DNA of 64,000 nucleotides, taken from contig CAJOJA010000008.1 of NCBI GenBank assembly GCA_905234735.1, forward strand, positions 90,625 through 154,624. Reading direction: 5' to 3'. Position numbers and translations under genes: made by a program. The notes under the pieces were generated by a model, which was given only the letters and a program-made list of their open reading frames with translations, did no database searches and had not been told where the DNA came from. Position 1 is the first letter of the stretch, and each line of letters opens with the position of its first letter. This DNA comes from an uncultured Bacteroidaceae bacterium. GTDB taxonomy: Bacteria; Bacteroidota; Bacteroidia; Bacteroidales; Bacteroidaceae. This document shows positions 1 to 64,000 of the stretch, in pieces.

Positions 1-2772
1 CATGCCGTAGCGAATGTCGTTGGTGAGTTTGCTCTCGGGAAACATCGACGGGGTGCTGGCTTGCGTCCAGTACTGCGGGGTGCTGAGCGACTCCTTGAAC
101 GACGAGTTCTCGAAGTCGTCGAGGTACGAGGCGCTGCCCTGTATGCGTTTGTTCTGTCCTGCCACCAGTTGGGCAAACTCGGCATTAAAGCTTATCTGGC
201 TGGGTTGTGTGGCGCGGATGAGTGGCAGTTTGTCCAGCATATTGGTCAGCCACTGGCTTTCGCGCTTCCACGAGACATGTGCCCCCCAGAGTGTGTTCTT
301 CAGAGGTTCGTTGCCCATGCTGACCTTCGTGGTCAGGGGCTGTTCGTTGAGGAACATGACCGAGCCGCCGATGCTGAAGTTCTTCGACAGTTCGTAGTCC
401 AGGTTCACGCCCAACATGGTCTTTCGCTGCATGCCGTAGGTCTCGTTCGACTCCACGGAGGCATTGACGGTCGTACCGGCATCGATGATGCTCTGGTTGA
501 TGATGGTGACGGTGCCCATGTTGTAGTCCACCGTGTAGTCTGAGTTCTCGGTCAGGGTGACACCGCCTGCAGTCACTACCACTGACCCCTGTGCGATGTT
601 CGTCGCCCCCAGGTCAATCTGGCTGCCGTTGGTACCTTTGTATTGACCCGTCAACAGGAATTTGTCGTGCTCGGCAATCTGTTTGGCTACGGTCTTGGTA
701 CTGTCGTAGAGTTCGGGGAAGCAGTAGCGGTCGGCTGTCGCATCGTCGCCAATCCACTGACGCAAGTGTTCTCCGAAGGGTTCTGCCACAGGGAAGTAGA
801 TGCGCCCCTTGTGTATGGTGTAACCCTCCACGAAGTCGAATTGGCCGTTGGAGTTCGTCTTGTTATTACTGTCCAGCCGGTCCAGGTTCATGGCTTTCAG
901 CAGGGTAGTGCCCTTCAGCCGGGGTTCGGGCAAATAGGTGATGTATACGCCGCTGGAGTCGCTCTGGTACTTGATGTCGAGGCGAAACTTTTCCTTCGAT
1001 ACGCTGGTAGCTCCCAGGCTGTAGACGTTCTTCATCATCAGTCGCCATGTGGGTAGTTTCGGGCTGCCGCTTGAGGGCTTCAGCATCTTCACGTACAACG
1101 CCTTCGAGTTGTCGTTGACATCGTTGCTGAACTCGCCCACCTGATAGGTCTGACCTCCGTATTTGTATTCGAAGGCGATTCCCAGCACGTCATCGGTCTG
1201 CAGGGTGCTGTTCAGCGAGATGTAGCCCAGCGACGTATTCAGGTAGTACTCCGACGAACTGAGCAGTCGGGCGCTTTGTAGTTTCTCGTAGTCCTCTCCG
1301 CCAACCAGTCCGTAGTTGTCCAGTAGCTTGGTGGCCTGGCTGATGTCGCGTGCCTCGCCCAGCGGCCCCACCATTGTCTGGTATTCGGAGTTCGCCTTGT
1401 TCGAAGGCATGGTAATGGCCGTACTTGCCCAGAGTGGTTTGTTGCCGATGACTTCGTTTTCGCCAAGGTCGGCCAGCGCAATGATGTTGCGGTTGTTGGC
1501 CGTGTTGGAGGTTTTGTTGGTCACCCACACTTCCACTCGAGTGATGGTCATGCCACTGGCTATGGTGGGCAGGGTCTTCATGTTGTGGTCGTACTGCTGA
1601 CGGAAGTAGTGCGAGAGGTAGAAGTGGCGGTTCTCCTCATAGTTTGTGGCAGAAAACTCAAAGGGGTTGGTCGATGTCCCCCCCTTCGACGAGACACTCT
1701 TCGACGAACTCTTCTTCTGGCTGACCACGGTCTGCATCTTCAGTCGGCCGAACTGAACGTCAGTGCGCAGACCGAACAGGCTGCTAACGCCTGGTATGAG
1801 GCTGTTGTTCGAAGGCATAGATACGTGGCCAGCCTCCACCAACTTGATGATTTCGTCCTCCTTGCCGTCGTACTTCAACTTCAGGCTCTGCGAGTCGAAG
1901 TCAAACGAGGCGTCGGTGTTGTAGTCCAGCTTCAGCTTTATCTTGTCGCCGACGCTACCGGTCAGGCTCAGGTTGATTTTCTCGTCGAAGTCGAAGCCCG
2001 TGGTCTTCCTTCGGTTGGCGGCCAGCGAAGGGTTGTTCACCTTCTTGGAGTTGACTCCTAGCTTCAGTTCCACCGAACCCTGCGTCTTAATCTGCACGCC
2101 GCCCGGACCGAAGATTTTCTCAGCAGGGCCCAGGTCGAAGTGCATGTCGGTGAAGTCGAACTTCGACTTACCCTTCGATTCAAACAATTCAGCATTTCTG
2201 TCGCGGAAGTATCGCTGCATACTCTGCTTCAGCGTCCAATCCTTGTACTCCTCCGCCGTCATCAGCAGCGGGGCGCTGAGGTACGTGCTCGAGAGCCCCA
2301 AGAGACTTTGTTGACTGGTGGTGTAGCCCAGTCCCGTGGCTGTACCAGTGCTGGTGACGCTGGTGGCGTTACGACTCTGGTTGGTGCCCGACTTCGACGT
2401 CGACTTGCTGCTGCCCATGGCCGTCGTCTTGCTTGTTTTGGTCTGGGTGCCCGTGGTACCCTTCTTGGTTGAACTACTGGTCAGCGTAGTTCCCACCTGG
2501 TAGGTGTTCGTCTTTTCGTCGTACGTGACCTCGGTCTGCAGGTTGTCGGGGTTGCGCAGGTCTGCCGACTTCGTCTTCGTGTCCCTCTCCTCCTCCACAG
2601 TGGTCCGCCTGACCGTGTAGCGCGGCTTCTTGCGTTCCGTGGTGTCCTTGGGGGCCTCGGAAATTGAGTAATTAAGAATTTGAGACAATGAGGTAGCAGG
2701 AGAATGAGAAAATGAGGATTGACCCACTGCAAGCAGTAGACACAGGATCCATATATTTCGAAGCTTTCTCAT
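1..2772 (-). CDS. sprA: T9SS outer-membrane translocon SprA/Sov, N-terminal part (C-terminal part lies beyond window start)
   Basis: Long open minus frame starting ATG at 2772 (MRKLRNIWILCLLLAVGQSS...) running off the left edge; translation contains SprA-like stretches (FGPGGVQIKTQGSVELKLGVNSKKVNNPSL, GSVGDKIKLKLDYNTDASFDFD, SASYLDDFENS); next to ruvA as in many Bacteroidetes. Not in ORF track because it lacks a stop in the window. Confidence 0.93.
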   Translation of the reverse strand, partial: MRKLRNIWILCLLLAVGQSSFSHSPATSLSQILNYSISEAPKDTTERKKPRYTVRRTTVEEERDTKTKSADLRNPDNLQTEVTYDEKTNTYQVGTTLTSSSTKKGTTGTQTKTSKTTAMGSSKSTSKSGTNQSRNATSVTSTGTATGLGYTTSQQSLLGLSSTYLSAPLLMTAEEYKDWTLKQSMQRYFRDRNAELFESKGKSKFDFTDMHFDLGPAEKIFGPGGVQIKTQGSVELKLGVNSKKVNNPSLAANRRKTTGFDFDEKINLSLTGSVGDKIKLKLDYNTDASFDFDSQSLKLKYDGKEDEIIKLVEAGHVSMPSNNSLIPGVSSLFGLRTDVQFGRLKMQTVVSQKKSSSKSVSSKGGTSTNPFEFSATNYEENRHFYLSHYFRQQYDHNMKTLPTIASGMTITRVEVWVTNKTSNTANNRNIIALADLGENEVIGNKPLWASTAITMPSNKANSEYQTMVGPLGEARDISQATKLLDNYGLVGGEDYEKLQSARLLSSSEYYLNTSLGYISLNSTLQTDDVLGIAFEYKYGGQTYQVGEFSNDVNDNSKALYVKMLKPSSGSPKLPTWRLMMKNVYSLGATSVSKEKFRLDIKYQSDSSGVYITYLPEPRLKGTTLLKAMNLDRLDSNNKTNSNGQFDFVEGYTIHKGRIYFPVAEPFGEHLRQWIGDDATADRYCFPELYDSTKTVAKQIAEHDKFLLTGQYKGTNGSQIDLGATNIAQGSVVVTAGGVTLTENSDYTVDYNMGTVTIINQSIIDAGTTVNASVESNETYGMQRKTMLGVNLDYELSKNFSIGGSVMFLNEQPLTTKVSMGNEPLKNTLWGAHVSWKRESQWLTNMLDKLPLIRATQPSQISFNAEFAQLVAGQNKRIQGSASYLDDFENSSFKESLSTPQYWTQASTPSMFPESKLTNDIRYGM

Positions 2773-2808
2773 TTTCTCAATTATCATTCTTCACTCTTGC
2801 CCCCTCAC

Positions 2809-3402
2809 TTACAAGAGCTTCAGTGCCTTTTTGATGATTTGCTCTACGGGGATGCCGGGGTCTTCCGTCATCAGTTTCGTCACCACCTTAGACGATGGGG
2901 CGGGGTTGAAGCCCAGCATCGTCAGAGCCGCTACGGCCTCCTGCTGCACCTCTTTGTTCACGGTCGTCGATGTGGTCGTAGTGTGGGTCGGACTAATATC
3001 CAGTCCCATGATTTTATCCTTCAGGTCCACGATAACGCGCTGTGCCGCTTTCGGTCCGATGCCTTTCACCGATTTCAAGGCGCAGTCGTTGCCATTGGCG
3101 ATGACCTCCACCAGTTCGCTCGGAGTGAAGGCCGAGAGTATCATCCTGGCCATAGCCGCACCGATGCCGCTGACGCTGGTCAGTTGCAGGAATAGTTCAC
3201 GCTCGCTCTTCGTGGCAAAGCCCCAGAGCGTGAAGGCGTCCTCGCGAATCACCTCATACACATACAACTTCACATCCCTCTTTCCCTGTATCGCCGAGAA
3301 AGTCCCTAGACTGATGTTCAGACCATAACCCACGCCACCGCAGTCCACTACGGCCATCGTCGGTGTCAGTTCCTCCAGTGTCCCCTTTACGTATTCTATC
3401 AT
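2809..3402 (-). CDS. ruvA: Holliday junction branch migration protein RuvA
   Basis: 197 aa; MIEYVKGTLEELTPTMAVVDCGGVGYGLNIS, HhH motifs VSGIGAAMA / VKGIGPKAAQRVIVDLKDK. Confidence 0.97.
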   Translation of the reverse strand: MIEYVKGTLEELTPTMAVVDCGGVGYGLNISLGTFSAIQGKRDVKLYVYEVIREDAFTLWGFATKSERELFLQLTSVSGIGAAMARMILSAFTPSELVEVIANGNDCALKSVKGIGPKAAQRVIVDLKDKIMGLDISPTHTTTTSTTVNKEVQQEAVAALTMLGFNPAPSSKVVTKLMTEDPGIPVEQIIKKALKLL

Positions 3403-3754
3403 CTTTCGTTCGATTTTAACCTTTAGCCATTAGCCGTTACTTATATTCCTTATTAATAACGCGCGCGAACGGGAAATATTGTAAACGCAGGCGCAACATT
3501 TTCTTTTCTTACCCAATTATAGTTGAAAAACATTACTATTGCATGGGCCTGTCTCACGCGTGTCACAAGGGCATTCAATATATAGTTAGATGACAACACG
3601 TCACGGACACCTACTCATCCTCTGTGCATTATGTAATACTGCGGACTACGGTCTGGTGGTAGGAAAAGCGGCAGAAGAAGCAGTCCCTGCCATGTCGGTT
3701 GATGACACGACTGTGTATCTCTTTGATAAATCTTCTGGGGCAGTGACCCAATCG

Positions 3755-3893
3755 AACAAATAATTGTGACTTAGGGGTAGGACAAGAGCGTATGTCGGCC
3801 TTGATTCCTGACTTTTCGAGGCAATTTGTTCCAGTTTTTATCTCAACAGGCATATAATCTCAGAAATTTTATATAAATTTGCACGCGAAAAGA
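3755..3893. repeat. Copy A of a ~140 bp intergenic repeat/leader, immediately upstream of glutamine synthetase III
   Basis: Near-identical to 6521-6669: aacaaataattgtgacttag...gccttgattcctgacttttcg...ccagtttttatctc...gaaattttatataaatttg; ends in a TAAATTTG (TAnnTTTG) -7 element at 3874-3881. Confidence 0.9.
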
Positions 3894-3924
3894 AAAAGGT
3901 ACGGGTAAAGGTAGTAAAGATTAC

Positions 3925-6153
3925 ATGTCATCAACACTCAGATTCCAAGTAGTGGCCGAGGCTTTCAAGAAGAAGCCCCTGGAGATTCCCAGCAGGGAAG
4001 ACCGGCCCAGTGAGTTTTTTGCTAAGTATGTCTTCAACCGACAGAAGATGTTCAAGTATCTGCCGACGAAGGTCTACGAGAAGATGTGCGACGTCATGGA
4101 CAACGGTACGACGCTGGACCTGGAGACGGCTGACGCCGTTGCCGAGGGTATGAAGCGCTGGGCCATGGAATTGGGTGTGACACACTGCACCCACTGGTTC
4201 CAACCCCTCACCGAGGGCACGGCTGAGAAGCACGACGGATTCGTGGAACACGACTGGCAGGGGGGCATGGTGGAGGAGTTCACCGGCAAGGCCCTCGTGC
4301 AGCAGGAACCCGACGCATCGTCGTTCCCCTCGGGCGGCATACGCTCCACCTTCGAGGCGCGCGGCTACTCGGCCTGGGATCCTGCGAGCCCCGTCTTCGT
4401 CATTGGCGACACGTTGATGATTCCCACCGTCTTCATCTCCTATACGGGAGAGGCGCTCGACTACAAGGCACCGCTGAAGAAGGCCCTGAAGGCCGTCTGC
4501 GAAGCGGCAATGAACGTGGCCGGTTACTTCTACGACGACGTGACGAAGGTCATCAGCAACCTCGGCTGGGAGCAGGAGTACTTCCTCGTGGACGAGGACC
4601 TCTATGCCGCACGTCCCGATCTGCTGATGACGGGACGCACGCTCATGGGTCACGACTCGGCCAAGAACCAGCAGATGGACGACCACTACTTCGGTGCCAT
4701 TCCTCGACGCGTGGCCGCCTTCATGAAGGACCTGGAGATACAGGCCCTGGAGCTGGGCATCCCCTGCAAAACGCGCCACAACGAGGTAGCACCCAACCAG
4801 TTCGAGCTGGCCCCCATCTTCGAGGAGACAAACCTGGCCGTCGACCACAATATGCTGATGATGTCGCTCATGCGCGATGTGGCACGCAAGCATGGCTTCC
4901 GCTGCCTCTTGCACGAGAAGCCCTTCGCTGGCATCAACGGCAGTGGCAAGCACTGCAACTGGAGTCTCTCCACCAACACTGGTGTGCAGCTTCATTCACC
5001 CGGAAAGACGCCGATGGACAATCTGCGTTTCGTCACTTTCCTCGTCGAAACGCTCATGGGCGTGTATCGCCACAACGGACTCCTCAAGGGCAGCATCATT
5101 TCTGCCACCAATGCCCACCGACTGGGCTCCAACGAGGCACCCCCAGCCATCATCTCCTCCTTCCTCGGCAAGCAACTGTCCGACCTGCTCACGGCCCTGG
5201 AAACGAGCGGCGACAACCACCTCTTCGACCTGAGCGGCAAGCAGGCCCTCTCACTCAACATTCCCCAGGTGCCCGAACTCCTGCTCGACAACACCGACCG
5301 CAACCGCACTTCGCCTTTCGCCTTCACGGGCAACCGTTTCGAGTTCCGTGCCGTAGGTTCCTCGGCCAACTGCGCTGCCGCCATGATTGTGCTGAATGCT
5401 GCTGTGGCCGAAGCCCTCAGCGACTTCAAGACGCGCGTCGATGTTCGAATTGCCGAGTATTCCCTGCGACCAGAATATTCCGAGGGCACGGGCCACACGG
5501 CCAAGTACCACGCCATCGTTGACATCCTGCGCGAGGACATCAAGGCCTGCAAGCCCATCCACTTCGAGGGCAACGGCTACTCCGACGAGTGGAAGGAGGA
5601 GGCATGCCGCCGAGGTCTCGACGTCGAACAGTGCGCCCCGAAGATGTTCCTCCGCTATCTGGCCTCCGAGAGCATTGAGATGTTCCGCAAGACAGGGGTA
5701 CTCACTGAAGCCGAACTCACCGCGCGTACCGACATCAAACTGGAGACCTACACCAAGAAGATACAGATCGAGGCCCGCATCTTCGGCGACCTCTGCCTTA
5801 ACCACATCCTGCCCGTGGCCACGCGCTACCAGAGTCAGTTGATAGATAACGTGCATCGCATAAGCGAGATTTTCCCTGCTGAAGAAGCGCGCGAGGTGAG
5901 TGCTGATAACCTAAAACTAATCAGACAGATATCGTCTCACACTTCATTCATCTCAAAGCACGTCGAACGCCTGACCGATGCCCGCCGTGTGGCCAACCGC
6001 ATCCAGAGCGAGAGCGAACGAGCCATAGCCTATCACGATACCGTAGCTCCCCTGCTCGAAGACATTCGCTACCACGTGGACAAGCTGGAACTCATCGTCG
6101 ACGACGAACTTTGGCCGCTGCCGAAGTATCGCGAGATGCTCTTCATCCGCTGA
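3925..6153 (+). CDS. glnN: Glutamine synthetase type III
   Basis: 742 aa; GSIII features (HWFQPLTEGTAEKHDGF, EVAPNQFELAPIFEETNLAVDHNMLMM, GKHCNWSLSTNTG). Confidence 0.95.
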   Translation: MSSTLRFQVVAEAFKKKPLEIPSREDRPSEFFAKYVFNRQKMFKYLPTKVYEKMCDVMDNGTTLDLETADAVAEGMKRWAMELGVTHCTHWFQPLTEGTAEKHDGFVEHDWQGGMVEEFTGKALVQQEPDASSFPSGGIRSTFEARGYSAWDPASPVFVIGDTLMIPTVFISYTGEALDYKAPLKKALKAVCEAAMNVAGYFYDDVTKVISNLGWEQEYFLVDEDLYAARPDLLMTGRTLMGHDSAKNQQMDDHYFGAIPRRVAAFMKDLEIQALELGIPCKTRHNEVAPNQFELAPIFEETNLAVDHNMLMMSLMRDVARKHGFRCLLHEKPFAGINGSGKHCNWSLSTNTGVQLHSPGKTPMDNLRFVTFLVETLMGVYRHNGLLKGSIISATNAHRLGSNEAPPAIISSFLGKQLSDLLTALETSGDNHLFDLSGKQALSLNIPQVPELLLDNTDRNRTSPFAFTGNRFEFRAVGSSANCAAAMIVLNAAVAEALSDFKTRVDVRIAEYSLRPEYSEGTGHTAKYHAIVDILREDIKACKPIHFEGNGYSDEWKEEACRRGLDVEQCAPKMFLRYLASESIEMFRKTGVLTEAELTARTDIKLETYTKKIQIEARIFGDLCLNHILPVATRYQSQLIDNVHRISEIFPAEEAREVSADNLKLIRQISSHTSFISKHVERLTDARRVANRIQSESERAIAYHDTVAPLLEDIRYHVDKLELIVDDELWPLPKYREMLFIR

Positions 6154-6520
6154 TACTACACAAAGGCCTCCTCCCTCCACCTTAAGAGAGGGTTGGGGGA
6201 GATTTTTTCACAGTCTCAAGTCTTCGGGTTTCAGATTCGCGCCGCCGTCCAGGATGATGGCATGGTAGTCCACGTCCTCGGACCGACAGCTGCACTTAAC
6301 GCAAGCTACGGCGGACATGAGCCAGGCCACGTGGCGGTCTTCTACGACTCCCCATCCGGGTCGGATGAAGGCGCCACAAGGGGGCTGATTCGAACTTTTT
6401 CATCGGTTTCGGTCGTTTGGTTTATAAGTGATGTCGGTCTGTGCACGTCAAGGCCACATACTATTCTCATATTCCTACGAATTTAGAGGATTAATAAATA
6501 AAATATAATGACTCAAATAT

Positions 6521-6669
6521 AACAAATAATTGTGACTTAGAGCACGGAAAGGGTAGGATAAGAGCATATGTAGGCCTTGATTCCTGACTTTTCGGGCTAA
6601 TTCCCTCCAGTTTTTATCTCGACTGGCATGTAATCTCGGAAATTTTATATAAATTTGTACGCAGAAAAG
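6521..6669. repeat. Copy B of the ~140 bp intergenic repeat/leader, immediately upstream of cysQ
   Basis: Direct alignment to 3755-3893 with an approximately 10 bp insertion (agcacggaaa) and scattered substitutions; TAAATTTG at 6650-6657. Confidence 0.9.
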
Positions 6670-6678
6670 GAATTAAAT

Positions 6679-7500
6679 ATGGAACAGAATAGCATGAAGG
6701 CTGCACTCAGCGTGGCCATACGTGCGGCGCTGGCTGCCGGACAGGAAATAATGAAGATATATACTGATCCGCTTCAGGACTTCGGCATAGAACGCAAGGC
6801 GGACAATTCGCCACTTACCCTGGCCGACAAGGCTGCGCATCGGTGTATCATGGACGCCCTGTGCGAAACGGGGCTACCCGTACTGAGCGAGGAGGGTGAG
6901 CACGGCGACTACGAAACGCGGCGCCAGTGGGTGGCCTTCTGGCTGGTGGACCCACTGGACGGAACTAAGGAGTTCATCAAGCGCAACGGAGAATTCACGG
7001 TGAACATAGCCTTGGTACTCGACACGCACCCGCATGTGGGAGTCATTTATGTACCGGCCCGCAGGGAACTTTACTTCGGCGAACCTCTATTGGGAGCGTA
7101 TAAGGTGACGGACATCGACACGTGGGACGAGATGGAACGCCTGCCCGACTTGCTTCAGCGTGCCCAGCGCCTGCCTCTGCCGCACCCCGAGGGACGGCCC
7201 TATACCATCGTGGCCAGTCGCAGCCACATGAGCCCCGAGACGGAGCTGTTCATCAAGGAAGCCCGCAGGGAACACGGCGAGGTGGAGACCATTTCGAGCG
7301 GCAGCAGCTTGAAAATCTGTCTCGTGGCAGAGGGCAGGGCGGATGCCTATCCACGCTATGCCCCCACAATGGAGTGGGACACGGCGGCCGGACATGCCAT
7401 TGCCGCCTGTGCCGGTCGCTGGGTGTATCAGGCTGGCACGGACGAACCACTGAAATACAATAAGGAGGACCTGCACAACCCGTGGTTTGTGGTTGTCTAG
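6679..7500 (+). CDS. cysQ: 3'(2'),5'-bisphosphate nucleotidase CysQ
   Basis: Inositol monophosphatase-family motifs WLVDPLDGTKEFIKRNGEFTVNIAL, SEEGEH; start set to MEQNSM rather than ORF start 6655. Confidence 0.9.
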   Translation: MEQNSMKAALSVAIRAALAAGQEIMKIYTDPLQDFGIERKADNSPLTLADKAAHRCIMDALCETGLPVLSEEGEHGDYETRRQWVAFWLVDPLDGTKEFIKRNGEFTVNIALVLDTHPHVGVIYVPARRELYFGEPLLGAYKVTDIDTWDEMERLPDLLQRAQRLPLPHPEGRPYTIVASRSHMSPETELFIKEARREHGEVETISSGSSLKICLVAEGRADAYPRYAPTMEWDTAAGHAIAACAGRWVYQAGTDEPLKYNKEDLHNPWFVVV

Positions 7501-7518
7501 GCTTCCTCTTAGGCAATC

Positions 7519-8019
7519 CTAAGAACTTCTAGGGATTTCTATCACCTCCAGGTCGCGAAACTGTCCCGCGTCTGCCACAAAGCGGACGAGGGTGCGCACT
7601 TGGTGCCAGCCCTGCAGGCCTGCGGCCCCGGGATTGATGTGGAGCAGTTGGAGGCGCTGGTCGTACTGCACCTTCAGGATGTGGCTGTGGCCTGAGATAA
7701 ACAACTGAGGCGGTCGGGCATAGAGCTGCTGTCGAATGTGCGGATCGTAGCGTCCGGGATAACCTCCGATGTGGGTCATTAGCACGTCGGCACCCTCGCA
7801 CGACCATCGCAGGACTTTAGGGTACATGCGTCGCAGGTCGCCTCCGTCGCAGTTGCCGCAAACGGCACGGAGAGGACGGATTTCAGCCAGTCGCTGCGCT
7901 AGTTCCATTGAACCGATGTCGCCGGCGTGCCATATCTCGTCGCACTCCTGAAAGTATTCAATATAGCGATTGTCCCACCATCCGTGGGTGTCGCTCAGAA
8001 GTCCAATCCGCTTAGACAT
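7519..8019 (-). CDS. Metallophosphoesterase (YfcE-type phosphodiesterase)
   Basis: 166 aa; LLSDTHGWWD, HAGDIGS, CGNCD, GHSH motifs. Confidence 0.9.
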   Translation of the reverse strand: MSKRIGLLSDTHGWWDNRYIEYFQECDEIWHAGDIGSMELAQRLAEIRPLRAVCGNCDGGDLRRMYPKVLRWSCEGADVLMTHIGGYPGRYDPHIRQQLYARPPQLFISGHSHILKVQYDQRLQLLHINPGAAGLQGWHQVRTLVRFVADAGQFRDLEVIEIPRSS

Positions 8020-9451
8020 TTAATTCTTCACTCTTAATTCTTAATTCTTCACTCTTCACTTTCCTAATCAGCCACCAAAGCATGCCGATGCTGACGAAGA
8101 AACTGAGGGCGTCAGAGACGGGAATGGCCATCCACACGCCATCGAGGCCGAAGTGTGGAGGCAACAGAATGAGACCCGGAATGAGGAACAGCATCTGGCG
8201 CGTGAGGCTTTGGAATATCGACTTGCCGGCGTGACCGATGCTCTGGAAGAAGTTGCCAATGACCATCTGGGCACCGACGATGGGGAATACCAGAACATCG
8301 ATGCGGAAACCGCGGTCGGCCATAGCGATGATGGGCAGGTTGTCGGTGAAGAGGTGGGTGAGTGTGTTAGGGAAGAACTCGCCCATGATGAAGCCCGTGA
8401 TGACGACAACCTCAGCACACAAAATGGTGAGTCGCAGGGTTTGCCATACACGATCGTTCTGGCGGGCACCCCAGTTGTAGCCCACAATAGGCTGCATGCC
8501 CTGATTGAGCCCCATGACCATCATGATGAAGAGGAAGACGATGCGGTTGACTATTCCATAGGCCGCAATGGCGGTGTCACCGCCGTACTGCTTCATACCT
8601 TTGTTAATGAGCAAGACGACAAGGCAGGCGCAAAGGTTCATAAGGAATGGGCTCATGCCCACGGCGATAATCTGTCGGACGATGCTGGCTTTGAGCCGGT
8701 AGATACCGCTATGGAGGTGGAGCATCTCGTCCTTATTACTCAGTAGCTTGAACTGCCAAATGAGGGATATGAGCTGCGAGAGAATCGTTGCGAGGGCGGC
8801 ACCCTTGATGCCCCAACCTAGACCTAGTTGAAAGTTAAAAGTTGAAAACTGAAAGTTAAAGTTGAAGATGAACAGGGGGTCGAGAATGGCATTGATGACG
8901 ACGGTCAGAATGGTGCAATACATGGCCTTTTGTGGGTGACCTGCCGAGCGCAATACAGCATTCAGTCCGAAATAGCTGTGCGAGATGACGTTGCCCAGCA
9001 GGATGACCATCATGTAGTCGCGGGCATAGGGTAGAGTGGCCTCCGAGGATCCGAAGAGGACGAGGATGGGGTCGAGGTAGACCAGGCACACCAGCATGAA
9101 GAGGGTGCCCAGAACGATGTTCAGCACTACGGTGTTGCCCAGCACGTGTTGAGCCGTATCATATTCCTTCTGTCCCAGACGGACGCTGATGACGGTAGAG
9201 GCGCCTACGCCCACCATTGCCCCCAGCGCAATGCTGATGTTCATCAGGGGAAAGGTGAGGGCCAGGCCCGAAATGGCCATGCCATCGGAGTTTCCCCACA
9301 TCCCGTCAGGACCGATGTGCCCGATGAAGATACTGTCGACGATGTTGTAGAGCGATGCTGCCGTCATTGCGATGATGGCTGGAACAGCGTATTGAAACAG
9401 CAACCTCGGGATGCTTCGGGTACCAAGTTCGGTTGGAATGTATTTTGCCAT
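8012..9451 (-). CDS. MATE family efflux transporter
   Basis: MAKYIPTELGTRSIPRLLFQYAVPAIIAMTAASLYNIVDSIFIG...; multiple TM helices; overlaps downstream phosphoesterase start by 8 nt. Confidence 0.93.
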   Translation of the reverse strand: MAKYIPTELGTRSIPRLLFQYAVPAIIAMTAASLYNIVDSIFIGHIGPDGMWGNSDGMAISGLALTFPLMNISIALGAMVGVGASTVISVRLGQKEYDTAQHVLGNTVVLNIVLGTLFMLVCLVYLDPILVLFGSSEATLPYARDYMMVILLGNVISHSYFGLNAVLRSAGHPQKAMYCTILTVVINAILDPLFIFNFNFQFSTFNFQLGLGWGIKGAALATILSQLISLIWQFKLLSNKDEMLHLHSGIYRLKASIVRQIIAVGMSPFLMNLCACLVVLLINKGMKQYGGDTAIAAYGIVNRIVFLFIMMVMGLNQGMQPIVGYNWGARQNDRVWQTLRLTILCAEVVVITGFIMGEFFPNTLTHLFTDNLPIIAMADRGFRIDVLVFPIVGAQMVIGNFFQSIGHAGKSIFQSLTRQMLFLIPGLILLPPHFGLDGVWMAIPVSDALSFFVSIGMLWWLIRKVKSEELRIKSEELNV

Positions 9452-9472
9452 ATCTCTCAATTTCTCATTTTC

Positions 9473-10429
9473 TCAAAAGCATTTGTTGACGATTTGGCAG
9501 ATGTTGTCGGTCTTCGCCATCGTGTAGTAGTGGATGGCCGGAACACTGTGCGCCAGCAGGTCGCGACTCTGTGCGATGCACCATTCCGTACCCACCTGAT
9601 AGACAGCCTCTGGCGTGCGAGCCTTACGAAGTTCGTCGACGAACATCTGCGGTATATCGATGTGGAACGAACGGGGCAGGAGGTCTATCTGTCGTAGGCT
9701 GGAGATGGGCTTCAGGCCAGGGATGATGGGTACCGTGATACCAGCCTCTCGGCATTGTCTGACAAAGTCATAGAAACACTGGTTGTCAAAGAACATCTGG
9801 GTGATGATGTAGCCGGCACCAGCCTCCACCTTACGCTTCAGATTCTGGATGTCGCTTTCCATATTTGCTGCCTCGTAGTGCTTCTCGGGATAACCGGCCA
9901 CACCCACGCAGAAGTCGGTGGAAAGGCCATTGCGAACGGTGGGGTCGAGATAGCGTCCGTGATTCAGGTCCTGAATCATGTCTACGAGTTCGTCGGCATG
10001 GGCAAAACCGTCGGGTTCGGGCTGGAAATAGCGCTGGCCCGTGACGGCATCTCCACGCAGGGCCATGATGTTGCGGATGCCCAGGAAGTGGAGGTCGATG
10101 AGTTCGCTCTCAATCTTCGAACTGGAGGCGCCACCGCAGATGACGTGTGGCACCATCTCCACCTGATACTTCATCATCACGGCAGCCACGATGGCTATGG
10201 TGCCAGGGCGCTTCGAGAGTGTCATGCGGGTATAGGTGCCGTCGGGGTTGGCACAGTACTCCACTTCGTCGCGATGGCAGGTGACGTTAATGAAGGGCGG
10301 ACAGAACTGCAGCAGGGGTTCGATGCTGGCATAGAGTTTACTGGCATCGCTCCCTTTCAGGGGCGGAACCAGTTCGAAAGATGCAAATGGCGAACTCGTA
10401 CTATTAAGAATATCAATAACTTTGTTCAT
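9473..10429 (-). CDS. metF: 5,10-methylenetetrahydrofolate reductase
   Basis: MNKVIDILNSTSSPFASFELVPPLKG..., HVICGGAS, ITQMFFDNQCFYDFV; start at 10429 preferred over 10585, which would overlap metH. Confidence 0.93.
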   Translation of the reverse strand: MNKVIDILNSTSSPFASFELVPPLKGSDASKLYASIEPLLQFCPPFINVTCHRDEVEYCANPDGTYTRMTLSKRPGTIAIVAAVMMKYQVEMVPHVICGGASSSKIESELIDLHFLGIRNIMALRGDAVTGQRYFQPEPDGFAHADELVDMIQDLNHGRYLDPTVRNGLSTDFCVGVAGYPEKHYEAANMESDIQNLKRKVEAGAGYIITQMFFDNQCFYDFVRQCREAGITVPIIPGLKPISSLRQIDLLPRSFHIDIPQMFVDELRKARTPEAVYQVGTEWCIAQSRDLLAHSVPAIHYYTMAKTDNICQIVNKCF

Positions 10430-10433
10430 ATAT

Positions 10434-13400
10434 TTAGTCTGCTTGAATATATCGCGATAAAAGACGTACTCCCTCTTCAGCATCAATGCCACGTCGCTGA
10501 CAATAGTCGTCAAACTGGCACCGATCAATTTGTCCGATAGGGAAGTATTTGGCCTCTTGGTGACTGACGAGCAATCCGCACACACTGGTCGAGGGCAGGA
10601 TGGAATAGCTGTCCGTGAGGCTGATGTGCAGGCGTTCTTCGATGTGCAGAAAGTCGAAAACGACGCGTTTCAAGGAATGGTCGGGACAGGTGGCATAGCC
10701 AAAGGCCGGACGGATGACATGATGCTGTCCATAGACGGTTTGCTGCATCCACTCGACACAGGCCTCAGCCAGTCGGGCGCAAATGGCGTGGCTCATCAAG
10801 AGGTCATACGAAGCCCCGTGGTCGCAGCAGGGTTTATGGATGTTCTCTGCTGCCACGCAGAACATTCCCAACGGGGAGGGGATATCGTGACTAAAGAAGT
10901 CGGAAAGCGAACGAAAGCCGCCTGTCTCCGACTGGCTGCGCAACATCGGCAACCGAGTGCCGTCAGCCAAACGTATGTCGTTGCCCTGTGCTGTTGCCGC
11001 CTCGAATCCGAGGGCCATACGCAGGGAGAGGTGCGAATTTTGCAGGGCCTGTGCGAGCCACGTTTTGCCTTCTTCCAATGTCTGTGCGGCCTTAGGATTA
11101 ATCAGTTGCTGACGTAGGGTTTCGCCTCGGAATCCCCAGAAGTAGAGGAACATGCGCCAATCGATGTGTTCTGCGATGCATGCCAGGTCGGACTGGAGTG
11201 TCTCGAAAGGCTTCAGCTGTTCCAGAGTCGGGCCTTTGTATACTGAAAGCTGCGGAGCCTTGCGGTTGGCTTCTTCGTAGGATGCCAGTTTGCTGTGACT
11301 GGCCTGATGAGCCTCACGTACGCGATCCTGATCCTCTAGGATGGTGATGCGGAAATCCAATGGGTTCATCATGAGGCGCTTGGCCATGACCGAAGTGTTG
11401 GACGCATCGCCACCATAAACAACCAACCCATCGTAGAGTGGAGCCAATTTCAGGGCAGTATGTACGGCCGATGTAGTGGCGCCACCAACAAATAGGGGCG
11501 TGTCCATGTTGTTGGCTTGCATCAGTCGGCAAAGGTTCTCCATCTCCTTGAGCGAAGGGGTGATGAGTCCGCTGACACCCACCAGCACAGGCTTCAATTC
11601 GCGAATGGCATTCAGTATGGTCTCGTTGCTCACCATAACGCCCAGGTCATGAACATCGAAGCCGTTGCACGAAAGTACGATGCCGACAATGTTCTTGCCG
11701 ATGTCGTGAACGTCGCCATTGACTGTAGCCAGAACGACGATGGGGCGTGCCGTTTCGCGTTTCTGTTCGCTCTGTTCGATGGTGGGTTGCAGTAGGTCTA
11801 CAGCGTCCTTCATCACCTTGGCCGACTTCACCACTTGTGGCAGGAACATCTTGCCCTCACCGAAAAGCTGACCGATGTGCTCCATCGCCTGCATCAGCGG
11901 TTCTTCGATGACGCGGACGGGATTGTTGCCGTAAGCCTTCAGGGCTTCGGACATGTCTTCGGCCAGATACTGACTAATGCCGTTGCCCAAAGCGTAAGCC
12001 AGTCGGCCTTCAATGTCTTTCTGCCGCCAAGTTTCCTGCTGAGGCTCGCCCTTCTGTTCTCCTTGTGCGTTCGCCTCTTCTTTCAGTTGTGTAGCCAGGA
12101 AGATGAGCTGCTCGGTGGCCTCATCGCTGGTGTTCAAGATAACGTCTTCTACATCATGGAGAAGCCTGGGCTCAATGTCATCGTAGACGCACAGCATAGC
12201 GGGGTTCACAATGGCCATATCCAGGCCGGCACGCACAGCATGATAGAGGAAAACGGAATGCATGGCCTCGCGCACAACATTATTGCCTCGGAAGGCGAAA
12301 GAGAGGTTGGAGATGCCTCCGCTGGTCTTGGCCAGGGGCAAGTTTTGCTTAATCCACGCTACGGCCCGAATGAAGTCGATGGCGTAGGCGGCATGTTCCT
12401 TGATGCCCGTTGCCACGGAGAGCACATTGACATCGAAAATGATGTCCTGGGGCGGAAAACCGTTTGCCGTCAGTAGGTTGTAAGCACGTTGGCAGATGGA
12501 AGTCTTGCGTTCGTAGGTCGATGCCTGCCCCTTTTCGTCGAAGGCCATGACCACTACAGCAGCACCCAGTTGGCGCAGTTGACGTGCCTGGCGCAAGAAC
12601 TCCTGTTCGCCCACTTTCAAGCTGATGGAGTTGACGATGCACTTGCCCTGTGCGTTCTTCAATCCTTCCAGCACCGTGGGCCAGTCGCTGGAATCAATCA
12701 TCAGCGGCACGCGAGCCACTGCAGGGGTGTTGGACAGGCATCGCAGGAAATTGCACATCTCCTGACGACTTTCGAGCATGGCATCGTCCATGTTTATATC
12801 GATGACGGCTGCTCCACCCTCAATCTGTTGGCGTGCCACCTGGAGTGCCTCCTCGTATTGGTGTTCGGCAATGAGACGGGCAAAGCGGCGCGAACCAGCC
12901 ACGTTGGTACGCTCACCGATATGGGTGATGATACCGCTCGTTGCTATGGGAGCAATGCGCAAAGACTCCAATCCCGACAATTCTGTTACTCCGCGTTCGT
13001 CGTTCGTTGCCCTTGATAGCTTACGTGGCGCAACGCCCTCAACAGCATTCCGGATGGCACGGATGTGAGACGGGGTGGTACCGCAGCATCCGCCCACGAT
13101 ATTCAACAATCCGGCTTCGGCAATCTCGCGCAGGTGACGGGCCGTGTATTCGGGTTGTTCGTCGTATTCTCCCATCTCGTTGGGGAGACCTGCATTAGGA
13201 TATAAACTTGTGTAAACCTTTACCTTACTCGATATTTGTTCGATGAAAGATTTCATATCGGTGACACCGAATGAACAATTCAATCCGAAGGACAATATGG
13301 GGTAGTGCGCGATACTCGTATAGAAGGCCTCCAGCGTCTGACCTGTCAGCAGTCGCCCACTGCGGTCGTTGATGGTGGCAGACACCATTACGGGTATTTC

Positions 13401-14006
13401 CCTGCCCATCGCTTCACCCACTTGAGAGATGGCATACAAGGCCGCTTTGGCATTCAGCGCATCGTAGCAAGTCTCCAATAGCAGCAGGTCGGCACCGCCC
13501 TCCATGAGAGTATGTGCCTGTTCGTGATAAGCCTCAGCCAGGGTGTCGAAATCGACTGTGCGCAGGGTGGGTTCGTTGGCATCTTGTGCCAGCGACAAGG
13601 ATTTGGATGTCGGTCCCATACTGCCTGCTACCCATATTTTTCGTCCACAATTCTCGTCAGCGACCTTACGGGCAATTTGGACTCCTGTACGTGCCATTTC
13701 TGCCGCCAGTTCCTGACAAGCATAGTCGGTCTGCGAGATGCGATTCGACGAGAATGTATTGGTGGTGATAATGTCGGCACCTGCCTCTATGTATTGACGA
13801 TGGATGTCGGCAACGACCTCCGGGCGCGTCAAGTTCAGTATGTCGTTGTTGCCTGCCAGATTGGTCTTCCATTCCTTGAATCGCGAACCATGATAGTCCG
13901 TACGGCTCAGTCCGCACTGTTGTATCAGCGTACCGATGGCTCCGTCCAGAATTGCTATTCGTTTATTCAGCAAGGATGCAAGTTGTGGCGCAATGTAGAT
14001 AGACAT
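10434..14006 (-). CDS. metH: Cobalamin-dependent methionine synthase
   Basis: About 1190 aa from MSIYIAPQLASLLNKRIAILDGAIGT; B12-binding DVHDIGKNIVGIVLSCNGFDVHDLGV; Hcy-binding GGCCGTTPSHI; activation domain at the C-terminus. Confidence 0.97.
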   Translation of the reverse strand: MSIYIAPQLASLLNKRIAILDGAIGTLIQQCGLSRTDYHGSRFKEWKTNLAGNNDILNLTRPEVVADIHRQYIEAGADIITTNTFSSNRISQTDYACQELAAEMARTGVQIARKVADENCGRKIWVAGSMGPTSKSLSLAQDANEPTLRTVDFDTLAEAYHEQAHTLMEGGADLLLLETCYDALNAKAALYAISQVGEAMGREIPVMVSATINDRSGRLLTGQTLEAFYTSIAHYPILSFGLNCSFGVTDMKSFIEQISSKVKVYTSLYPNAGLPNEMGEYDEQPEYTARHLREIAEAGLLNIVGGCCGTTPSHIRAIRNAVEGVAPRKLSRATNDERGVTELSGLESLRIAPIATSGIITHIGERTNVAGSRRFARLIAEHQYEEALQVARQQIEGGAAVIDINMDDAMLESRQEMCNFLRCLSNTPAVARVPLMIDSSDWPTVLEGLKNAQGKCIVNSISLKVGEQEFLRQARQLRQLGAAVVVMAFDEKGQASTYERKTSICQRAYNLLTANGFPPQDIIFDVNVLSVATGIKEHAAYAIDFIRAVAWIKQNLPLAKTSGGISNLSFAFRGNNVVREAMHSVFLYHAVRAGLDMAIVNPAMLCVYDDIEPRLLHDVEDVILNTSDEATEQLIFLATQLKEEANAQGEQKGEPQQETWRQKDIEGRLAYALGNGISQYLAEDMSEALKAYGNNPVRVIEEPLMQAMEHIGQLFGEGKMFLPQVVKSAKVMKDAVDLLQPTIEQSEQKRETARPIVVLATVNGDVHDIGKNIVGIVLSCNGFDVHDLGVMVSNETILNAIRELKPVLVGVSGLITPSLKEMENLCRLMQANNMDTPLFVGGATTSAVHTALKLAPLYDGLVVYGGDASNTSVMAKRLMMNPLDFRITILEDQDRVREAHQASHSKLASYEEANRKAPQLSVYKGPTLEQLKPFETLQSDLACIAEHIDWRMFLYFWGFRGETLRQQLINPKAAQTLEEGKTWLAQALQNSHLSLRMALGFEAATAQGNDIRLADGTRLPMLRSQSETGGFRSLSDFFSHDIPSPLGMFCVAAENIHKPCCDHGASYDLLMSHAICARLAEACVEWMQQTVYGQHHVIRPAFGYATCPDHSLKRVVFDFLHIEERLHISLTDSYSILPSTSVCGLLVSHQEAKYFPIGQIDRCQFDDYCQRRGIDAEEGVRLLSRYIQAD

Positions 14007-14023
14007 ATCGTTTATTTTGAGTG

Positions 14024-14031
14024 CAAAAGTA
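14024..14031 (-). promoter_or_regulatory. Bacteroidetes-type -7 element (TACTTTTG on minus) upstream of metH
   Basis: CAAAAGTA on + strand just upstream of ATG at 14006. Confidence 0.5.
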
Positions 14032-14117
14032 CATAAAATATCACGTTCTACATAGCCCTTAACTTTTTTTTTCACAAAAAACTAGTGTTTTATCGATGCT
14101 TTGTCGATTAAAAGTAT

Positions 14118-14125
14118 TAACTTTG
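14118..14125 (+). promoter_or_regulatory. -7 element TAACTTTG upstream of mmdA
   Basis: TAnnTTTG match ~50 bp upstream of start. Confidence 0.55.
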
Positions 14126-14175
14126 CGCACGAATTTTGAGAAATAAACCTAATAAATAATCATTTCAATTAAAAA

Positions 14176-15747
14176 ATGAGCAAACAACAAGAGAAAATCG
14201 GAGAACTCGTTGAACTCCGTGCCAAAGCCCGTGTTGGCGGCGGTGAGAAAGCCATCGAGAAGCAGCACCAAAAGGGCAAGTACACAGCCCGCGAGCGTAT
14301 AGCCATGCTGCTCGACGAAGGATCTTTCGAGGAAATGGACATGTTCGTGCAGCATCGTTGTACCAACTTCGGTATGGACAAGAAGCACTATCTAGGCGAC
14401 GGCGTGGTTACTGGTAGCGGTACCATCGGCGGTCGTTTGGTTTATGTATTTGCACAGGACTTCACGGTTAGCGCCGGTTCCTTGAGCGAAATGCTGGCCA
14501 GCAAGATTTGCAAGGTTATGGATATTGCCATGAAGGTAGGTGCTCCCGTCATTGGTCTGAACGACTCCGGTGGTGCTCGTCTGCAGGAGGGTATCAATGC
14601 CCTGGCAGGTTACTCGGAAATCTTCCAACGCAACATTATGGCATCGGGCGTTGTTCCCCAGATTAGCGCCATCATGGGTCCCTGCGCAGGTGGTGCCGTT
14701 TACAGCCCTGCATTGACAGACTTCACCCTGATGATGGAGAATACTTCGTATATGTTCCTTACGGGTCCTGCCGTTGTGAAGACCGTGCTGGGTGAGGACG
14801 TAACTCAGGAACAGTTGGGTGGTGCCAGCGTGCATGGCACGAAGTCGGGCGTCTGCCACTTCACCGCCAAGACGGAGGAGGAAGCTATGGCTATGATTAA
14901 GAAGCTCATCAGCTACATTCCCCAGAACAATTTGGAAAAGACTCCCCGTGTGGCCTGCACCGACCCCATCAACCGCAAGGAGGACTTCCTGAACGAGATT
15001 ATCCCGGAGAATCCCAACGAGGCCTACGATATGTATAAAGTTATTGCCGGTATCGTGGACAATGGCGAGTTTTTTGAGGTTCAGCCCAACTTTGCCAAGA
15101 ATATCATCGTTGGTTTCGCCCGCTTCAATGGCGAGAGCGTCGGCATCGTGGCCAACCAGCCGCAGGTGATGGCTGGTGTACTCGACAGCAACTCTAGCCG
15201 CAAGGGAGCCCGTTTCGTACGCTTCTGCGACGCCTTTAATATTCCTATTGTAACGTTGGTTGATGTACCTGGATTCTTGCCTGGTACCCAGCAGGAGTAC
15301 AACGCTGTAATCCTTCATGGTGCCAAGTTGCTCTATGCCTATGGCGAGTGCACAGTGCCCAAGGTTACCGTTACGCTGCGTAAGTCGTACGGTGGTTCGC
15401 ACATCGTGATGAGCTGTAAGCAACTGCGTGGCGACATGAACTACGCATGGCCCTCGGCCGAAATCGCTGTCATGGGTGCTGCTGGTGCTGCTGCTGTGCT
15501 GTATGCCAAGGAGGCCAAGGCCCTGAAGGACGAAGGCAAGGTGGACGAGGCAAAGGCATTTATCAAGGAGAAGGAGGACGAGTACAACAAACTCTTCGCC
15601 AACCCTTACAATGCTGCGCGCTATGGCTACATCGACGATGTCATCGAGCCGCGCAACACTCGCTTCCGCATCATTCGTGCCCTGACACAGCTGGAGAACA
15701 AGAAACTCCAGAATCCTGCCAAGAAGCACGGTAACATTCCTTTGTAA
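14176..15747 (+). CDS. mmdA: Methylmalonyl-CoA decarboxylase / acyl-CoA carboxyltransferase alpha subunit
   Basis: 523 aa carboxyltransferase; [38 protein letters not shown]; followed by gamma, biotin carrier and beta subunits. Confidence 0.93.
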
Positions 15748-15774
15748 TAAATTGATAATTGAAATTTGACAATT

Positions 15775-16104
15775 ATGATATTATTAACAACTGATTGGGG
15801 ACAGGCATGGACGATGGCTGGCATCAGTGTCGGCGTGGTCTTTTCCATACTGGTTCTGTTAGTTCTCGTTCTGGCTGTCTTCAGCCTTGTAGCTCAGGGC
15901 AAGAAGGCGTCACCTGCTGGGGTTGTACCCGCTGTCCAGAAGTCTGCTCCTAAGGTTTCTAAGGCCGGTGGTACCGATGAGGCAGCTGTGGCTATGGCAG
16001 TCTATCTGTACATGAATGGTCGTCACGACGAGGAGAGCGGTGTGCTCACCATCCACGTCAACGAACACTCGCTCTGGCATGAGGAACTGAACGAGAGACT
16101 TTAA
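15775..16104 (+). CDS. OadG-family (gamma) small subunit of Na+-translocating decarboxylase
   Basis: Single N-terminal TM plus short tail; position in the mmd operon; start moved from TTG 15766 to ATG 15775. Confidence 0.75.
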   Translation: MILLTTDWGQAWTMAGISVGVVFSILVLLVLVLAVFSLVAQGKKASPAGVVPAVQKSAPKVSKAGGTDEAAVAMAVYLYMNGRHDEESGVLTIHVNEHSLWHEELNERL

Positions 16105-16138
16105 TAAATTAAAAAATTAAAAGTTAAAAATAAAAGTT

Positions 16139-16579
16139 ATGCAAGACTTTAAATTTAAGATAGACGGTACAGAATACACTGCTAATGTCGAGGAAAAAGA
16201 AGACGGAAAGTTGGCAGTTACTGTCAATGGCAAAACCTACGAAGTGGAAGTTCCCGGACACGTAGCAGCTGCCCCCAAGGTACAACCCATCAAGCCTGCC
16301 GCACCCACTGCTGCTCCTGCCGCTGCCCCCGCAGCTGCTCCTGCCAAGAAGGCTGCCACTGGCACTGGAACTGCCGTTACGGCTCCTCTGCCCGGAACCA
16401 TCACCAGCATCGAGGTGAAGGAGGGCGATGCCGTCAAGGCAGGTCAGACCGTTATCGTTATGGAAGCCATGAAGATGGCCAACAACATCACCGCAGAGTG
16501 CGACGGTACCGTCAAGGCCATCCTCGTTCAGCAGGGTGCACAGGTGCAGTCGGGCGACGCTTTAATCGAAATCGGCTGA
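16139..16579 (+). CDS. mmdC: Biotin carboxyl carrier subunit
   Basis: 146 aa; Ala/Pro-rich linker and biotinylation motif VIVMEAMKMANNI. Confidence 0.93.
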   Translation: MQDFKFKIDGTEYTANVEEKEDGKLAVTVNGKTYEVEVPGHVAAAPKVQPIKPAAPTAAPAAAPAAAPAKKAATGTGTAVTAPLPGTITSIEVKEGDAVKAGQTVIVMEAMKMANNITAECDGTVKAILVQQGAQVQSGDALIEIG

Positions 16580-16616
16580 TTTCGTAATTGACAATTGATA
16601 ATTGATATTGACAATT

Positions 16617-17897
16617 ATGAAAAGAATAAAGTTTTTTAGTTTGCTAGCTCTGTTGCTCCTTATGGCCACACCTTTGATGGCAGCCGACTTCGACATGAAT
16701 TCGGCTATGACCAAGTTCTGGAGCGAGATGGGCTTTACCTATTTCTTTGCAGGCGAGGGCTGGAAGAATGCCGTCATGATTCTGATAGCTTGCTTCCTAC
16801 TTTATCTGGCCATCAAGAAGGAGTACGAACCCCTATTGCTCCTGCCCATTGCCTTTGGTATGTTGCTGTCGAACATTCCCGGTGCGGGTCTGTTCCACAC
16901 CTCCATGTGGAACGATGAATTCCTGAACCCCGAGAGCCCTTTCTACCATAGTTATCGCCATGTAATGGCTGAGGGTGGACTGCTCGATGTGCTCTACATC
17001 GGTGTCAAGGCAGGTGTCTATCCCTGCCTCATCTTCCTTGGTGTGGGTGCAATGACTGACTTCGGTCCGCTGATTGCCAACCCCAAAAGCTTGCTTCTTG
17101 GTGCTGCCGCACAGCTGGGTATCTTTGCTACCTTTCTGGTGACACAGATGGACTTCTTCGGTTTTAATGCTCAGGAAGCAGCTTCTATTGGTATCATCGG
17201 TGGTGCCGATGGTCCTACGGCCATCTTCCTCACCACCAAACTGGCTCCCCACTTGTTGGGCCCCATCGCAGTGGCTGCCTACTCGTATATGGCCTTGGTG
17301 CCCGTTATCCAGCCGCCCATCATGCGTGCTCTGACAACGAAGAAGGAACGCATGATTCGCATGGAACAGCTGCGCACCGTGTCGAAGAAAGAGAAGATTC
17401 TGTTCCCCATCATCGTTGCCATCATCGTCAGTCTTATCCTTCCCTCTGCTGCCACTCTGATTGGTTGCCTCATGCTGGGTAACCTGATGAAAGAGAGTGG
17501 GGTAGTGGAGCGCCTGTCGAAGGCTGCCCAGAACGAGTTGAACAACATCGTTGTTATCTTCCTGGGTACCACGGTGGGTGCAACGGCTACGGCTGAGGCC
17601 TTCCTCAACTTCCGCACTATCTCTATCCTCTGCGTCGGCATCGTTGCCTTCGGTGTGGGTTCAGCCGGTGGTGTGCTGTTGGCCAAGTTCATGAACCTGT
17701 TCCTAAAGAAGAAGATTAACCCGCTGATTGGTTCGGCTGGTGTCAGTGCTGTGCCTATGGCTGCTCGTGTCAGCCAGTCAGAAGGTCAGAAGGCCGACCC
17801 GCGTAACTTCCTCCTGATGCATGCCATGGGTCCCAATGTGGCCGGTGTCATCGGTTCTGCCGTTGCCGCAGGTATTCTGTTGAGTTTCTTGGGTTAA
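16617..17897 (+). CDS. mmdB: Sodium ion-translocating decarboxylase beta subunit
   Basis: Polytopic; [24 protein letters not shown] and [13 protein letters not shown] typical of OadB/MmdB. Confidence 0.93.
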
Positions 17898-17948
17898 CCT
17901 TAACAATCTTAAAGTCCTTTGTGATTTTAGGTTCTTAAAGTTCTTTAT

Positions 17949-17981
17949 TAAAAAGTGCGGAGAAATCCGTGCTTTTTTTTT
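17949..17981 (+). terminator. Rho-independent terminator of the mmd operon
   Basis: AAAAAGTGCGGA-gaaa-TCCGTGCTTTTTTTTT: stem with two G-U pairs, GAAA loop and T-tract. Confidence 0.85.
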
Positions 17982-18009
17982 GTTCTTTTTCAAAGAATTA
18001 TTATCTTTG
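17979..18009 (+). promoter_or_regulatory. Bacteroidetes promoter TTTG-N19-TATCTTTG upstream of the fasciclin lipoprotein
   Basis: TTTG 17979-17982, 19 bp spacer, TATCTTTG 18002-18009. Confidence 0.75.
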
Positions 18010-18035
18010 CTCCCAAATACTAAAAACTAACTAAC

Positions 18036-20168
18036 ATGAAAAAGCATTTTATTGCTCTCTTGGCCGCTGTAGCAGTATTGGTCTCTTGTACGGAGAACAT
18101 CGACACATCGAATCGTTACACGTTCACGGAGGAGACCATCACCAGCTATCTGCAGAAGCACGACCAGTTCAGTGAATATGTGAAACTGCTGGAGACCGTC
18201 CGGGTAAGTAAGTACTCCGAAAGCACCATGTCGCAGTTGTTGTCGGCACGTGGTAACTATACAGTGTTTGCACCCAACAACCAAGCCATTCAGCTCTATC
18301 TGGATACGCTGGCCCTGAAGGGCATCATCAGCGAGCCCTCGTGGGAGGGATTCCCGAAGGATGGTGTAGCCCTCGACTCCATTCAGCGTGTTATTGTCTT
18401 CAATAGCATTCTGGATGCAGGCAACGAGAACGACAATATTTACCAGACGTCTTCTTTCCCTGAGCAGAACAATGAGTTCCTAATTAGCAACATGAACGAC
18501 CGTAAACTGACGGTTCATTATGGTACAAACCCCGACAGTATTTTCATCAACGGCATCTATCAGGTTTCGCAAACCAATCGTGACATCATGGCCATCAACG
18601 GATTCATCCACGAGATGCAGGGCGTAATCGCTCCCAGTAATGAAACGCTGGGTGACATCGTTAGCAGCATGATAGCTGAGGGTGAGGGAGGCTTCGTAGT
18701 TATGTCAAAGCTGATTAGTGCATGTGGACTTATTGACACACTGAGCCGGGTTAAGGACGAGACATACGAAGAGTTGTACATGACAGGAAGCATCAATCCT
18801 CAGCTCCCCTACCACGACACAGAAAATTCCGTAGGTTATTTGCCTGAACATCGCAAGTACGGATTTACGCTATTTGCCGAGACCGACGAGTTTTGGAGCA
18901 ATACCCTGGGTAAGCCTATTGACGAAATTACCGTTGAGGATATTCGAGCATATATTCAAGACAACAACTTATGCCCAGGATCCATCGACGACACCAACTA
19001 CAAGAGCATCGACAATGCGCTGAACCAGTTCGTGACGTATCACTTGCTACCTATGCGCATTCCGAAGAATAAACTCACCATTCACTATACCGAAAAGGGC
19101 TACAACTTCCAAACTTCCACGACGTACACCATCCCCGTTTGGGAACTTTACACTACGATGGGCAAACGTCGTCTCATAAAGATTTACGAGGCTGGTCCCA
19201 GTGGCCCGGATGGTTTCTACCTGAATCGTTTCCCCAACCTGGACAATCGTCGTCGCGGTAATTACAAGGAGACGGGTTGTGATCCCGACAAGGAGGGTAT
19301 TCACCTCGACATTCCCGACGATATGTCGCCACTATCCTTCGTGAACGCCATTATTTACCCCATCAATCGTGTATTGGCATATGATAATGATACGCGCGAT
19401 AACTTCCAGAAGATGCGCCTGCGCTATGACGTGGCTGCCCTGTTCCCTGAGTTCATGAATAACGACATCCGCATCGACCGTATCGGCAACACCTACACGC
19501 GCCACGTGGGAATCCCTTGCACCAGCACCTATAACTATCTGGAGGACTGCGAAATTGCCGATGGCAGTCTCTTCTACTACCTTTCCGGCTATAAGTGCAA
19601 CTGGGCTAATTACCAAGGTGACGAGCTAAATGTGGTAGGTAAGTACGAGATGACGTTCCGCCTGCCTCCCGTGCCTCGTAAGGGAACATACGAGATTCGT
19701 TATCTTATCGGTTGCGGTTCTAGCTGGCGTAGTATGTGTCAAGTTTATTTTGGAACCGACCGCGACAATCTTCCAGCCATGGGTATCCCTCTTGATGTAC
19801 GTCAGGGTGCTCACTACCGCTATCTGCTCAGTGGTTCAGTGCCCAGTGAGTTTGTGGGTTGGCAAGATGATACCGACGACGATGACTTCAACGCTGAGAC
19901 TGATAAAAAGATGCGTGCCAACGGCTACATGAAGGGTCCGGAATACTACTGGCCGGAGATTTCCGGAAGTCCCACCTCTACGGCACGTAAGCGTGACCGA
20001 ATTCTGCGACGTATCATCGTCACCAGCACAATGGATCCCGACCAGACCTATTACCTCCGTTTCAAGAATGTGCTTGACAATGAGAAACTGCAGTTCTACA
20101 TGGACTTCATCGAAGTCTGCCCGAAGGAAATCTATGATAATCCCGTGGAGCCGGAGGACATTTGGTAA
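18036..20168 (+). CDS. Fasciclin-domain lipoprotein
   Basis: 710 aa; lipobox AVLVSC; FAS1-like SQLLSARGNYTVFAPNNQAIQLYLDTL. Confidence 0.8.
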   Translation: MKKHFIALLAAVAVLVSCTENIDTSNRYTFTEETITSYLQKHDQFSEYVKLLETVRVSKYSESTMSQLLSARGNYTVFAPNNQAIQLYLDTLALKGIISEPSWEGFPKDGVALDSIQRVIVFNSILDAGNENDNIYQTSSFPEQNNEFLISNMNDRKLTVHYGTNPDSIFINGIYQVSQTNRDIMAINGFIHEMQGVIAPSNETLGDIVSSMIAEGEGGFVVMSKLISACGLIDTLSRVKDETYEELYMTGSINPQLPYHDTENSVGYLPEHRKYGFTLFAETDEFWSNTLGKPIDEITVEDIRAYIQDNNLCPGSIDDTNYKSIDNALNQFVTYHLLPMRIPKNKLTIHYTEKGYNFQTSTTYTIPVWELYTTMGKRRLIKIYEAGPSGPDGFYLNRFPNLDNRRRGNYKETGCDPDKEGIHLDIPDDMSPLSFVNAIIYPINRVLAYDNDTRDNFQKMRLRYDVAALFPEFMNNDIRIDRIGNTYTRHVGIPCTSTYNYLEDCEIADGSLFYYLSGYKCNWANYQGDELNVVGKYEMTFRLPPVPRKGTYEIRYLIGCGSSWRSMCQVYFGTDRDNLPAMGIPLDVRQGAHYRYLLSGSVPSEFVGWQDDTDDDDFNAETDKKMRANGYMKGPEYYWPEISGSPTSTARKRDRILRRIIVTSTMDPDQTYYLRFKNVLDNEKLQFYMDFIEVCPKEIYDNPVEPEDIW

Positions 20169-20204
20169 ATTAAGAATAAAGATTTAAAAGTCAAGAATTT
20201 ATTA

Positions 20205-21494
20205 ATGTATACGAAACTTACATCCATCATAGCGGCGGCATTACTGGTGTCGCCGCTAATGGTTTTTGCTCAGCAAGGCTGGACGAAGGCCCGTCAGGAG
20301 ATTCACGAAAATAAGTTGCTTTCGGCAAGTAACTATTTGGCATACGTCGACCCCACCGAGAAACTGACACCAGCCCCCAAGGGGTACGAACCATTCTATC
20401 TCAGCCATTACGGACGACACGGCAGCCGTTGGCTCATCGGAGACTGGGAGTACCAGGATGCCATGAAGGTGCTGAAGAAGGCCCACGAACAGGGTGTGCT
20501 GACAGAGCGCGGAGAGCTTCTTCGCCAACAGCTCGACAAGTTCTACAAGACCACCATCGACCGTCGCGGCGATCTAACTACCGTAGGCGAACGCCAGCAC
20601 CACCGCATCGGACGGCGCATGACCGAGCACTTCCCCGAAATCTTCGGTGCCAGCAACAGTCAGGTGGATGCCCGGTCTACGGTTGTCATTCGGTGTATTC
20701 TGTCGATGGTTGCCGAATGCGAGGAACTTACGGCCTTCAACCCTCAACTGCGCATCCACAACGATGTCAGTCAGGCCTTTCAGTACTACCTGAACAAGGA
20801 ACCCTGGGAGCGCATCATTAACGAAAAGAACGATGCAAAGTGGAAACGCGTTAATTTTGATTACAAGCGAGAATACACCCATCCTGAGCGTCTTTGTCGC
20901 CTGCTCTTCACCGACGATGGATTTGTCCGATATGGTATGGATGCAGGCTCGTTTATGCGACGCCTCTTCGACATCTGCAGCAACATGCAGAGCCACGATG
21001 ACGGCATCGACCTCTACGACCTTTTCACCGAAGACGAGCTTTACGATCTATGGCGTATCCGCAACCTGGAGTGGTACGTAAACTACAGCAGCGAGTATTC
21101 ACCCCACACGCAGGACAACCTGCTGCACAATTTCCTCGAGACGGCAGATACCATCGTCAGCAAGAAAGATTTCCATGGTGCTACCTTGCGCTTCGGACAC
21201 GAAGTCTGTGTCATGCCCCTGGCTGCCCTAATGCAACTGGGCGACTGTTATCCCGAAGTACCTATGGAACGCCTCGACACTCTCGACCGCGTGTGGGCCA
21301 ACTTCCGCATTTTTCCCATGGCCTCGAACATCCAGTTGGTGTTCTATCGACCCAAAAAGGCTCGGGATGGTGATATCCTGGTTAAGGCTATGTTGAACGA
21401 GCGCGAGCAGAAACTCCCTCTCCCCACCAACCAGTATCCCTATTACCGCTGGCAGGACGTAAAGGCCCTCTTTGAAAAGCGCCTATCCGAATAG
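20205..21494 (+). CDS. Secreted histidine-type acid phosphatase (MINPP/phytase-like)
   Basis: Signal peptide; RHG motif YLSHYGRHGSRWL; downstream RFGHEVCVMPLAAL (His-Glu). Confidence 0.8.
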   Translation: MYTKLTSIIAAALLVSPLMVFAQQGWTKARQEIHENKLLSASNYLAYVDPTEKLTPAPKGYEPFYLSHYGRHGSRWLIGDWEYQDAMKVLKKAHEQGVLTERGELLRQQLDKFYKTTIDRRGDLTTVGERQHHRIGRRMTEHFPEIFGASNSQVDARSTVVIRCILSMVAECEELTAFNPQLRIHNDVSQAFQYYLNKEPWERIINEKNDAKWKRVNFDYKREYTHPERLCRLLFTDDGFVRYGMDAGSFMRRLFDICSNMQSHDDGIDLYDLFTEDELYDLWRIRNLEWYVNYSSEYSPHTQDNLLHNFLETADTIVSKKDFHGATLRFGHEVCVMPLAALMQLGDCYPEVPMERLDTLDRVWANFRIFPMASNIQLVFYRPKKARDGDILVKAMLNEREQKLPLPTNQYPYYRWQDVKALFEKRLSE

Positions 21495-21543
21495 AGTATC
21501 CATTTTTCTTTCACACCTTTCACATTATTCCTTTCTGCAGGAT

Positions 21544-22776
21544 ATGCCCATCACACTCTACGAACTAAACTCATTGGTCAAGGAAACTCTGGAACATGAG
21601 CTCCCCGATACCTTTTGGGTGCAAGGCGAACTCTGCGAGGGACGTCAGGGCTATGGTGGGCACTTCTATGGCGAACTCATTCAAAAGGACGAACGTACAG
21701 AAGCGGTTGTAGCCAAAGCGCGCATTACCTGCTGGGCCAACACTTTTGGTCAGATAGCTCATCGCTTTCATCAGCAGACTGGCGAGAGCCTACGCCCTGG
21801 CATGCAGGTGCTTATGGAGGTTGCGGTGTCATTCCATCAGCAGTATGGCTTCAGCCTTAATGTACTCGATATCGACCCCAACTTCACCCTTGGCGACATG
21901 GCCCGTCGTCGGCAACAGATATTGCGACAGCTCGAGGCTGATGGAATCCTGCATGACAATCAGACTCTCCCACTTCCTCTACTTACGCGACGCATAGCCG
22001 TCGTCAGCAGTCAGTCGGCGGCTGGCTATGGGGACTTCTGTAACCAACTCCAGCACAACGACTTTGGTTTTCATTTTATTGTCCAGCTCTTCCCCGCTGT
22101 CATGCAGGGCAGTAGGGTAGAGGAGACCATCATCCAGGCACTGGAGCAGGTAGCCCAGGAGGCAGACCAGTGGGATGTTGTGGCCATCATCCGTGGAGGT
22201 GGCGCCACCAGCGATCTCAGCGATTTCGATTCCTATCCCCTTGCTGTTTGCATTGCCCAAATGACGCTTCCCGTCATCACAGGCATTGGCCACGAGCGCG
22301 ACGAGACTGTCCTCGACTATGTTGCCCACACCCATCTGAAAACACCTACTGCCGTTGCAGCCTTCCTCATTGACCACATGGGTGAACTGGCTGTCCGGCT
22401 CGATGACCTCTCGCAACGTATAGGGCACAGTGTTACCAGTCGGATTGCACGCGAAGAGCAACGTATGGTGCGTCTTGCAACGGTGCTTCCCCTGACCTTC
22501 TGCAATGTCCGTCAGTTGCAGCTGCATCGTCTCGATCGCCTGCTACAGCGAATGAGCATAACCTATAAGGAGCAGCAACAGCGCCAACGCCATCGTCTTG
22601 ACCTTCTGGAGCAACGTCTTCGAGGACTTGACCCTGAGCTCCTTCTTCAGCGCGGCTATTCGATGACCTTCGGCCCCGACGGATGTCTTCTACGCGATAC
22701 CTCCCAGGTAGCCCCTGGTCAGTTCATCATCACACGCCTCGCCAATGGCGAACTACACTCGACCATCACTCCATAA
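21544..22776 (+). CDS. xseA: Exodeoxyribonuclease VII large subunit
   Basis: OB-fold N-terminus TFWVQGELCEG; IIRGGGATSDLSDFDSYPLA; GIGHERDETVLDYVAHTHLKTPTAVA. Confidence 0.96.
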   Translation: MPITLYELNSLVKETLEHELPDTFWVQGELCEGRQGYGGHFYGELIQKDERTEAVVAKARITCWANTFGQIAHRFHQQTGESLRPGMQVLMEVAVSFHQQYGFSLNVLDIDPNFTLGDMARRRQQILRQLEADGILHDNQTLPLPLLTRRIAVVSSQSAAGYGDFCNQLQHNDFGFHFIVQLFPAVMQGSRVEETIIQALEQVAQEADQWDVVAIIRGGGATSDLSDFDSYPLAVCIAQMTLPVITGIGHERDETVLDYVAHTHLKTPTAVAAFLIDHMGELAVRLDDLSQRIGHSVTSRIAREEQRMVRLATVLPLTFCNVRQLQLHRLDRLLQRMSITYKEQQQRQRHRLDLLEQRLRGLDPELLLQRGYSMTFGPDGCLLRDTSQVAPGQFIITRLANGELHSTITP

Positions 22777-22796
22777 CCCTTAACCCTTTCCTTACT

Positions 22797-22988
22797 ATGT
22801 CCTACGAACAATCCATACAGCGTATCGAAGCCATCGCTCAACAATTGGAACGTGGCGAGATGCCCATCGACGAAATGGCCTCCCGCCTACGCGAGGCTCA
22901 GGAACTCCTCCGCCAATGCCGCCAGCAACTATATGCTGCAGACAAGGCCGTACAAGAAATTCTGGCAACTGACAGCGAGAGTGAATAA
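22797..22988 (+). CDS. xseB: Exodeoxyribonuclease VII small subunit
   Basis: 63 aa MSYEQSIQRIEAIAQQLERGEMPIDEMASRLREAQELLRQCRQQL, directly after xseA. Confidence 0.93.
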   Translation: MSYEQSIQRIEAIAQQLERGEMPIDEMASRLREAQELLRQCRQQLYAADKAVQEILATDSESE

Positions 22989-23013
22989 AAATGAAGCAAA
23001 CCTGCTTGCTGAT

Positions 23014-23044
23014 TTTGTGGTTTGCAAATAAATGATTATCTTTG
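23014..23044 (+). promoter_or_regulatory. Promoter TTTG-N19-TATCTTTG upstream of pfp
   Basis: TTTG 23014-23017, TATCTTTG 23037-23044. Confidence 0.7.
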
Positions 23045-23085
23045 CAAGCAAAATTTGTGAACAATACATAATTATAAAAAAAACT

Positions 23086-24738
23086 ATGGAAAAAAGTGCA
23101 TTGCAGATTGCCCGTGCCGCCTATCAGCCCAAGTTGCCGAAGGCTTTGCAGGGACCTGTGAACGTGAAAGAGGGTGCTGCCACCCAGAGTGTAGGTAATC
23201 AGGAAGAAATCAAGGCCCTGTTCCCCAACACCTATGGTATGCCCGTAGTGGAGTTTGTGCCTGCTGAGAGCGAAAACAAGGATGCCATCAACGTGGGTAT
23301 CATCCTATCCGGTGGTCAGGCTCCCGGTGGTCACAACGTTATCAGTGGTCTCTACGACGGTGTTAAATCGCTGAACCGCGATTCGAAGCTCTACGGTTTC
23401 CTGATGGGTCCCGGTGGACTTGTTGATCACAAGTACGTGGAGTTCACCGACGAGTTCATCGACGAATACCGCAATACGGGTGGTTTCGACATCATCGGTT
23501 CCGGTCGTACGAAGCTGGAGAAGGAAGCCCAGTTCGAGAGTGGTATCGAGATTCTGCGTCAGCTTGGCATCAAGGCCCTCGTCATCATCGGTGGCGACGA
23601 CTCGAACACCAATGCCTGCGTTCTGGCTGAATACTATGCAGCCAAGAAGTATGGCGTACAGGTTATCGGTTGCCCTAAGACCATCGACGGTGACCTGAAG
23701 AACGAGCAGATTGAGACCTCCTTTGGTTTCGACACGGCTTGCAAGACCTACAGCGAATTGATTGGTAACATCCAGCGCGACTGCAACTCAGCTCGCAAGT
23801 ACTGGCATTTTATCAAAGTGATGGGCCGCTCGGCCAGCCACATTGCTCTGGAGTGTGCCCTGCAGTGCCAGCCCAATATCTGTCTTATTTCTGAAGAGGT
23901 AGAGGCCAAACAGATGTCACTGGACGACGTTGTAGAGTACATTGCAAAGGCTGTTGCCCTGCGTGCTGCCGACGGCAACAACTTCGGTACCGTGCTCGTT
24001 CCCGAGGGCCTTATCGAATTCATTCCTGCCATTAAGAAACTAATCGCCCAGCTCAACGAAGTGCTAACTGACCCTGCAACGGGTGAGCCTCGTGAATTCA
24101 AGAGTGCCGACGAGCAGATAGCCTTCGTACTGAATAGCATCACTGCCGAAAATATGGCTGTACTGGAGAGTCTGCCTGCCGACGTGAAGCGTCAGCTCTG
24201 TCTGGATCGTGACCCACACGGAAACGTACAGGTTAGCCTTATTGAGACCGAGAAACTACTGAGTGCTATGGTTGCTAAGAAGTTGGACGCATGGAAGCAG
24301 GAGGGTAAGTTCAACGGCAAGTTCAGCGCCCAACACCACTTCTTTGGCTACGAAGGACGTTGTGCAGCTCCCTCGAACTACGATGCCGACTACTGCTACA
24401 GTCTGGGTTACAACGCCAGTCGCCTCATCTCGAATGGCAAGACCGGTTACATGTCTGTCATCCGCAACACTACGGCCCCCGCTGCTGAGTGGATTGCCGG
24501 TGGTGTGCCCATCACGATGATGATGAACATCGAACGCCGTAACGGTGCCAACAAGCCCGTTATCCGCAAGGCTTTGGTAGAGCTGGATGGTGCTCCCTTC
24601 AAGTACTTCGTTTCTAAGCGCGATGACTGGGCACGCCGCACGGCCTACGTTTATCCCGGTCCCATCCAGTATTTCGGTCCCACCGAAGTATGCGACCAGT
24701 GCACCAAGACGCTTGCACTGGAGCAAGCTAAGGGTTAA
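23086..24738 (+). CDS. pfp: Diphosphate--fructose-6-phosphate 1-phosphotransferase
   Basis: 550 aa; LSGGQAPGGHNVISGLYDG, IGGDDSNTNA, PKTIDGDLKN. Confidence 0.95.
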   Translation: MEKSALQIARAAYQPKLPKALQGPVNVKEGAATQSVGNQEEIKALFPNTYGMPVVEFVPAESENKDAINVGIILSGGQAPGGHNVISGLYDGVKSLNRDSKLYGFLMGPGGLVDHKYVEFTDEFIDEYRNTGGFDIIGSGRTKLEKEAQFESGIEILRQLGIKALVIIGGDDSNTNACVLAEYYAAKKYGVQVIGCPKTIDGDLKNEQIETSFGFDTACKTYSELIGNIQRDCNSARKYWHFIKVMGRSASHIALECALQCQPNICLISEEVEAKQMSLDDVVEYIAKAVALRAADGNNFGTVLVPEGLIEFIPAIKKLIAQLNEVLTDPATGEPREFKSADEQIAFVLNSITAENMAVLESLPADVKRQLCLDRDPHGNVQVSLIETEKLLSAMVAKKLDAWKQEGKFNGKFSAQHHFFGYEGRCAAPSNYDADYCYSLGYNASRLISNGKTGYMSVIRNTTAPAAEWIAGGVPITMMMNIERRNGANKPVIRKALVELDGAPFKYFVSKRDDWARRTAYVYPGPIQYFGPTEVCDQCTKTLALEQAKG

Positions 24739-24751
24739 TGCCAAACGTCGA

Positions 24752-25597
24752 ATGACTAAAGGCGCAAGACGAAAGAATGTAAAGCGAAGCCGCCCGAGAC
24801 GTAAATCCTCGGGCGGCTCGCGCTTTCGCTCGTGGTGGGCACTCATTGCAGGCGGTTTGCTGGTGGTGGCGATTTATGTGGCCATCTTCTATCACTTCTT
24901 TGTCAGTCCGCTCTCGTTCCGTTGGCGTGCCATCTATGGCGAACCCGACTACCCCGAAGGTTTCGATGTCATGGGTATCGATATCAGTCACCACCAGGAC
25001 CACATCAACTGGGATCGGTTGCGCAATGCACATATAGCTAACCACCCCATAAGCTTCGTCATCATAAAGGCTACGGAGGGAACAAGTCTGGTGGATAACA
25101 ATTTTAACGACAACTTCCACTGGGCGCGTGCCAATGACATCGTACGAGGAGCTTATCATTTCTATATTCCCGATAAGAACGTCCGTCAGCAAGCCGAACA
25201 TTTTCTGCATCAAGCCCATCTGCTGGAGGGCGACCTAGTTCCCGTTCTGGACATAGAGAAACGTGGCAGCAAGCCGTTGAAGGACTTCCAGAACGACGTA
25301 CTCCTATGGCTCAGTATCGTGGAGAAAGCTTACGGCGTGCCCCCCATCATCTATACCTCTTATAAATTTAAGGAAGACTACCTTAGCGCACCGGCCTTCG
25401 ACCGCTATCCTTTGTGGATTGCGCACTACTACGAACGCCAACTCAAGTACAAGGGCGATTGGGTGCTTTGGCAATACACCGACTGCGGACGAGTGGACGG
25501 TATTAGGGGGACGGTGGACCTGAATCTGCTGAACGGCGACATGAAGCGGCTCAAAGAGTTGACCCTACAGCCCGATATCGACGAGCCGCAAGAGTAA
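24752..25597 (+). CDS. Membrane-anchored glycoside hydrolase family 25 (lysozyme-like)
   Basis: Basic N-terminus plus TM; GIDISHHQDHINWDRL, IIKATEG, VLDIEKRG, PIIYTSY, WQYTDCGRVDGIRGTVDLNLLNG. Confidence 0.9.
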   Translation: MTKGARRKNVKRSRPRRKSSGGSRFRSWWALIAGGLLVVAIYVAIFYHFFVSPLSFRWRAIYGEPDYPEGFDVMGIDISHHQDHINWDRLRNAHIANHPISFVIIKATEGTSLVDNNFNDNFHWARANDIVRGAYHFYIPDKNVRQQAEHFLHQAHLLEGDLVPVLDIEKRGSKPLKDFQNDVLLWLSIVEKAYGVPPIIYTSYKFKEDYLSAPAFDRYPLWIAHYYERQLKYKGDWVLWQYTDCGRVDGIRGTVDLNLLNGDMKRLKELTLQPDIDEPQE

Positions 25598-26416
25598 CAT
25601 AGCCCAACCCTCGGCAATGCCTTTCTTTTCTATACGGAGACCCATTCCATGACCTTTTTCTTCCAGCATCGGAATGTCCTCTTCGTAAAAGCCGCTCAGC
25701 AGCAGTTGGCCTCCTGTCTTCAGTGCTCCGACAAAACGATTCATGTCCTGTAGCAGGATGTTGCGATTGATGTTTGCAATGACTAAGTCGTAACTTGCGT
25801 CCTGCGGCAATACGCTGGCATCCCCTTCGCGTACGTCGAAGCCCTCGACACGGTTCAGGGCTACGTTGGTCAATGTGTTCTCCACGCTCCACGAGTCGAT
25901 GTCGTAGCTGAATACGTGGTTTGCTCCACGCATTGCGGACAGTATGCCCAGAACGCCCGTTCCACAGCCGGCATCCACAATGCGACGACCCGACAAATCC
26001 ATGTTGCATAACTGGCGGAGAATCTGTCGGGTAGTGGGGTGGGTGCCCGTCCCGAAGGCCATGCGTGGGTTGATGACAATATCGTAGCGGCAGGGTGGAA
26101 CCTCCGTGTGGTTCGTGTCGTGCACGCAAACAAGGTCGTCGACAGCAATGGGTTCGAAACCCTCCTGTTCCCAAGTCTGATTCCAGTCCTCTTCGGGAGC
26201 CTCGCGGATGGTGTAGTTTACGATGTGCTGTCCAAAGGTAGACGCGATGCGCTGAGTCTCCTCCTCGTTGTAGTCTTGTTGCTGAACATAGCCTAAGAGT
26301 CCGTCCTCCGTGGGAAGAAAGGCCTCAAAACCGCTCTCGCCCAACAAGGCCGTGAGCACGTCTGCAGCAACCTCGTCGTAAGGTTTGATGGTGAATTTCG
26401 CTTCAAAGTACTTCAT
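25565..26416 (-). CDS. prmA: Ribosomal protein L11 methyltransferase
   Basis: MKYFEAKFTIKPYDEVAADVLTALLGESGFE...; INPRMAFGTGTHPTTRQIL; VDAGCGTGVLGI. Confidence 0.94.
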   Translation of the reverse strand: MKYFEAKFTIKPYDEVAADVLTALLGESGFEAFLPTEDGLLGYVQQQDYNEEETQRIASTFGQHIVNYTIREAPEEDWNQTWEQEGFEPIAVDDLVCVHDTNHTEVPPCRYDIVINPRMAFGTGTHPTTRQILRQLCNMDLSGRRIVDAGCGTGVLGILSAMRGANHVFSYDIDSWSVENTLTNVALNRVEGFDVREGDASVLPQDASYDLVIANINRNILLQDMNRFVGALKTGGQLLLSGFYEEDIPMLEEKGHGMGLRIEKKGIAEGWAMLLLRLVDIGL

Positions 26417-26452
26417 AACGGGCGCTAAGTTACACAAAAAAGTCGAAAACAT

Positions 26453-26487
26453 AGGGATTTCCCCCACACAAAATGGGGATTTCCCCC
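26453..26487. promoter_or_regulatory. Two direct copies of the near-palindrome GGGATTTCCCCC upstream of the promoter for 26545
   Basis: agggatttccccc 26453-26465 and ggggatttccccc 26475-26487, 22 bp apart; TAATTTTG -7 at 26510-26517 with TTG 19 bp upstream. Confidence 0.5.
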
Positions 26488-26544
26488 TTGTTATGCTGTA
26501 AAAAGGCAGTAATTTTGCACCAGAGAAACCATAAAACAACGAAT

Positions 26545-27609
26545 ATGAAAGCAAGAAACATGTTTTTGATGATGCTGGCATGGATGCCAATCATCAGTTT
26601 TGCCCAGTACGATGATGATATGTATTTCGTACCAAAGAAGAAGAGCAAAACCACCCAGACCGTGAAGCCGACGAACGACGAGCAGCGGCAGCCCAACGGA
26701 AATGTTTCGTCCTCGAATGACGAATACTACACGGGTACGTTACGCGATGTTGATGAGTACAATCGTCGCGGCGCGTCTTCTGCCAACGCCGTTTCGGATG
26801 TTGTCTATCCGGAGAAGGCGCGAGACACGGTCTATGTTGTCTTGGAGAATCAAAACGAATCGTACGACGACTACGCTATCTCAGCTCGCCTGGCACGTTT
26901 CCACGGCTACGGTTATCCCTACTATTCATGGTACGATCCTTGGTACTATGATCCTTGGTACTACGATTCCTGGTACTATGGTCCCCGCTGGAGTTTTAGC
27001 TGGGGATGGGGCTGGGGTTGGCGCGGCTATTACGGTTGGTACGACCCCTGGTACTATGGTCCCAGCTGGGGTTACTATGGCGGTCACGGCCATCACCATC
27101 ACCCGATAGCCGGTGGCGGCACACCCCATCGCGGATTCAACGGAGGTCGTGGTTATGCAATGGGCACATCTCCCCGTGGCACAACGGGAGCTATGCGCGG
27201 AGGTGGTCAGCCGACCACACGAACAGGACGTTCCGGCAGCACGAGCCTGGGCAGTTCTCGCGGCTATTCCATAGGCACTCGCAGCGATCGCGGTGCTTCT
27301 CGCGGCACGATTGGTGCCGGTCGGGGAAGTTCGAGTTACTATAATTCCAACGTGCGTGGCCTCACAGGCAGCTCGTCGCGCTCTACGGTAAACAACTCTT
27401 CGTCGCGTTCGACCAGCACTTATCGAGGCAGCAGTACCAGCACATATCGTGGAAGTAGTTCCAGCTCGTCGCGCAGCAGCTCGGGCAGTTATTCTGGTGG
27501 TACTCGCGGCAGCAGTGGCAGTTCGCGCAGTGGTGGCTTCTCCAGCGGCGGCAGTCGTGGAGGCGGTTTCTCGGGTGGCGGCAGTCGCGGTGGCGGCGGA
27601 CGGAGATAA
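26545..27609 (+). CDS. Secreted low-complexity protein with Tyr/Trp-rich centre and Ser/Gly/Arg-rich tail
   Basis: 355 aa; signal peptide MKARNMFLMMLAWMPIISFAQ; YYDPWYYDPWYYDSWYYGPRW; SSSRSTSTYRGSSTSTYRGSSSSSSRSSSG. Confidence 0.75.
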   Translation: MKARNMFLMMLAWMPIISFAQYDDDMYFVPKKKSKTTQTVKPTNDEQRQPNGNVSSSNDEYYTGTLRDVDEYNRRGASSANAVSDVVYPEKARDTVYVVLENQNESYDDYAISARLARFHGYGYPYYSWYDPWYYDPWYYDSWYYGPRWSFSWGWGWGWRGYYGWYDPWYYGPSWGYYGGHGHHHHPIAGGGTPHRGFNGGRGYAMGTSPRGTTGAMRGGGQPTTRTGRSGSTSLGSSRGYSIGTRSDRGASRGTIGAGRGSSSYYNSNVRGLTGSSSRSTVNNSSSRSTSTYRGSSTSTYRGSSSSSSRSSSGSYSGGTRGSSGSSRSGGFSSGGSRGGGFSGGGSRGGGGRR

Positions 27610-27646
27610 TGTGCAATTGATAATTAATAATTCGTAACTTAATAAT

Positions 27647-29233
27647 ATGAAACGCATATTTTTGATGGCTTCGTTACTGGCAGCAACGACCATCGCATAC
27701 GGACAGGATACTTATCTCAACGACCGCCTGACGGCAACCGACGATGTCATTGGTACAGCGCGCTACGTCGGCATGGGCGGAGCACTGGGAGCTTTGGGAG
27801 CCGACCTTTCGGTCATCAGCAGCAATCCGGCTGGATTGGGCCTATATAGCAAGAGTGACATTGCCCTCACCTTCGGGGCCATAATTCCCAATAATGCCAA
27901 CGGATGGAATTCCGGAGACGGACGTTCAAACTACGAGCGACTGGCACGTCCGAGTTTCGACCAGATAGGTTTCGTTTGGAGCATGAACATGGGCGACGAC
28001 CAACTGAGTCGAATCAACATCGCCATGAACTATCAGAAGAAGGCCAACTACAACATGGGCTTCTATGCCGATAACCTCCGACTGGGAGGACTATCGCAGA
28101 TGGACCAAATAGCCGAACTGGCTGTGGGCAGCAACGGCAATACATATGCAACCGACTACAATCTGGCGGGAATGGCTGTGGACAATGGTTATCTCTCGAA
28201 GGACAACGTGGGCTATTTCAATCCCTATCGCGGTCAGGAGGGCTACTACACGCGCCACCAACGCGGCTCGATCCAGGCCTACAATTTGAGTTTTTCGGCC
28301 AATGTGAGGAGTCGTTTCTACGCAGGTGTGACCTTCGGATTTGACAAAGTCAAATATCTCTCGTGGAGCGCATACGCCGAGACCAACGAAGACCGCGACG
28401 GCACCTATGGCGACTATACGCTCTACAACGACCGAGAGATAAACGGCCGTGGCTTCAATGCGAAACTGGGCATCATCGTACGTCCCATAGAGGATAGTCC
28501 CTTCCGCATAGGTATTGCGATGGAAACCCCCACGTGGTATCGCATGAAGCAGAGTTCGCTCTACGACCTTACGGACGATGTGCAGCATCAGCGCACGAAG
28601 ACGCTGGAGAGCTATATTGAGTACACGGTGCGTACCCCTTGGAGGGGCCGCCTAAGCCTGGCCTCCACCATCGACAAGTATCTGGCCTGGGGCGTGGAAT
28701 ACGAGTATGCCAATATGGCAAAAACGTCAATGGGCTATCCCACTTATGACAAGGACGGCTACCACAACCTATTTGACAACTCCAAGGACCATGCCATGAA
28801 CCAACTGACCAAGAGGACATTGCGCGGACAGCACACCGTGAAGGTCGGTCTGGAAGTCAAGCCATTCGACAAGTTGGCCATTCGTGTCGGTTACAACTTC
28901 ATCAGCAATCGCTACAAGGAGAATCCCTCGCTCGATCAGTATAACCTGGATTCCAAATCCATGGACTACTTTACGAGCACAGACTTCATGACACTGGGTG
29001 CAACGAACATCGCGACTTTTGGTCTTGGGTTCAAGCACAAGAGTTTCTATGCCGACCTAGCCTACAAGTATCGTATGCAGAGCGCCAAGTTCTATGCCTT
29101 CGATACGGGCTTTGCATCTGCTGGCACTCAATTCTCCGAGGATAATCCTCAGTTGACGGATGCAACCATCGACCCCGTGAACATCGACCTGAACCGCCAT
29201 CAGCTAATGCTCACACTGGGCTTCAAGTTCTAG
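27647..29233 (+). CDS. Outer-membrane protein, FadL/OmpP1-like
   Basis: 528 aa; signal peptide; AYGQDTYLNDRL...GTARYVGMGGALGALGADLSVISSNPAGLGLYS; terminal beta-strand LMLTLGFKF. Confidence 0.8.
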   Translation: MKRIFLMASLLAATTIAYGQDTYLNDRLTATDDVIGTARYVGMGGALGALGADLSVISSNPAGLGLYSKSDIALTFGAIIPNNANGWNSGDGRSNYERLARPSFDQIGFVWSMNMGDDQLSRINIAMNYQKKANYNMGFYADNLRLGGLSQMDQIAELAVGSNGNTYATDYNLAGMAVDNGYLSKDNVGYFNPYRGQEGYYTRHQRGSIQAYNLSFSANVRSRFYAGVTFGFDKVKYLSWSAYAETNEDRDGTYGDYTLYNDREINGRGFNAKLGIIVRPIEDSPFRIGIAMETPTWYRMKQSSLYDLTDDVQHQRTKTLESYIEYTVRTPWRGRLSLASTIDKYLAWGVEYEYANMAKTSMGYPTYDKDGYHNLFDNSKDHAMNQLTKRTLRGQHTVKVGLEVKPFDKLAIRVGYNFISNRYKENPSLDQYNLDSKSMDYFTSTDFMTLGATNIATFGLGFKHKSFYADLAYKYRMQSAKFYAFDTGFASAGTQFSEDNPQLTDATIDPVNIDLNRHQLMLTLGFKF

Positions 29234-29283
29234 TAAATGGTTATCAGCCATTTTACCAGCCTTTACCTTACTTAGGTAATTCA

Positions 29284-29345
29284 TTTACCATATATGAACA
29301 AACGGTTTACCTCGCCAGGTAAATCGTTTGTTTACGTATGGTAAT
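29284..29345. terminator. Nested inverted repeat between convergent genes, likely bidirectional terminator
   Basis: AACAAACGgTTTACCT-cgcc-AGGTAAAtCGTTTGTT inner stem (29297-29332) flanked by TTACCATA...TATGGTAA. Confidence 0.65.
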
Positions 29346-29347
29346 TA

Positions 29348-31339
29348 TTACTTCAATGTGGCAACACGAAGGTTAGTGACGGTGCTTCGGAAGTTGCCGG
29401 CCTTTTGGAGAGGGAAGAACAGGGTGGGGACGTACGACATCTTGGCCCCCATGTCGTAGATGACGGGACGAAAGGGTGCGTCGTCGAGCATGGTCTCGAT
29501 GCGCTGTTCAGGGGTGATGGCATATACCTCGCGACGGGAGAGCACCTGGCGTCGCTGGCCGTTGACAAAGAGGCGGGTTTCGCTATTCGTGCCCTCGATG
29601 CGGATACTGACCTTGCCCGACTGGGGCAGCGTGTAGTTGAAACGGTTCAAGTAGCCGTCACGCTCGAAGGCCAGCTTCCCCTGTTTGGGGTCACTCAGGT
29701 AGACCTTGGCATAGCTGCTCTCGGTCAAAAGGGTACCCTGTGCCTCGGCTTTGCAGTCGATGTCGAACGACAGAGCGTAGTCGTAGCCCACGTCCTCCAG
29801 CGGCAGGTTCAGCGCCTTGCCGGGCTCTAGTCGTTGCAGAGATAGCTCGCCATCGAAGCGTCCCAGTTCGTTCACTCCAGGGGCTTCGCATAGGTTTCTT
29901 CGCAACTTGTCAAATTCGGCATAGGGTAGGGTGGTCTTCTGCCCCGTCCAGCACTTTGTAGAAAGCGTCTGCATGGCGGGGAAGACGCGGTGGTGGATGT
30001 CCTTGGTGGAGATGCCGTTGCCGTAGTGGTCGTTCCACACGGCGAACATACCGCCCTCTATCTGCGGGTGCTGTTCGGGGAAGGTACGATTGCCGATGAC
30101 GGCCGGTGTCCACTTGTTGTAGAGGTACTCACAGTTCAGGTAGTCGTAGTAGTAACCAGCTGCGGGCACGATATAGACCGCTCCGTCGGGGATGGAGACC
30201 ACTTGGTAGCCGAGCTGCAACATCGAGTCAGGCTGGGCATAGCCGTTGTACCAGCAGTTCATCAGCACATCGTCCACCTGTACGGGTGTCTTGCCCTTGG
30301 CGTGGGTCAGTGCTCCCCAGAGCATAGGGTGCTTGCCGTACTGTTTTACCAACGTAAGATAATGGTCGGTGAATGCGCGGAACTGCTCCACCACCGTCTG
30401 GTTGCGATTGGAGTATTCGTCCGTGCCAATGTTCACACGGGGGCCTCGGAATACAGGTTCCTTGCCCGAGAGGTATTCGCGGAACAGCCCGTCCATGAAG
30501 GTGTAGACATCGGGGTTAGAGAGGTCGAAGTGATCCATGCCGTACTCTTTCGAGCCCAGTTCGGGACGGTAGTGCGTAAAGGCCAGCACATGGGCCGGAG
30601 CATCTATTTCGGGTACAATCTCCACATGCAGCTGTTCGGCCAACTGTTGCAGTTCGACGAACTCCTGCTTCGTATAACTGCCGTCCTTGGCCGTCAGCCC
30701 AGGGTAGGTATCGCACTCGAGGCGGAAGGCGGCCGACGTCTTGTCCCATTCGCCTCCGTAGTACTTGGGCCAACCATTGTCGTTGAGGTGAATCTGCAGG
30801 GTATTCATTTTATAATATGCCATCATGCGCACGAGATTGCGCAGATACGACATGGGGATGAACTTGCGACCCACGTCGAGCATGAAGCCGCGCAGGCGGT
30901 ACTGCGGCACATCCGTGGCCTCGCCCTGTGGCAGCAGTCCTTGTTCGAGCAGTTGTAGCAGTGTGCGAGTGGCCCAGAAGACGCCTGTCTGGCTGGGGGA
31001 TTCTATCTCTATTGTATGGCCAATCCTCATGCGATAGCCCTCGGCAGGCATGGTGTCCAACTTCTTGCACGTCAGCACGATATCGCCACGCTGGGGCTTG
31101 CCCGAAGCAATTGTCAGGCGTCCTTGGCACATCAGCGCATAGTCAGCAGCCAGTTGTTCGGCTACGGGGCGCAGTTGCTTGCTGCGCACGATGATGCGTC
31201 CGCTGGGGCTTGTGGTGCCAGTGGCACCGGTCCATGTTGTCAGTTCGGGCACTACGAAAGGTTTTGTGTTCTCTGCACTGAGGCTTGCTGCGAAGCTCAT
31301 CAGCGCGAATGCCAAAAGCGGAATCAGATTCTTTCTCAT
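29348..31339 (-). CDS. Beta-N-acetylhexosaminidase, GH20
   Basis: Signal peptide; RGFMLDVGRKFIPMSYLRNLVRMMAYYKMNTLQIHLNDN, EIDAPAHVLAFTHYRPELG, VNIGTDEYSN. Confidence 0.9.
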   Translation of the reverse strand: MRKNLIPLLAFALMSFAASLSAENTKPFVVPELTTWTGATGTTSPSGRIIVRSKQLRPVAEQLAADYALMCQGRLTIASGKPQRGDIVLTCKKLDTMPAEGYRMRIGHTIEIESPSQTGVFWATRTLLQLLEQGLLPQGEATDVPQYRLRGFMLDVGRKFIPMSYLRNLVRMMAYYKMNTLQIHLNDNGWPKYYGGEWDKTSAAFRLECDTYPGLTAKDGSYTKQEFVELQQLAEQLHVEIVPEIDAPAHVLAFTHYRPELGSKEYGMDHFDLSNPDVYTFMDGLFREYLSGKEPVFRGPRVNIGTDEYSNRNQTVVEQFRAFTDHYLTLVKQYGKHPMLWGALTHAKGKTPVQVDDVLMNCWYNGYAQPDSMLQLGYQVVSIPDGAVYIVPAAGYYYDYLNCEYLYNKWTPAVIGNRTFPEQHPQIEGGMFAVWNDHYGNGISTKDIHHRVFPAMQTLSTKCWTGQKTTLPYAEFDKLRRNLCEAPGVNELGRFDGELSLQRLEPGKALNLPLEDVGYDYALSFDIDCKAEAQGTLLTESSYAKVYLSDPKQGKLAFERDGYLNRFNYTLPQSGKVSIRIEGTNSETRLFVNGQRRQVLSRREVYAITPEQRIETMLDDAPFRPVIYDMGAKMSYVPTLFFPLQKAGNFRSTVTNLRVATLK

Positions 31340-31546
31340 ATCAGTCAAAAGGTTTATTTTACAAGCGGATTATTGGTGCGTGTTCTTCGTGCAAATATAC
31401 CTAATTTTTTCGGTACTCGTAACTCTTTTCCTCTTTTTTAAGCCAAATTCGACCTTTTTCGTGATTTATTGTCCGATTTGTTTCCTTATTTCAATATTTA
31501 TGCGTTATTTTGCACCGCTTAAACAGAAAGACTAGTCAAAATAAGC

Positions 31547-32398
31547 ATGAAAGTTATTTCTACAATTGCCGAGCTCAAGGCTGATCTGGCTCTGGCTCAT
31601 GAGAACGGCAAGACCATAGGCCTGGTGCCAACCATGGGAGCCCTGCACGAAGGGCATGCATCGCTCGTGCGCCGCAGTGTGGAGGAAAACGATGTTACCG
31701 TCGTCAGCATCTTTCTCAATCCCACTCAGTTTAACGACAAAACCGACCTGGCGAAGTATCCGCGAACGCTGGAGGCCGACTGCCGACTGCTGGAGCAGTA
31801 TGGGGCTACGATTGCCTTTGCACCCAGTGTCGAAGAGATTTATCCGGAACCCGACACGCGGCAGTTCAGCTATCCACCCACAGATAGCGTGATGGAGGGA
31901 GCTTTCCGTCCAGGCCACTTCAACGGTGTGTGTCAAATCGTGAGCAAGCTGTTCATGATGGTGGAGCCCGACCGTGCCTACTTCGGCGAGAAGGACTTCC
32001 AACAGATTGCCGTCATACGCCGCATGGTGGACGACCTGGGATTCTGCCTGCAGATTGTTCCATGCCCCGTAGTGCGCGAAGAAAGTGGACTGGCCATGAG
32101 CAGCCGGAACACACTGCTCACCGACGCGGAACGCCAGACGGCCAGCCACATCTACCAAGCCCTGCGCCGGAGCCGCGAATGGATGGAACAGGAGAGCCTC
32201 GAGAACGTCCGACAGAGAGTCGTAGCGGAAATCAACGCCGTAGACGGACTGGAAGTGCAATACTACAGCATCGTGGACGGACGCACACTGGCCGACGTCA
32301 GCGACTGGAACGAGAGTGACGACATCGTGGGGTGCATCACCGTCTACTGCGGCAGTCAGCCCATACGCTTGATAGATCACATTCGATATAAAGGATAA
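31547..32398 (+). CDS. panC: Pantoate--beta-alanine ligase
   Basis: LVPTMGALHEGHASLVRRSV, FLNPTQFN, AYFGEKDFQQIAVIRRMV. Confidence 0.96.
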   Translation: MKVISTIAELKADLALAHENGKTIGLVPTMGALHEGHASLVRRSVEENDVTVVSIFLNPTQFNDKTDLAKYPRTLEADCRLLEQYGATIAFAPSVEEIYPEPDTRQFSYPPTDSVMEGAFRPGHFNGVCQIVSKLFMMVEPDRAYFGEKDFQQIAVIRRMVDDLGFCLQIVPCPVVREESGLAMSSRNTLLTDAERQTASHIYQALRRSREWMEQESLENVRQRVVAEINAVDGLEVQYYSIVDGRTLADVSDWNESDDIVGCITVYCGSQPIRLIDHIRYKG

Positions 32399-32404
32399 AC
32401 GGCT

Positions 32405-32746
32405 ATGATGATAGAAGTCTTGAAGTCGAAACTGCACTGCGTTCGGGTCACAGAGGCAAACCTGAACTACATGGGGTCCATCACCATCGACGAGGACCTG
32501 ATGGACGCCGCAGGTCTCATTGCAGGCGAACGTGTATTTATCGTCAACAATAACAACGGCGAGCGCTTTGACACCTACATCATCAAGGGTCCACGCGCAT
32601 CGGGCTGCATCTGCCTGAACGGAGCTGCTGCACGCAAGGTACAGGTGGGCGACGTGGTCATCATCATGGCTTATGCCTCGATGGACTTTGAGGAGGCCAA
32701 GAGTTTCCAACCCAAAGTGGTCTTCCCAGAGAATAACCGAGTGTGA
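32405..32746 (+). CDS. panD: Aspartate 1-decarboxylase
   Basis: [39 protein letters not shown], adjacent to panC. Confidence 0.96.
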
Positions 32747-32777
32747 AAGGGTAGGAGCCCCTTGTTATATGTAATAC

Positions 32778-32815
32778 AACGCGCACAGACCCATTAAGTC
32801 CGTGCGCGTTCTCTA
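32778..32815 (+). terminator. Terminator-like hairpin after panD
   Basis: AACGCGCACaGACccattaaGTCcGTGCGCGTT. Confidence 0.65.
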
Positions 32816-32846
32816 TATATCATCGACGTGTGCAGCGACAGAGGCC

Positions 32847-33491
32847 TTAGCGCGTCATAGTCCAGCCGAGCTTCAGTCCGTTGTAGTTGCCCAGCAGGCT
32901 ACTCAGGGTGTTGGTGTAGGAAGTGGAAGACATCAACCCGTTCATCACACTCAACAATTTGCTGGAGTCAAAAAGCATGTAAAGCTCTGTACCCACCACG
33001 CTGACGTAGGGACGCACAGTGGTCAGGCCAAAGGCACCCTGAATGGTCATAACACCCGAACTTGTGTCGTAGCTGTACGTTCCAGGAAATGACTTTCCGT
33101 TGCGCGTCATGGCACACGTACCGTCGCTGTTGAACGTGATGCTAGTCTTACCGGCCTGCATACCGATTCGCTTGAGCTGATTGCCCAGCGTGCTTTCAAT
33201 CTTGTCGCTGGCCACCGAGGCACCTATCTGTGCCAGGATGTTCTCACTCTCGAAGGCAACCTTCGGCTTAGCGTACGTCCAGGTGCCAACGATGCTGTTC
33301 TTGCTGGTTGTGTTGCCCAGGAGGGTGGACATCAGTGTGCCCAGCACCGTGGTGCCGGCCGAAGTGAGTACGCTTGTGGTTGCGTTGTTTGTTGTGGTGC
33401 CGGAGGGCAATGTACCCGTGGTGCCAATGCCGCAGCCACTGAACACTAACGATGCTCCAAGCAGAGCTGAAAGAAATAGATTTCTTTTCAT
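32847..33491 (-). CDS. DUF4923-like lipoprotein
   Basis: Lipobox ASLVFSGC; SIVGTWTYAKPKVAFESENILAQIGASVASDKIESTL. Confidence 0.7.
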   Translation of the reverse strand: MKRNLFLSALLGASLVFSGCGIGTTGTLPSGTTTNNATTSVLTSAGTTVLGTLMSTLLGNTTSKNSIVGTWTYAKPKVAFESENILAQIGASVASDKIESTLGNQLKRIGMQAGKTSITFNSDGTCAMTRNGKSFPGTYSYDTSSGVMTIQGAFGLTTVRPYVSVVGTELYMLFDSSKLLSVMNGLMSSTSYTNTLSSLLGNYNGLKLGWTMTR

Positions 33492-33502
33492 AATTTATTG
33501 GT

Positions 33503-34408
33503 TTATTGCTTATTAAATAAATTGATAAAATCAGTAGGATAGGGGGTCTCAAACTTCATTGGCTGGCCCGTAGCCGGATGGTAGAGATAGAGGCGGAAAG
33601 CATGTAGACAGAGGCGGTAGAGAGGATTCTGCGTGCTGCCATACTTATTGTCGCCACATACGGGATGGCCCAAATCGGACATGTGAACGCGTATCTGATT
33701 CTTGCGACCCGTTTCTAAACGTAGCTCCACGAGCGAATATCTTTCGGTGGTCTTCAGCACGTGATAATGCGTGACGGCAAACTTGCCACCGTTGTCTGTC
33801 GGACTGCTGTAGGTGATGCACGCCTTATTGTCCTTCAACCAACTCTCCACAGTTCCGCCTTCGCGCTCCATCTGTCCGCCGACAACCGCAATGTAACGAC
33901 GGTCATACACACGATTCTTCCAGTTGCGCTCCAAAGTTTGTGCAGCTTCGATGCTTTTGGCATAAACCATCAGTCCGCTTGTTTCGCGATCCAACCGGTG
34001 AACCACATGCGCATGACACTTGAAATGGCGACGCTGGAAGTATTCATCGAGAATCGTCTTCACGCAGAATTGTTTCGCGGTGGCTGCCATAGAGAGAATG
34101 CCAGGAGCCTTTTCAATGACAATGATGTCCTTGTCCTCGTAGACAATCTTTATCCATTTGCTTTCCAATTCCGTCTTACGACGATGCTTGCTGACCTGAA
34201 CCTTCATGCCCGGCTTCAGCGGAAAATTATATTGTGTCACAAGTTTTCGATCGACGGAGACACCATGTCCCTGCAGGATATCCTTCACCTTATTGCGGCT
34301 GATGCCGTTCAACTCAGTCATCAGAAAGTCCATCAGCGGCATTTCTCTCTGCACCTCATATTCGTTATATTTGGTGGCTGCGTACTGTTCGCCCGTCAAA
34401 TTCTTCAT
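33503..34408 (-). CDS. RluA-family pseudouridine synthase
   Basis: HVVHRLDRETSGLMVYAKS; N-terminal S4-like domain; LETGRKNQIRVHMSDLGHPVCGDNKYG. Confidence 0.92.
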   Translation of the reverse strand: MKNLTGEQYAATKYNEYEVQREMPLMDFLMTELNGISRNKVKDILQGHGVSVDRKLVTQYNFPLKPGMKVQVSKHRRKTELESKWIKIVYEDKDIIVIEKAPGILSMAATAKQFCVKTILDEYFQRRHFKCHAHVVHRLDRETSGLMVYAKSIEAAQTLERNWKNRVYDRRYIAVVGGQMEREGGTVESWLKDNKACITYSSPTDNGGKFAVTHYHVLKTTERYSLVELRLETGRKNQIRVHMSDLGHPVCGDNKYGSTQNPLYRLCLHAFRLYLYHPATGQPMKFETPYPTDFINLFNKQ

Positions 34409-34431
34409 ATATATTGGAATCTCTGTTATGT

Positions 34432-35049
34432 TTAATCACATTCTTCCGATTCTAATTCCACAGTTACCCCTCTCACCTGCGACAAACGATTTACAAGGTT
34501 GACAACTTCGCTCTTTCGTATCTGAAGTTTCATGATGCATGTAAGTTGAAAATCCTGTTGTAGAATTCGTGGATTGGTTTCTTTTACGACACGCATGACA
34601 TCGTTCATCAGCGGATATTCAAAGCTCACACTAAGCTGGACATCAACGGTACGTTCTTCGATTTGCGCTGCAGCAATGGCGTCTATGGTGGCTTGCTTGT
34701 AGGCATTCGTGAGCCCACTCGTGCCCAGCTTGATACCTCCGAAGTATCGAACCACGATAATTAGGATGTCTGTCAGCTCGCTCTTATTGATTTGTCCCAA
34801 AATGGGTTTTCCCGCCGTACCGGAAGGTTCGCCATTGTCTACAGCACGGAAATTCTCGCGACGATGCCCGAGCATGTATGCGTAACAGACATGTCGGGCA
34901 TCGTAGTATTCACGTTCGTACCGTTGTACCAGTTCTTTGACGGCGTCGGTCGATTCTACATGGAACGCAAATGCAAGAAACTTTGAGCGCTTCTCGCTAT
35001 ATTCTCCAGAACTTGAACCGGCAATGGTAAAGTACGAATCGGTCATCAA
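34432..35049 (-). CDS. YigZ/IMPACT family protein
   Basis: GEPSGTAGKPILGQI, VVRYFGGIKLGTSGLTNAYKQA. Confidence 0.9.
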   Translation of the reverse strand: MMTDSYFTIAGSSSGEYSEKRSKFLAFAFHVESTDAVKELVQRYEREYYDARHVCYAYMLGHRRENFRAVDNGEPSGTAGKPILGQINKSELTDILIIVVRYFGGIKLGTSGLTNAYKQATIDAIAAAQIEERTVDVQLSVSFEYPLMNDVMRVVKETNPRILQQDFQLTCIMKLQIRKSEVVNLVNRLSQVRGVTVELESEECD

Positions 35050-35078
35050 CTCAATAAGCGGTCGTCAACTCTACAATA

Positions 35079-36326
35079 TCAACTCAGCTTATGTACAACA
35101 AGACCGCTGCGCAGTTTGGGTTCAAACCAAGTGGCCTTCGGAGGCATAATCTTACCGCTGTCAGCTATGTCCATAATCTCCTGCATGGAGACGGGATACA
35201 GAGCCAGGGCCATCTTCATCTCACCCGAGTCTACACGGCGCTCAAGTTCCTCGTAACCACGAAGTCCTCCAACGAAATCAATGCGTTTATCGCCACGTAA
35301 ATCAGTAATATTGAGCAATTTGTCAAGTATCAGACTGCTGCTTACGCTGACGTCGAGTCCTCCGATGGGGTCACTGTCGTCGGCCAAGCCCTCGTGGAGG
35401 GTCAGCAGATACCAGTAACCATCGAGATAAAGAGAGAATTGGTGCTTGCGAGCTGGATGGCGACGTTCCTTACCACAGCATTCAATGTCGAAGTCTTCGG
35501 CCAGTGCAGCCAGAAACTCCTCGGGAGTGCGACCGTTCAGATCCTTCACCACACGATTGTAGTCGAGGATGGTGAGCTGGCTGGCCTGGAAAGCCACAGC
35601 CATGAAGTAGTTGTACTCCTCGTCGCCACGGTGGTTGGGGTTCTGCTTGGCCTTTTCTGCGCCCACAAGAGCAGCAGCTGCAGAGCGGTGATGCCCGTCG
35701 GCTATGTAGAGAGAAGGCATCTTGCGGAACTCCTCGGTGATGGTGGCAATGTCAGCAGCATCACTGATGATCCAAAGTTTATGGCCAAAGCCGTCGATGG
35801 GCGCAATGAAGTCGTACTCCGGCTCTGTGGCGGCATAGCGCATGATAAGTTGGTCGAGTACGGCATTGTCGGGATAAGCAAAGAAGACGGGTTCCATGTT
35901 GGCATTGTTCACGCGTACGTGTTTCATGCGGTCTTCTTCCTTGTCGCGACGGGTAAGTTCGTGCTTCTTGATGACGCCGTTCATGTAGTCATCCACGAGA
36001 GCACCGATTACGAGACCATACTGTGTCTTACCGTTCATCGTCTGAGCATAGATATAGTAGTGGTCGTCCTTGTCCTGTACGAGCCATCCGTTGTCTTGGA
36101 ACTTCTGGAACTGTCGTGCAGCCTCCTCATAGACACGTGGATCATACTCGCTGGTCCCCATGGGGAAATTGATTTCGGGCTTGATGATGTGGTAGAGCGA
36201 CATCTCGTTGTCGCCAGCCTCTACCCTAGCCTCTTCGCTTTCCAAAACGTCGTATGGGCGGCTTTCCACTTGCTCAACCAAATCTTTGGGTGGGCGTAAT
36301 CCCTTGAAAGGTTTAATCGTTGCCAT
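35079..36326 (-). CDS. DUF1015 family protein
   Basis: 415 aa; KGLRPPKDLVEQVESRPYDVL; YIADGHHRSAAA; co-directional with serA-serC. Confidence 0.9.
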   Translation of the reverse strand: MATIKPFKGLRPPKDLVEQVESRPYDVLESEEARVEAGDNEMSLYHIIKPEINFPMGTSEYDPRVYEEAARQFQKFQDNGWLVQDKDDHYYIYAQTMNGKTQYGLVIGALVDDYMNGVIKKHELTRRDKEEDRMKHVRVNNANMEPVFFAYPDNAVLDQLIMRYAATEPEYDFIAPIDGFGHKLWIISDAADIATITEEFRKMPSLYIADGHHRSAAAALVGAEKAKQNPNHRGDEEYNYFMAVAFQASQLTILDYNRVVKDLNGRTPEEFLAALAEDFDIECCGKERRHPARKHQFSLYLDGYWYLLTLHEGLADDSDPIGGLDVSVSSSLILDKLLNITDLRGDKRIDFVGGLRGYEELERRVDSGEMKMALALYPVSMQEIMDIADSGKIMPPKATWFEPKLRSGLVVHKLS

Positions 36327-36356
36327 AGTATTTTTTAAGGATTTAAAGGGGAGTTT

Positions 36357-37274
36357 TTAGTTAAGTTTAAACTTCGTGATACCTTGCTCCAGGAAACCGA
36401 CAATCTGGTTGGCGGCAGCAATGCCGGCATTGACGTTAGCCTCTGCCGTCTGTGCACCCATCTTCTTCGGTGTGGCGAAGTAGCGTCCGGCAGCCTTCTC
36501 GACAAACTCAGCATCGAGGTCGGGCTTGATGTCGGTCAGGTACTTCAGGTCAGCACGCTCCTGCATGAGTTTCAACAGACCCGGCTCATCGATGACTTCC
36601 TTGCGGGCGGTGTTCACAAGGATACCACCTTTCTTCAGTTTACCCACCAAGTCGTAGTTGATGCTCTGGCGGGTCTCAGCTGTTGCAGGGATATGCAGAC
36701 TGACGATGTCGCACTGCTCGAAGAGCTGCTCCTGACAATCTGCAGCCTCGACCCCAGCCTGCTCGATTACATCCTTCGGGCAGAATGCGTCGTAGGCCAT
36801 CACCTTCATGCCAAATCCCTTGGCGATGCGTGCCACGTTGCGACCTACGTTACCGAAGGCCAGGATACCCAATTTCTTGCCCAGCAATTCTGTGCCGCTG
36901 GTACCATTAAAGAAGTTGCGTACTCCATAGACAAGCATTCCGAATACGAGTTCGGCCACAGAGTTGGCGTTCTGTCCAGGAGTGTTCATGGCCACTACAT
37001 TGTGAGCGGTGCATGCTTCCAGATCGAGGTTGTCGAAACCAGCGCCAGCGCGAACCACAATCTCAAGCTGTTTGGCAGCGGCAACCACCTCGGCATCAAC
37101 CTTGTCCGAGCGAACAATCAGTGCGTCGGCATCCTTCACTGCATCCAGGAATTGTGCCTTCTCAGTATATTTCTCCAACAGGGCAAGTTCGTAGCCGGCC
37201 TTGTCCGTCACCTCACGAATGCCATCGACAGCAACCTTGCTGAATGGCTTTTCTGTAGCAATCAGTACTTTCAT
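36357..37274 (-). CDS. serA: D-3-phosphoglycerate dehydrogenase
   Basis: VRAGAGFDNLDLEA, LGKKLGILAFGNVGRNVARIAKGFGM, VNTARKEVID. Confidence 0.93.
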   Translation of the reverse strand: MKVLIATEKPFSKVAVDGIREVTDKAGYELALLEKYTEKAQFLDAVKDADALIVRSDKVDAEVVAAAKQLEIVVRAGAGFDNLDLEACTAHNVVAMNTPGQNANSVAELVFGMLVYGVRNFFNGTSGTELLGKKLGILAFGNVGRNVARIAKGFGMKVMAYDAFCPKDVIEQAGVEAADCQEQLFEQCDIVSLHIPATAETRQSINYDLVGKLKKGGILVNTARKEVIDEPGLLKLMQERADLKYLTDIKPDLDAEFVEKAAGRYFATPKKMGAQTAEANVNAGIAAANQIVGFLEQGITKFKLN

Positions 37275-37285
37275 TCCTTATTATA

Positions 37286-38353
37286 TTAATGCAACTTCTC
37301 AAATTCCTGCATACAGGCAACCAAGGCATTCACGCCTTCCATATCCATAGCGTTGTAGCAGCTGGCACGGAAACCGCCAACGGAACGATGTCCCTTGATA
37401 CCCACCATGCCGCGCTCTGTAGCGAACTGCATGAAGTCGGCCTCTAGTTCCTTGTACTCGTCGTTCATTACGAAGCAGAGGTTCATCACCGAACGGTCTT
37501 CCACGGCCACTGTGCCGCGGAACAGCTTGTTGCGGTCAATCTCACCGTAAACCACCTTTGCTCGCTCCAGTGCGCGGCGTTCCATCTCCTTCACACCGCC
37601 GCACTTCTTGATCCACTTCAGGGTCTGCAGGGCGCAATAGATAGGCACCGTGGGAGGTGTGTTGAACATAGAACCACCCTTGATGTGGGTGCGATAGTCG
37701 AGCATGGTGGGAATCTGACGGCTCACCTTGCCCAGACAGTCGTCCTTTACAATGACGAAGGTAACACCTGCCATCGAGAGGTTCTTCTGAGCACCACCGT
37801 AGATAAGATTGTACTTCGACACATCGATGGGGCGCGAAAAGATGTCCGACGACATGTCAGCAACCATAGGTACGGGGCTGTCCAGTTCCTTGCGAATCTC
37901 GGTACCGTAGATGGTATTGTTCGTAGTGATGTGGAAATAGTCAGCATCCGTGGGGATGACGAAATCCTTGGGAATGTACGAGTAGATGCTTTCGGCAGAG
38001 CTGGCGACCTCGACAGTTTCGCCAAACAGCTTGGCCTCGGCCAGCGCTTTCTTGGCCCATACACCCGTGTTCAGGTAGGCGGCCTTATGCTCCAACAGGT
38101 TATAGGGAACCATGCAGAACTGCAGGCTTGCACCGCCTCCGAGGAAGAGCACGCTGTAGCCCTCGGGGATGTCCAGAAGCTCCTTGAACAGGGCTACCGT
38201 CTCGTCCACAACGGGTTGGAAATTCTTAGCACGGTGGCTCATTTCCATCAAACTGAGTCCGCTACCTTCAAAGTCGAGACAGGCAGCAGCTGTGGCCTCC
38301 ATTACCTCTTTGGGCAACTTCGAGGGGCCTGCATTGAAATTGTACTTCTTCAT
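37286..38353 (-). CDS. serC: Phosphoserine aminotransferase
   Basis: [61 protein letters not shown]. Confidence 0.96.
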
Positions 38354-38397
38354 AGTCGTAGAATGTTTATGTATGCTTGGTTTATAGTTTTACCCCA

Positions 38398-38429
38398 CAA
38401 ATGTACAAAAAAACTTTAATTGCTCCAAA
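38398..38429 (-). promoter_or_regulatory. Promoter TTTG-N20-TACATTTG for serC
   Basis: On + strand CAAATGTA 38398-38405, 20 bp, CAAA 38426-38429. Confidence 0.7.
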
Positions 38430-38486
38430 CGAAACAAGCAAGAAATGCAAGCGTAGCGATTACATCTTTATTTTTACGTGCGCGCG

Positions 38487-39797
38487 TCAAGCTTTTACGC
38501 GTTCTATTATGGTTTTCATGCCCTTGATCTTCTGTCCGCGCAGGCGTTTCAGCATGTCATTCACATAGCTTCGGGATATGGCCACATAGCTGTAGTGGTC
38601 GCGCACGTCAATGCGTCCCACATTCTCCTTGTCCAGACCGCCCACCTTCATCAGGAATCCGGCAATGTCACCTCGCGAGAGTTTGTCTCGCTTGCCCTTA
38701 CCGATGTAGAGGCAATCCCACACTGGGGGCTGGGGGTTCCGACTTTGTGACAGAGCGTCGTATGGCGTCAGCTGTCGAGCATAGTCGGGCAACTGCTCTT
38801 CTGGCCCCAGAATAGTGAACGCCCTACCCTCTTGGTCCCAGCGAGCCGTTCGTCCGTTGCGGTGGATGTAAGCCTCCTTATTCAGCGGCAGATGATAGTG
38901 TACGACGTTGTCCAGTTCGGGTATGTCCAATCCGCGACTGGCTAAGTCCGTGCTTACAAGAATGTTGGCCGAGCCGCCAACGAAGCGATACAGGGCGCGC
39001 TCGCGCTCGCGCTGTTCCAGTCCTCCGTGAAGCACAGAAACGTAGAACCCCTCCTCGTGCAGGAACTTCCCTACGCGCTCAGCACTATCGCGGAAACCCA
39101 CGAAGACAAGCGACGTCTCTGTCCCTCGAGAGAGGAGCAGATTGCGCAGGGTCTCCAACTTGTCCTTTTGAGGCGAATGGATAACATATTCCACTATACG
39201 TTCGCCTTGCGGAGCATCTTCGTCCAGATAGTCAAGACGCTTGTACTCAGGCAGGAAACGCGTTATCTCGGGGTTGTCGGTGGCCGATAGTAGCACGCGC
39301 CGCCGTATGTTGAGTAGATACTGGAGGACCTGTTTCATCTCTTCACGAAAGCCCAGTTCCAGACATTTGTCAAACTCGTCGATGACGAGCGTACGGATGG
39401 TCTTAGTGTCAATATTACCCTTTCGCAGATGGTCTAGTAATCTTCCGGGGGTGCCAATAATAAGGTGTGGTTGCGTTCCACGTATGGAACGATGCTCTTC
39501 CATAGTAGGACGTCCGCCGTAGACAGCCAGGGCACGACAGTCGCTACCCAGTTGCTTTACCACCTGTTGTATCTGCATGGCCAGTTCGCGGCTGGGGACG
39601 ATGATGAGCGCCTGCGGCTCGTTGCCCTCGTTCTTCATCTCCTCAAGTAGGGGGAGCAGGAAGGCCAGTGTCTTGCCACTTCCCGTGGGACTCAGCAGAA
39701 CCATGTTGTCCGACTTTCGATATACCTGCATGAACTCCTGTTGCATAGCGTTCAGGACGTCGATGCCGATGTGCTGTAAGTTGTACCTCATACCCAT
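38487..39797 (-). CDS. DEAD-box RNA helicase
   Basis: LLSPTGSGKTLAFLLPLL, VPSRELAMQ, VIDEFDKCLE (DEFD), SATDNPEI, HRNGRTARWDQEG. Confidence 0.93.
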   Translation of the reverse strand: MGMRYNLQHIGIDVLNAMQQEFMQVYRKSDNMVLLSPTGSGKTLAFLLPLLEEMKNEGNEPQALIIVPSRELAMQIQQVVKQLGSDCRALAVYGGRPTMEEHRSIRGTQPHLIIGTPGRLLDHLRKGNIDTKTIRTLVIDEFDKCLELGFREEMKQVLQYLLNIRRRVLLSATDNPEITRFLPEYKRLDYLDEDAPQGERIVEYVIHSPQKDKLETLRNLLLSRGTETSLVFVGFRDSAERVGKFLHEEGFYVSVLHGGLEQRERERALYRFVGGSANILVSTDLASRGLDIPELDNVVHYHLPLNKEAYIHRNGRTARWDQEGRAFTILGPEEQLPDYARQLTPYDALSQSRNPQPPVWDCLYIGKGKRDKLSRGDIAGFLMKVGGLDKENVGRIDVRDHYSYVAISRSYVNDMLKRLRGQKIKGMKTIIERVKA

Positions 39798-39854
39798 TTT
39801 ATATAGTAAGGGGGGCTCCCCGATATGTGAAGTCCCCCTGTTCCTATTCCTTGT

Positions 39855-41042
39855 TTACAGGATTTCCAATTTCTTGAACACCTTCTTCAGTTTCTCCACC
39901 GATTCATCCACTTGGGCGTGCGTGTGGTTGGCCATCAGGGCATAGCGTACGAGCGTATCCTGTGGTGCACATGCCGGCGGAATGACGGGGTTGATGAAGA
40001 CACCCTCTTCGAAAGCCATCGCTACAGCCTCGAAGGTTTTCTGCGTATCGCGCACATAAAGCGGAATGATGGGACTTTCCGTGTCGCCAATCTCGAAGCC
40101 CTCCTCGCGGAATCGGGCCAAGGCGTAGTTGGTCACGTCCCACAGCGACTCCAACCGTTCGGGCTCCTGCTGGATGATGTGGAGTGCCTCGCGTGCAGCC
40201 GCAGTCGCAGCGGGTGTGCACGAAGCCGAGAAGATATAGGTGCGCACCGAATGGCGCAACCAGTTGATGACGCAGGAGTCGGCAGCAATGAAACCACCAA
40301 TCGAAGCCAGCGACTTAGAGAAGGTTCCCATGATGAGGTCAACGTCCTTAGTCAATCCGAAGTGGTCGCAGACACCACGTCCCTGACGACCGAAGACACC
40401 GATGCCGTGAGCCTCGTCCACCATAATGGCCGTGCCGGGATACTTCTTCTTCAGCTCCACGATTTCGGGCAGTTTGCAGAGGTCACCTTCCATCGAGAAT
40501 ACACCATCCACGACAATCAGTTTGATGGCATCCGGCTCGCAACGCTGAAGATGCTTCTCCAGGTCGGCCATGTCGTTGTGCTTGTACTTCAGCTGTGTAG
40601 CGAACGACAATCTGCGTCCGTCGACGATGGAGGCATGGTCGCGGTCGTCACAGATGACGTAGTCGTTTTTGCCCACCAGCTGACTGATGACACCCGAGTT
40701 GACAGTGAATCCCGTAGCAAAGCAGAGTGCTTCCTCCTTGCCCACGTATTCGGCTAATTCCTTTTCCAACTGTACGTGAATGTCCAGCGTACCGTTCAGA
40801 AAACGGCTTCCGGCACAACCGCTACCATACTTCTGCATGGCCGCGCAACCGGCATCGATGATGCGTTGGTCACCCGTAAGCCCCGTGTAGGCATTGGATC
40901 CGAACATGAGAACGCGCTTACCACCCATCATAACCTCGGTGCCTTGCTTGCCCTCTATCTCACGAAAATAGGGATATATACCCTTTGCCATAAATTCCTG
41001 TGGCAGAGTATAATGTGATAGTTTTTCTTGTAATAAGCCCAT
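39855..41042 (-). CDS. spt: Alpha-oxoamine synthase family; probable serine palmitoyltransferase
   Basis: GSNAYTGLTGDQRIIDAGCAAMQKYGSGCAGSRFLNGTLDIHVQLE; PLP lysine in MGTFSKSLASIGGF; family known for Bacteroidetes sphingolipid synthesis. Confidence 0.85.
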   Translation of the reverse strand: MGLLQEKLSHYTLPQEFMAKGIYPYFREIEGKQGTEVMMGGKRVLMFGSNAYTGLTGDQRIIDAGCAAMQKYGSGCAGSRFLNGTLDIHVQLEKELAEYVGKEEALCFATGFTVNSGVISQLVGKNDYVICDDRDHASIVDGRRLSFATQLKYKHNDMADLEKHLQRCEPDAIKLIVVDGVFSMEGDLCKLPEIVELKKKYPGTAIMVDEAHGIGVFGRQGRGVCDHFGLTKDVDLIMGTFSKSLASIGGFIAADSCVINWLRHSVRTYIFSASCTPAATAAAREALHIIQQEPERLESLWDVTNYALARFREEGFEIGDTESPIIPLYVRDTQKTFEAVAMAFEEGVFINPVIPPACAPQDTLVRYALMANHTHAQVDESVEKLKKVFKKLEIL

Positions 41043-41074
41043 ATCTGGCTAAGTTTTCTTAATATTTCAGGGTG

Positions 41075-41082
41075 CAAAGATA
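41075..41082 (-). promoter_or_regulatory. -7 element TATCTTTG (minus) for spt
   Basis: CAAAGATA on + strand. Confidence 0.55.
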
Positions 41083-41178
41083 AGAAAAATAATCGTAATG
41101 GGAAAGTGATTGGGTAAAAAATGCATCATTGGGAAAGAAATTCTTAAAATATAAAATGGTAAATCACAAATTATATCT

Positions 41179-41186
41179 ATCTTTGT
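41179..41186 (+). promoter_or_regulatory. -7 element TATCTTTG for the lipid kinase
   Basis: TAnnTTTG match 8 bp upstream of ATG, implying a very short leader. Confidence 0.5.
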
Positions 41187-41193
41187 CCTTAGT

Positions 41194-42225
41194 ATGAGAA
41201 AGCAAGTACGTTTTATCATCAATCCTATTTCAGGCACTCGTGGCAAAGAAGCCATCGCTCACCTGATACCCGAATACCTCGACAGCGAGCGATTTGAGTA
41301 TGACATGGTGTATACGGAACGTTCGGGTCATGCGGCTCAACTGGCCAAGGAGGCTGCCAAAGAGGGTGTCGACATCGCTGTAGCTGTGGGTGGTGACGGA
41401 ACAGTCAACGAGGTAGCGCGTTCGCTTGTGCATACGGATACGGCTTTGGCCGTTATTCCCTGCGGAAGCGGCAATGGGCTGGCGCGCCATCTCTTCATTC
41501 CTATTAATCCCATCGGTGCCCTGAAGATATTGGCTGAGTGCAGCATTGAGACGCTCGACTACGGTCTTATCAACAAGCAACCCTTCTTCTGCACCTGTGG
41601 CATCGGGTTCGATGCCTTCATCAGCCAGAAGTTTGCCGAAGCCGGCAAACGCGGCTTGATGACCTATGTCGACAACACCCTGAAGGGCGGACTCACGTAT
41701 AAGCCCGAGACCTACCATATAAGCATCGACGGCGAGGAACAGACTTACGAAGCCTTCCTCATCGCCTGTGCCAATGCCAGTCAATACGGCAATAATGTCT
41801 TCATCGCCCCAGCCGCCTCGATGAACGACGGGCTGATGGACGTTACCATTTTGGAACCCTTCAATCTGCTGGAGGCTCCGCAGGTGGTCGTGCAACTGCT
41901 GAACAAGACTATAGACAAGAACAGCCATACTCGCACCTTCCGATGCAAGCGTGTCCACATCCACCGCGAGCGACCCGGTGTGGTGCACTTCGATGGTGAA
42001 CCCATGGAGTGCGGAACGGACATCGACGTAGAACTCATCAACCGAGGCGTTCATGTTGTCGTGAACCCCGAGGAGCAGCAACTCACTTTCCCACTCTTCA
42101 GTGCCCTCACCGACATCCATGACAAGATGGTACAGGAGATGGTGACCCTACGCGACGATTTCCTACAACAGAGCGAACGCATCAAGCGCATCAACTCTGA
42201 GCTGCTAAATAAATTAAAGATATAG
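41194..42225 (+). CDS. Diacylglycerol/sphingosine kinase-family lipid kinase
   Basis: VRFIINPISGTRGKEA, VAVGGDGTVNEVARSLV, PCGSGNGLARHL. Confidence 0.88.
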   Translation: MRKQVRFIINPISGTRGKEAIAHLIPEYLDSERFEYDMVYTERSGHAAQLAKEAAKEGVDIAVAVGGDGTVNEVARSLVHTDTALAVIPCGSGNGLARHLFIPINPIGALKILAECSIETLDYGLINKQPFFCTCGIGFDAFISQKFAEAGKRGLMTYVDNTLKGGLTYKPETYHISIDGEEQTYEAFLIACANASQYGNNVFIAPAASMNDGLMDVTILEPFNLLEAPQVVVQLLNKTIDKNSHTRTFRCKRVHIHRERPGVVHFDGEPMECGTDIDVELINRGVHVVVNPEEQQLTFPLFSALTDIHDKMVQEMVTLRDDFLQQSERIKRINSELLNKLKI

Positions 42226-42267
42226 AAAAACTTACAACTTTAAACTATAAACTTTAAATTCAACACC

Positions 42268-42891
42268 ATGTATATCATCGGTATAGCAGGCGGAACTGGA
42301 AGTGGAAAAACTACCGTAGTCAGGAAAATCATGGAAGCATTGCCTGACGACAAGATTTCCCTCATACCGCAAGACTCGTACTATAATGACACTACACACC
42401 TGACTATGGAAGAACGGCGTCGTATCAATTTCGACCATCCTGACGCCTTCGACTGGGAACTGCTGACTCGCCAAATCGAAGAACTACGCAGCGGAAAGGC
42501 CATCGAACAGCCCACCTATTCCTACATCGAGAGCAACCGACAGGCGGAAACCGTACATGTGGAGCCCTGTGAAGTTATCATACTGGAGGGCATTATGGCT
42601 CTGTGGAAGAAGGAAATCCGCGACATGATGGACTTGAAAATCTTCGTAGATGCTGACCCCGACGAGCGCCTCATACGTGTCATACAGCGCGATACCGTGG
42701 AACGTGGACGTACCACACAGATGGTTATCGACCGCTACCTGGACGTGTTGAAGCCGATGCACGAGGAGTTCATCGAACCCACCAAACGCTATGCTGACCT
42801 CATCATCCCCCAGGGTGGCAACAACACACGGGCCATCGACATCATGCGTACTTACATTATCCATCGCCTACGCCCAAGCCAGTCCTTATAA
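42268..42891 (+). CDS. udk: Uridine kinase
   Basis: MYIIGIAGGTGSGKTTVVRKI; DHPDAFDWELL; VDADPDERLIRVIQRDTVERGR. Confidence 0.95.
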   Translation: MYIIGIAGGTGSGKTTVVRKIMEALPDDKISLIPQDSYYNDTTHLTMEERRRINFDHPDAFDWELLTRQIEELRSGKAIEQPTYSYIESNRQAETVHVEPCEVIILEGIMALWKKEIRDMMDLKIFVDADPDERLIRVIQRDTVERGRTTQMVIDRYLDVLKPMHEEFIEPTKRYADLIIPQGGNNTRAIDIMRTYIIHRLRPSQSL

Positions 42892-44018
42892 TCCTGTTCG
42901 TCCTGCTCCTGTCAGCGTGCCAAGAACGTCAGGAAAGGAAACTCTCATCGGTATTTTCCACTGAGGAAGTTGCCGATACCAGCAGTGTGGGTTACGACCT
43001 ATCCGATATTCAAGAGTCAGGCGAACTAATCTGTATAACCATTTCTGGCCCTGAAACTTATTTTGAGTTCCGTGGTCGTGGATTCGGCTTACAGAATGAC
43101 CTAGCGGAAGCATACGCTCAGCACATCGGAGCTAAGATGCGCATGGAAGTGGCACACGACACGGCCGAGGCAGTTCGTCGACTGCTCGCCCACGAGGTCG
43201 ACCTTGCCGTACTGGACATGCCCACGACTGCAGGCACACTACGCTGCAGCAACCATTGGCTCGTAGCCGAGAGTGGGAACAACTTACAAGAATCCATCGA
43301 CCAGTGGTACTCGCCCCAACTGCTTGAGCAGCTCCGGCAACGGACATCAGCGAAACGCGAAGTTCGCCGTAGTCCCCGTCCTGTCATACTGAACAGCCAG
43401 ACCGGACAAATCAGCCAGTACGATGCTCTCTTTCAGCACCACGCCTCCACTATCGGATGGGATTGGCGGCTCCTGGCTGCCCAATGCTATCAGGAGTCGG
43501 CCTTCGACCCGCAAGCTGTCTCGTGGGCTGGCGCGCAAGGGCTGATGCAGATCATGCCCGGAACGGCCGCCCATCTGTCGGTCGAGGGAGATATATTTGA
43601 CCCAGCCACGAATATCAACGCTGCCGTTCGCTACATCAACGAACTCAACAAGACCTTCGCCGACATCCCCGGCCAGAGTGCCCGCATACCTTATATCCTG
43701 GCTGCCTATAATGGTGGAGCCAATCATGTTCGCGACGCTATGGCCTTGACGCGCAAGCATGGTGCCAACGACAAGATATGGCGCGATGTGGAGCCCTACA
43801 TCCTCAAGCTTTCCGACCCCCAGTACTATCGCGACCCTGTGGTCACTTCTGGTTACTTGCGTGGCCAGGAGACCCACGAATATGTCAACAGCATCATGGA
43901 CCGCTGGGCGCAGTATCGCGGACAAGCCAGGAACTTCAGCAAAGCATCGACACCTGCACCAGCAAAGAATCCCAGGGAGAAGACCGAAATCCGACGTCCC
44001 GACATTGCCTATGACTGA
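42870..44018 (+). CDS. MltF-like lytic transglycosylase lipoprotein; first recognised GTG start is 42987, but the in-frame upstream sequence encodes a lipoprotein signal
   Basis: SLT domain WDWRLLAAQCYQESAFDPQAVSWAGAQGLMQIMPGTAAHL; N-terminal SBP_bac_3-like domain; in-frame upstream (T)PKPVLIILFVLLLSACQER with ACG at 42870-42872. Confidence 0.75.
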   Translation, partial: TPKPVLIILFVLLLSACQERQERKLSSVFSTEEVADTSSVGYDLSDIQESGELICITISGPETYFEFRGRGFGLQNDLAEAYAQHIGAKMRMEVAHDTAEAVRRLLAHEVDLAVLDMPTTAGTLRCSNHWLVAESGNNLQESIDQWYSPQLLEQLRQRTSAKREVRRSPRPVILNSQTGQISQYDALFQHHASTIGWDWRLLAAQCYQESAFDPQAVSWAGAQGLMQIMPGTAAHLSVEGDIFDPATNINAAVRYINELNKTFADIPGQSARIPYILAAYNGGANHVRDAMALTRKHGANDKIWRDVEPYILKLSDPQYYRDPVVTSGYLRGQETHEYVNSIMDRWAQYRGQARNFSKASTPAPAKNPREKTEIRRPDIAYD

Positions 44019-46782
44019 CCAGTTGAGAATCATCGTAGAGCATTGGGATAATCGTCTGATATTCGGGCGTTCAGCTGCCTCTGGACAGGAGGCCTGCGCC
44101 GACTATTCATCGTTCCCCGAACTGTGCGGACAGCTCTACGAACAGGCCGTCCTGCAGTTGCTGGACATTGTAACCGACGGAGACGGGGTACTGCATCCCA
44201 TGCTCATCGTCCTCGACCCCGACTACCTCATCGACGTCACCACCGTTTGCCAGTGTGTGCGCCCTAGTGGCAACACGCCGATGCACTACCTACTGGCCAA
44301 GTTCCTGCCGCGCACAGAGTCGCCATCCATTCAGTTGGGAAACGTTGCCAATCAGTTTCTCGACGATGCCGTTAACCGTCAGACCGACTACCGCACAAGT
44401 ATGGAACATTCCTTCCGCGACTATGCCCTCCACTATTGCACACTCCCAGGAGTCGACCACCACTTTTTCTCGCAATGCCAGAGCCAGCATGCACATATCC
44501 AGCACACCGTTCAGCAGCTGTTTCCCCGATATGGCATCAACGGCGGACAACTGGAACCCTCCTTCGTGTGCAACCTGCTGGGCATTCAGGGACGCTTCGA
44601 CCTCCTTGCCCCACCCCACATCGTGGAGCTGAAGAGCGGCAAGTGCGATGAATATCATAACACCTACAAGTCGGAACATGCGTGGCAGATGGACCTCTAC
44701 CGAGAGATTATGCACTACTGTCTGGGCAAACCCAGAAGCGAGGTAGCCACGCTGCTTTTCTACAGCCACTATCCGCGCATCTACAACATACCGTTCAATG
44801 CCGCTGTCATCCGCGAGGCCGTGAGCATCCGCAACGGCATCGTACACATTGACCGCATGCTGCGCACTCGCCCGAAGGAGTTCCTCCTATCACTCACCGA
44901 GGACGACTTCAATCCGCTCCACCTCCACAACAAACTCTACGAGAACTTCCAGCGACCGCGCATCTTTCAGTTCCTTAATACGTTGCAGCAGGCCTCGCCG
45001 CTGGCCTTCGACTACTTCTGCACCATGACGGCCTTCGTGGCCCGCGAACAACGTTTGGCCAAGGTCGGGACGGGAAACCCTGACACCGACCGGGGCTTTG
45101 CCCAGGCATGGCTGTTCGACACCGAAACCAAACGTCTGCAGGGCAACATCATCACCGACCTGCATCTCACCCCCCTATCTGACCACGACGGCCTAGTGAC
45201 GCATTTGGAAGCCGAAGGCGAAGCTAGTGGAACCAATTTCCGCGAGGGCGACAGCGTGGTGCTCTACGAACGCAACACCGATGCCGACCTGCTCACCAAT
45301 CACCAGAGCGTGCGCTGCATCATCGAACGCATCCTGCCCCATCGCTTCACCCTGCGACTGGCCTTCCCGCAGCACAACATATTCCACGCCGCGCGCTATG
45401 CCATCGAACCGTCTTATAGCGACAGCCTCTTTGCCGTGCAATATCGTGGACTCTTCGCCCTGCTCACCTGCGACCCGCAACGTCGCAGTCTTCTGCTTTC
45501 GCAACGGCGTCCCAGCCCCCAATCGGACTATTACCTGATGGTGGGGCCTCCCGGAAGCGGAAAGACCAGCCTTACGCTTCGCCGAATGGTAGAGGAGTTC
45601 CTGCAAGCGTATCCCGACGAGAACATCCTACTCATGGCCTACACCAACCGAGCCGTCGACGAGATTTGCGCCACCCTTGCGGCAGTGGGTTGCACCTACG
45701 TGCGGATGGGACAAGACGTATCCTGTGCTCCGCCTTATCGCAACCGGCTGATGCACAATGCCATTGCACATTGCCGTAGCCGGCAGGCCATCATGGACGA
45801 ACTCTCCCCCATCCGTGTGCTATGCGGGACGGTTGCAAGCCTATCGTCGCACACCGAACTACTCCAGCTTAAACCCATACATACAGCCATACTCGACGAA
45901 GCCTCACAGGTACTCGAACCCCAGTTGCTGCCGCTCCTTTGCGCCACAAATTGCCGCCTCGTTATGATAGGTGACCACAAGCAGTTGCCCGCCGTCGTGC
46001 AACAGGAGGTCGAGGAGAGCCGCGTCGAAAGTCCGCTGCTGCGCGAGATGGGCCTGCTGGATTGCCGTCACTCCCTCTTTGAGCGCCTCTATCGCCATGC
46101 CGTGTCAAATGACTACGACGACCTTCATGGCCTGCTCTCCCGTCAGGGACGTATGCACGAAGACATCTGCCGTTTTGTCAGTCAACGCTACTATCACAGC
46201 CAGCTCGGCATCGTCCCCCTGCCCCATCAAACAGGCAAGCTGAAGTGGCAATGCACCGCCGCCACAGCCCCAAAGACCATCGTCGACGAGGCCCTGTGTC
46301 ATCGTATGGCGGTTATCGACGTACAAGCCAGCAACGAAGCTAATCCGAAAGTCAATCAGGCAGAAGCCAGGGTGATAGCCCAGCTCGTACAGCGTCTCTA
46401 TGAACTCCATACGCAGAATCGTGTCAAGTGGAATCCCGCTACGTCACTGGGCATCATCGTACCCTTCCGTAGTCAGATTGCAGCCATACGCCAACAGCTG
46501 CAGGACATGGCCATCCCCGATACCGACCTCATCACCATCGACACCGTGGAGCGTTATCAGGGCAGTCAGCGCGACGTCATCCTCTTCTCCACCGTGGTAC
46601 GCACGTCAGGCCTGCTCCACATCCTGTCCGCCCCTGTGGAGTCCGACGGACAGCGCATCGACCGCAAACTCAACGTAGCCATCACACGTGCTCGCGAACA
46701 GTTCATTCTCGTAGGCAATCTGCCTCTCCTCTGCCAGTCCGATGATTATTGCCAGCTCATCCAATACGCCCAGACTTATTAA
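44011..46782 (+). CDS. Dna2-like fusion: PD-(D/E)XK nuclease plus SF1 helicase
   Basis: 923 aa from MTDQLRIIVEHWDNRLIFGRS; nuclease GRFDLLAPPHIVELKSGK; helicase VGPPGSGKTSLTLRRMVEEF, ILDEASQVLEPQ, GDHKQLPAVV, VERYQGSQRDVILFSTV, LNVAITRAREQFILVG. Confidence 0.88.
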   Translation: MTDQLRIIVEHWDNRLIFGRSAASGQEACADYSSFPELCGQLYEQAVLQLLDIVTDGDGVLHPMLIVLDPDYLIDVTTVCQCVRPSGNTPMHYLLAKFLPRTESPSIQLGNVANQFLDDAVNRQTDYRTSMEHSFRDYALHYCTLPGVDHHFFSQCQSQHAHIQHTVQQLFPRYGINGGQLEPSFVCNLLGIQGRFDLLAPPHIVELKSGKCDEYHNTYKSEHAWQMDLYREIMHYCLGKPRSEVATLLFYSHYPRIYNIPFNAAVIREAVSIRNGIVHIDRMLRTRPKEFLLSLTEDDFNPLHLHNKLYENFQRPRIFQFLNTLQQASPLAFDYFCTMTAFVAREQRLAKVGTGNPDTDRGFAQAWLFDTETKRLQGNIITDLHLTPLSDHDGLVTHLEAEGEASGTNFREGDSVVLYERNTDADLLTNHQSVRCIIERILPHRFTLRLAFPQHNIFHAARYAIEPSYSDSLFAVQYRGLFALLTCDPQRRSLLLSQRRPSPQSDYYLMVGPPGSGKTSLTLRRMVEEFLQAYPDENILLMAYTNRAVDEICATLAAVGCTYVRMGQDVSCAPPYRNRLMHNAIAHCRSRQAIMDELSPIRVLCGTVASLSSHTELLQLKPIHTAILDEASQVLEPQLLPLLCATNCRLVMIGDHKQLPAVVQQEVEESRVESPLLREMGLLDCRHSLFERLYRHAVSNDYDDLHGLLSRQGRMHEDICRFVSQRYYHSQLGIVPLPHQTGKLKWQCTAATAPKTIVDEALCHRMAVIDVQASNEANPKVNQAEARVIAQLVQRLYELHTQNRVKWNPATSLGIIVPFRSQIAAIRQQLQDMAIPDTDLITIDTVERYQGSQRDVILFSTVVRTSGLLHILSAPVESDGQRIDRKLNVAITRAREQFILVGNLPLLCQSDDYCQLIQYAQTY

Positions 46783-46844
46783 TGTGTAACGCATCTGCAG
46801 GGAATTCTGCGTAACTTTGCGACGTCAATTAAATAAGACGTAAT

Positions 46845-46904
46845 ATGAAGATAGCATTATTATCCATGACACTTATGGCCGTATCGGTCACCATGTTCGC
46901 ATAA
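46845..46904 (+). CDS. 19-aa ORF consisting only of a signal-peptide-like sequence (possible gene remnant)
   Basis: MKIALLSMTLMAVSVTMFA*; own upstream TAACTTTG at 46812-46819. Confidence 0.45.
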   Translation: MKIALLSMTLMAVSVTMFA

Positions 46905-47008
46905 AACAATGTACTTCCGCCCGCTTTTTGCGTATTTAACAGCATAATAGCACCATTCTTCAGAATTTCTTTGTACCTTTGCCACCGTAGCATAAAAAAT
47001 CACGCATT

Positions 47009-47848
47009 ATGAATTTGACTAATATACTAATGAATAGAGCAACGAAATTGCTGTTGGCAGCTGCATTCATTTCCCTGCCAATAGTTGCAAGTGCACAGAC
47101 GAAAAACCCGCGCGGCATCTACAAGATGACAGCCTTCATTGGCAAGATGGGCGAGGTGAAAGCCCCATTCGAGCAATATAAAATCTGCACTGACAGCGTG
47201 ACGCTCATGGTATCGGAGCGAGCTGCATTTTTCAGTATCTCCGATAACGATCATCGGGTATTCAACTATACTGGAGAACAGCCAAAGTCGGAGGGTGATA
47301 AGAGTCCGCTTATTTACGACAGCGACGACAAGCAGTTCAAGCTGAAGTGGTGGAGTACTTATACCAACCACATCCATTTCCCCCAAAACAACTGGTGCAT
47401 AGAGAAGTACGAGTCTGGGCAGTACACAGAGATGAGCAAGGTGTTTTTCGACGCGCTTACCGGAGCAGCAGAGGTGGACATAAACAATCCGCTGACAGGC
47501 ACGTGGCGCTTCATCGGCTACGTGGATGAGTTGCGTGATGTCAAGAAGGTACTACCCAAGTTGCACGAACAATATCAGAGGAGCAAATATTTCAACTGCT
47601 TTATCATCTTCGCGCCCAAGGACTGGACGATGTTAGCCACAAGTGGCGGAGCAGTTGACAAAATCGAATACAACGGCAAGAAGTCCTACAAGGTCGGCAA
47701 TAAGACCAATCAAGTGAAGTGGCTTTCCAAAGACCGCATCGCTGTGGAAGAGCACATCGACTATCGCACCGATTGGATGATTCTGGAGCGCGTGACCGAC
47801 GGTACAACGCCATTGAGCCATATTGCCAGTCAGTTGATAACACGGTAA
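47009..47848 (+). CDS. Secreted hypothetical protein, possibly lipocalin-like
   Basis: Signal peptide LLLAAAFISLPIVASAQ; NPLTGTWRFIGYVDEL; TACCTTTG -7 at 46974-46981. Confidence 0.6.
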   Translation: MNLTNILMNRATKLLLAAAFISLPIVASAQTKNPRGIYKMTAFIGKMGEVKAPFEQYKICTDSVTLMVSERAAFFSISDNDHRVFNYTGEQPKSEGDKSPLIYDSDDKQFKLKWWSTYTNHIHFPQNNWCIEKYESGQYTEMSKVFFDALTGAAEVDINNPLTGTWRFIGYVDELRDVKKVLPKLHEQYQRSKYFNCFIIFAPKDWTMLATSGGAVDKIEYNGKKSYKVGNKTNQVKWLSKDRIAVEEHIDYRTDWMILERVTDGTTPLSHIASQLITR

Positions 47849-47937
47849 TGATTCTATCTTTTATAAAAACAAAAACGTGATAATAAGGTTTCTACAATCA
47901 AAAGGTAAAGGACTGCTGACTCGTGTTCATACCCAAT

Positions 47938-48027
47938 ATGTCTGATGAAAAGATTGCACTGGTGCTGCTTCGTGAGAGTGCCCAGCTTGCCGCACCCAAA
48001 CCCAAGAAGCACAAAAGAAACAGATGA
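47938..48027 (+). pseudogene. 29-aa ORF resembling a C-terminal gene remnant
   Basis: MSDEKIALVLLRESAQLAAPKPKKHKRNR*. Confidence 0.3.
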
Positions 48028-48070
48028 TATAAAACAAGTAACAAGTTTGTGTGAATCGGGGCTAATATTT

Positions 48071-48102
48071 TTTGGATATACCGCGTTTTTTTCGTAAGTT
48101 TG
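48071..48102 (+). promoter_or_regulatory. Promoter TTTG-N20-TAAGTTTG upstream of the GH20-GH33 gene
   Basis: TTTG 48071-48074; TAAGTTTG 48095-48102. Confidence 0.75.
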
Positions 48103-48123
48103 TAGCCTCAAAAGACTGCAACT

Positions 48124-51100
48124 ATGAAAAAACTTCGATGGTTCCTCTTCTGCCTTATTGTTAATCTGGCCTTGGGCGTGTATGCGCAAGATAGTATGCA
48201 ACCTTCTCAATGGCTCATGCCAAAACCAAAGGCCGTGACTGAAAACAGCTTGACGTTCGCGCTCGGACGTCCCGTAAAACTGACAGATCCTACGTCTTCC
48301 ACACTATTGGCATCACTCTTCACTGTTTCTGATGAAGCTTCAACCACAGTAACTGTAAACATCGTAGATGATGCAACACTGGGGACCTTCAATTACACCT
48401 TGGCCGACTTTCCAAACGAGGGCTACAAACTCAGCGTTACTGCCGATGCCATTAACATCACCGCAGCCTCAAAGACGGGTGTGATACGTGCGGCACAGAC
48501 ACTCAAGCAGTTAGCTGACGCAGCCGGTGGTGCCTACATTCAAGGGCTGAACATCACGGACTATCCAGCCTTCAAACTGCGCGGCTTCATGCATGACGTG
48601 GGCCGTTCGTTCATCAGTTTCGACGAATTGAAGAAGGAAATAGACCTGCTTGCACGATTCAAGGTGAATGTCTTCCACTGGCATTTGACCGATAATCAGG
48701 GCTTCCGCTTCGAGTCAAAGTTTTATCCTCAGCTGAATAACGCTTCCTCGATGACTCGTTTTGCCGGCCTCTACTACACACAGGCACAATGCACAGAGTT
48801 GGAAGCCTATGCAGCAGAGCGCGGCATCATCATCATTCCGGAGATTGACATGCCAGGCCATTCCACAGCCTTCACCAACGCTATGGGCTACAATATGAGC
48901 AGCGAGCAAGGACGTACTGCACTAAAGGCTCTGCTTGGCGAACTGGCTGCAGCCTTCCCTCTGGCACCCTACATCCACATGGGAGCTGACGAGGCTGGCA
49001 CCACAGCCGCCTTTGTCAACGAGATGTCGCAGTACATAAAGGAAACACTCGGTCGCCGCTGCATCGTGTGGAATCCCATCAGCGGAGTCAGCATCAGCAC
49101 ATCTACGTTACCCTATATCGACATGACGGAGATGTGGAGTACGTCGGGAAAGAAGATTAGCGGAGTTCCCAACATCGACTGCCGCTACAACTACGTGAAC
49201 CACTTCGATGTCTTTGCTGACCTTGTAGGCATCTACAAGAGCAATATCTACTATGCTGAGCGTGGAAGCAGCGAGGTCGCAGGAGCCATCACCGCCTTGT
49301 GGAACGACCGCAAGACACCTATCGAAACGGACATCATCACACAGAACAATCTTTACGCTAACGCTTTGGCTACAGCAGAGCGTGGATGGATGGGTGGCGG
49401 TAAACAGTACATAGAGGTGGGCGGAACCACTCTTCCTAACATCGGAAAGGAGTACGACGAGTTTACCGACTGGGAACGACGCTTCCTATATTATAAGGAT
49501 ACGTGGCTCAGCACTGAACCCATCCCATACGTCAAGCAAACTAACGTGCGCTGGCGCATCACAGAGGCATTCCCCAACAATGGCGATGCCACCGCCGTGT
49601 TCCCGCCTGAAACTGCCACGGACGACATTCTGCCAGCCACTTACACCTACAACGGACGGACCTACACTACAGGTATGGCCACAGGAGCTGGCATCTATCT
49701 GCGCCACACTTGGGGTACAACCGTGCGTTCATATTTCAGCAACCCACAACTGAACACCACCGCCTACGCATGGACATACGTCTATTCACCACAGGCTCAG
49801 ACAGCAGGAGCACTCATCGAGTTCCAGAACTATGGACGTTCCGAGAACGACAAAGCCCCCGACGCTGGAAACTGGGACCGCAAGGGTTCGCACATCTGGT
49901 TGAACGGTGAGGAGATTGCGCCACCAACATGGACCAACACGGGAAAGAACATAGGTGCAGAGATTGATTTGCAGAACGAGAACTTCCCTGCCCGCAAACC
50001 GGTGAACGTAAGACTCAAGCAGGGTTGGAACAAGGTCTTCTTGAAACTGCCTTACGTATCGGCAAGCGGGGTGCGACTGAACAAATGGATGTTCACCTTC
50101 GTCTTGACGACGACAGACGGACGTAAGGCTCTCGACGGGCTCGTGTATTCGCCCACGAAGACCATGAACTTCGAGGACGAGGATATTCCTCGCGCACTTT
50201 CGTCTGACCCTCTTCCGGAAGTGGAAGGAAAGATGATCACGATGTCCAAGACTGCCACACCAGACCTGACTACAGGGCAATGGTACGTGATGTATAATCG
50301 TGGCAGCGGTCGCGGCTATCTGTGGGAGAACGCAAGTTCGCATACACTCTTCAATACAGCTACCGCACCTACCAGTTCTGCCACAACCAATGCAAAATAC
50401 CTAGTGCGTCTTGAAGAGTCAACGGACGGCAAGTTCTTTCTGCAAACAGGCTTCGGCAACTACTTTGGCAAGATTCAGCAATCCACCAATGTGCCTGTTA
50501 CCGCAAACCCAACTGAGGCCATTACCGCGGCCAAAATAAACGGTACGGACGGACACTTTTACCTACAGTCTTCTGAAGGGATCATCCTCGATGCCAACGA
50601 CTACAGCCTGGGCGACAGCAAAGCAACCGTTGTAGGATGGGGAAACACCGTTCCGACCTCCACAGGCGGCAATAACGACTGGGCTTTCTATCCCATTGAA
50701 TTATCAGATGCTTCCGACATCAGCTTTACTGCAGATAATGTGACCGTCTGTCAGGGACACCAAACGGCAGGTCAAGGCAACACTATGCAGGCTCTTTTGC
50801 GTGCACAACTGGTGACAGTTACAGCCTGTACTCCCACACGCTTCGACATCACCCTTACTGGAGCAGAACAGATGAGTCGTGTGGCAATATATTCCACAGA
50901 CATTGACCAACTGTACGCTCCCGGAGCCAATCCCATTCTTCTTGGTTCAGCTACGCCCGTTGACAATAAGCTTTCAATTCCTGTCAGCATAAACTCGCTG
51001 GCTGATGGTCAGAAAGTTTATTTCTGGATTACAGCTGACGTGAAGACGGAGGCTGCTGAACTATCGACTATCGATGCAACTCTGAACGCTATCGCATATA

Positions 51101-52929
51101 ATAATGCGCAAGGTGGAAGTACCTGCGACTTGCAGGAGAAAGGAAACCCTACTGGGGTCATGCAAATCTTCAAACGCCAGCGGTTTCTGTGGACGGGCAG
51201 CCTGAGTCAGGAGAAATATTACCGCATACCTACTATTCTCAACACGGCCGACGGGGGCATCGTGGCACTCTGTGACGACCGCTACGACAACACTCAAGAC
51301 TTGGGAAAGGTGGCCAGCGGTGCAGCAGGGAAGCACAAAATCGATGTGGTGGTACGTAAGAGTATGGACGACGGTGCTACGTGGGACAATACGCGGGTCG
51401 TAGCTGCTGGCGACGGCACATCCGCTGCCGCTTGCGGATACGGCGACCCCGCTATTGTTCGCACACTCAGCGGCAAACTCGTATGCCTGATGGCTGCGGG
51501 TAGTTCCAGCTTCCCCAGCGGAATGTTGCATATGGGTTATTCCGAAAGTACAGACAATGGCGCCACCTGGTCCGCTCCGAGAGACATCTACTCCGCCATC
51601 AACAAGAACGGGCTTAGCATCACTTCCGCTTTCACCTCAGCAGGCAAGGGCATTTGTTTCGCGGACGGACGCATCGCCTTTGCCATGAACGGTAAGGTGG
51701 GTGGGGTGTGCAATGAATATATTCTCTACTCCGACGACGAGGGAAAGACCTGGACCATTGCCCCTAATATGGCTTGTGCAAGTGCCGATGAGTCGAAACT
51801 GGAGATTATGAACGACAACAGCCTTATCCTTTCCGTGCGACAGGGAGGCTGGAACTCACAGGCTAACCGCGCCTATAGCCACACCACAGGCGATGCCTCT
51901 GCCGAAGGTATCAACAGTTGGGGCGAAAAGGGCTACTGGACCGATCTCAATGCCAATGGCTGCAATGCCGACATTCTCTATTACAGCCGTGAAACCGAGG
52001 GAGTACGCGATATGATGCTCCACACAGCCATAAAGACCTTTCAGACCTACCGCAAGGACCTGCGTCTATATATGAGTTTCGACCAGGGCCAGACTTGGCA
52101 GGAAGCCTTCCAGTTGCAGCCCGGATATGCCGCCTATAGTTCGATGCAGAAGCTGGCCAACGGTGACTTGGCTATCATTTTCGAGGACGGCAGTCTTGGC
52201 AATCAGGACAAGATGGACTGCTACGCTATGACCTATCTCGTCATCAGCAGGGAGACGCTGGAGGCTCGTGCCGAGGAGGTCCTTCAAACTAAGCAGGAGT
52301 CGGCTAATCTGATAAAGATTGTTTACGAGAACACAAAGGAAACTGATCTGGGTAGCTGGGACGTCAACAACACCAGCGGACGCAACGTATGGACCTCTTC
52401 CACACCAGCCAATCCCATTGCCGGATTTACGCTCAAGAAATCGGCTGGCACCTTCGACCGCTACACGGGTTGGAACGGATTCTATAATCTGGCCTATAAG
52501 GTCGGGGCTGTTAATCGTGATGAGAGACTGACCCTGACGGCCCCCAAAGGCTACCTCATCAAGAACTATTCCTTCAAGGTACAGGAATGGAGCAATGGCG
52601 CAGCTGCCAACGACTTTGTCATTACGGCAAAGGACGGTACAACCATTCAACCTGCGTATCGCGGCGGAGCCGAAGGCTACACACCGTTCGACATCAAGGA
52701 TGTGCAGGCCAAGTCCACCTATTTCACAGTGCGCTCTACGGATGTTTCCAAGTATTTGGCCATCATCAATTTTGTTGTGTTACTCACACCAGAGGACGAA
52801 GTGGGTATTGATGCTCTGATGATATCAACTGTTAGTGAAGATATATATAACCTTGCAGGACAACGCATCAACACCCCCACACGCCCTGGCCTCTACATCA
52901 AGCATGGCCAGAAAATAGTTGTCCGATAG
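48124..52929 (+). CDS. Secreted GH20 hexosaminidase - GH33 exo-sialidase fusion with a putative T9SS-type C-terminal tail
   Basis: 1601 aa; GH20: KLRGFMHDVGRSFISFDELKKEIDLLARFKVNVFHWHLTDNQGFR, EIDMPGHSTAFTNA, HMGADEAG; GH33: YYRIPTIL and Asp-boxes SMDDGATW, STDNGATW, SDDEGKTW, SFDQGQTW; C-term IYNLAGQRINTPTRPGLYIKHGQKIVVR. Confidence 0.92.
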   Translation: MKKLRWFLFCLIVNLALGVYAQDSMQPSQWLMPKPKAVTENSLTFALGRPVKLTDPTSSTLLASLFTVSDEASTTVTVNIVDDATLGTFNYTLADFPNEGYKLSVTADAINITAASKTGVIRAAQTLKQLADAAGGAYIQGLNITDYPAFKLRGFMHDVGRSFISFDELKKEIDLLARFKVNVFHWHLTDNQGFRFESKFYPQLNNASSMTRFAGLYYTQAQCTELEAYAAERGIIIIPEIDMPGHSTAFTNAMGYNMSSEQGRTALKALLGELAAAFPLAPYIHMGADEAGTTAAFVNEMSQYIKETLGRRCIVWNPISGVSISTSTLPYIDMTEMWSTSGKKISGVPNIDCRYNYVNHFDVFADLVGIYKSNIYYAERGSSEVAGAITALWNDRKTPIETDIITQNNLYANALATAERGWMGGGKQYIEVGGTTLPNIGKEYDEFTDWERRFLYYKDTWLSTEPIPYVKQTNVRWRITEAFPNNGDATAVFPPETATDDILPATYTYNGRTYTTGMATGAGIYLRHTWGTTVRSYFSNPQLNTTAYAWTYVYSPQAQTAGALIEFQNYGRSENDKAPDAGNWDRKGSHIWLNGEEIAPPTWTNTGKNIGAEIDLQNENFPARKPVNVRLKQGWNKVFLKLPYVSASGVRLNKWMFTFVLTTTDGRKALDGLVYSPTKTMNFEDEDIPRALSSDPLPEVEGKMITMSKTATPDLTTGQWYVMYNRGSGRGYLWENASSHTLFNTATAPTSSATTNAKYLVRLEESTDGKFFLQTGFGNYFGKIQQSTNVPVTANPTEAITAAKINGTDGHFYLQSSEGIILDANDYSLGDSKATVVGWGNTVPTSTGGNNDWAFYPIELSDASDISFTADNVTVCQGHQTAGQGNTMQALLRAQLVTVTACTPTRFDITLTGAEQMSRVAIYSTDIDQLYAPGANPILLGSATPVDNKLSIPVSINSLADGQKVYFWITADVKTEAAELSTIDATLNAIAYNNAQGGSTCDLQEKGNPTGVMQIFKRQRFLWTGSLSQEKYYRIPTILNTADGGIVALCDDRYDNTQDLGKVASGAAGKHKIDVVVRKSMDDGATWDNTRVVAAGDGTSAAACGYGDPAIVRTLSGKLVCLMAAGSSSFPSGMLHMGYSESTDNGATWSAPRDIYSAINKNGLSITSAFTSAGKGICFADGRIAFAMNGKVGGVCNEYILYSDDEGKTWTIAPNMACASADESKLEIMNDNSLILSVRQGGWNSQANRAYSHTTGDASAEGINSWGEKGYWTDLNANGCNADILYYSRETEGVRDMMLHTAIKTFQTYRKDLRLYMSFDQGQTWQEAFQLQPGYAAYSSMQKLANGDLAIIFEDGSLGNQDKMDCYAMTYLVISRETLEARAEEVLQTKQESANLIKIVYENTKETDLGSWDVNNTSGRNVWTSSTPANPIAGFTLKKSAGTFDRYTGWNGFYNLAYKVGAVNRDERLTLTAPKGYLIKNYSFKVQEWSNGAAANDFVITAKDGTTIQPAYRGGAEGYTPFDIKDVQAKSTYFTVRSTDVSKYLAIINFVVLLTPEDEVGIDALMISTVSEDIYNLAGQRINTPTRPGLYIKHGQKIVVR

Positions 52930-53067
52930 ATGAATGCACAGCATCCCACTTATAAAGCTATAGGACAGCCCTGTCCATGGCTCGACGAATAGATAATAGA
53001 TTGTAATTAATCTCACAAATAATCATAAAAAATTCTCCGTATCGCAAGTGATATGGATGATTTTTTG

Positions 53068-53075
53068 TATATTTG
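53068..53075 (+). promoter_or_regulatory. -7 element TATATTTG upstream of the SGNH gene
   Basis: TAnnTTTG match; no clear -33. Confidence 0.45.
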
Positions 53076-53102
53076 CAGCAGGTATTATAAAATTATATAG
53101 CT

Positions 53103-56102
53103 ATGAAACGAATCCTAACCACACTTATACTGCTCATTGTATGTATAAGTTTTTCATGGGCCGACGGACCTTTCCGCACAGCACGTTATGACGGTTTTAA
53201 AGTGTTGTCTCCCAAAGCAGGCAGTATCCTAATGATCGGTAACAGCATTACCGATATGCATATCTGGCAGGAAGTGTTCCGTGACGCCGATGGCAACTAT
53301 CTTCCCATCTGCAATCGTGGTAATTCCGGTTCGTATTCTACTGAACAGAGCGAGAACATCGAGAGCTACATCGCCAATGGGCCGTCGAAGGTCTTTCTCA
53401 TGATTGGCACAAACGACATTGCCACCAGCGGTGGTCTGAACTTCACTCCGGAGCAGGTTCTCAGCTATGTCAAGAGCATGGTGAAACGCATTCACAGACG
53501 TTCGCCAAGCACCCACATCTACCTGTACCCGATTCTGAATAACAACACCAGCAATCGTATCAGGGCAACATGGTTGCACTACAATGAGATACTCAAGGAT
53601 TATATTGAGAGCTCGAATGACGCCCTCCTCACTTTCGTAGATATCTACGATGCGCTGCAGAATCTGGCCAACGGCGGTGCATGGAGCAACGACAACCTAC
53701 ATCCCAATGCCGCAGCCTATAAGATATGGTGTCATGCGATTCTGCCATATCTGGGTGAGAACGTCACCAGCGTGTATGACAATGTCAGTGGCGACCTCGC
53801 AAGCGTTCAGCGCCAGGATGGCTTGAGTAGTATGCACGGCGGTCGTGCCACGATGTTTTCGGTCATGCCTATCAGCAACAATGACATCATGATATTCGGC
53901 GACAGCGAAATCAAGACTGCTGAATGGTGGGAACTGCTTGGTAGCCCCAACGTCAAGAACCGCGGCACAGGCTGGAATAACAGCGGAGACATTGCCACTA
54001 CCAGCAAGGAGGTTGACGCCACATGGGCTGTGACTGGTGCTGATAAGTCTGGTTGCCCGAAAGCCATCTTTCTCTACACTGGGACAAGCGATGTTACAGG
54101 CTCTACCGATATGGCAACTGTTCAGTCGAACTACACTGCGCTCATTAACAAACTGAAGACGAAAGCCCCGACAGCAAAAATTTATGTGATGGCCATCCAT
54201 CCACGATACAACAATGCCTCGCTTAATACAGGGCGTATCAAGACCTTCAACAGTTGGCTGCAGAATACACTTGCTGCTGGCAACGCAAATGTCCAGTTCG
54301 TTGATACATACACCCCGTTGCTCAGTGGCAACAATGCGGATGCCGCTTACGTCAACAGCAACCAATATCTCCTTGGAAGGGGATGCGTAGTGTTTGCAAA
54401 TGCTATGGCTGCAGCATACAATGCTGATTTTGACACTGACCAGATGGTTCCTGTATCGGTGGAGACAGGCAACACCAACTATGCCATGAGCACACGTCGC
54501 AATACCATCGGAACAGCCATTACGGATGGGCGCGACGTTGTGGCAGGAACAAAAGTCGGCGACTACACCGAAGCCGGTGTCAGCGCTTTCAAGACTGCCG
54601 AGGATGCTGCATTCAATGTGCTGGCGCAGCAGACCATCACCGATGCCGAGGTTACAAATGTCGTCAATGCGTTGCGGGCCGGTCTCGAGGTGATTGCTCC
54701 TACGAGCGAAAACACGACAGGCAAGTACTTTCGCCTCTACACGCCCAACCGCGGTTCCCGCTATCTGACGAATAACGGAAGCGGCACGACCATGTTGGGA
54801 TTGCCATTGGGCATATTCGACAATCAGGTCTGGCAAATGGAGGGACGTAGCGACGGTTCCTTTGACATCAAGAGCGCTTACGACGGCTCTTATATGGCAA
54901 TGACCTCGCCCATTTCCACGACACAAGCAAAACCAGCAAACGGCTGGTCATTTGTGGAGAGCGATACCCCCGGCATGTTTATCATTACAAGCGGTACCAA
55001 CCAACTCAATCAACAGAACAACAGCCCTTACAGCATCCTGAACTGGGGCGGTGGAAGCAATACAAGTGATGACGGCTGTAAATACAAGATTGTCGAGGTG
55101 GAGGCATCCGACTTCGAGCACCTGCATATTCAGGACGGCAAATACTATACCATTGCAGGCTTTGTCATCAACTACAGCAAGCAGACCACCCACTATGTAC
55201 TGTACAACGGCACAAGCCGCTTCATGAGCACAACGGCACCCTCCAGCAAGGAGGGCCTTTGGAAAGCCGTCAAGGTGGATGGGGGCTGGAAGTTCCAGTC
55301 GGCCAAAGATATCAGTCAGTACCTGACATACGACGGCACGGACAATACGGGTGCAGTATATACCATAGAGGCAGGAGTTGCCACTGGTTGCGTTTCCATG
55401 AGAATCAATGGCGTATGGTCTGCATCTTCAGAGACGGGTGACATGGGCGGGGCTTACAAGTCTTCAAGCCAAGCCGTTCAGAATTCTTATTCCTGGTCAA
55501 CCGATTGGATCATCACAGAGACAGAGATAGAGATAGATCCAGAGCCAGAGACCGACTATGTAAAAGATGGCCAATTATATACTATCGCGGGGTATGTTGC
55601 CCGTAATGGCGGTACGACCAATTACGTTTACTACGACGGCACGACCCGTTCCATGAGCACAACCGTACCAACTGACAGCAAAGGTGTCTGGAAAGCCGTA
55701 AAGGTGAATAACGGATGGAAGTTTGAAAGCGTTAAGGCAGAAGGCAAATACCTTACCTACGAGGGTGTGGATGCTACGGGTGCTGTCTATAGCATCGAGC
55801 CTGGTGTTGCCGAAGGTTGTCTGTCCATGAGAATCAATGGTGTATGGTCTGCATCTTCTGAAAATGGTGATATGGGCGGTATATACAAGGCATCAAACAA
55901 CAGCGTTCAGTCTCCCCTCTACAACTGGTCAACCGACTGGAAAATCACGGAGTACGATGATTCTCCAGCAACAGGGGTAACCCATATCTCAGAAGCGGAA
56001 GCCAATGTACAGCCTACCTATCATCTAAATGGTATACGTGTCAACAAAATCGAGAAGGGGGACATATACATCCAAGGTGGTCGTAAGATTGTAACAAAAT
56101 AA
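53103..56102 (+). CDS. Secreted dual SGNH/GDSL hydrolase with tandem C-terminal modules (candidate carbohydrate/sialate esterase)
   Basis: 999 aa; module 1 ILMIGNSITD, CNRGNSG, MIGTNDIA, DNLHPNAAAY; module 2 IMIFGDSEI, NRGTG, YTGTSDV; two ~135 aa C-terminal repeats; C-term TYHLNGIRVNKIEKGDIYIQGGRKIVTK. Confidence 0.85.
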   Translation: MKRILTTLILLIVCISFSWADGPFRTARYDGFKVLSPKAGSILMIGNSITDMHIWQEVFRDADGNYLPICNRGNSGSYSTEQSENIESYIANGPSKVFLMIGTNDIATSGGLNFTPEQVLSYVKSMVKRIHRRSPSTHIYLYPILNNNTSNRIRATWLHYNEILKDYIESSNDALLTFVDIYDALQNLANGGAWSNDNLHPNAAAYKIWCHAILPYLGENVTSVYDNVSGDLASVQRQDGLSSMHGGRATMFSVMPISNNDIMIFGDSEIKTAEWWELLGSPNVKNRGTGWNNSGDIATTSKEVDATWAVTGADKSGCPKAIFLYTGTSDVTGSTDMATVQSNYTALINKLKTKAPTAKIYVMAIHPRYNNASLNTGRIKTFNSWLQNTLAAGNANVQFVDTYTPLLSGNNADAAYVNSNQYLLGRGCVVFANAMAAAYNADFDTDQMVPVSVETGNTNYAMSTRRNTIGTAITDGRDVVAGTKVGDYTEAGVSAFKTAEDAAFNVLAQQTITDAEVTNVVNALRAGLEVIAPTSENTTGKYFRLYTPNRGSRYLTNNGSGTTMLGLPLGIFDNQVWQMEGRSDGSFDIKSAYDGSYMAMTSPISTTQAKPANGWSFVESDTPGMFIITSGTNQLNQQNNSPYSILNWGGGSNTSDDGCKYKIVEVEASDFEHLHIQDGKYYTIAGFVINYSKQTTHYVLYNGTSRFMSTTAPSSKEGLWKAVKVDGGWKFQSAKDISQYLTYDGTDNTGAVYTIEAGVATGCVSMRINGVWSASSETGDMGGAYKSSSQAVQNSYSWSTDWIITETEIEIDPEPETDYVKDGQLYTIAGYVARNGGTTNYVYYDGTTRSMSTTVPTDSKGVWKAVKVNNGWKFESVKAEGKYLTYEGVDATGAVYSIEPGVAEGCLSMRINGVWSASSENGDMGGIYKASNNSVQSPLYNWSTDWKITEYDDSPATGVTHISEAEANVQPTYHLNGIRVNKIEKGDIYIQGGRKIVTK
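55119..55958 (+). repeat. Tandem intragenic duplication encoding two ~135-aa modules
   Basis: KYYTIAGFV...SRFMSTTAPSSKEGLWKAVKVDGGWKFQSAKDISQYLTYDGTDNTGAVYTIEAGVATGCVSMRINGVWSASSETGDMGGAYK vs LYTIAGYV...TRSMSTTVPTDSKGVWKAVKVNNGWKFESVKAEGKYLTYEGVDATGAVYSIEPGVAEGCLSMRINGVWSASSENGDMGGIYK. Confidence 0.95.
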
Positions 56103-56202
56103 ACAATATCGAAGGCAACTATGGATTCCTATCCTAAGTATTGCCCTTCAGACGAGAACCACAGACGACCATGGAACTAAATCTATATCACTATTCAAAG
56201 TA

Positions 56203-57258
56203 ATGAAAAAGATAATTACATGCGTTCTGGCTATGTTGGGACTGACGACAGCCTGTGGCCATCAGAACTATAACGACGCTGATGTTCAAGGGTTTGCTGA
56301 ACTGATTGCTGGTCCTGATGTCATTCTGTTAGATGTCCGTACCGCCGAGGAATTTGCAGAAGGACATATAGAAGGGGCTGTTCATATCAATCAGGCTCTG
56401 AGTGATTTCATTGAACAAGTTAAGGCGAAATTACCCACAGACAAGACTATTGCCGTCTATTGTCGCAGCGGCAAGCGCTCCGCAAGTGCAGCCGGACGAT
56501 TAGTCACTGCAGGCTACAAGTGCGTGAATCTCAAAGGTGGAATCATGGCTTGGAAGGAGGCAGGCTTACCCGTCACCACCGACACCTATGAGGTCGATGT
56601 ATTCAAGACCAAGGGCGGAAATACGGTGAAGTTTCACGCATTGGTTCATGCCACCATACGCATCGAATACAACAGTCTTGAAATCATGATTGACCCCGTG
56701 GCAAAGTTGGGTAACAAGATAATAGACTATGCTTCGATGCCAAAAGCCGACTATATCTTTGTAACACACGAGCATTTTGACCATTTTGACAAAGAGGCTA
56801 TCCAACAGCTCACAGATGACAAGACACAGCTCATCACAAACAAGCGGTGTGCAGAAATACTGGACTTTGGACAGGTCATGAACAATGGCGATAAGATGAC
56901 CATAGCAGAGGATATCACCATTGAAGCAGTTCCGGCTTACAACAACACAGAAGGACATACACAGTTCCATCCCAAAGGACGTGACAACGGCTTCATCCTC
57001 ACCCTCGACGGCCTCCGCATATATATCGCCGGAGATACTGAGGACATCCCTGAAATGGCAGATATCAAAGACATTGACATCGCATTCATGCCCTGTAATC
57101 AGCCATACACGATGACACCCACCCAACTCGTCAAGGCTGCGAAGACCGTCAAGCCCAAAGTGCTCTTCCCATATCACTATGGCCAAACAGATATCAGTTC
57201 CATTCCTTTTGAACTCAAAGAGAGTGGCATTGACGTGAGAATCAGACATTACGAATAA
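56203..57258 (+). CDS. Lipoprotein with rhodanese domain fused to an MBL-fold (UlaG-like) hydrolase
   Basis: Lipobox LGLTTAC; rhodanese LLDVRTAEEFAEGHIEGAVHI, VYCRSGKRSASAAG; MBL VTHEHFDHFD, IAGDTEDI, FPYHYGQTD. Confidence 0.88.
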   Translation: MKKIITCVLAMLGLTTACGHQNYNDADVQGFAELIAGPDVILLDVRTAEEFAEGHIEGAVHINQALSDFIEQVKAKLPTDKTIAVYCRSGKRSASAAGRLVTAGYKCVNLKGGIMAWKEAGLPVTTDTYEVDVFKTKGGNTVKFHALVHATIRIEYNSLEIMIDPVAKLGNKIIDYASMPKADYIFVTHEHFDHFDKEAIQQLTDDKTQLITNKRCAEILDFGQVMNNGDKMTIAEDITIEAVPAYNNTEGHTQFHPKGRDNGFILTLDGLRIYIAGDTEDIPEMADIKDIDIAFMPCNQPYTMTPTQLVKAAKTVKPKVLFPYHYGQTDISSIPFELKESGIDVRIRHYE

Positions 57259-57291
57259 AGAGAACTTTTTATCAGATCATGAAGGACCCTT

Positions 57292-57396
57292 GTGAAAGCT
57301 GCAAGCTACGTGCGCAGTTTCGTCCAACGCGTTTTCAGTTTCCGCATGGCTTCGCTGGACAGTCAGGCCTATAAAGCTCTGCAACTACAGATATGA
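57292..57396 (+). pseudogene. Small ORF, uncertain (GTG start), overlapping the next ORF by ATGA
   Basis: VKAASYVRSFVQRVFSFRMASLDSQAYKALQLQI*. Confidence 0.3.
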
Positions 57397-57620
57397 CCAT
57401 TGATACCACCAACATGTGCTCATACCTACAACGGAAGCTGTTTGAAGAGGATGGCATCTACCACCGTCTATGGTTTGTCATGCAGGACGACCCAGAGCTG
57501 ACGGCTGCAGTACGCTCACGCCAGCTACATATATATCGTAATGGTAAGAAGGTTTTGGTGCTGGCCGGTAAGTCAGCTCCTAAAATTATTAGGGAAGATA
57601 AACTATGTGAAATGCTGTAA
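57393..57620 (+). CDS. Hypothetical 75-aa protein, possibly a truncated gene
   Basis: MTIDTTNMCSYLQRKLFEEDGIYHRLWFVMQDDPELTAAVRSRQLHIYRNGKKVLVLAGKSAPKIIREDKLCEML; protein-like composition, no family recognised. Confidence 0.45.
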   Translation: MTIDTTNMCSYLQRKLFEEDGIYHRLWFVMQDDPELTAAVRSRQLHIYRNGKKVLVLAGKSAPKIIREDKLCEML

Positions 57621-57844
57621 CATGAAACTGAAGAAACGTAAAATCAGGTATTCAGCATTATTCTGCCTCTGCTAGTTTGCTGTTTTAGTCATTCTGGTTG
57701 ATGGAGTCCTGAAATTCCAAACATTGGTTGACTGACTATTGCGGTTCCTACACATTGGTAGAGCTTACGCTGTTATTATACTCATATGGATTTAGGCATA
57801 GCAAAGTGCCATTTCGAACTTGGTGTTAGAAAAGAAAATATTGA

Positions 57845-58219
57845 ATGGGTATGAATGTCGAGCAAGTACGAGAATACACACTGTCGCTCTATGGTGTAAC
57901 AGAAGACCAGGCATTCGGGGAGGATATACTTAACTTCCGATTGGAAGGTAAAATCTTCGTTTGTCTATGGCTTGGCGGTGGCAAATATGATATGCAGGAC
58001 GGTGTTTCACGAATCGCACTGAAACTGTCACCAGACAGGAATATAGAACTTCGTGAACAATATTCAGCTGTAACACCAGCCTATCATTGGAACAAGACGC
58101 ATTGGAGCGACGTGTATTACGAGCAGATGGAAGACTCGTTAGTCAAGGAGTGGATTAAAGAATCCTATACACTCATTGCATCAAAACTACCGAAGGCTGT
58201 CAGGCAAAAGTATTTATAA
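57845..58219 (+). CDS. MmcQ/YjbR family protein
   Basis: 124 aa; YGVTEDQAFGEDILNFRLEGKIFVCLWL, ALKLSPDRNIELREQY, HWNKTHWSDVYYEQ. Confidence 0.85.
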   Translation: MGMNVEQVREYTLSLYGVTEDQAFGEDILNFRLEGKIFVCLWLGGGKYDMQDGVSRIALKLSPDRNIELREQYSAVTPAYHWNKTHWSDVYYEQMEDSLVKEWIKESYTLIASKLPKAVRQKYL

Positions 58220-58236
58220 TGATAAATAAATTGAAC

Positions 58237-59334
58237 ATGAAACAGATTTCATTATTTTTAGCAGCATTGATGATGTTTGGCCTCAGTGCAAGTTCGCAGA
58301 AACAAGAGAAGAAAACCTTGGTAACCTATTTCTCGGCAACGGGAACGACCAAGGCTGCAGCCAAACAGCTGAAAACAGTAGTTGGAGCCGACCTGTATGA
58401 GATTAAGCCAGCTAAACCCTATACGGATGCTGACCTCGACTGGCGGAACAAACAGAGCCGTTCATCATTGGAGATGAAAGATAAGTCTTCACGCCCAACC
58501 ATTGCCGGTAAGCTAAAGAACATGAAAGACTATGATGTGGTATATGTCGGATTCCCCATTTGGTGGAACACCTGTCCTACCATCATCAACACATTCATGG
58601 AGTCGTATGACTTCAAAGGGAAAACGGTTATTCCCTTTGCCACCAGTGGTAGTAGCAGTATCAAGCAGTCTTGTGAAGACCTGAAAAAGACATACCCACA
58701 GGTTAATTGGAAGGAAGGCAAACTGCTGAATAGAGTGAGTAAAAAGGAACTGGAAACATGGATAAAAAGTGTAAACACTATGAGTACGATTTATGATTAC
58801 ACAGCCCTTTCTAACAAGGGTGAGGAAGTGAACTTCTCTGACTACAGAGGGAAAGTACTTCTAATTGTCAACACAGCATCAAAGTGTGGTTTCACTCCAC
58901 AGTACGACGGATTGGAAGCGCTCTATCAGAAGTACAAGGACCAGGGACTTGTCATCATTGGCTTTCCCTGCGACCAGTTCGGTCATCAGGAACCCGGCAC
59001 AAATGAGGAGATAGAGGAGTTCTGTCGTCTGAACCACGGCGTCACATTCCCATTGATGTCAAAGATTGAGGTCAATGGAAAGAATGCGCACCCCATCTAC
59101 AGATGGCTGGAGAGTCAGGCAGGTTTTGCCGGATTTACTCCCGAGCATCCCCTTTCCAAGTTGCTTGATGAAATGCTATCAAAGGCTGATTCTGCATACG
59201 CTTCGAATCCCGACATCAAATGGAACTTCACGAAATTCCTCATCAACCGTAAGGGTGAGGTCGTCGGCCGCTTCGAACCCACAGCTGAGCCAACAGCGTT
59301 GGAAAAGCCGATTGAGGAGCAGTTATTGCCATGA
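58237..59334 (+). CDS. Exported flavodoxin-glutathione peroxidase fusion
   Basis: Signal peptide MKQISLFLAALMMFGLSASSQ; flavodoxin LVTYFSATGTTKAAAKQL, VGFPIWWNTCP; GPx VNTASKCGFTPQYDGLEALYQKYKDQGLVIIGFPCDQFGHQEPGTNEEI, WNFTKFLINRKGEVVGRF. Confidence 0.9.
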   Translation: MKQISLFLAALMMFGLSASSQKQEKKTLVTYFSATGTTKAAAKQLKTVVGADLYEIKPAKPYTDADLDWRNKQSRSSLEMKDKSSRPTIAGKLKNMKDYDVVYVGFPIWWNTCPTIINTFMESYDFKGKTVIPFATSGSSSIKQSCEDLKKTYPQVNWKEGKLLNRVSKKELETWIKSVNTMSTIYDYTALSNKGEEVNFSDYRGKVLLIVNTASKCGFTPQYDGLEALYQKYKDQGLVIIGFPCDQFGHQEPGTNEEIEEFCRLNHGVTFPLMSKIEVNGKNAHPIYRWLESQAGFAGFTPEHPLSKLLDEMLSKADSAYASNPDIKWNFTKFLINRKGEVVGRFEPTAEPTALEKPIEEQLLP

Positions 59335-59379
59335 CGGCAGCCCTTCCTATTTCGGACGATGAAATCTGTGGAAAATAAT

Positions 59380-59387
59380 TAACTTTG
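59380..59387 (+). promoter_or_regulatory. -7 element TAACTTTG upstream of ridA
   Basis: TAnnTTTG match ~60 bp upstream. Confidence 0.5.
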
Positions 59388-59443
59388 CACATATAATGAG
59401 ACTGATGAAGGAGATAAATGATTCATGTTAAAACTATAATATT

Positions 59444-59821
59444 ATGAAAGCAGTTAGGACAAAGAAAGCGCCTGCCGCCATCGGCCCTTATAGTCAGGCC
59501 ATCGAAGTGGGTAATCTCGTTTATACATCTGGTCAGATTCCCATCGATCCTGCAACCGGGGTGTTCGTTGAGGGAGGAATCAAAGAACAAACCCGTCAGT
59601 CGCTGACTAACGTCAAAGCCATATTGGAAGAGGCGGGACTGAACATGAGCAATATCATAAAGACGACAGTCTTCATGGCCGACATGAACGACTTTGCCGA
59701 TATGAACAGCGTCTATGCAGAATTCTTTGCAGAGCCCTACCCTGCCCGTTCTGCAGTTGCAGTCAAGACTCTGCCCAAGGGCGCGTTAGTGGAAATAGAA
59801 GTCATAGCAGAAAAACAATAA
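59444..59821 (+). CDS. ridA: RidA family 2-iminobutanoate/2-iminopropanoate deaminase
   Basis: [54 protein letters not shown]. Confidence 0.95.
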
Positions 59822-59879
59822 ACTATAGGGGAAAGCCACTGCTTCTGCCACGCAAGGCGAGCGTCATAGCGGCTCAAAC

Positions 59880-60932
59880 ATGAAAATAGTTGTTGCGATA
59901 GATTCATTCAAGGGTTGTCTGACTTCAGCGGAGGCTAATCAGGCAGCTGCGGAAGGTGTCAGGAAAGTCTGCCCTGATGCGGAGATAATGCAGATACCTG
60001 TCAGCGATGGCGGAGAAGGCTTTCTGGAGGCTTTCCAGGCAGCTATTGGCGGGAGGCTGATAGAAGTGACAGCCAGAGACCCGCTGATGCGTCCTATCTC
60101 TGCCAAGTATCTGCTTCGCGGTAAAGAGGCTGTCATAGAAATTGCCCAGGCGAGCGGACTCACTTTGCTGTCCGAGGAAGAGCGGAACCCTATGGTAGCT
60201 ACCAGTTACGGAACGGGACAGTTGGTGGCGGATGCCGTCAAGAAGGGTGCGAAGCACGTCATCGTCGGACTTGGCGGAAGCGCTACCAGCGATGCAGGAA
60301 TAGGGATGCTTGATGCATTAATTGATGATTTCAGCAAGAATGGTCAATGGGATGGAATAGAAGAACTTAAAAATGTCCACTTCACCATAGCATCCGATGT
60401 CAAGAATCCACTTTGTGGAGTGAGTGGTGCAGCACATGTATTCGCTCCTCAGAAAGGAGCAAGTGCAGAAGACGTACTTCTTTTGGATGAACGGGCGAGG
60501 AAGTTTGCCGAAGACTCAGCCAAGCAATTCGGCTATGACCGTTCGGAGCAAGCAGGAGCAGGGGCTGCTGGTGGTTTAGGCTATGCCTTCCTGCAATATA
60601 TGAAAGCAGAATTCAAGCCCGGCATACAGCTCCTGCTTGAAACCATCAGATTCGATGAAATCGTCAAGAATGCCGACCTCGTTATCACTGGTGAAGGTTC
60701 TGCCGATCGGCAGACGCTGATGGGCAAGCTTCCCATGGGAATCCTTCAGCATTCAAGAGGTGTTCCCGTATGTCTGATAGCAGGTCATATCTCTGACTAC
60801 GAAGAACTAAAGAGAGCTGGATTCTCGCAAGTGAAATGTATCAATCCAGAATGGATGTCCCAGAAAGAAGCTATGCACAAAGACGTGGCTAAGCAAAACA
60901 TTGTCAACACTATAAGCCTGTGCAAAGAGTGA
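59880..60932 (+). CDS. Glycerate kinase (GarK/GlxK type)
   Basis: VVAIDSFKGCLTSAEANQAAAEGV; VPVSDGGEGFLEAF-like (IPVSDGGEGFLEAF); VGLGGSATSDAGIGML; ITGEGSADRQTLMGKLP. Confidence 0.93.
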   Translation: MKIVVAIDSFKGCLTSAEANQAAAEGVRKVCPDAEIMQIPVSDGGEGFLEAFQAAIGGRLIEVTARDPLMRPISAKYLLRGKEAVIEIAQASGLTLLSEEERNPMVATSYGTGQLVADAVKKGAKHVIVGLGGSATSDAGIGMLDALIDDFSKNGQWDGIEELKNVHFTIASDVKNPLCGVSGAAHVFAPQKGASAEDVLLLDERARKFAEDSAKQFGYDRSEQAGAGAAGGLGYAFLQYMKAEFKPGIQLLLETIRFDEIVKNADLVITGEGSADRQTLMGKLPMGILQHSRGVPVCLIAGHISDYEELKRAGFSQVKCINPEWMSQKEAMHKDVAKQNIVNTISLCKE

Positions 60933-61011
60933 CACAGAGGAGAAGATGATGGCCTACGATATGCCTTCGTACAGCCGCACGCTTTGGGGGTGACATGAGG
61001 TTATTTTCCTG

Positions 61012-61953
61012 TTAATTACGATGTGCGTTGATGACATAGATACCAGCAGTTGTCAGGCCAGCTGCCAGGATATAATTCCATACGAACGTCTCATGCAGAC
61101 ACAGGCAAGAAGTTACGGCACCGACAACGGGTATCAGTGAGTTCCAAATTGCAATCTTTCCTACAGGATTACACGTTAGCAGTTTGTTGTAGAGCGTGAA
61201 GCCAATCGTGGAGATGCCGATGAGCATCAGCAGATAGAAGAGGCCTATGAGAGTGACACGCGGCAAGGTACCCCCCATCAGTAAACCTGGTATCACCAAC
61301 AAGACACCACCAACGCCAAGACTATATCCCGTACCCACAAACACATCCATCCGCTTGCCTACTCCCCTTGTCATCAGTCCGGCACTGGCACTACACAACG
61401 CATTGAGGATAATCATACCGTCGCCAAGTAAGGTAAACGAGCCGCTTTCTGCACCATCCAGATTAAGTGCAAGAATCCCCGTAAAGCCGACAGCACAGCC
61501 TGTCACCTTTCTGAGAGTCAGTTTGTCGCTTTTGAAGAACAAGCAGGCCATAAGTACCAGCACAAACACACTCAGAGAGTTCAGGATGGCGGCACGACTG
61601 CCCTGACTGTGCGACAAACCGATATAGAAGCAGGCATAGTGCAGCGTGGTGTTCAACAACGTGAACGCCAACAGAAACAAAGCACTCCTAATAACATGAG
61701 ATTTTGCCGTTTCCTTCAGTCCAAACGGGCGATGACTCATGCAGGCAATAGACAGGATGATAATGCCCGATACGAAAAAACGGATACCGGCAAACAGCAT
61801 CTTACTGCCCGTCATCTCTGTGGAAATCTCAAACTCTGCGAAACCAAGTTTGATGAGCGGATATGCCCATCCCCACAGAAATGCTGCTGTAAACGCCAAG
61901 ACTGCAACCCATACAGGGTGCTGAAATATACTGGTTGTTCTATTAACCGCCAT
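61012..61953 (-). CDS. DMT (EamA) family transporter
   Basis: 313 aa, about 10 TM segments, duplicated EamA architecture. Confidence 0.88.
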   Translation of the reverse strand: MAVNRTTSIFQHPVWVAVLAFTAAFLWGWAYPLIKLGFAEFEISTEMTGSKMLFAGIRFFVSGIIILSIACMSHRPFGLKETAKSHVIRSALFLLAFTLLNTTLHYACFYIGLSHSQGSRAAILNSLSVFVLVLMACLFFKSDKLTLRKVTGCAVGFTGILALNLDGAESGSFTLLGDGMIILNALCSASAGLMTRGVGKRMDVFVGTGYSLGVGGVLLVIPGLLMGGTLPRVTLIGLFYLLMLIGISTIGFTLYNKLLTCNPVGKIAIWNSLIPVVGAVTSCLCLHETFVWNYILAAGLTTAGIYVINAHRN

Positions 61954-62366
61954 TTTTCTCGAATTGCTGTGTAATCATGCGATTCTTCGTATCGTCTACA
62001 AATATACATTTTTTTGCTGATTAAATAAAGAGCGCAAGGTTTTTTTTTCATTTCCGCTCACTAAATCATACCTTAGCGTCAATGAAACAAACTAATACTT
62101 CTATGAAGATTAGGATATGCCTACATTATTACGTATAAATAGGGGATGGACAAAATAAAGGCAATATTTCTGTGGAGTGATGTAGTTATCTGGAGTGAGG
62201 GAGATAATCATTGTGTGTGTTGTCGGTGAGATGTTATATAGTGAATTTATATTTTGTGAAATAATACCACAATACCACTTTTTTGATGTTTATAGATTGA
62301 CAATCAATCTGTTGAAAAGTGAGATTAGGGTGTGATATTTCGGTGAGATTGTGAGATTTCCGGTTT

Positions 62367-62458
62367 GACCGAGGTTTGAACGATACTATGACCGAGGCTC
62401 GGACGATAGTATCGTCGAGGCTCGGACATTAGTATGGTCGGAGCTTGTCTCATGCATG
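62367..62458. repeat. 23-bp tandem repeat, 3 full plus 1 degenerate unit, non-coding
   Basis: gaccgaggtttgaacgatactat / gaccgaggctcggacgatagtat / cgtcgaggctcggacattagtat / ggtcggagcttgtctcatgcatg. Confidence 0.8.
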
Positions 62459-62595
62459 AGCCAGATGCTATCGATAATGTAGCGGGCAGTGGCAATATCA
62501 CGCTCACTGGTCTTGATTTAGAAGTCGTGCTACCATAAAAGTGCTATAGCGGTACCACGCGAGTGATATTGTCAACTTTGTCGAATAAATGCTGC

Positions 62596-62633
62596 GCCTC
62601 GGCAATGCTTATGAAGCATAGCATTGCCGAGGC
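62596..62633. other. Near-perfect 17-bp hairpin
   Basis: GCCTCGGCAATGCTTATG-AAG-CATAGCATTGCCGAGGC (one bulged T). Confidence 0.9.
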
Positions 62634-62758
62634 TTGCACTTTACTTGACCTCCTCGAAAACGACTCTAACTGACTATCAATGCGTTAGCACCGGATGTTG
62701 CATACATGTCGCAAAAACGGAAATAACCATTGATAATCAATATGTTACAAAATCATTG

Positions 62759-62790
62759 CAAAGGTACAGATTTCTCCCCAAACAACCAAA
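62759..62790 (-). promoter_or_regulatory. Leftward Bacteroidetes promoter TTTG-N20-TACCTTTG with no ORF of size downstream
   Basis: On + strand CAAAGGTA 62759-62766, 20 bp, CAAA 62787-62790. Confidence 0.65.
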
Positions 62791-62994
62791 AGAAAACACA
62801 GAAAAAACACAAACCTGATGATTTTTCTTGATTCGGATTGCCTTCTTCAAGTTTGCCCATCTTATATTTCTGTCAATGCTGCCACTTTTTTAATTCAGCC
62901 CATTTCCCTTTACATTACATCCTTCGGATAAACAAAGAGAATATTCCCCAAATCGATATTCAATCAATTTTTAAGTGCGATTTTTGTAGTTTTC

Positions 62995-63438
62995 TTGCAA
63001 AAATCGAACTTAAATCGCAAAATATATATCTTTCGCTTGTTCCCTACTGAATGGATGTCCCCGCGCTTGGCTTTGACGCTTTGCCAAGCAAAGAACTTTC
63101 TTTGCTTCCATCATGAATGGGGATTATCCCCAAGCTATGCAACAGATAATGGCGGTAAAAATGGCGGTAATGTTGGCGGTAAAAATGGCGGAGATGTCCC
63201 CAGCTTGTCCCCAGTTTGTCCCCAGCTTTGTCACAAGTCTTGTCACAAGTCTTGTCACAAGACGAAGAAAAGGATGCAAGTATTGATGCAAAAGATGCAA
63301 CCTCCAGTTCAAAGGTTGCAACCTTGGATGAAAAGGCTGCAAGTTTGGCGGACAATAGACGAAATAGCGCAATTCGCAAACAGAGACAAGAACTATATAA
63401 GGAACCCCATTGATAGTCAAAAAGACTTCAATAGTTAG
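62995..63438 (+). pseudogene. Repeat-rich ORF ending in a winged-helix-like segment; probable remnant of a larger ATP-binding/DNA-binding protein
   Basis: DNGGKNGGNVGGKNGGDVPSLSPVCPQLCHKSCHKSCHKTKKRMQVLMQKMQPPVQRLQPWMKRLQVWRTIDEIAQFANRDKNYIRN. Confidence 0.4.
63151..63265. repeat. Three adjacent short tandem arrays: 12 bp x4, 11 bp x3, 12 bp x3
   Basis: ggcggtaaaaat/ggcggtaatgtt/ggcggtaaaaat/ggcggagatgtc; gtccccagctt/gtccccagttt/gtccccagctt; gtcacaagtctt x2 / gtcacaagacga. Confidence 0.9.
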
Positions 63439-63542
63439 GTATAATTGCTCATTTAAGGATACAAAAGTGAAGAAAAAGGCATAAAAGTGATTGTATTTTG
63501 CAGAAAAGATGATTTTTCTTCGTTATTTCGCAGGAATTTAGC

Positions 63543-63550
63543 TAATTTTG
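63543..63550 (+). promoter_or_regulatory. -7 element TAATTTTG upstream of the AAA ATPase
   Basis: TAnnTTTG match ~70 bp upstream of ATG 63618. Confidence 0.45.
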
Positions 63551-63617
63551 TACGCGTATTTAATTATAATAAGGTACAACCTCGTCAAAATAGAAAGTAT
63601 ATTAAAGAATCGGCATT

Positions 63618-64000
63618 ATGTCATACTCAAAGATTAAGGAAATTAAGACCCGTCTCTGGGACAAGTACGATGTGAGTATTATCGCCAACAAAGACGTAAA
63701 TATCATCGTTGGTATCAATGGCAGTGGCAAAACCACCTTGCTAAATGAGATTTATAAGCTTGCACTGGGAAATCTTGAAGATAAAAATCAAGTTATATAT
63801 GTGCCGTCTATCGATAATATAGCCATGCGTGACAAGCGTAAAACATCCAATGCGCTGACGCAGGATTTAGAGTTCTACATGTTCGATATGAAAATAGGGC
63901 CCTCTATGATGTACTATCGTATGTCAATGATAGATGCTTCCGCTGAGAAACAGGCTGAGATGAAAGCACGAATTGAGGATTTCCGCTCTGTCATCAATGG
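63618..64000 (+). CDS. AAA family ATPase, N-terminal fragment cut by window end
   Basis: MSYSKIKEIKTRLWDKYDVSIIANKDVNIIVGINGSGKTTLLNEIYKLALGN... Walker A GINGSGKTT. Confidence 0.85.
   Translation, partial: MSYSKIKEIKTRLWDKYDVSIIANKDVNIIVGINGSGKTTLLNEIYKLALGNLEDKNQVIYVPSIDNIAMRDKRKTSNALTQDLEFYMFDMKIGPSMMYYRMSMIDASAEKQAEMKARIEDFRSVIN

Follow-up and report, generated by a model that had tools for sequence, protein, structure and literature searches.

The locus studied here lies in a 64,000-nucleotide stretch of DNA from an uncultured Bacteroidaceae bacterium, which was analysed as a whole and is referred to below as the window. Two adjacent genes on its forward strand, named P1 and P2, raise the question whether a protein with two glycosidase domains and a neighbouring esterase act together on host sialoglycans, and whether both halves of the esterase contribute to catalysis.

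The two genes and their domains

Both open reading frames recognised in a previous sequence-only reading of this DNA were confirmed. Their features and those of the flanking DNA are listed below by window coordinates and strand.

48095..48106, +, promoter-like TAnnTTTG motif preceding P1
48124..52929, +, P1, GH20-GH33 fusion of 1601 aa with a signal-like N-terminus
48214..48564, +, P1 GH20b N-terminal domain, residues 31-147 (Pfam PF02838)
48571..49563, +, P1 GH20 catalytic domain, residues 150-480 (Pfam PF00728, PDB alignment)
49564..50193, +, P1 domain after GH20, residues 481-690
50194..50718, +, P1 accessory module, residues 691-865, weakly beta-trefoil-like by model
50719..51153, +, P1 sialidase N-terminal beta domain (BNR_assoc_N-like), residues 866-1010
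51154..52278, +, P1 GH33 sialidase propeller, residues 1011-1385
52279..52803, +, P1 C-terminal accessory module without known family, residues 1386-1560
52804..52926, +, P1 C-terminal tail IYNLAGQRI..GLYIKHGQKIVVR, possible sorting tail
53036..53057, +, hairpin followed by T run, terminator-like, in the P1-P2 intergenic region
53068..53079, +, promoter-like TAnnTTTG motif preceding P2
53103..56102, +, P2, tandem SGNH protein of 999 aa
53235..53726, +, P2 SGNH1, residues 45-208, esterase site intact
53808..54437, +, P2 SGNH2, residues 236-445, predicted pseudo-esterase
54702..55142, +, P2 lectin-like module, residues 534-680, weak RicinB match
55155..55982, +, P2 accessory module in two tandem copies, residues 685-960
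55995..56099, +, P2 C-terminal tail, resembling that of P1

The presence of a GH20 domain and of a GH33 sialidase with four Asp-boxes in the single ORF of P1 was borne out by Pfam searches and alignments. Pfam located GH20b at residues 31-147 and GH20 from residue 150 to beyond residue 255 (E 8.6e-42; 144 bits for PF00728 against a cut-off of 22.3), the end of the catalytic domain at residue 480 being set by family comparison, and the BNR_2 sialidase at residues 1071-1351 (PF13088, E 1.5e-22; 80.7 bits against a cut-off of 31.4). The Asp-boxes start at residues 1080, 1142, 1203 and 1318. The catalytic residues were read from alignments to GH20 and GH33 enzymes of solved structure and to about 170 domains of relatives. 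The GH20 Asp-Glu pair (D289-E290) is present, as are the pocket residues R161, W316, W338, Y355 and W393, which are conserved among relatives. Similarly, the GH33 domain contains the arginine triad (R1034, R1239 and R1310/R1314), the Asp acid/base D1052 and the Tyr/Glu nucleophile pair (Y1338 and E1223). None of the residues expected in either domain is missing, and to judge from the alignments both look catalytically competent. A second GH33 fusion of the same genome (contig C20, L063 7405-12348) has QHANFKLY in place of the third-arginine motif YRKDLRLY of P1, and this type of change in the arginine triad is common to a whole GH33 subfamily of the relatives.

PDB profile searches gave no firm family identity for the accessory modules of P1 and P2. 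The domain at residues 481-690 of P1 also follows the same type of GH20 in single-domain GH20 proteins of Porphyromonas and Odoribacter, whereas the module at residues 691-865, for which Foldseek gave weak beta-trefoil matches, precedes many GH33 domains in the genus of P1. In P2, the two copies at residues 685-960 are identical at 79 of 124 aligned positions, and the lectin-like module recurs in relatives, where it lies between the GH20 and GH33 domains.

The C-terminal tails of the two proteins are indeed similar, as the earlier reading had noticed, both being of the type IYNLAGQRxxxPxxxGxYIxxGxKxVV, and the P1-type tail is common to most homologues. Neither tail matched the T9SS C-terminal domain TIGR04183 in NCBIfam searches up to E 10. 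The type IX secretion gene for SprA is present on the minus strand at the start of the window (positions 1-2262; genome C8:88417-92886), and P1 and P2 are both probably secreted. As a terminator-like hairpin and TAnnTTTG sites, all of them consensus matches only, occur at the locus, P1 and P2 may be transcribed separately, and the proposal of a two-gene operon is weakened by the hairpin and the promoter-like site that lie between the genes. Further downstream, the window encodes a fusion of rhodanese and metallo-beta-lactamase-like domains (56203-57258) and a protein that joins a flavodoxin to a glutathione peroxidase-like domain (58219-59334).

The tandem SGNH domains of P2

Pfam Lipase_GDSL_2 matches P2 in two stretches (E 1.8e-27). 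In SGNH1 the blocks are complete (GNS, NRG, GTND and NDNLH), with Ser48, Gly73, Asn104, Asp197 and His200 as the catalytic residues of blocks I, II, III and V, and this domain is intact in every tandem-bearing relative compared. The corresponding blocks of SGNH2 are GDSE, NRGTGW, GTSD and NSNQY. Ser268 and Gly288 are retained, but GTSD replaces GxND in block III (Ser329 for Asn) and NSNQY replaces NDxLH in block V (Ser419 and Tyr422 for Asp and His). P2 had been described as a dual-SGNH esterase, which is correct for the two folds, whereas only one of the sites is complete. Among 19 SGNH2 copies, one of which (L069) is a frame-broken fragment, the full Ser/Asn/Asp/His set is found in none and the serine in three. 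Most of these 19 proteins share SGNH2 motifs of their own, GDExVK, NRGTGW and TGTxD. In a tree of 40 domains, all SGNH1 domains form one clade and all SGNH2 domains another (support 100/96 and 100/99), and the order of the proteins is similar within the two clades. Separate clades with a similar inner order are best explained, at the level of sequence, by a single ancient tandem event, after which the second half lost catalysis.

The AlphaFold model of the tandem, built from a shallow alignment of five sequences, reached a pLDDT of 75.9 and a pTM of 0.80, the latter fitting a fixed arrangement of SGNH1 and SGNH2. Its least confident part, with pLDDT below 50, is the block-V region at residues 390-407. 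In a Foldseek search with this model, the sialate 9-O-acetylesterase PvSAE occupied ranks 1-4 and 6-10, with 7pzh/7pzg as the top matches (TM by target 0.83). By sequence, SGNH2 also had PvSAE as its best match, whereas that of SGNH1 was 2hsj, and SGNH1 weakly matched acetylxylan esterases as well.

SGNH2 would be a catalytically dead domain retained for a non-catalytic role. The homodimer is not a strictly defining property of sialate 9-O-acetylesterases, E. coli NanS being a monomer. In the PvSAE homodimer, the N-terminal helix of one protomer contacts the catalytic omega-loop of the other (PMC9063846). According to the model, SGNH2 may be a covalently tethered stand-in for the second protomer of such a dimer; it may also be a sialoglycan-binding module. 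A literature search that took in few subscription papers returned no sialate esterase reported to contain a conserved SGNH pseudo-domain.

Fusions in relatives, conservation of the pair and the host genome

SGNH hydrolases act on a wide range of ester substrates. The link between the P2 esterase and sialic acid comes from its structural match to PvSAE and from the relatives, in which ten proteins (L079-L086, L088, L097) join the SGNH tandem to GH33 and three (L087, L152, L157) join it to GH20; two further SGNH-tandem proteins contain weak sialidase-like repeats. In Odoribacter sp. Z80 (L161), a GH33, a GH20 and a single intact SGNH are encoded by neighbouring genes. The three predicted activities are therefore found in all pairwise fusions, including the GH20-GH33 fusion represented by P1. 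Together, the fusions, the fold match and the Odoribacter triad support the previously suggested sialate O-acetylesterase role of P2, with O-acetylated sialate as its probable substrate. On this basis we tentatively propose, as an idea whose chances we put slightly below even, that an ancient Bacteroidales sialate-O-acetylesterase tandem, its dead SGNH2 serving as built-in dimer partner or sialoglycan binder, was shuffled among sialidases and hexosaminidases and gave rise to all three pairwise fusions. In the literature searched, with subscription papers mostly outside the search, no published GH20-GH33 fusion was found.

Proteins built like P1 are common within the genus. Including P1, 26 distinct GH20-GH33 fused ORFs were counted (36 were listed, ten being the same contig twice), and the number of accessory modules between both domains varies. 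The pair itself, however, is not a conserved module: none of the 25 other loci, several of which have flanks shorter than 1.2 kb downstream, has an SGNH tandem near the GH20-GH33 gene, and the flanks differ. In the stretches compared, two relatives keep the upstream gene block with P1 and P2 absent behind it, and the orthologues that the downstream rhodanese-lactamase gene has elsewhere are not preceded by P2. The differing flanks and the absent neighbours indicate that the location of the P1-P2 pair is specific to this species. Only two of the genomes examined (G000 and G029) contain an SGNH tandem as well as a full GH20-GH33 protein. The close P2 orthologue of G029 (L069, contig C2; 82-92% identical) is split into three frames.

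The relatives are mostly ruminant-stomach MAGs. Their labels are Bacteroidaceae or Prevotellaceae and, in one case, UBA4372. The assignment to Prevotella was thus not upheld; the genus is likely UBA4372, and the relatives point to a ruminant host. Within 5 kb on contig C4 of the same genome (L193 6635-11391) lie genes for an N-acylglucosamine 2-epimerase (AGE) that scores above its NCBIfam cut-off, for a protein joining a NanM-type mutarotase to a sodium symporter, and for a NanA-like lyase that scores below the curated NanA cut-off. These genes likely form a sialate utilisation cluster, so that the cell can plausibly use the sialic acid released. The genome also has ten SusD matches, none of them on the contig of the P1-P2 pair, and two M60 peptidases. 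With these uptake and catabolic genes on C4 and SusD elsewhere, the earlier view of the pair as a standalone or public-goods module is not supported. Twenty dockerin-like matches were detected in the genome (contigs C1-C33), and no cohesin scaffold for them was detected on the same contigs. In a relative, one protein (L065 7767-14693) unites M60 peptidase, GH33 and dockerin domains.

Predicted substrate and comparison with known enzymes

We consider it probable that P1 is a secreted exo-glycosidase with GH33 and GH20 activities and P2 a secreted sialate O-acetylesterase with a dead SGNH2, that the pair targets O-acetylated salivary mucin, and that the released sialate is used by the same cell. 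SGNH1 of P2 would remove the 9-O-acetyl group from sialic acid, which otherwise blocks GH33; the GH33 of P1 would then cleave the alpha-linked sialic acid and its GH20 would release a beta-linked GlcNAc or GalNAc, both domains acting on one and the same mucin glycan of the host. On sialyl-core-3-type chains, the predicted activities of the two proteins together would expose the core GalNAc, and the sialic acid released would be imported. Sialic acid and HexNAc had been taken for successive sugars of host glycans. This is true of particular glycans, among them sialyl core 3, in which GlcNAc and Neu5Ac are both attached to GalNAc, but not of sialyl-LacNAc, in which galactose sits between sialic acid and GlcNAc. 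The sialic acid of bovine submaxillary mucin is highly O-acetylated and blocks sialidases, a block that EstA relieves (PMC5512079). The O-glycans of this mucin are low in galactose and probably based for the most part on cores 3 and 4 (PMC11027200), and sialyl chains of core 3 or 5, isomers that were not told apart, are largely mono-acetylated (PMC10600165). Ruminant saliva would therefore be a fitting source of substrate, and O-acetylated sialyl-core-3-type salivary mucin glycans are our best guess.

The non-conserved order of P1 and P2, together with the hairpin and the separate promoter-like sites, might suggest that the two genes are unrelated and adjacent by accident, P2 deacetylating another ester such as an acetylated plant polysaccharide. 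Ruminant feed is rich in acetylated xylan, and the weak sequence match of SGNH1 to acetylxylan esterases would agree with such a role. We nevertheless hold this to be improbable, since 13 relatives carry the SGNH tandem in one protein with GH33 or GH20, the solved structure most similar to it is that of a sialate 9-O-acetylesterase, and the GH33/GH20/SGNH gene triad is present in Odoribacter. Even less probable is that SGNH2 is an esterase with a rewired site, using for example the conserved acid of GDE, and with a substrate of its own. Its specific motifs are conserved and thus apparently under selection, but the rarity of the nucleophile serine, the absence of a full set from all copies and the low confidence of the modelled block-V region argue against it.

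A further alternative concerns the specificity of P1, which might be directed at the branched Sda/GM2-type terminus GalNAc-beta1-4(Neu5Ac-alpha2-3)Gal rather than at core-3 salivary mucin, the sialidase acting first and GH20 then taking the GalNAc. GH20 enzymes are able to cleave beta-GalNAc, both sugars are here likewise carried by one acceptor, the Gal, and the Bifidobacterium bifidum enzyme SiaBb3, which combines GH33 with a beta-GalNAcase, does exactly this on its Sda/GM2 target (PMC12856340). However, the HexNAcase of P1 is a GH20 and not a GH123, and the P1 sequence favours neither GalNAc nor GlcNAc, nor does it assign the linkage preferences of GH20 and GH33. We regard this specificity as unlikely, although less so than the accidental neighbourhood of the genes, and retain O-acetylated core-3-type mucin as the preferred substrate.

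The occurrence of multi-catalytic CAZymes outside PULs has a parallel in another rumen Bacteroidota, 'Ca. Paraporphyromonas polyenzymogenes' (PMC5831590), whose enzymes are plant cellulases with recognised T9SS tails, whereas P1 and P2 are predicted mucin enzymes in which such tails were not detected. In Odoribacter sp. Z80, neighbouring genes would provide the same three activities, but as three separate proteins. The uncultured ruminant-gut genus would be equipped to strip O-acetylated sialoglycans, probably of host mucin, and P1 and P2 could serve as tools for O-acetylated mucin analysis.

Among known enzymes, SiaBb3, SiaBb1 and PvSAE come closest. Like P2, PvSAE of Phocaeicola vulgatus and Bacteroides EstA (7PZG, 6NJC; PMC9063846, PMC5512079) have the SGNH fold, and SGNH1 shares with them the GNS nucleophile motif, the Ser-His-Asp triad and the Gly/Asn oxyanion hole. 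PvSAE, however, is a single-domain homodimer, whereas the two SGNH domains of P2, the second of them degenerate, are covalently joined and accompanied by lectin-like modules. The conserved dead SGNH2 poses a defined pseudoenzyme question, that of glycan binding versus completion of the neighbour's active site. SiaBb1 of B. bifidum (PMC10017367) is a fusion of an O-acetylesterase with GH33, as in the relatives of P2, but in P2 the esterase forms a protein of its own, in which one of the two tandem SGNH halves is dead. SiaBb3 (PMC12856340) resembles P1 in joining GH33 and an exo-beta-HexNAcase in one polypeptide for one host glycan; it differs in having GH123 instead of GH20, in its accessory modules and in belonging to Bifidobacterium and not Bacteroidales, and the substrate of P1 is a predicted one. 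The strategy of P1 and P2 would represent a convergent version of the B. bifidum fusions.
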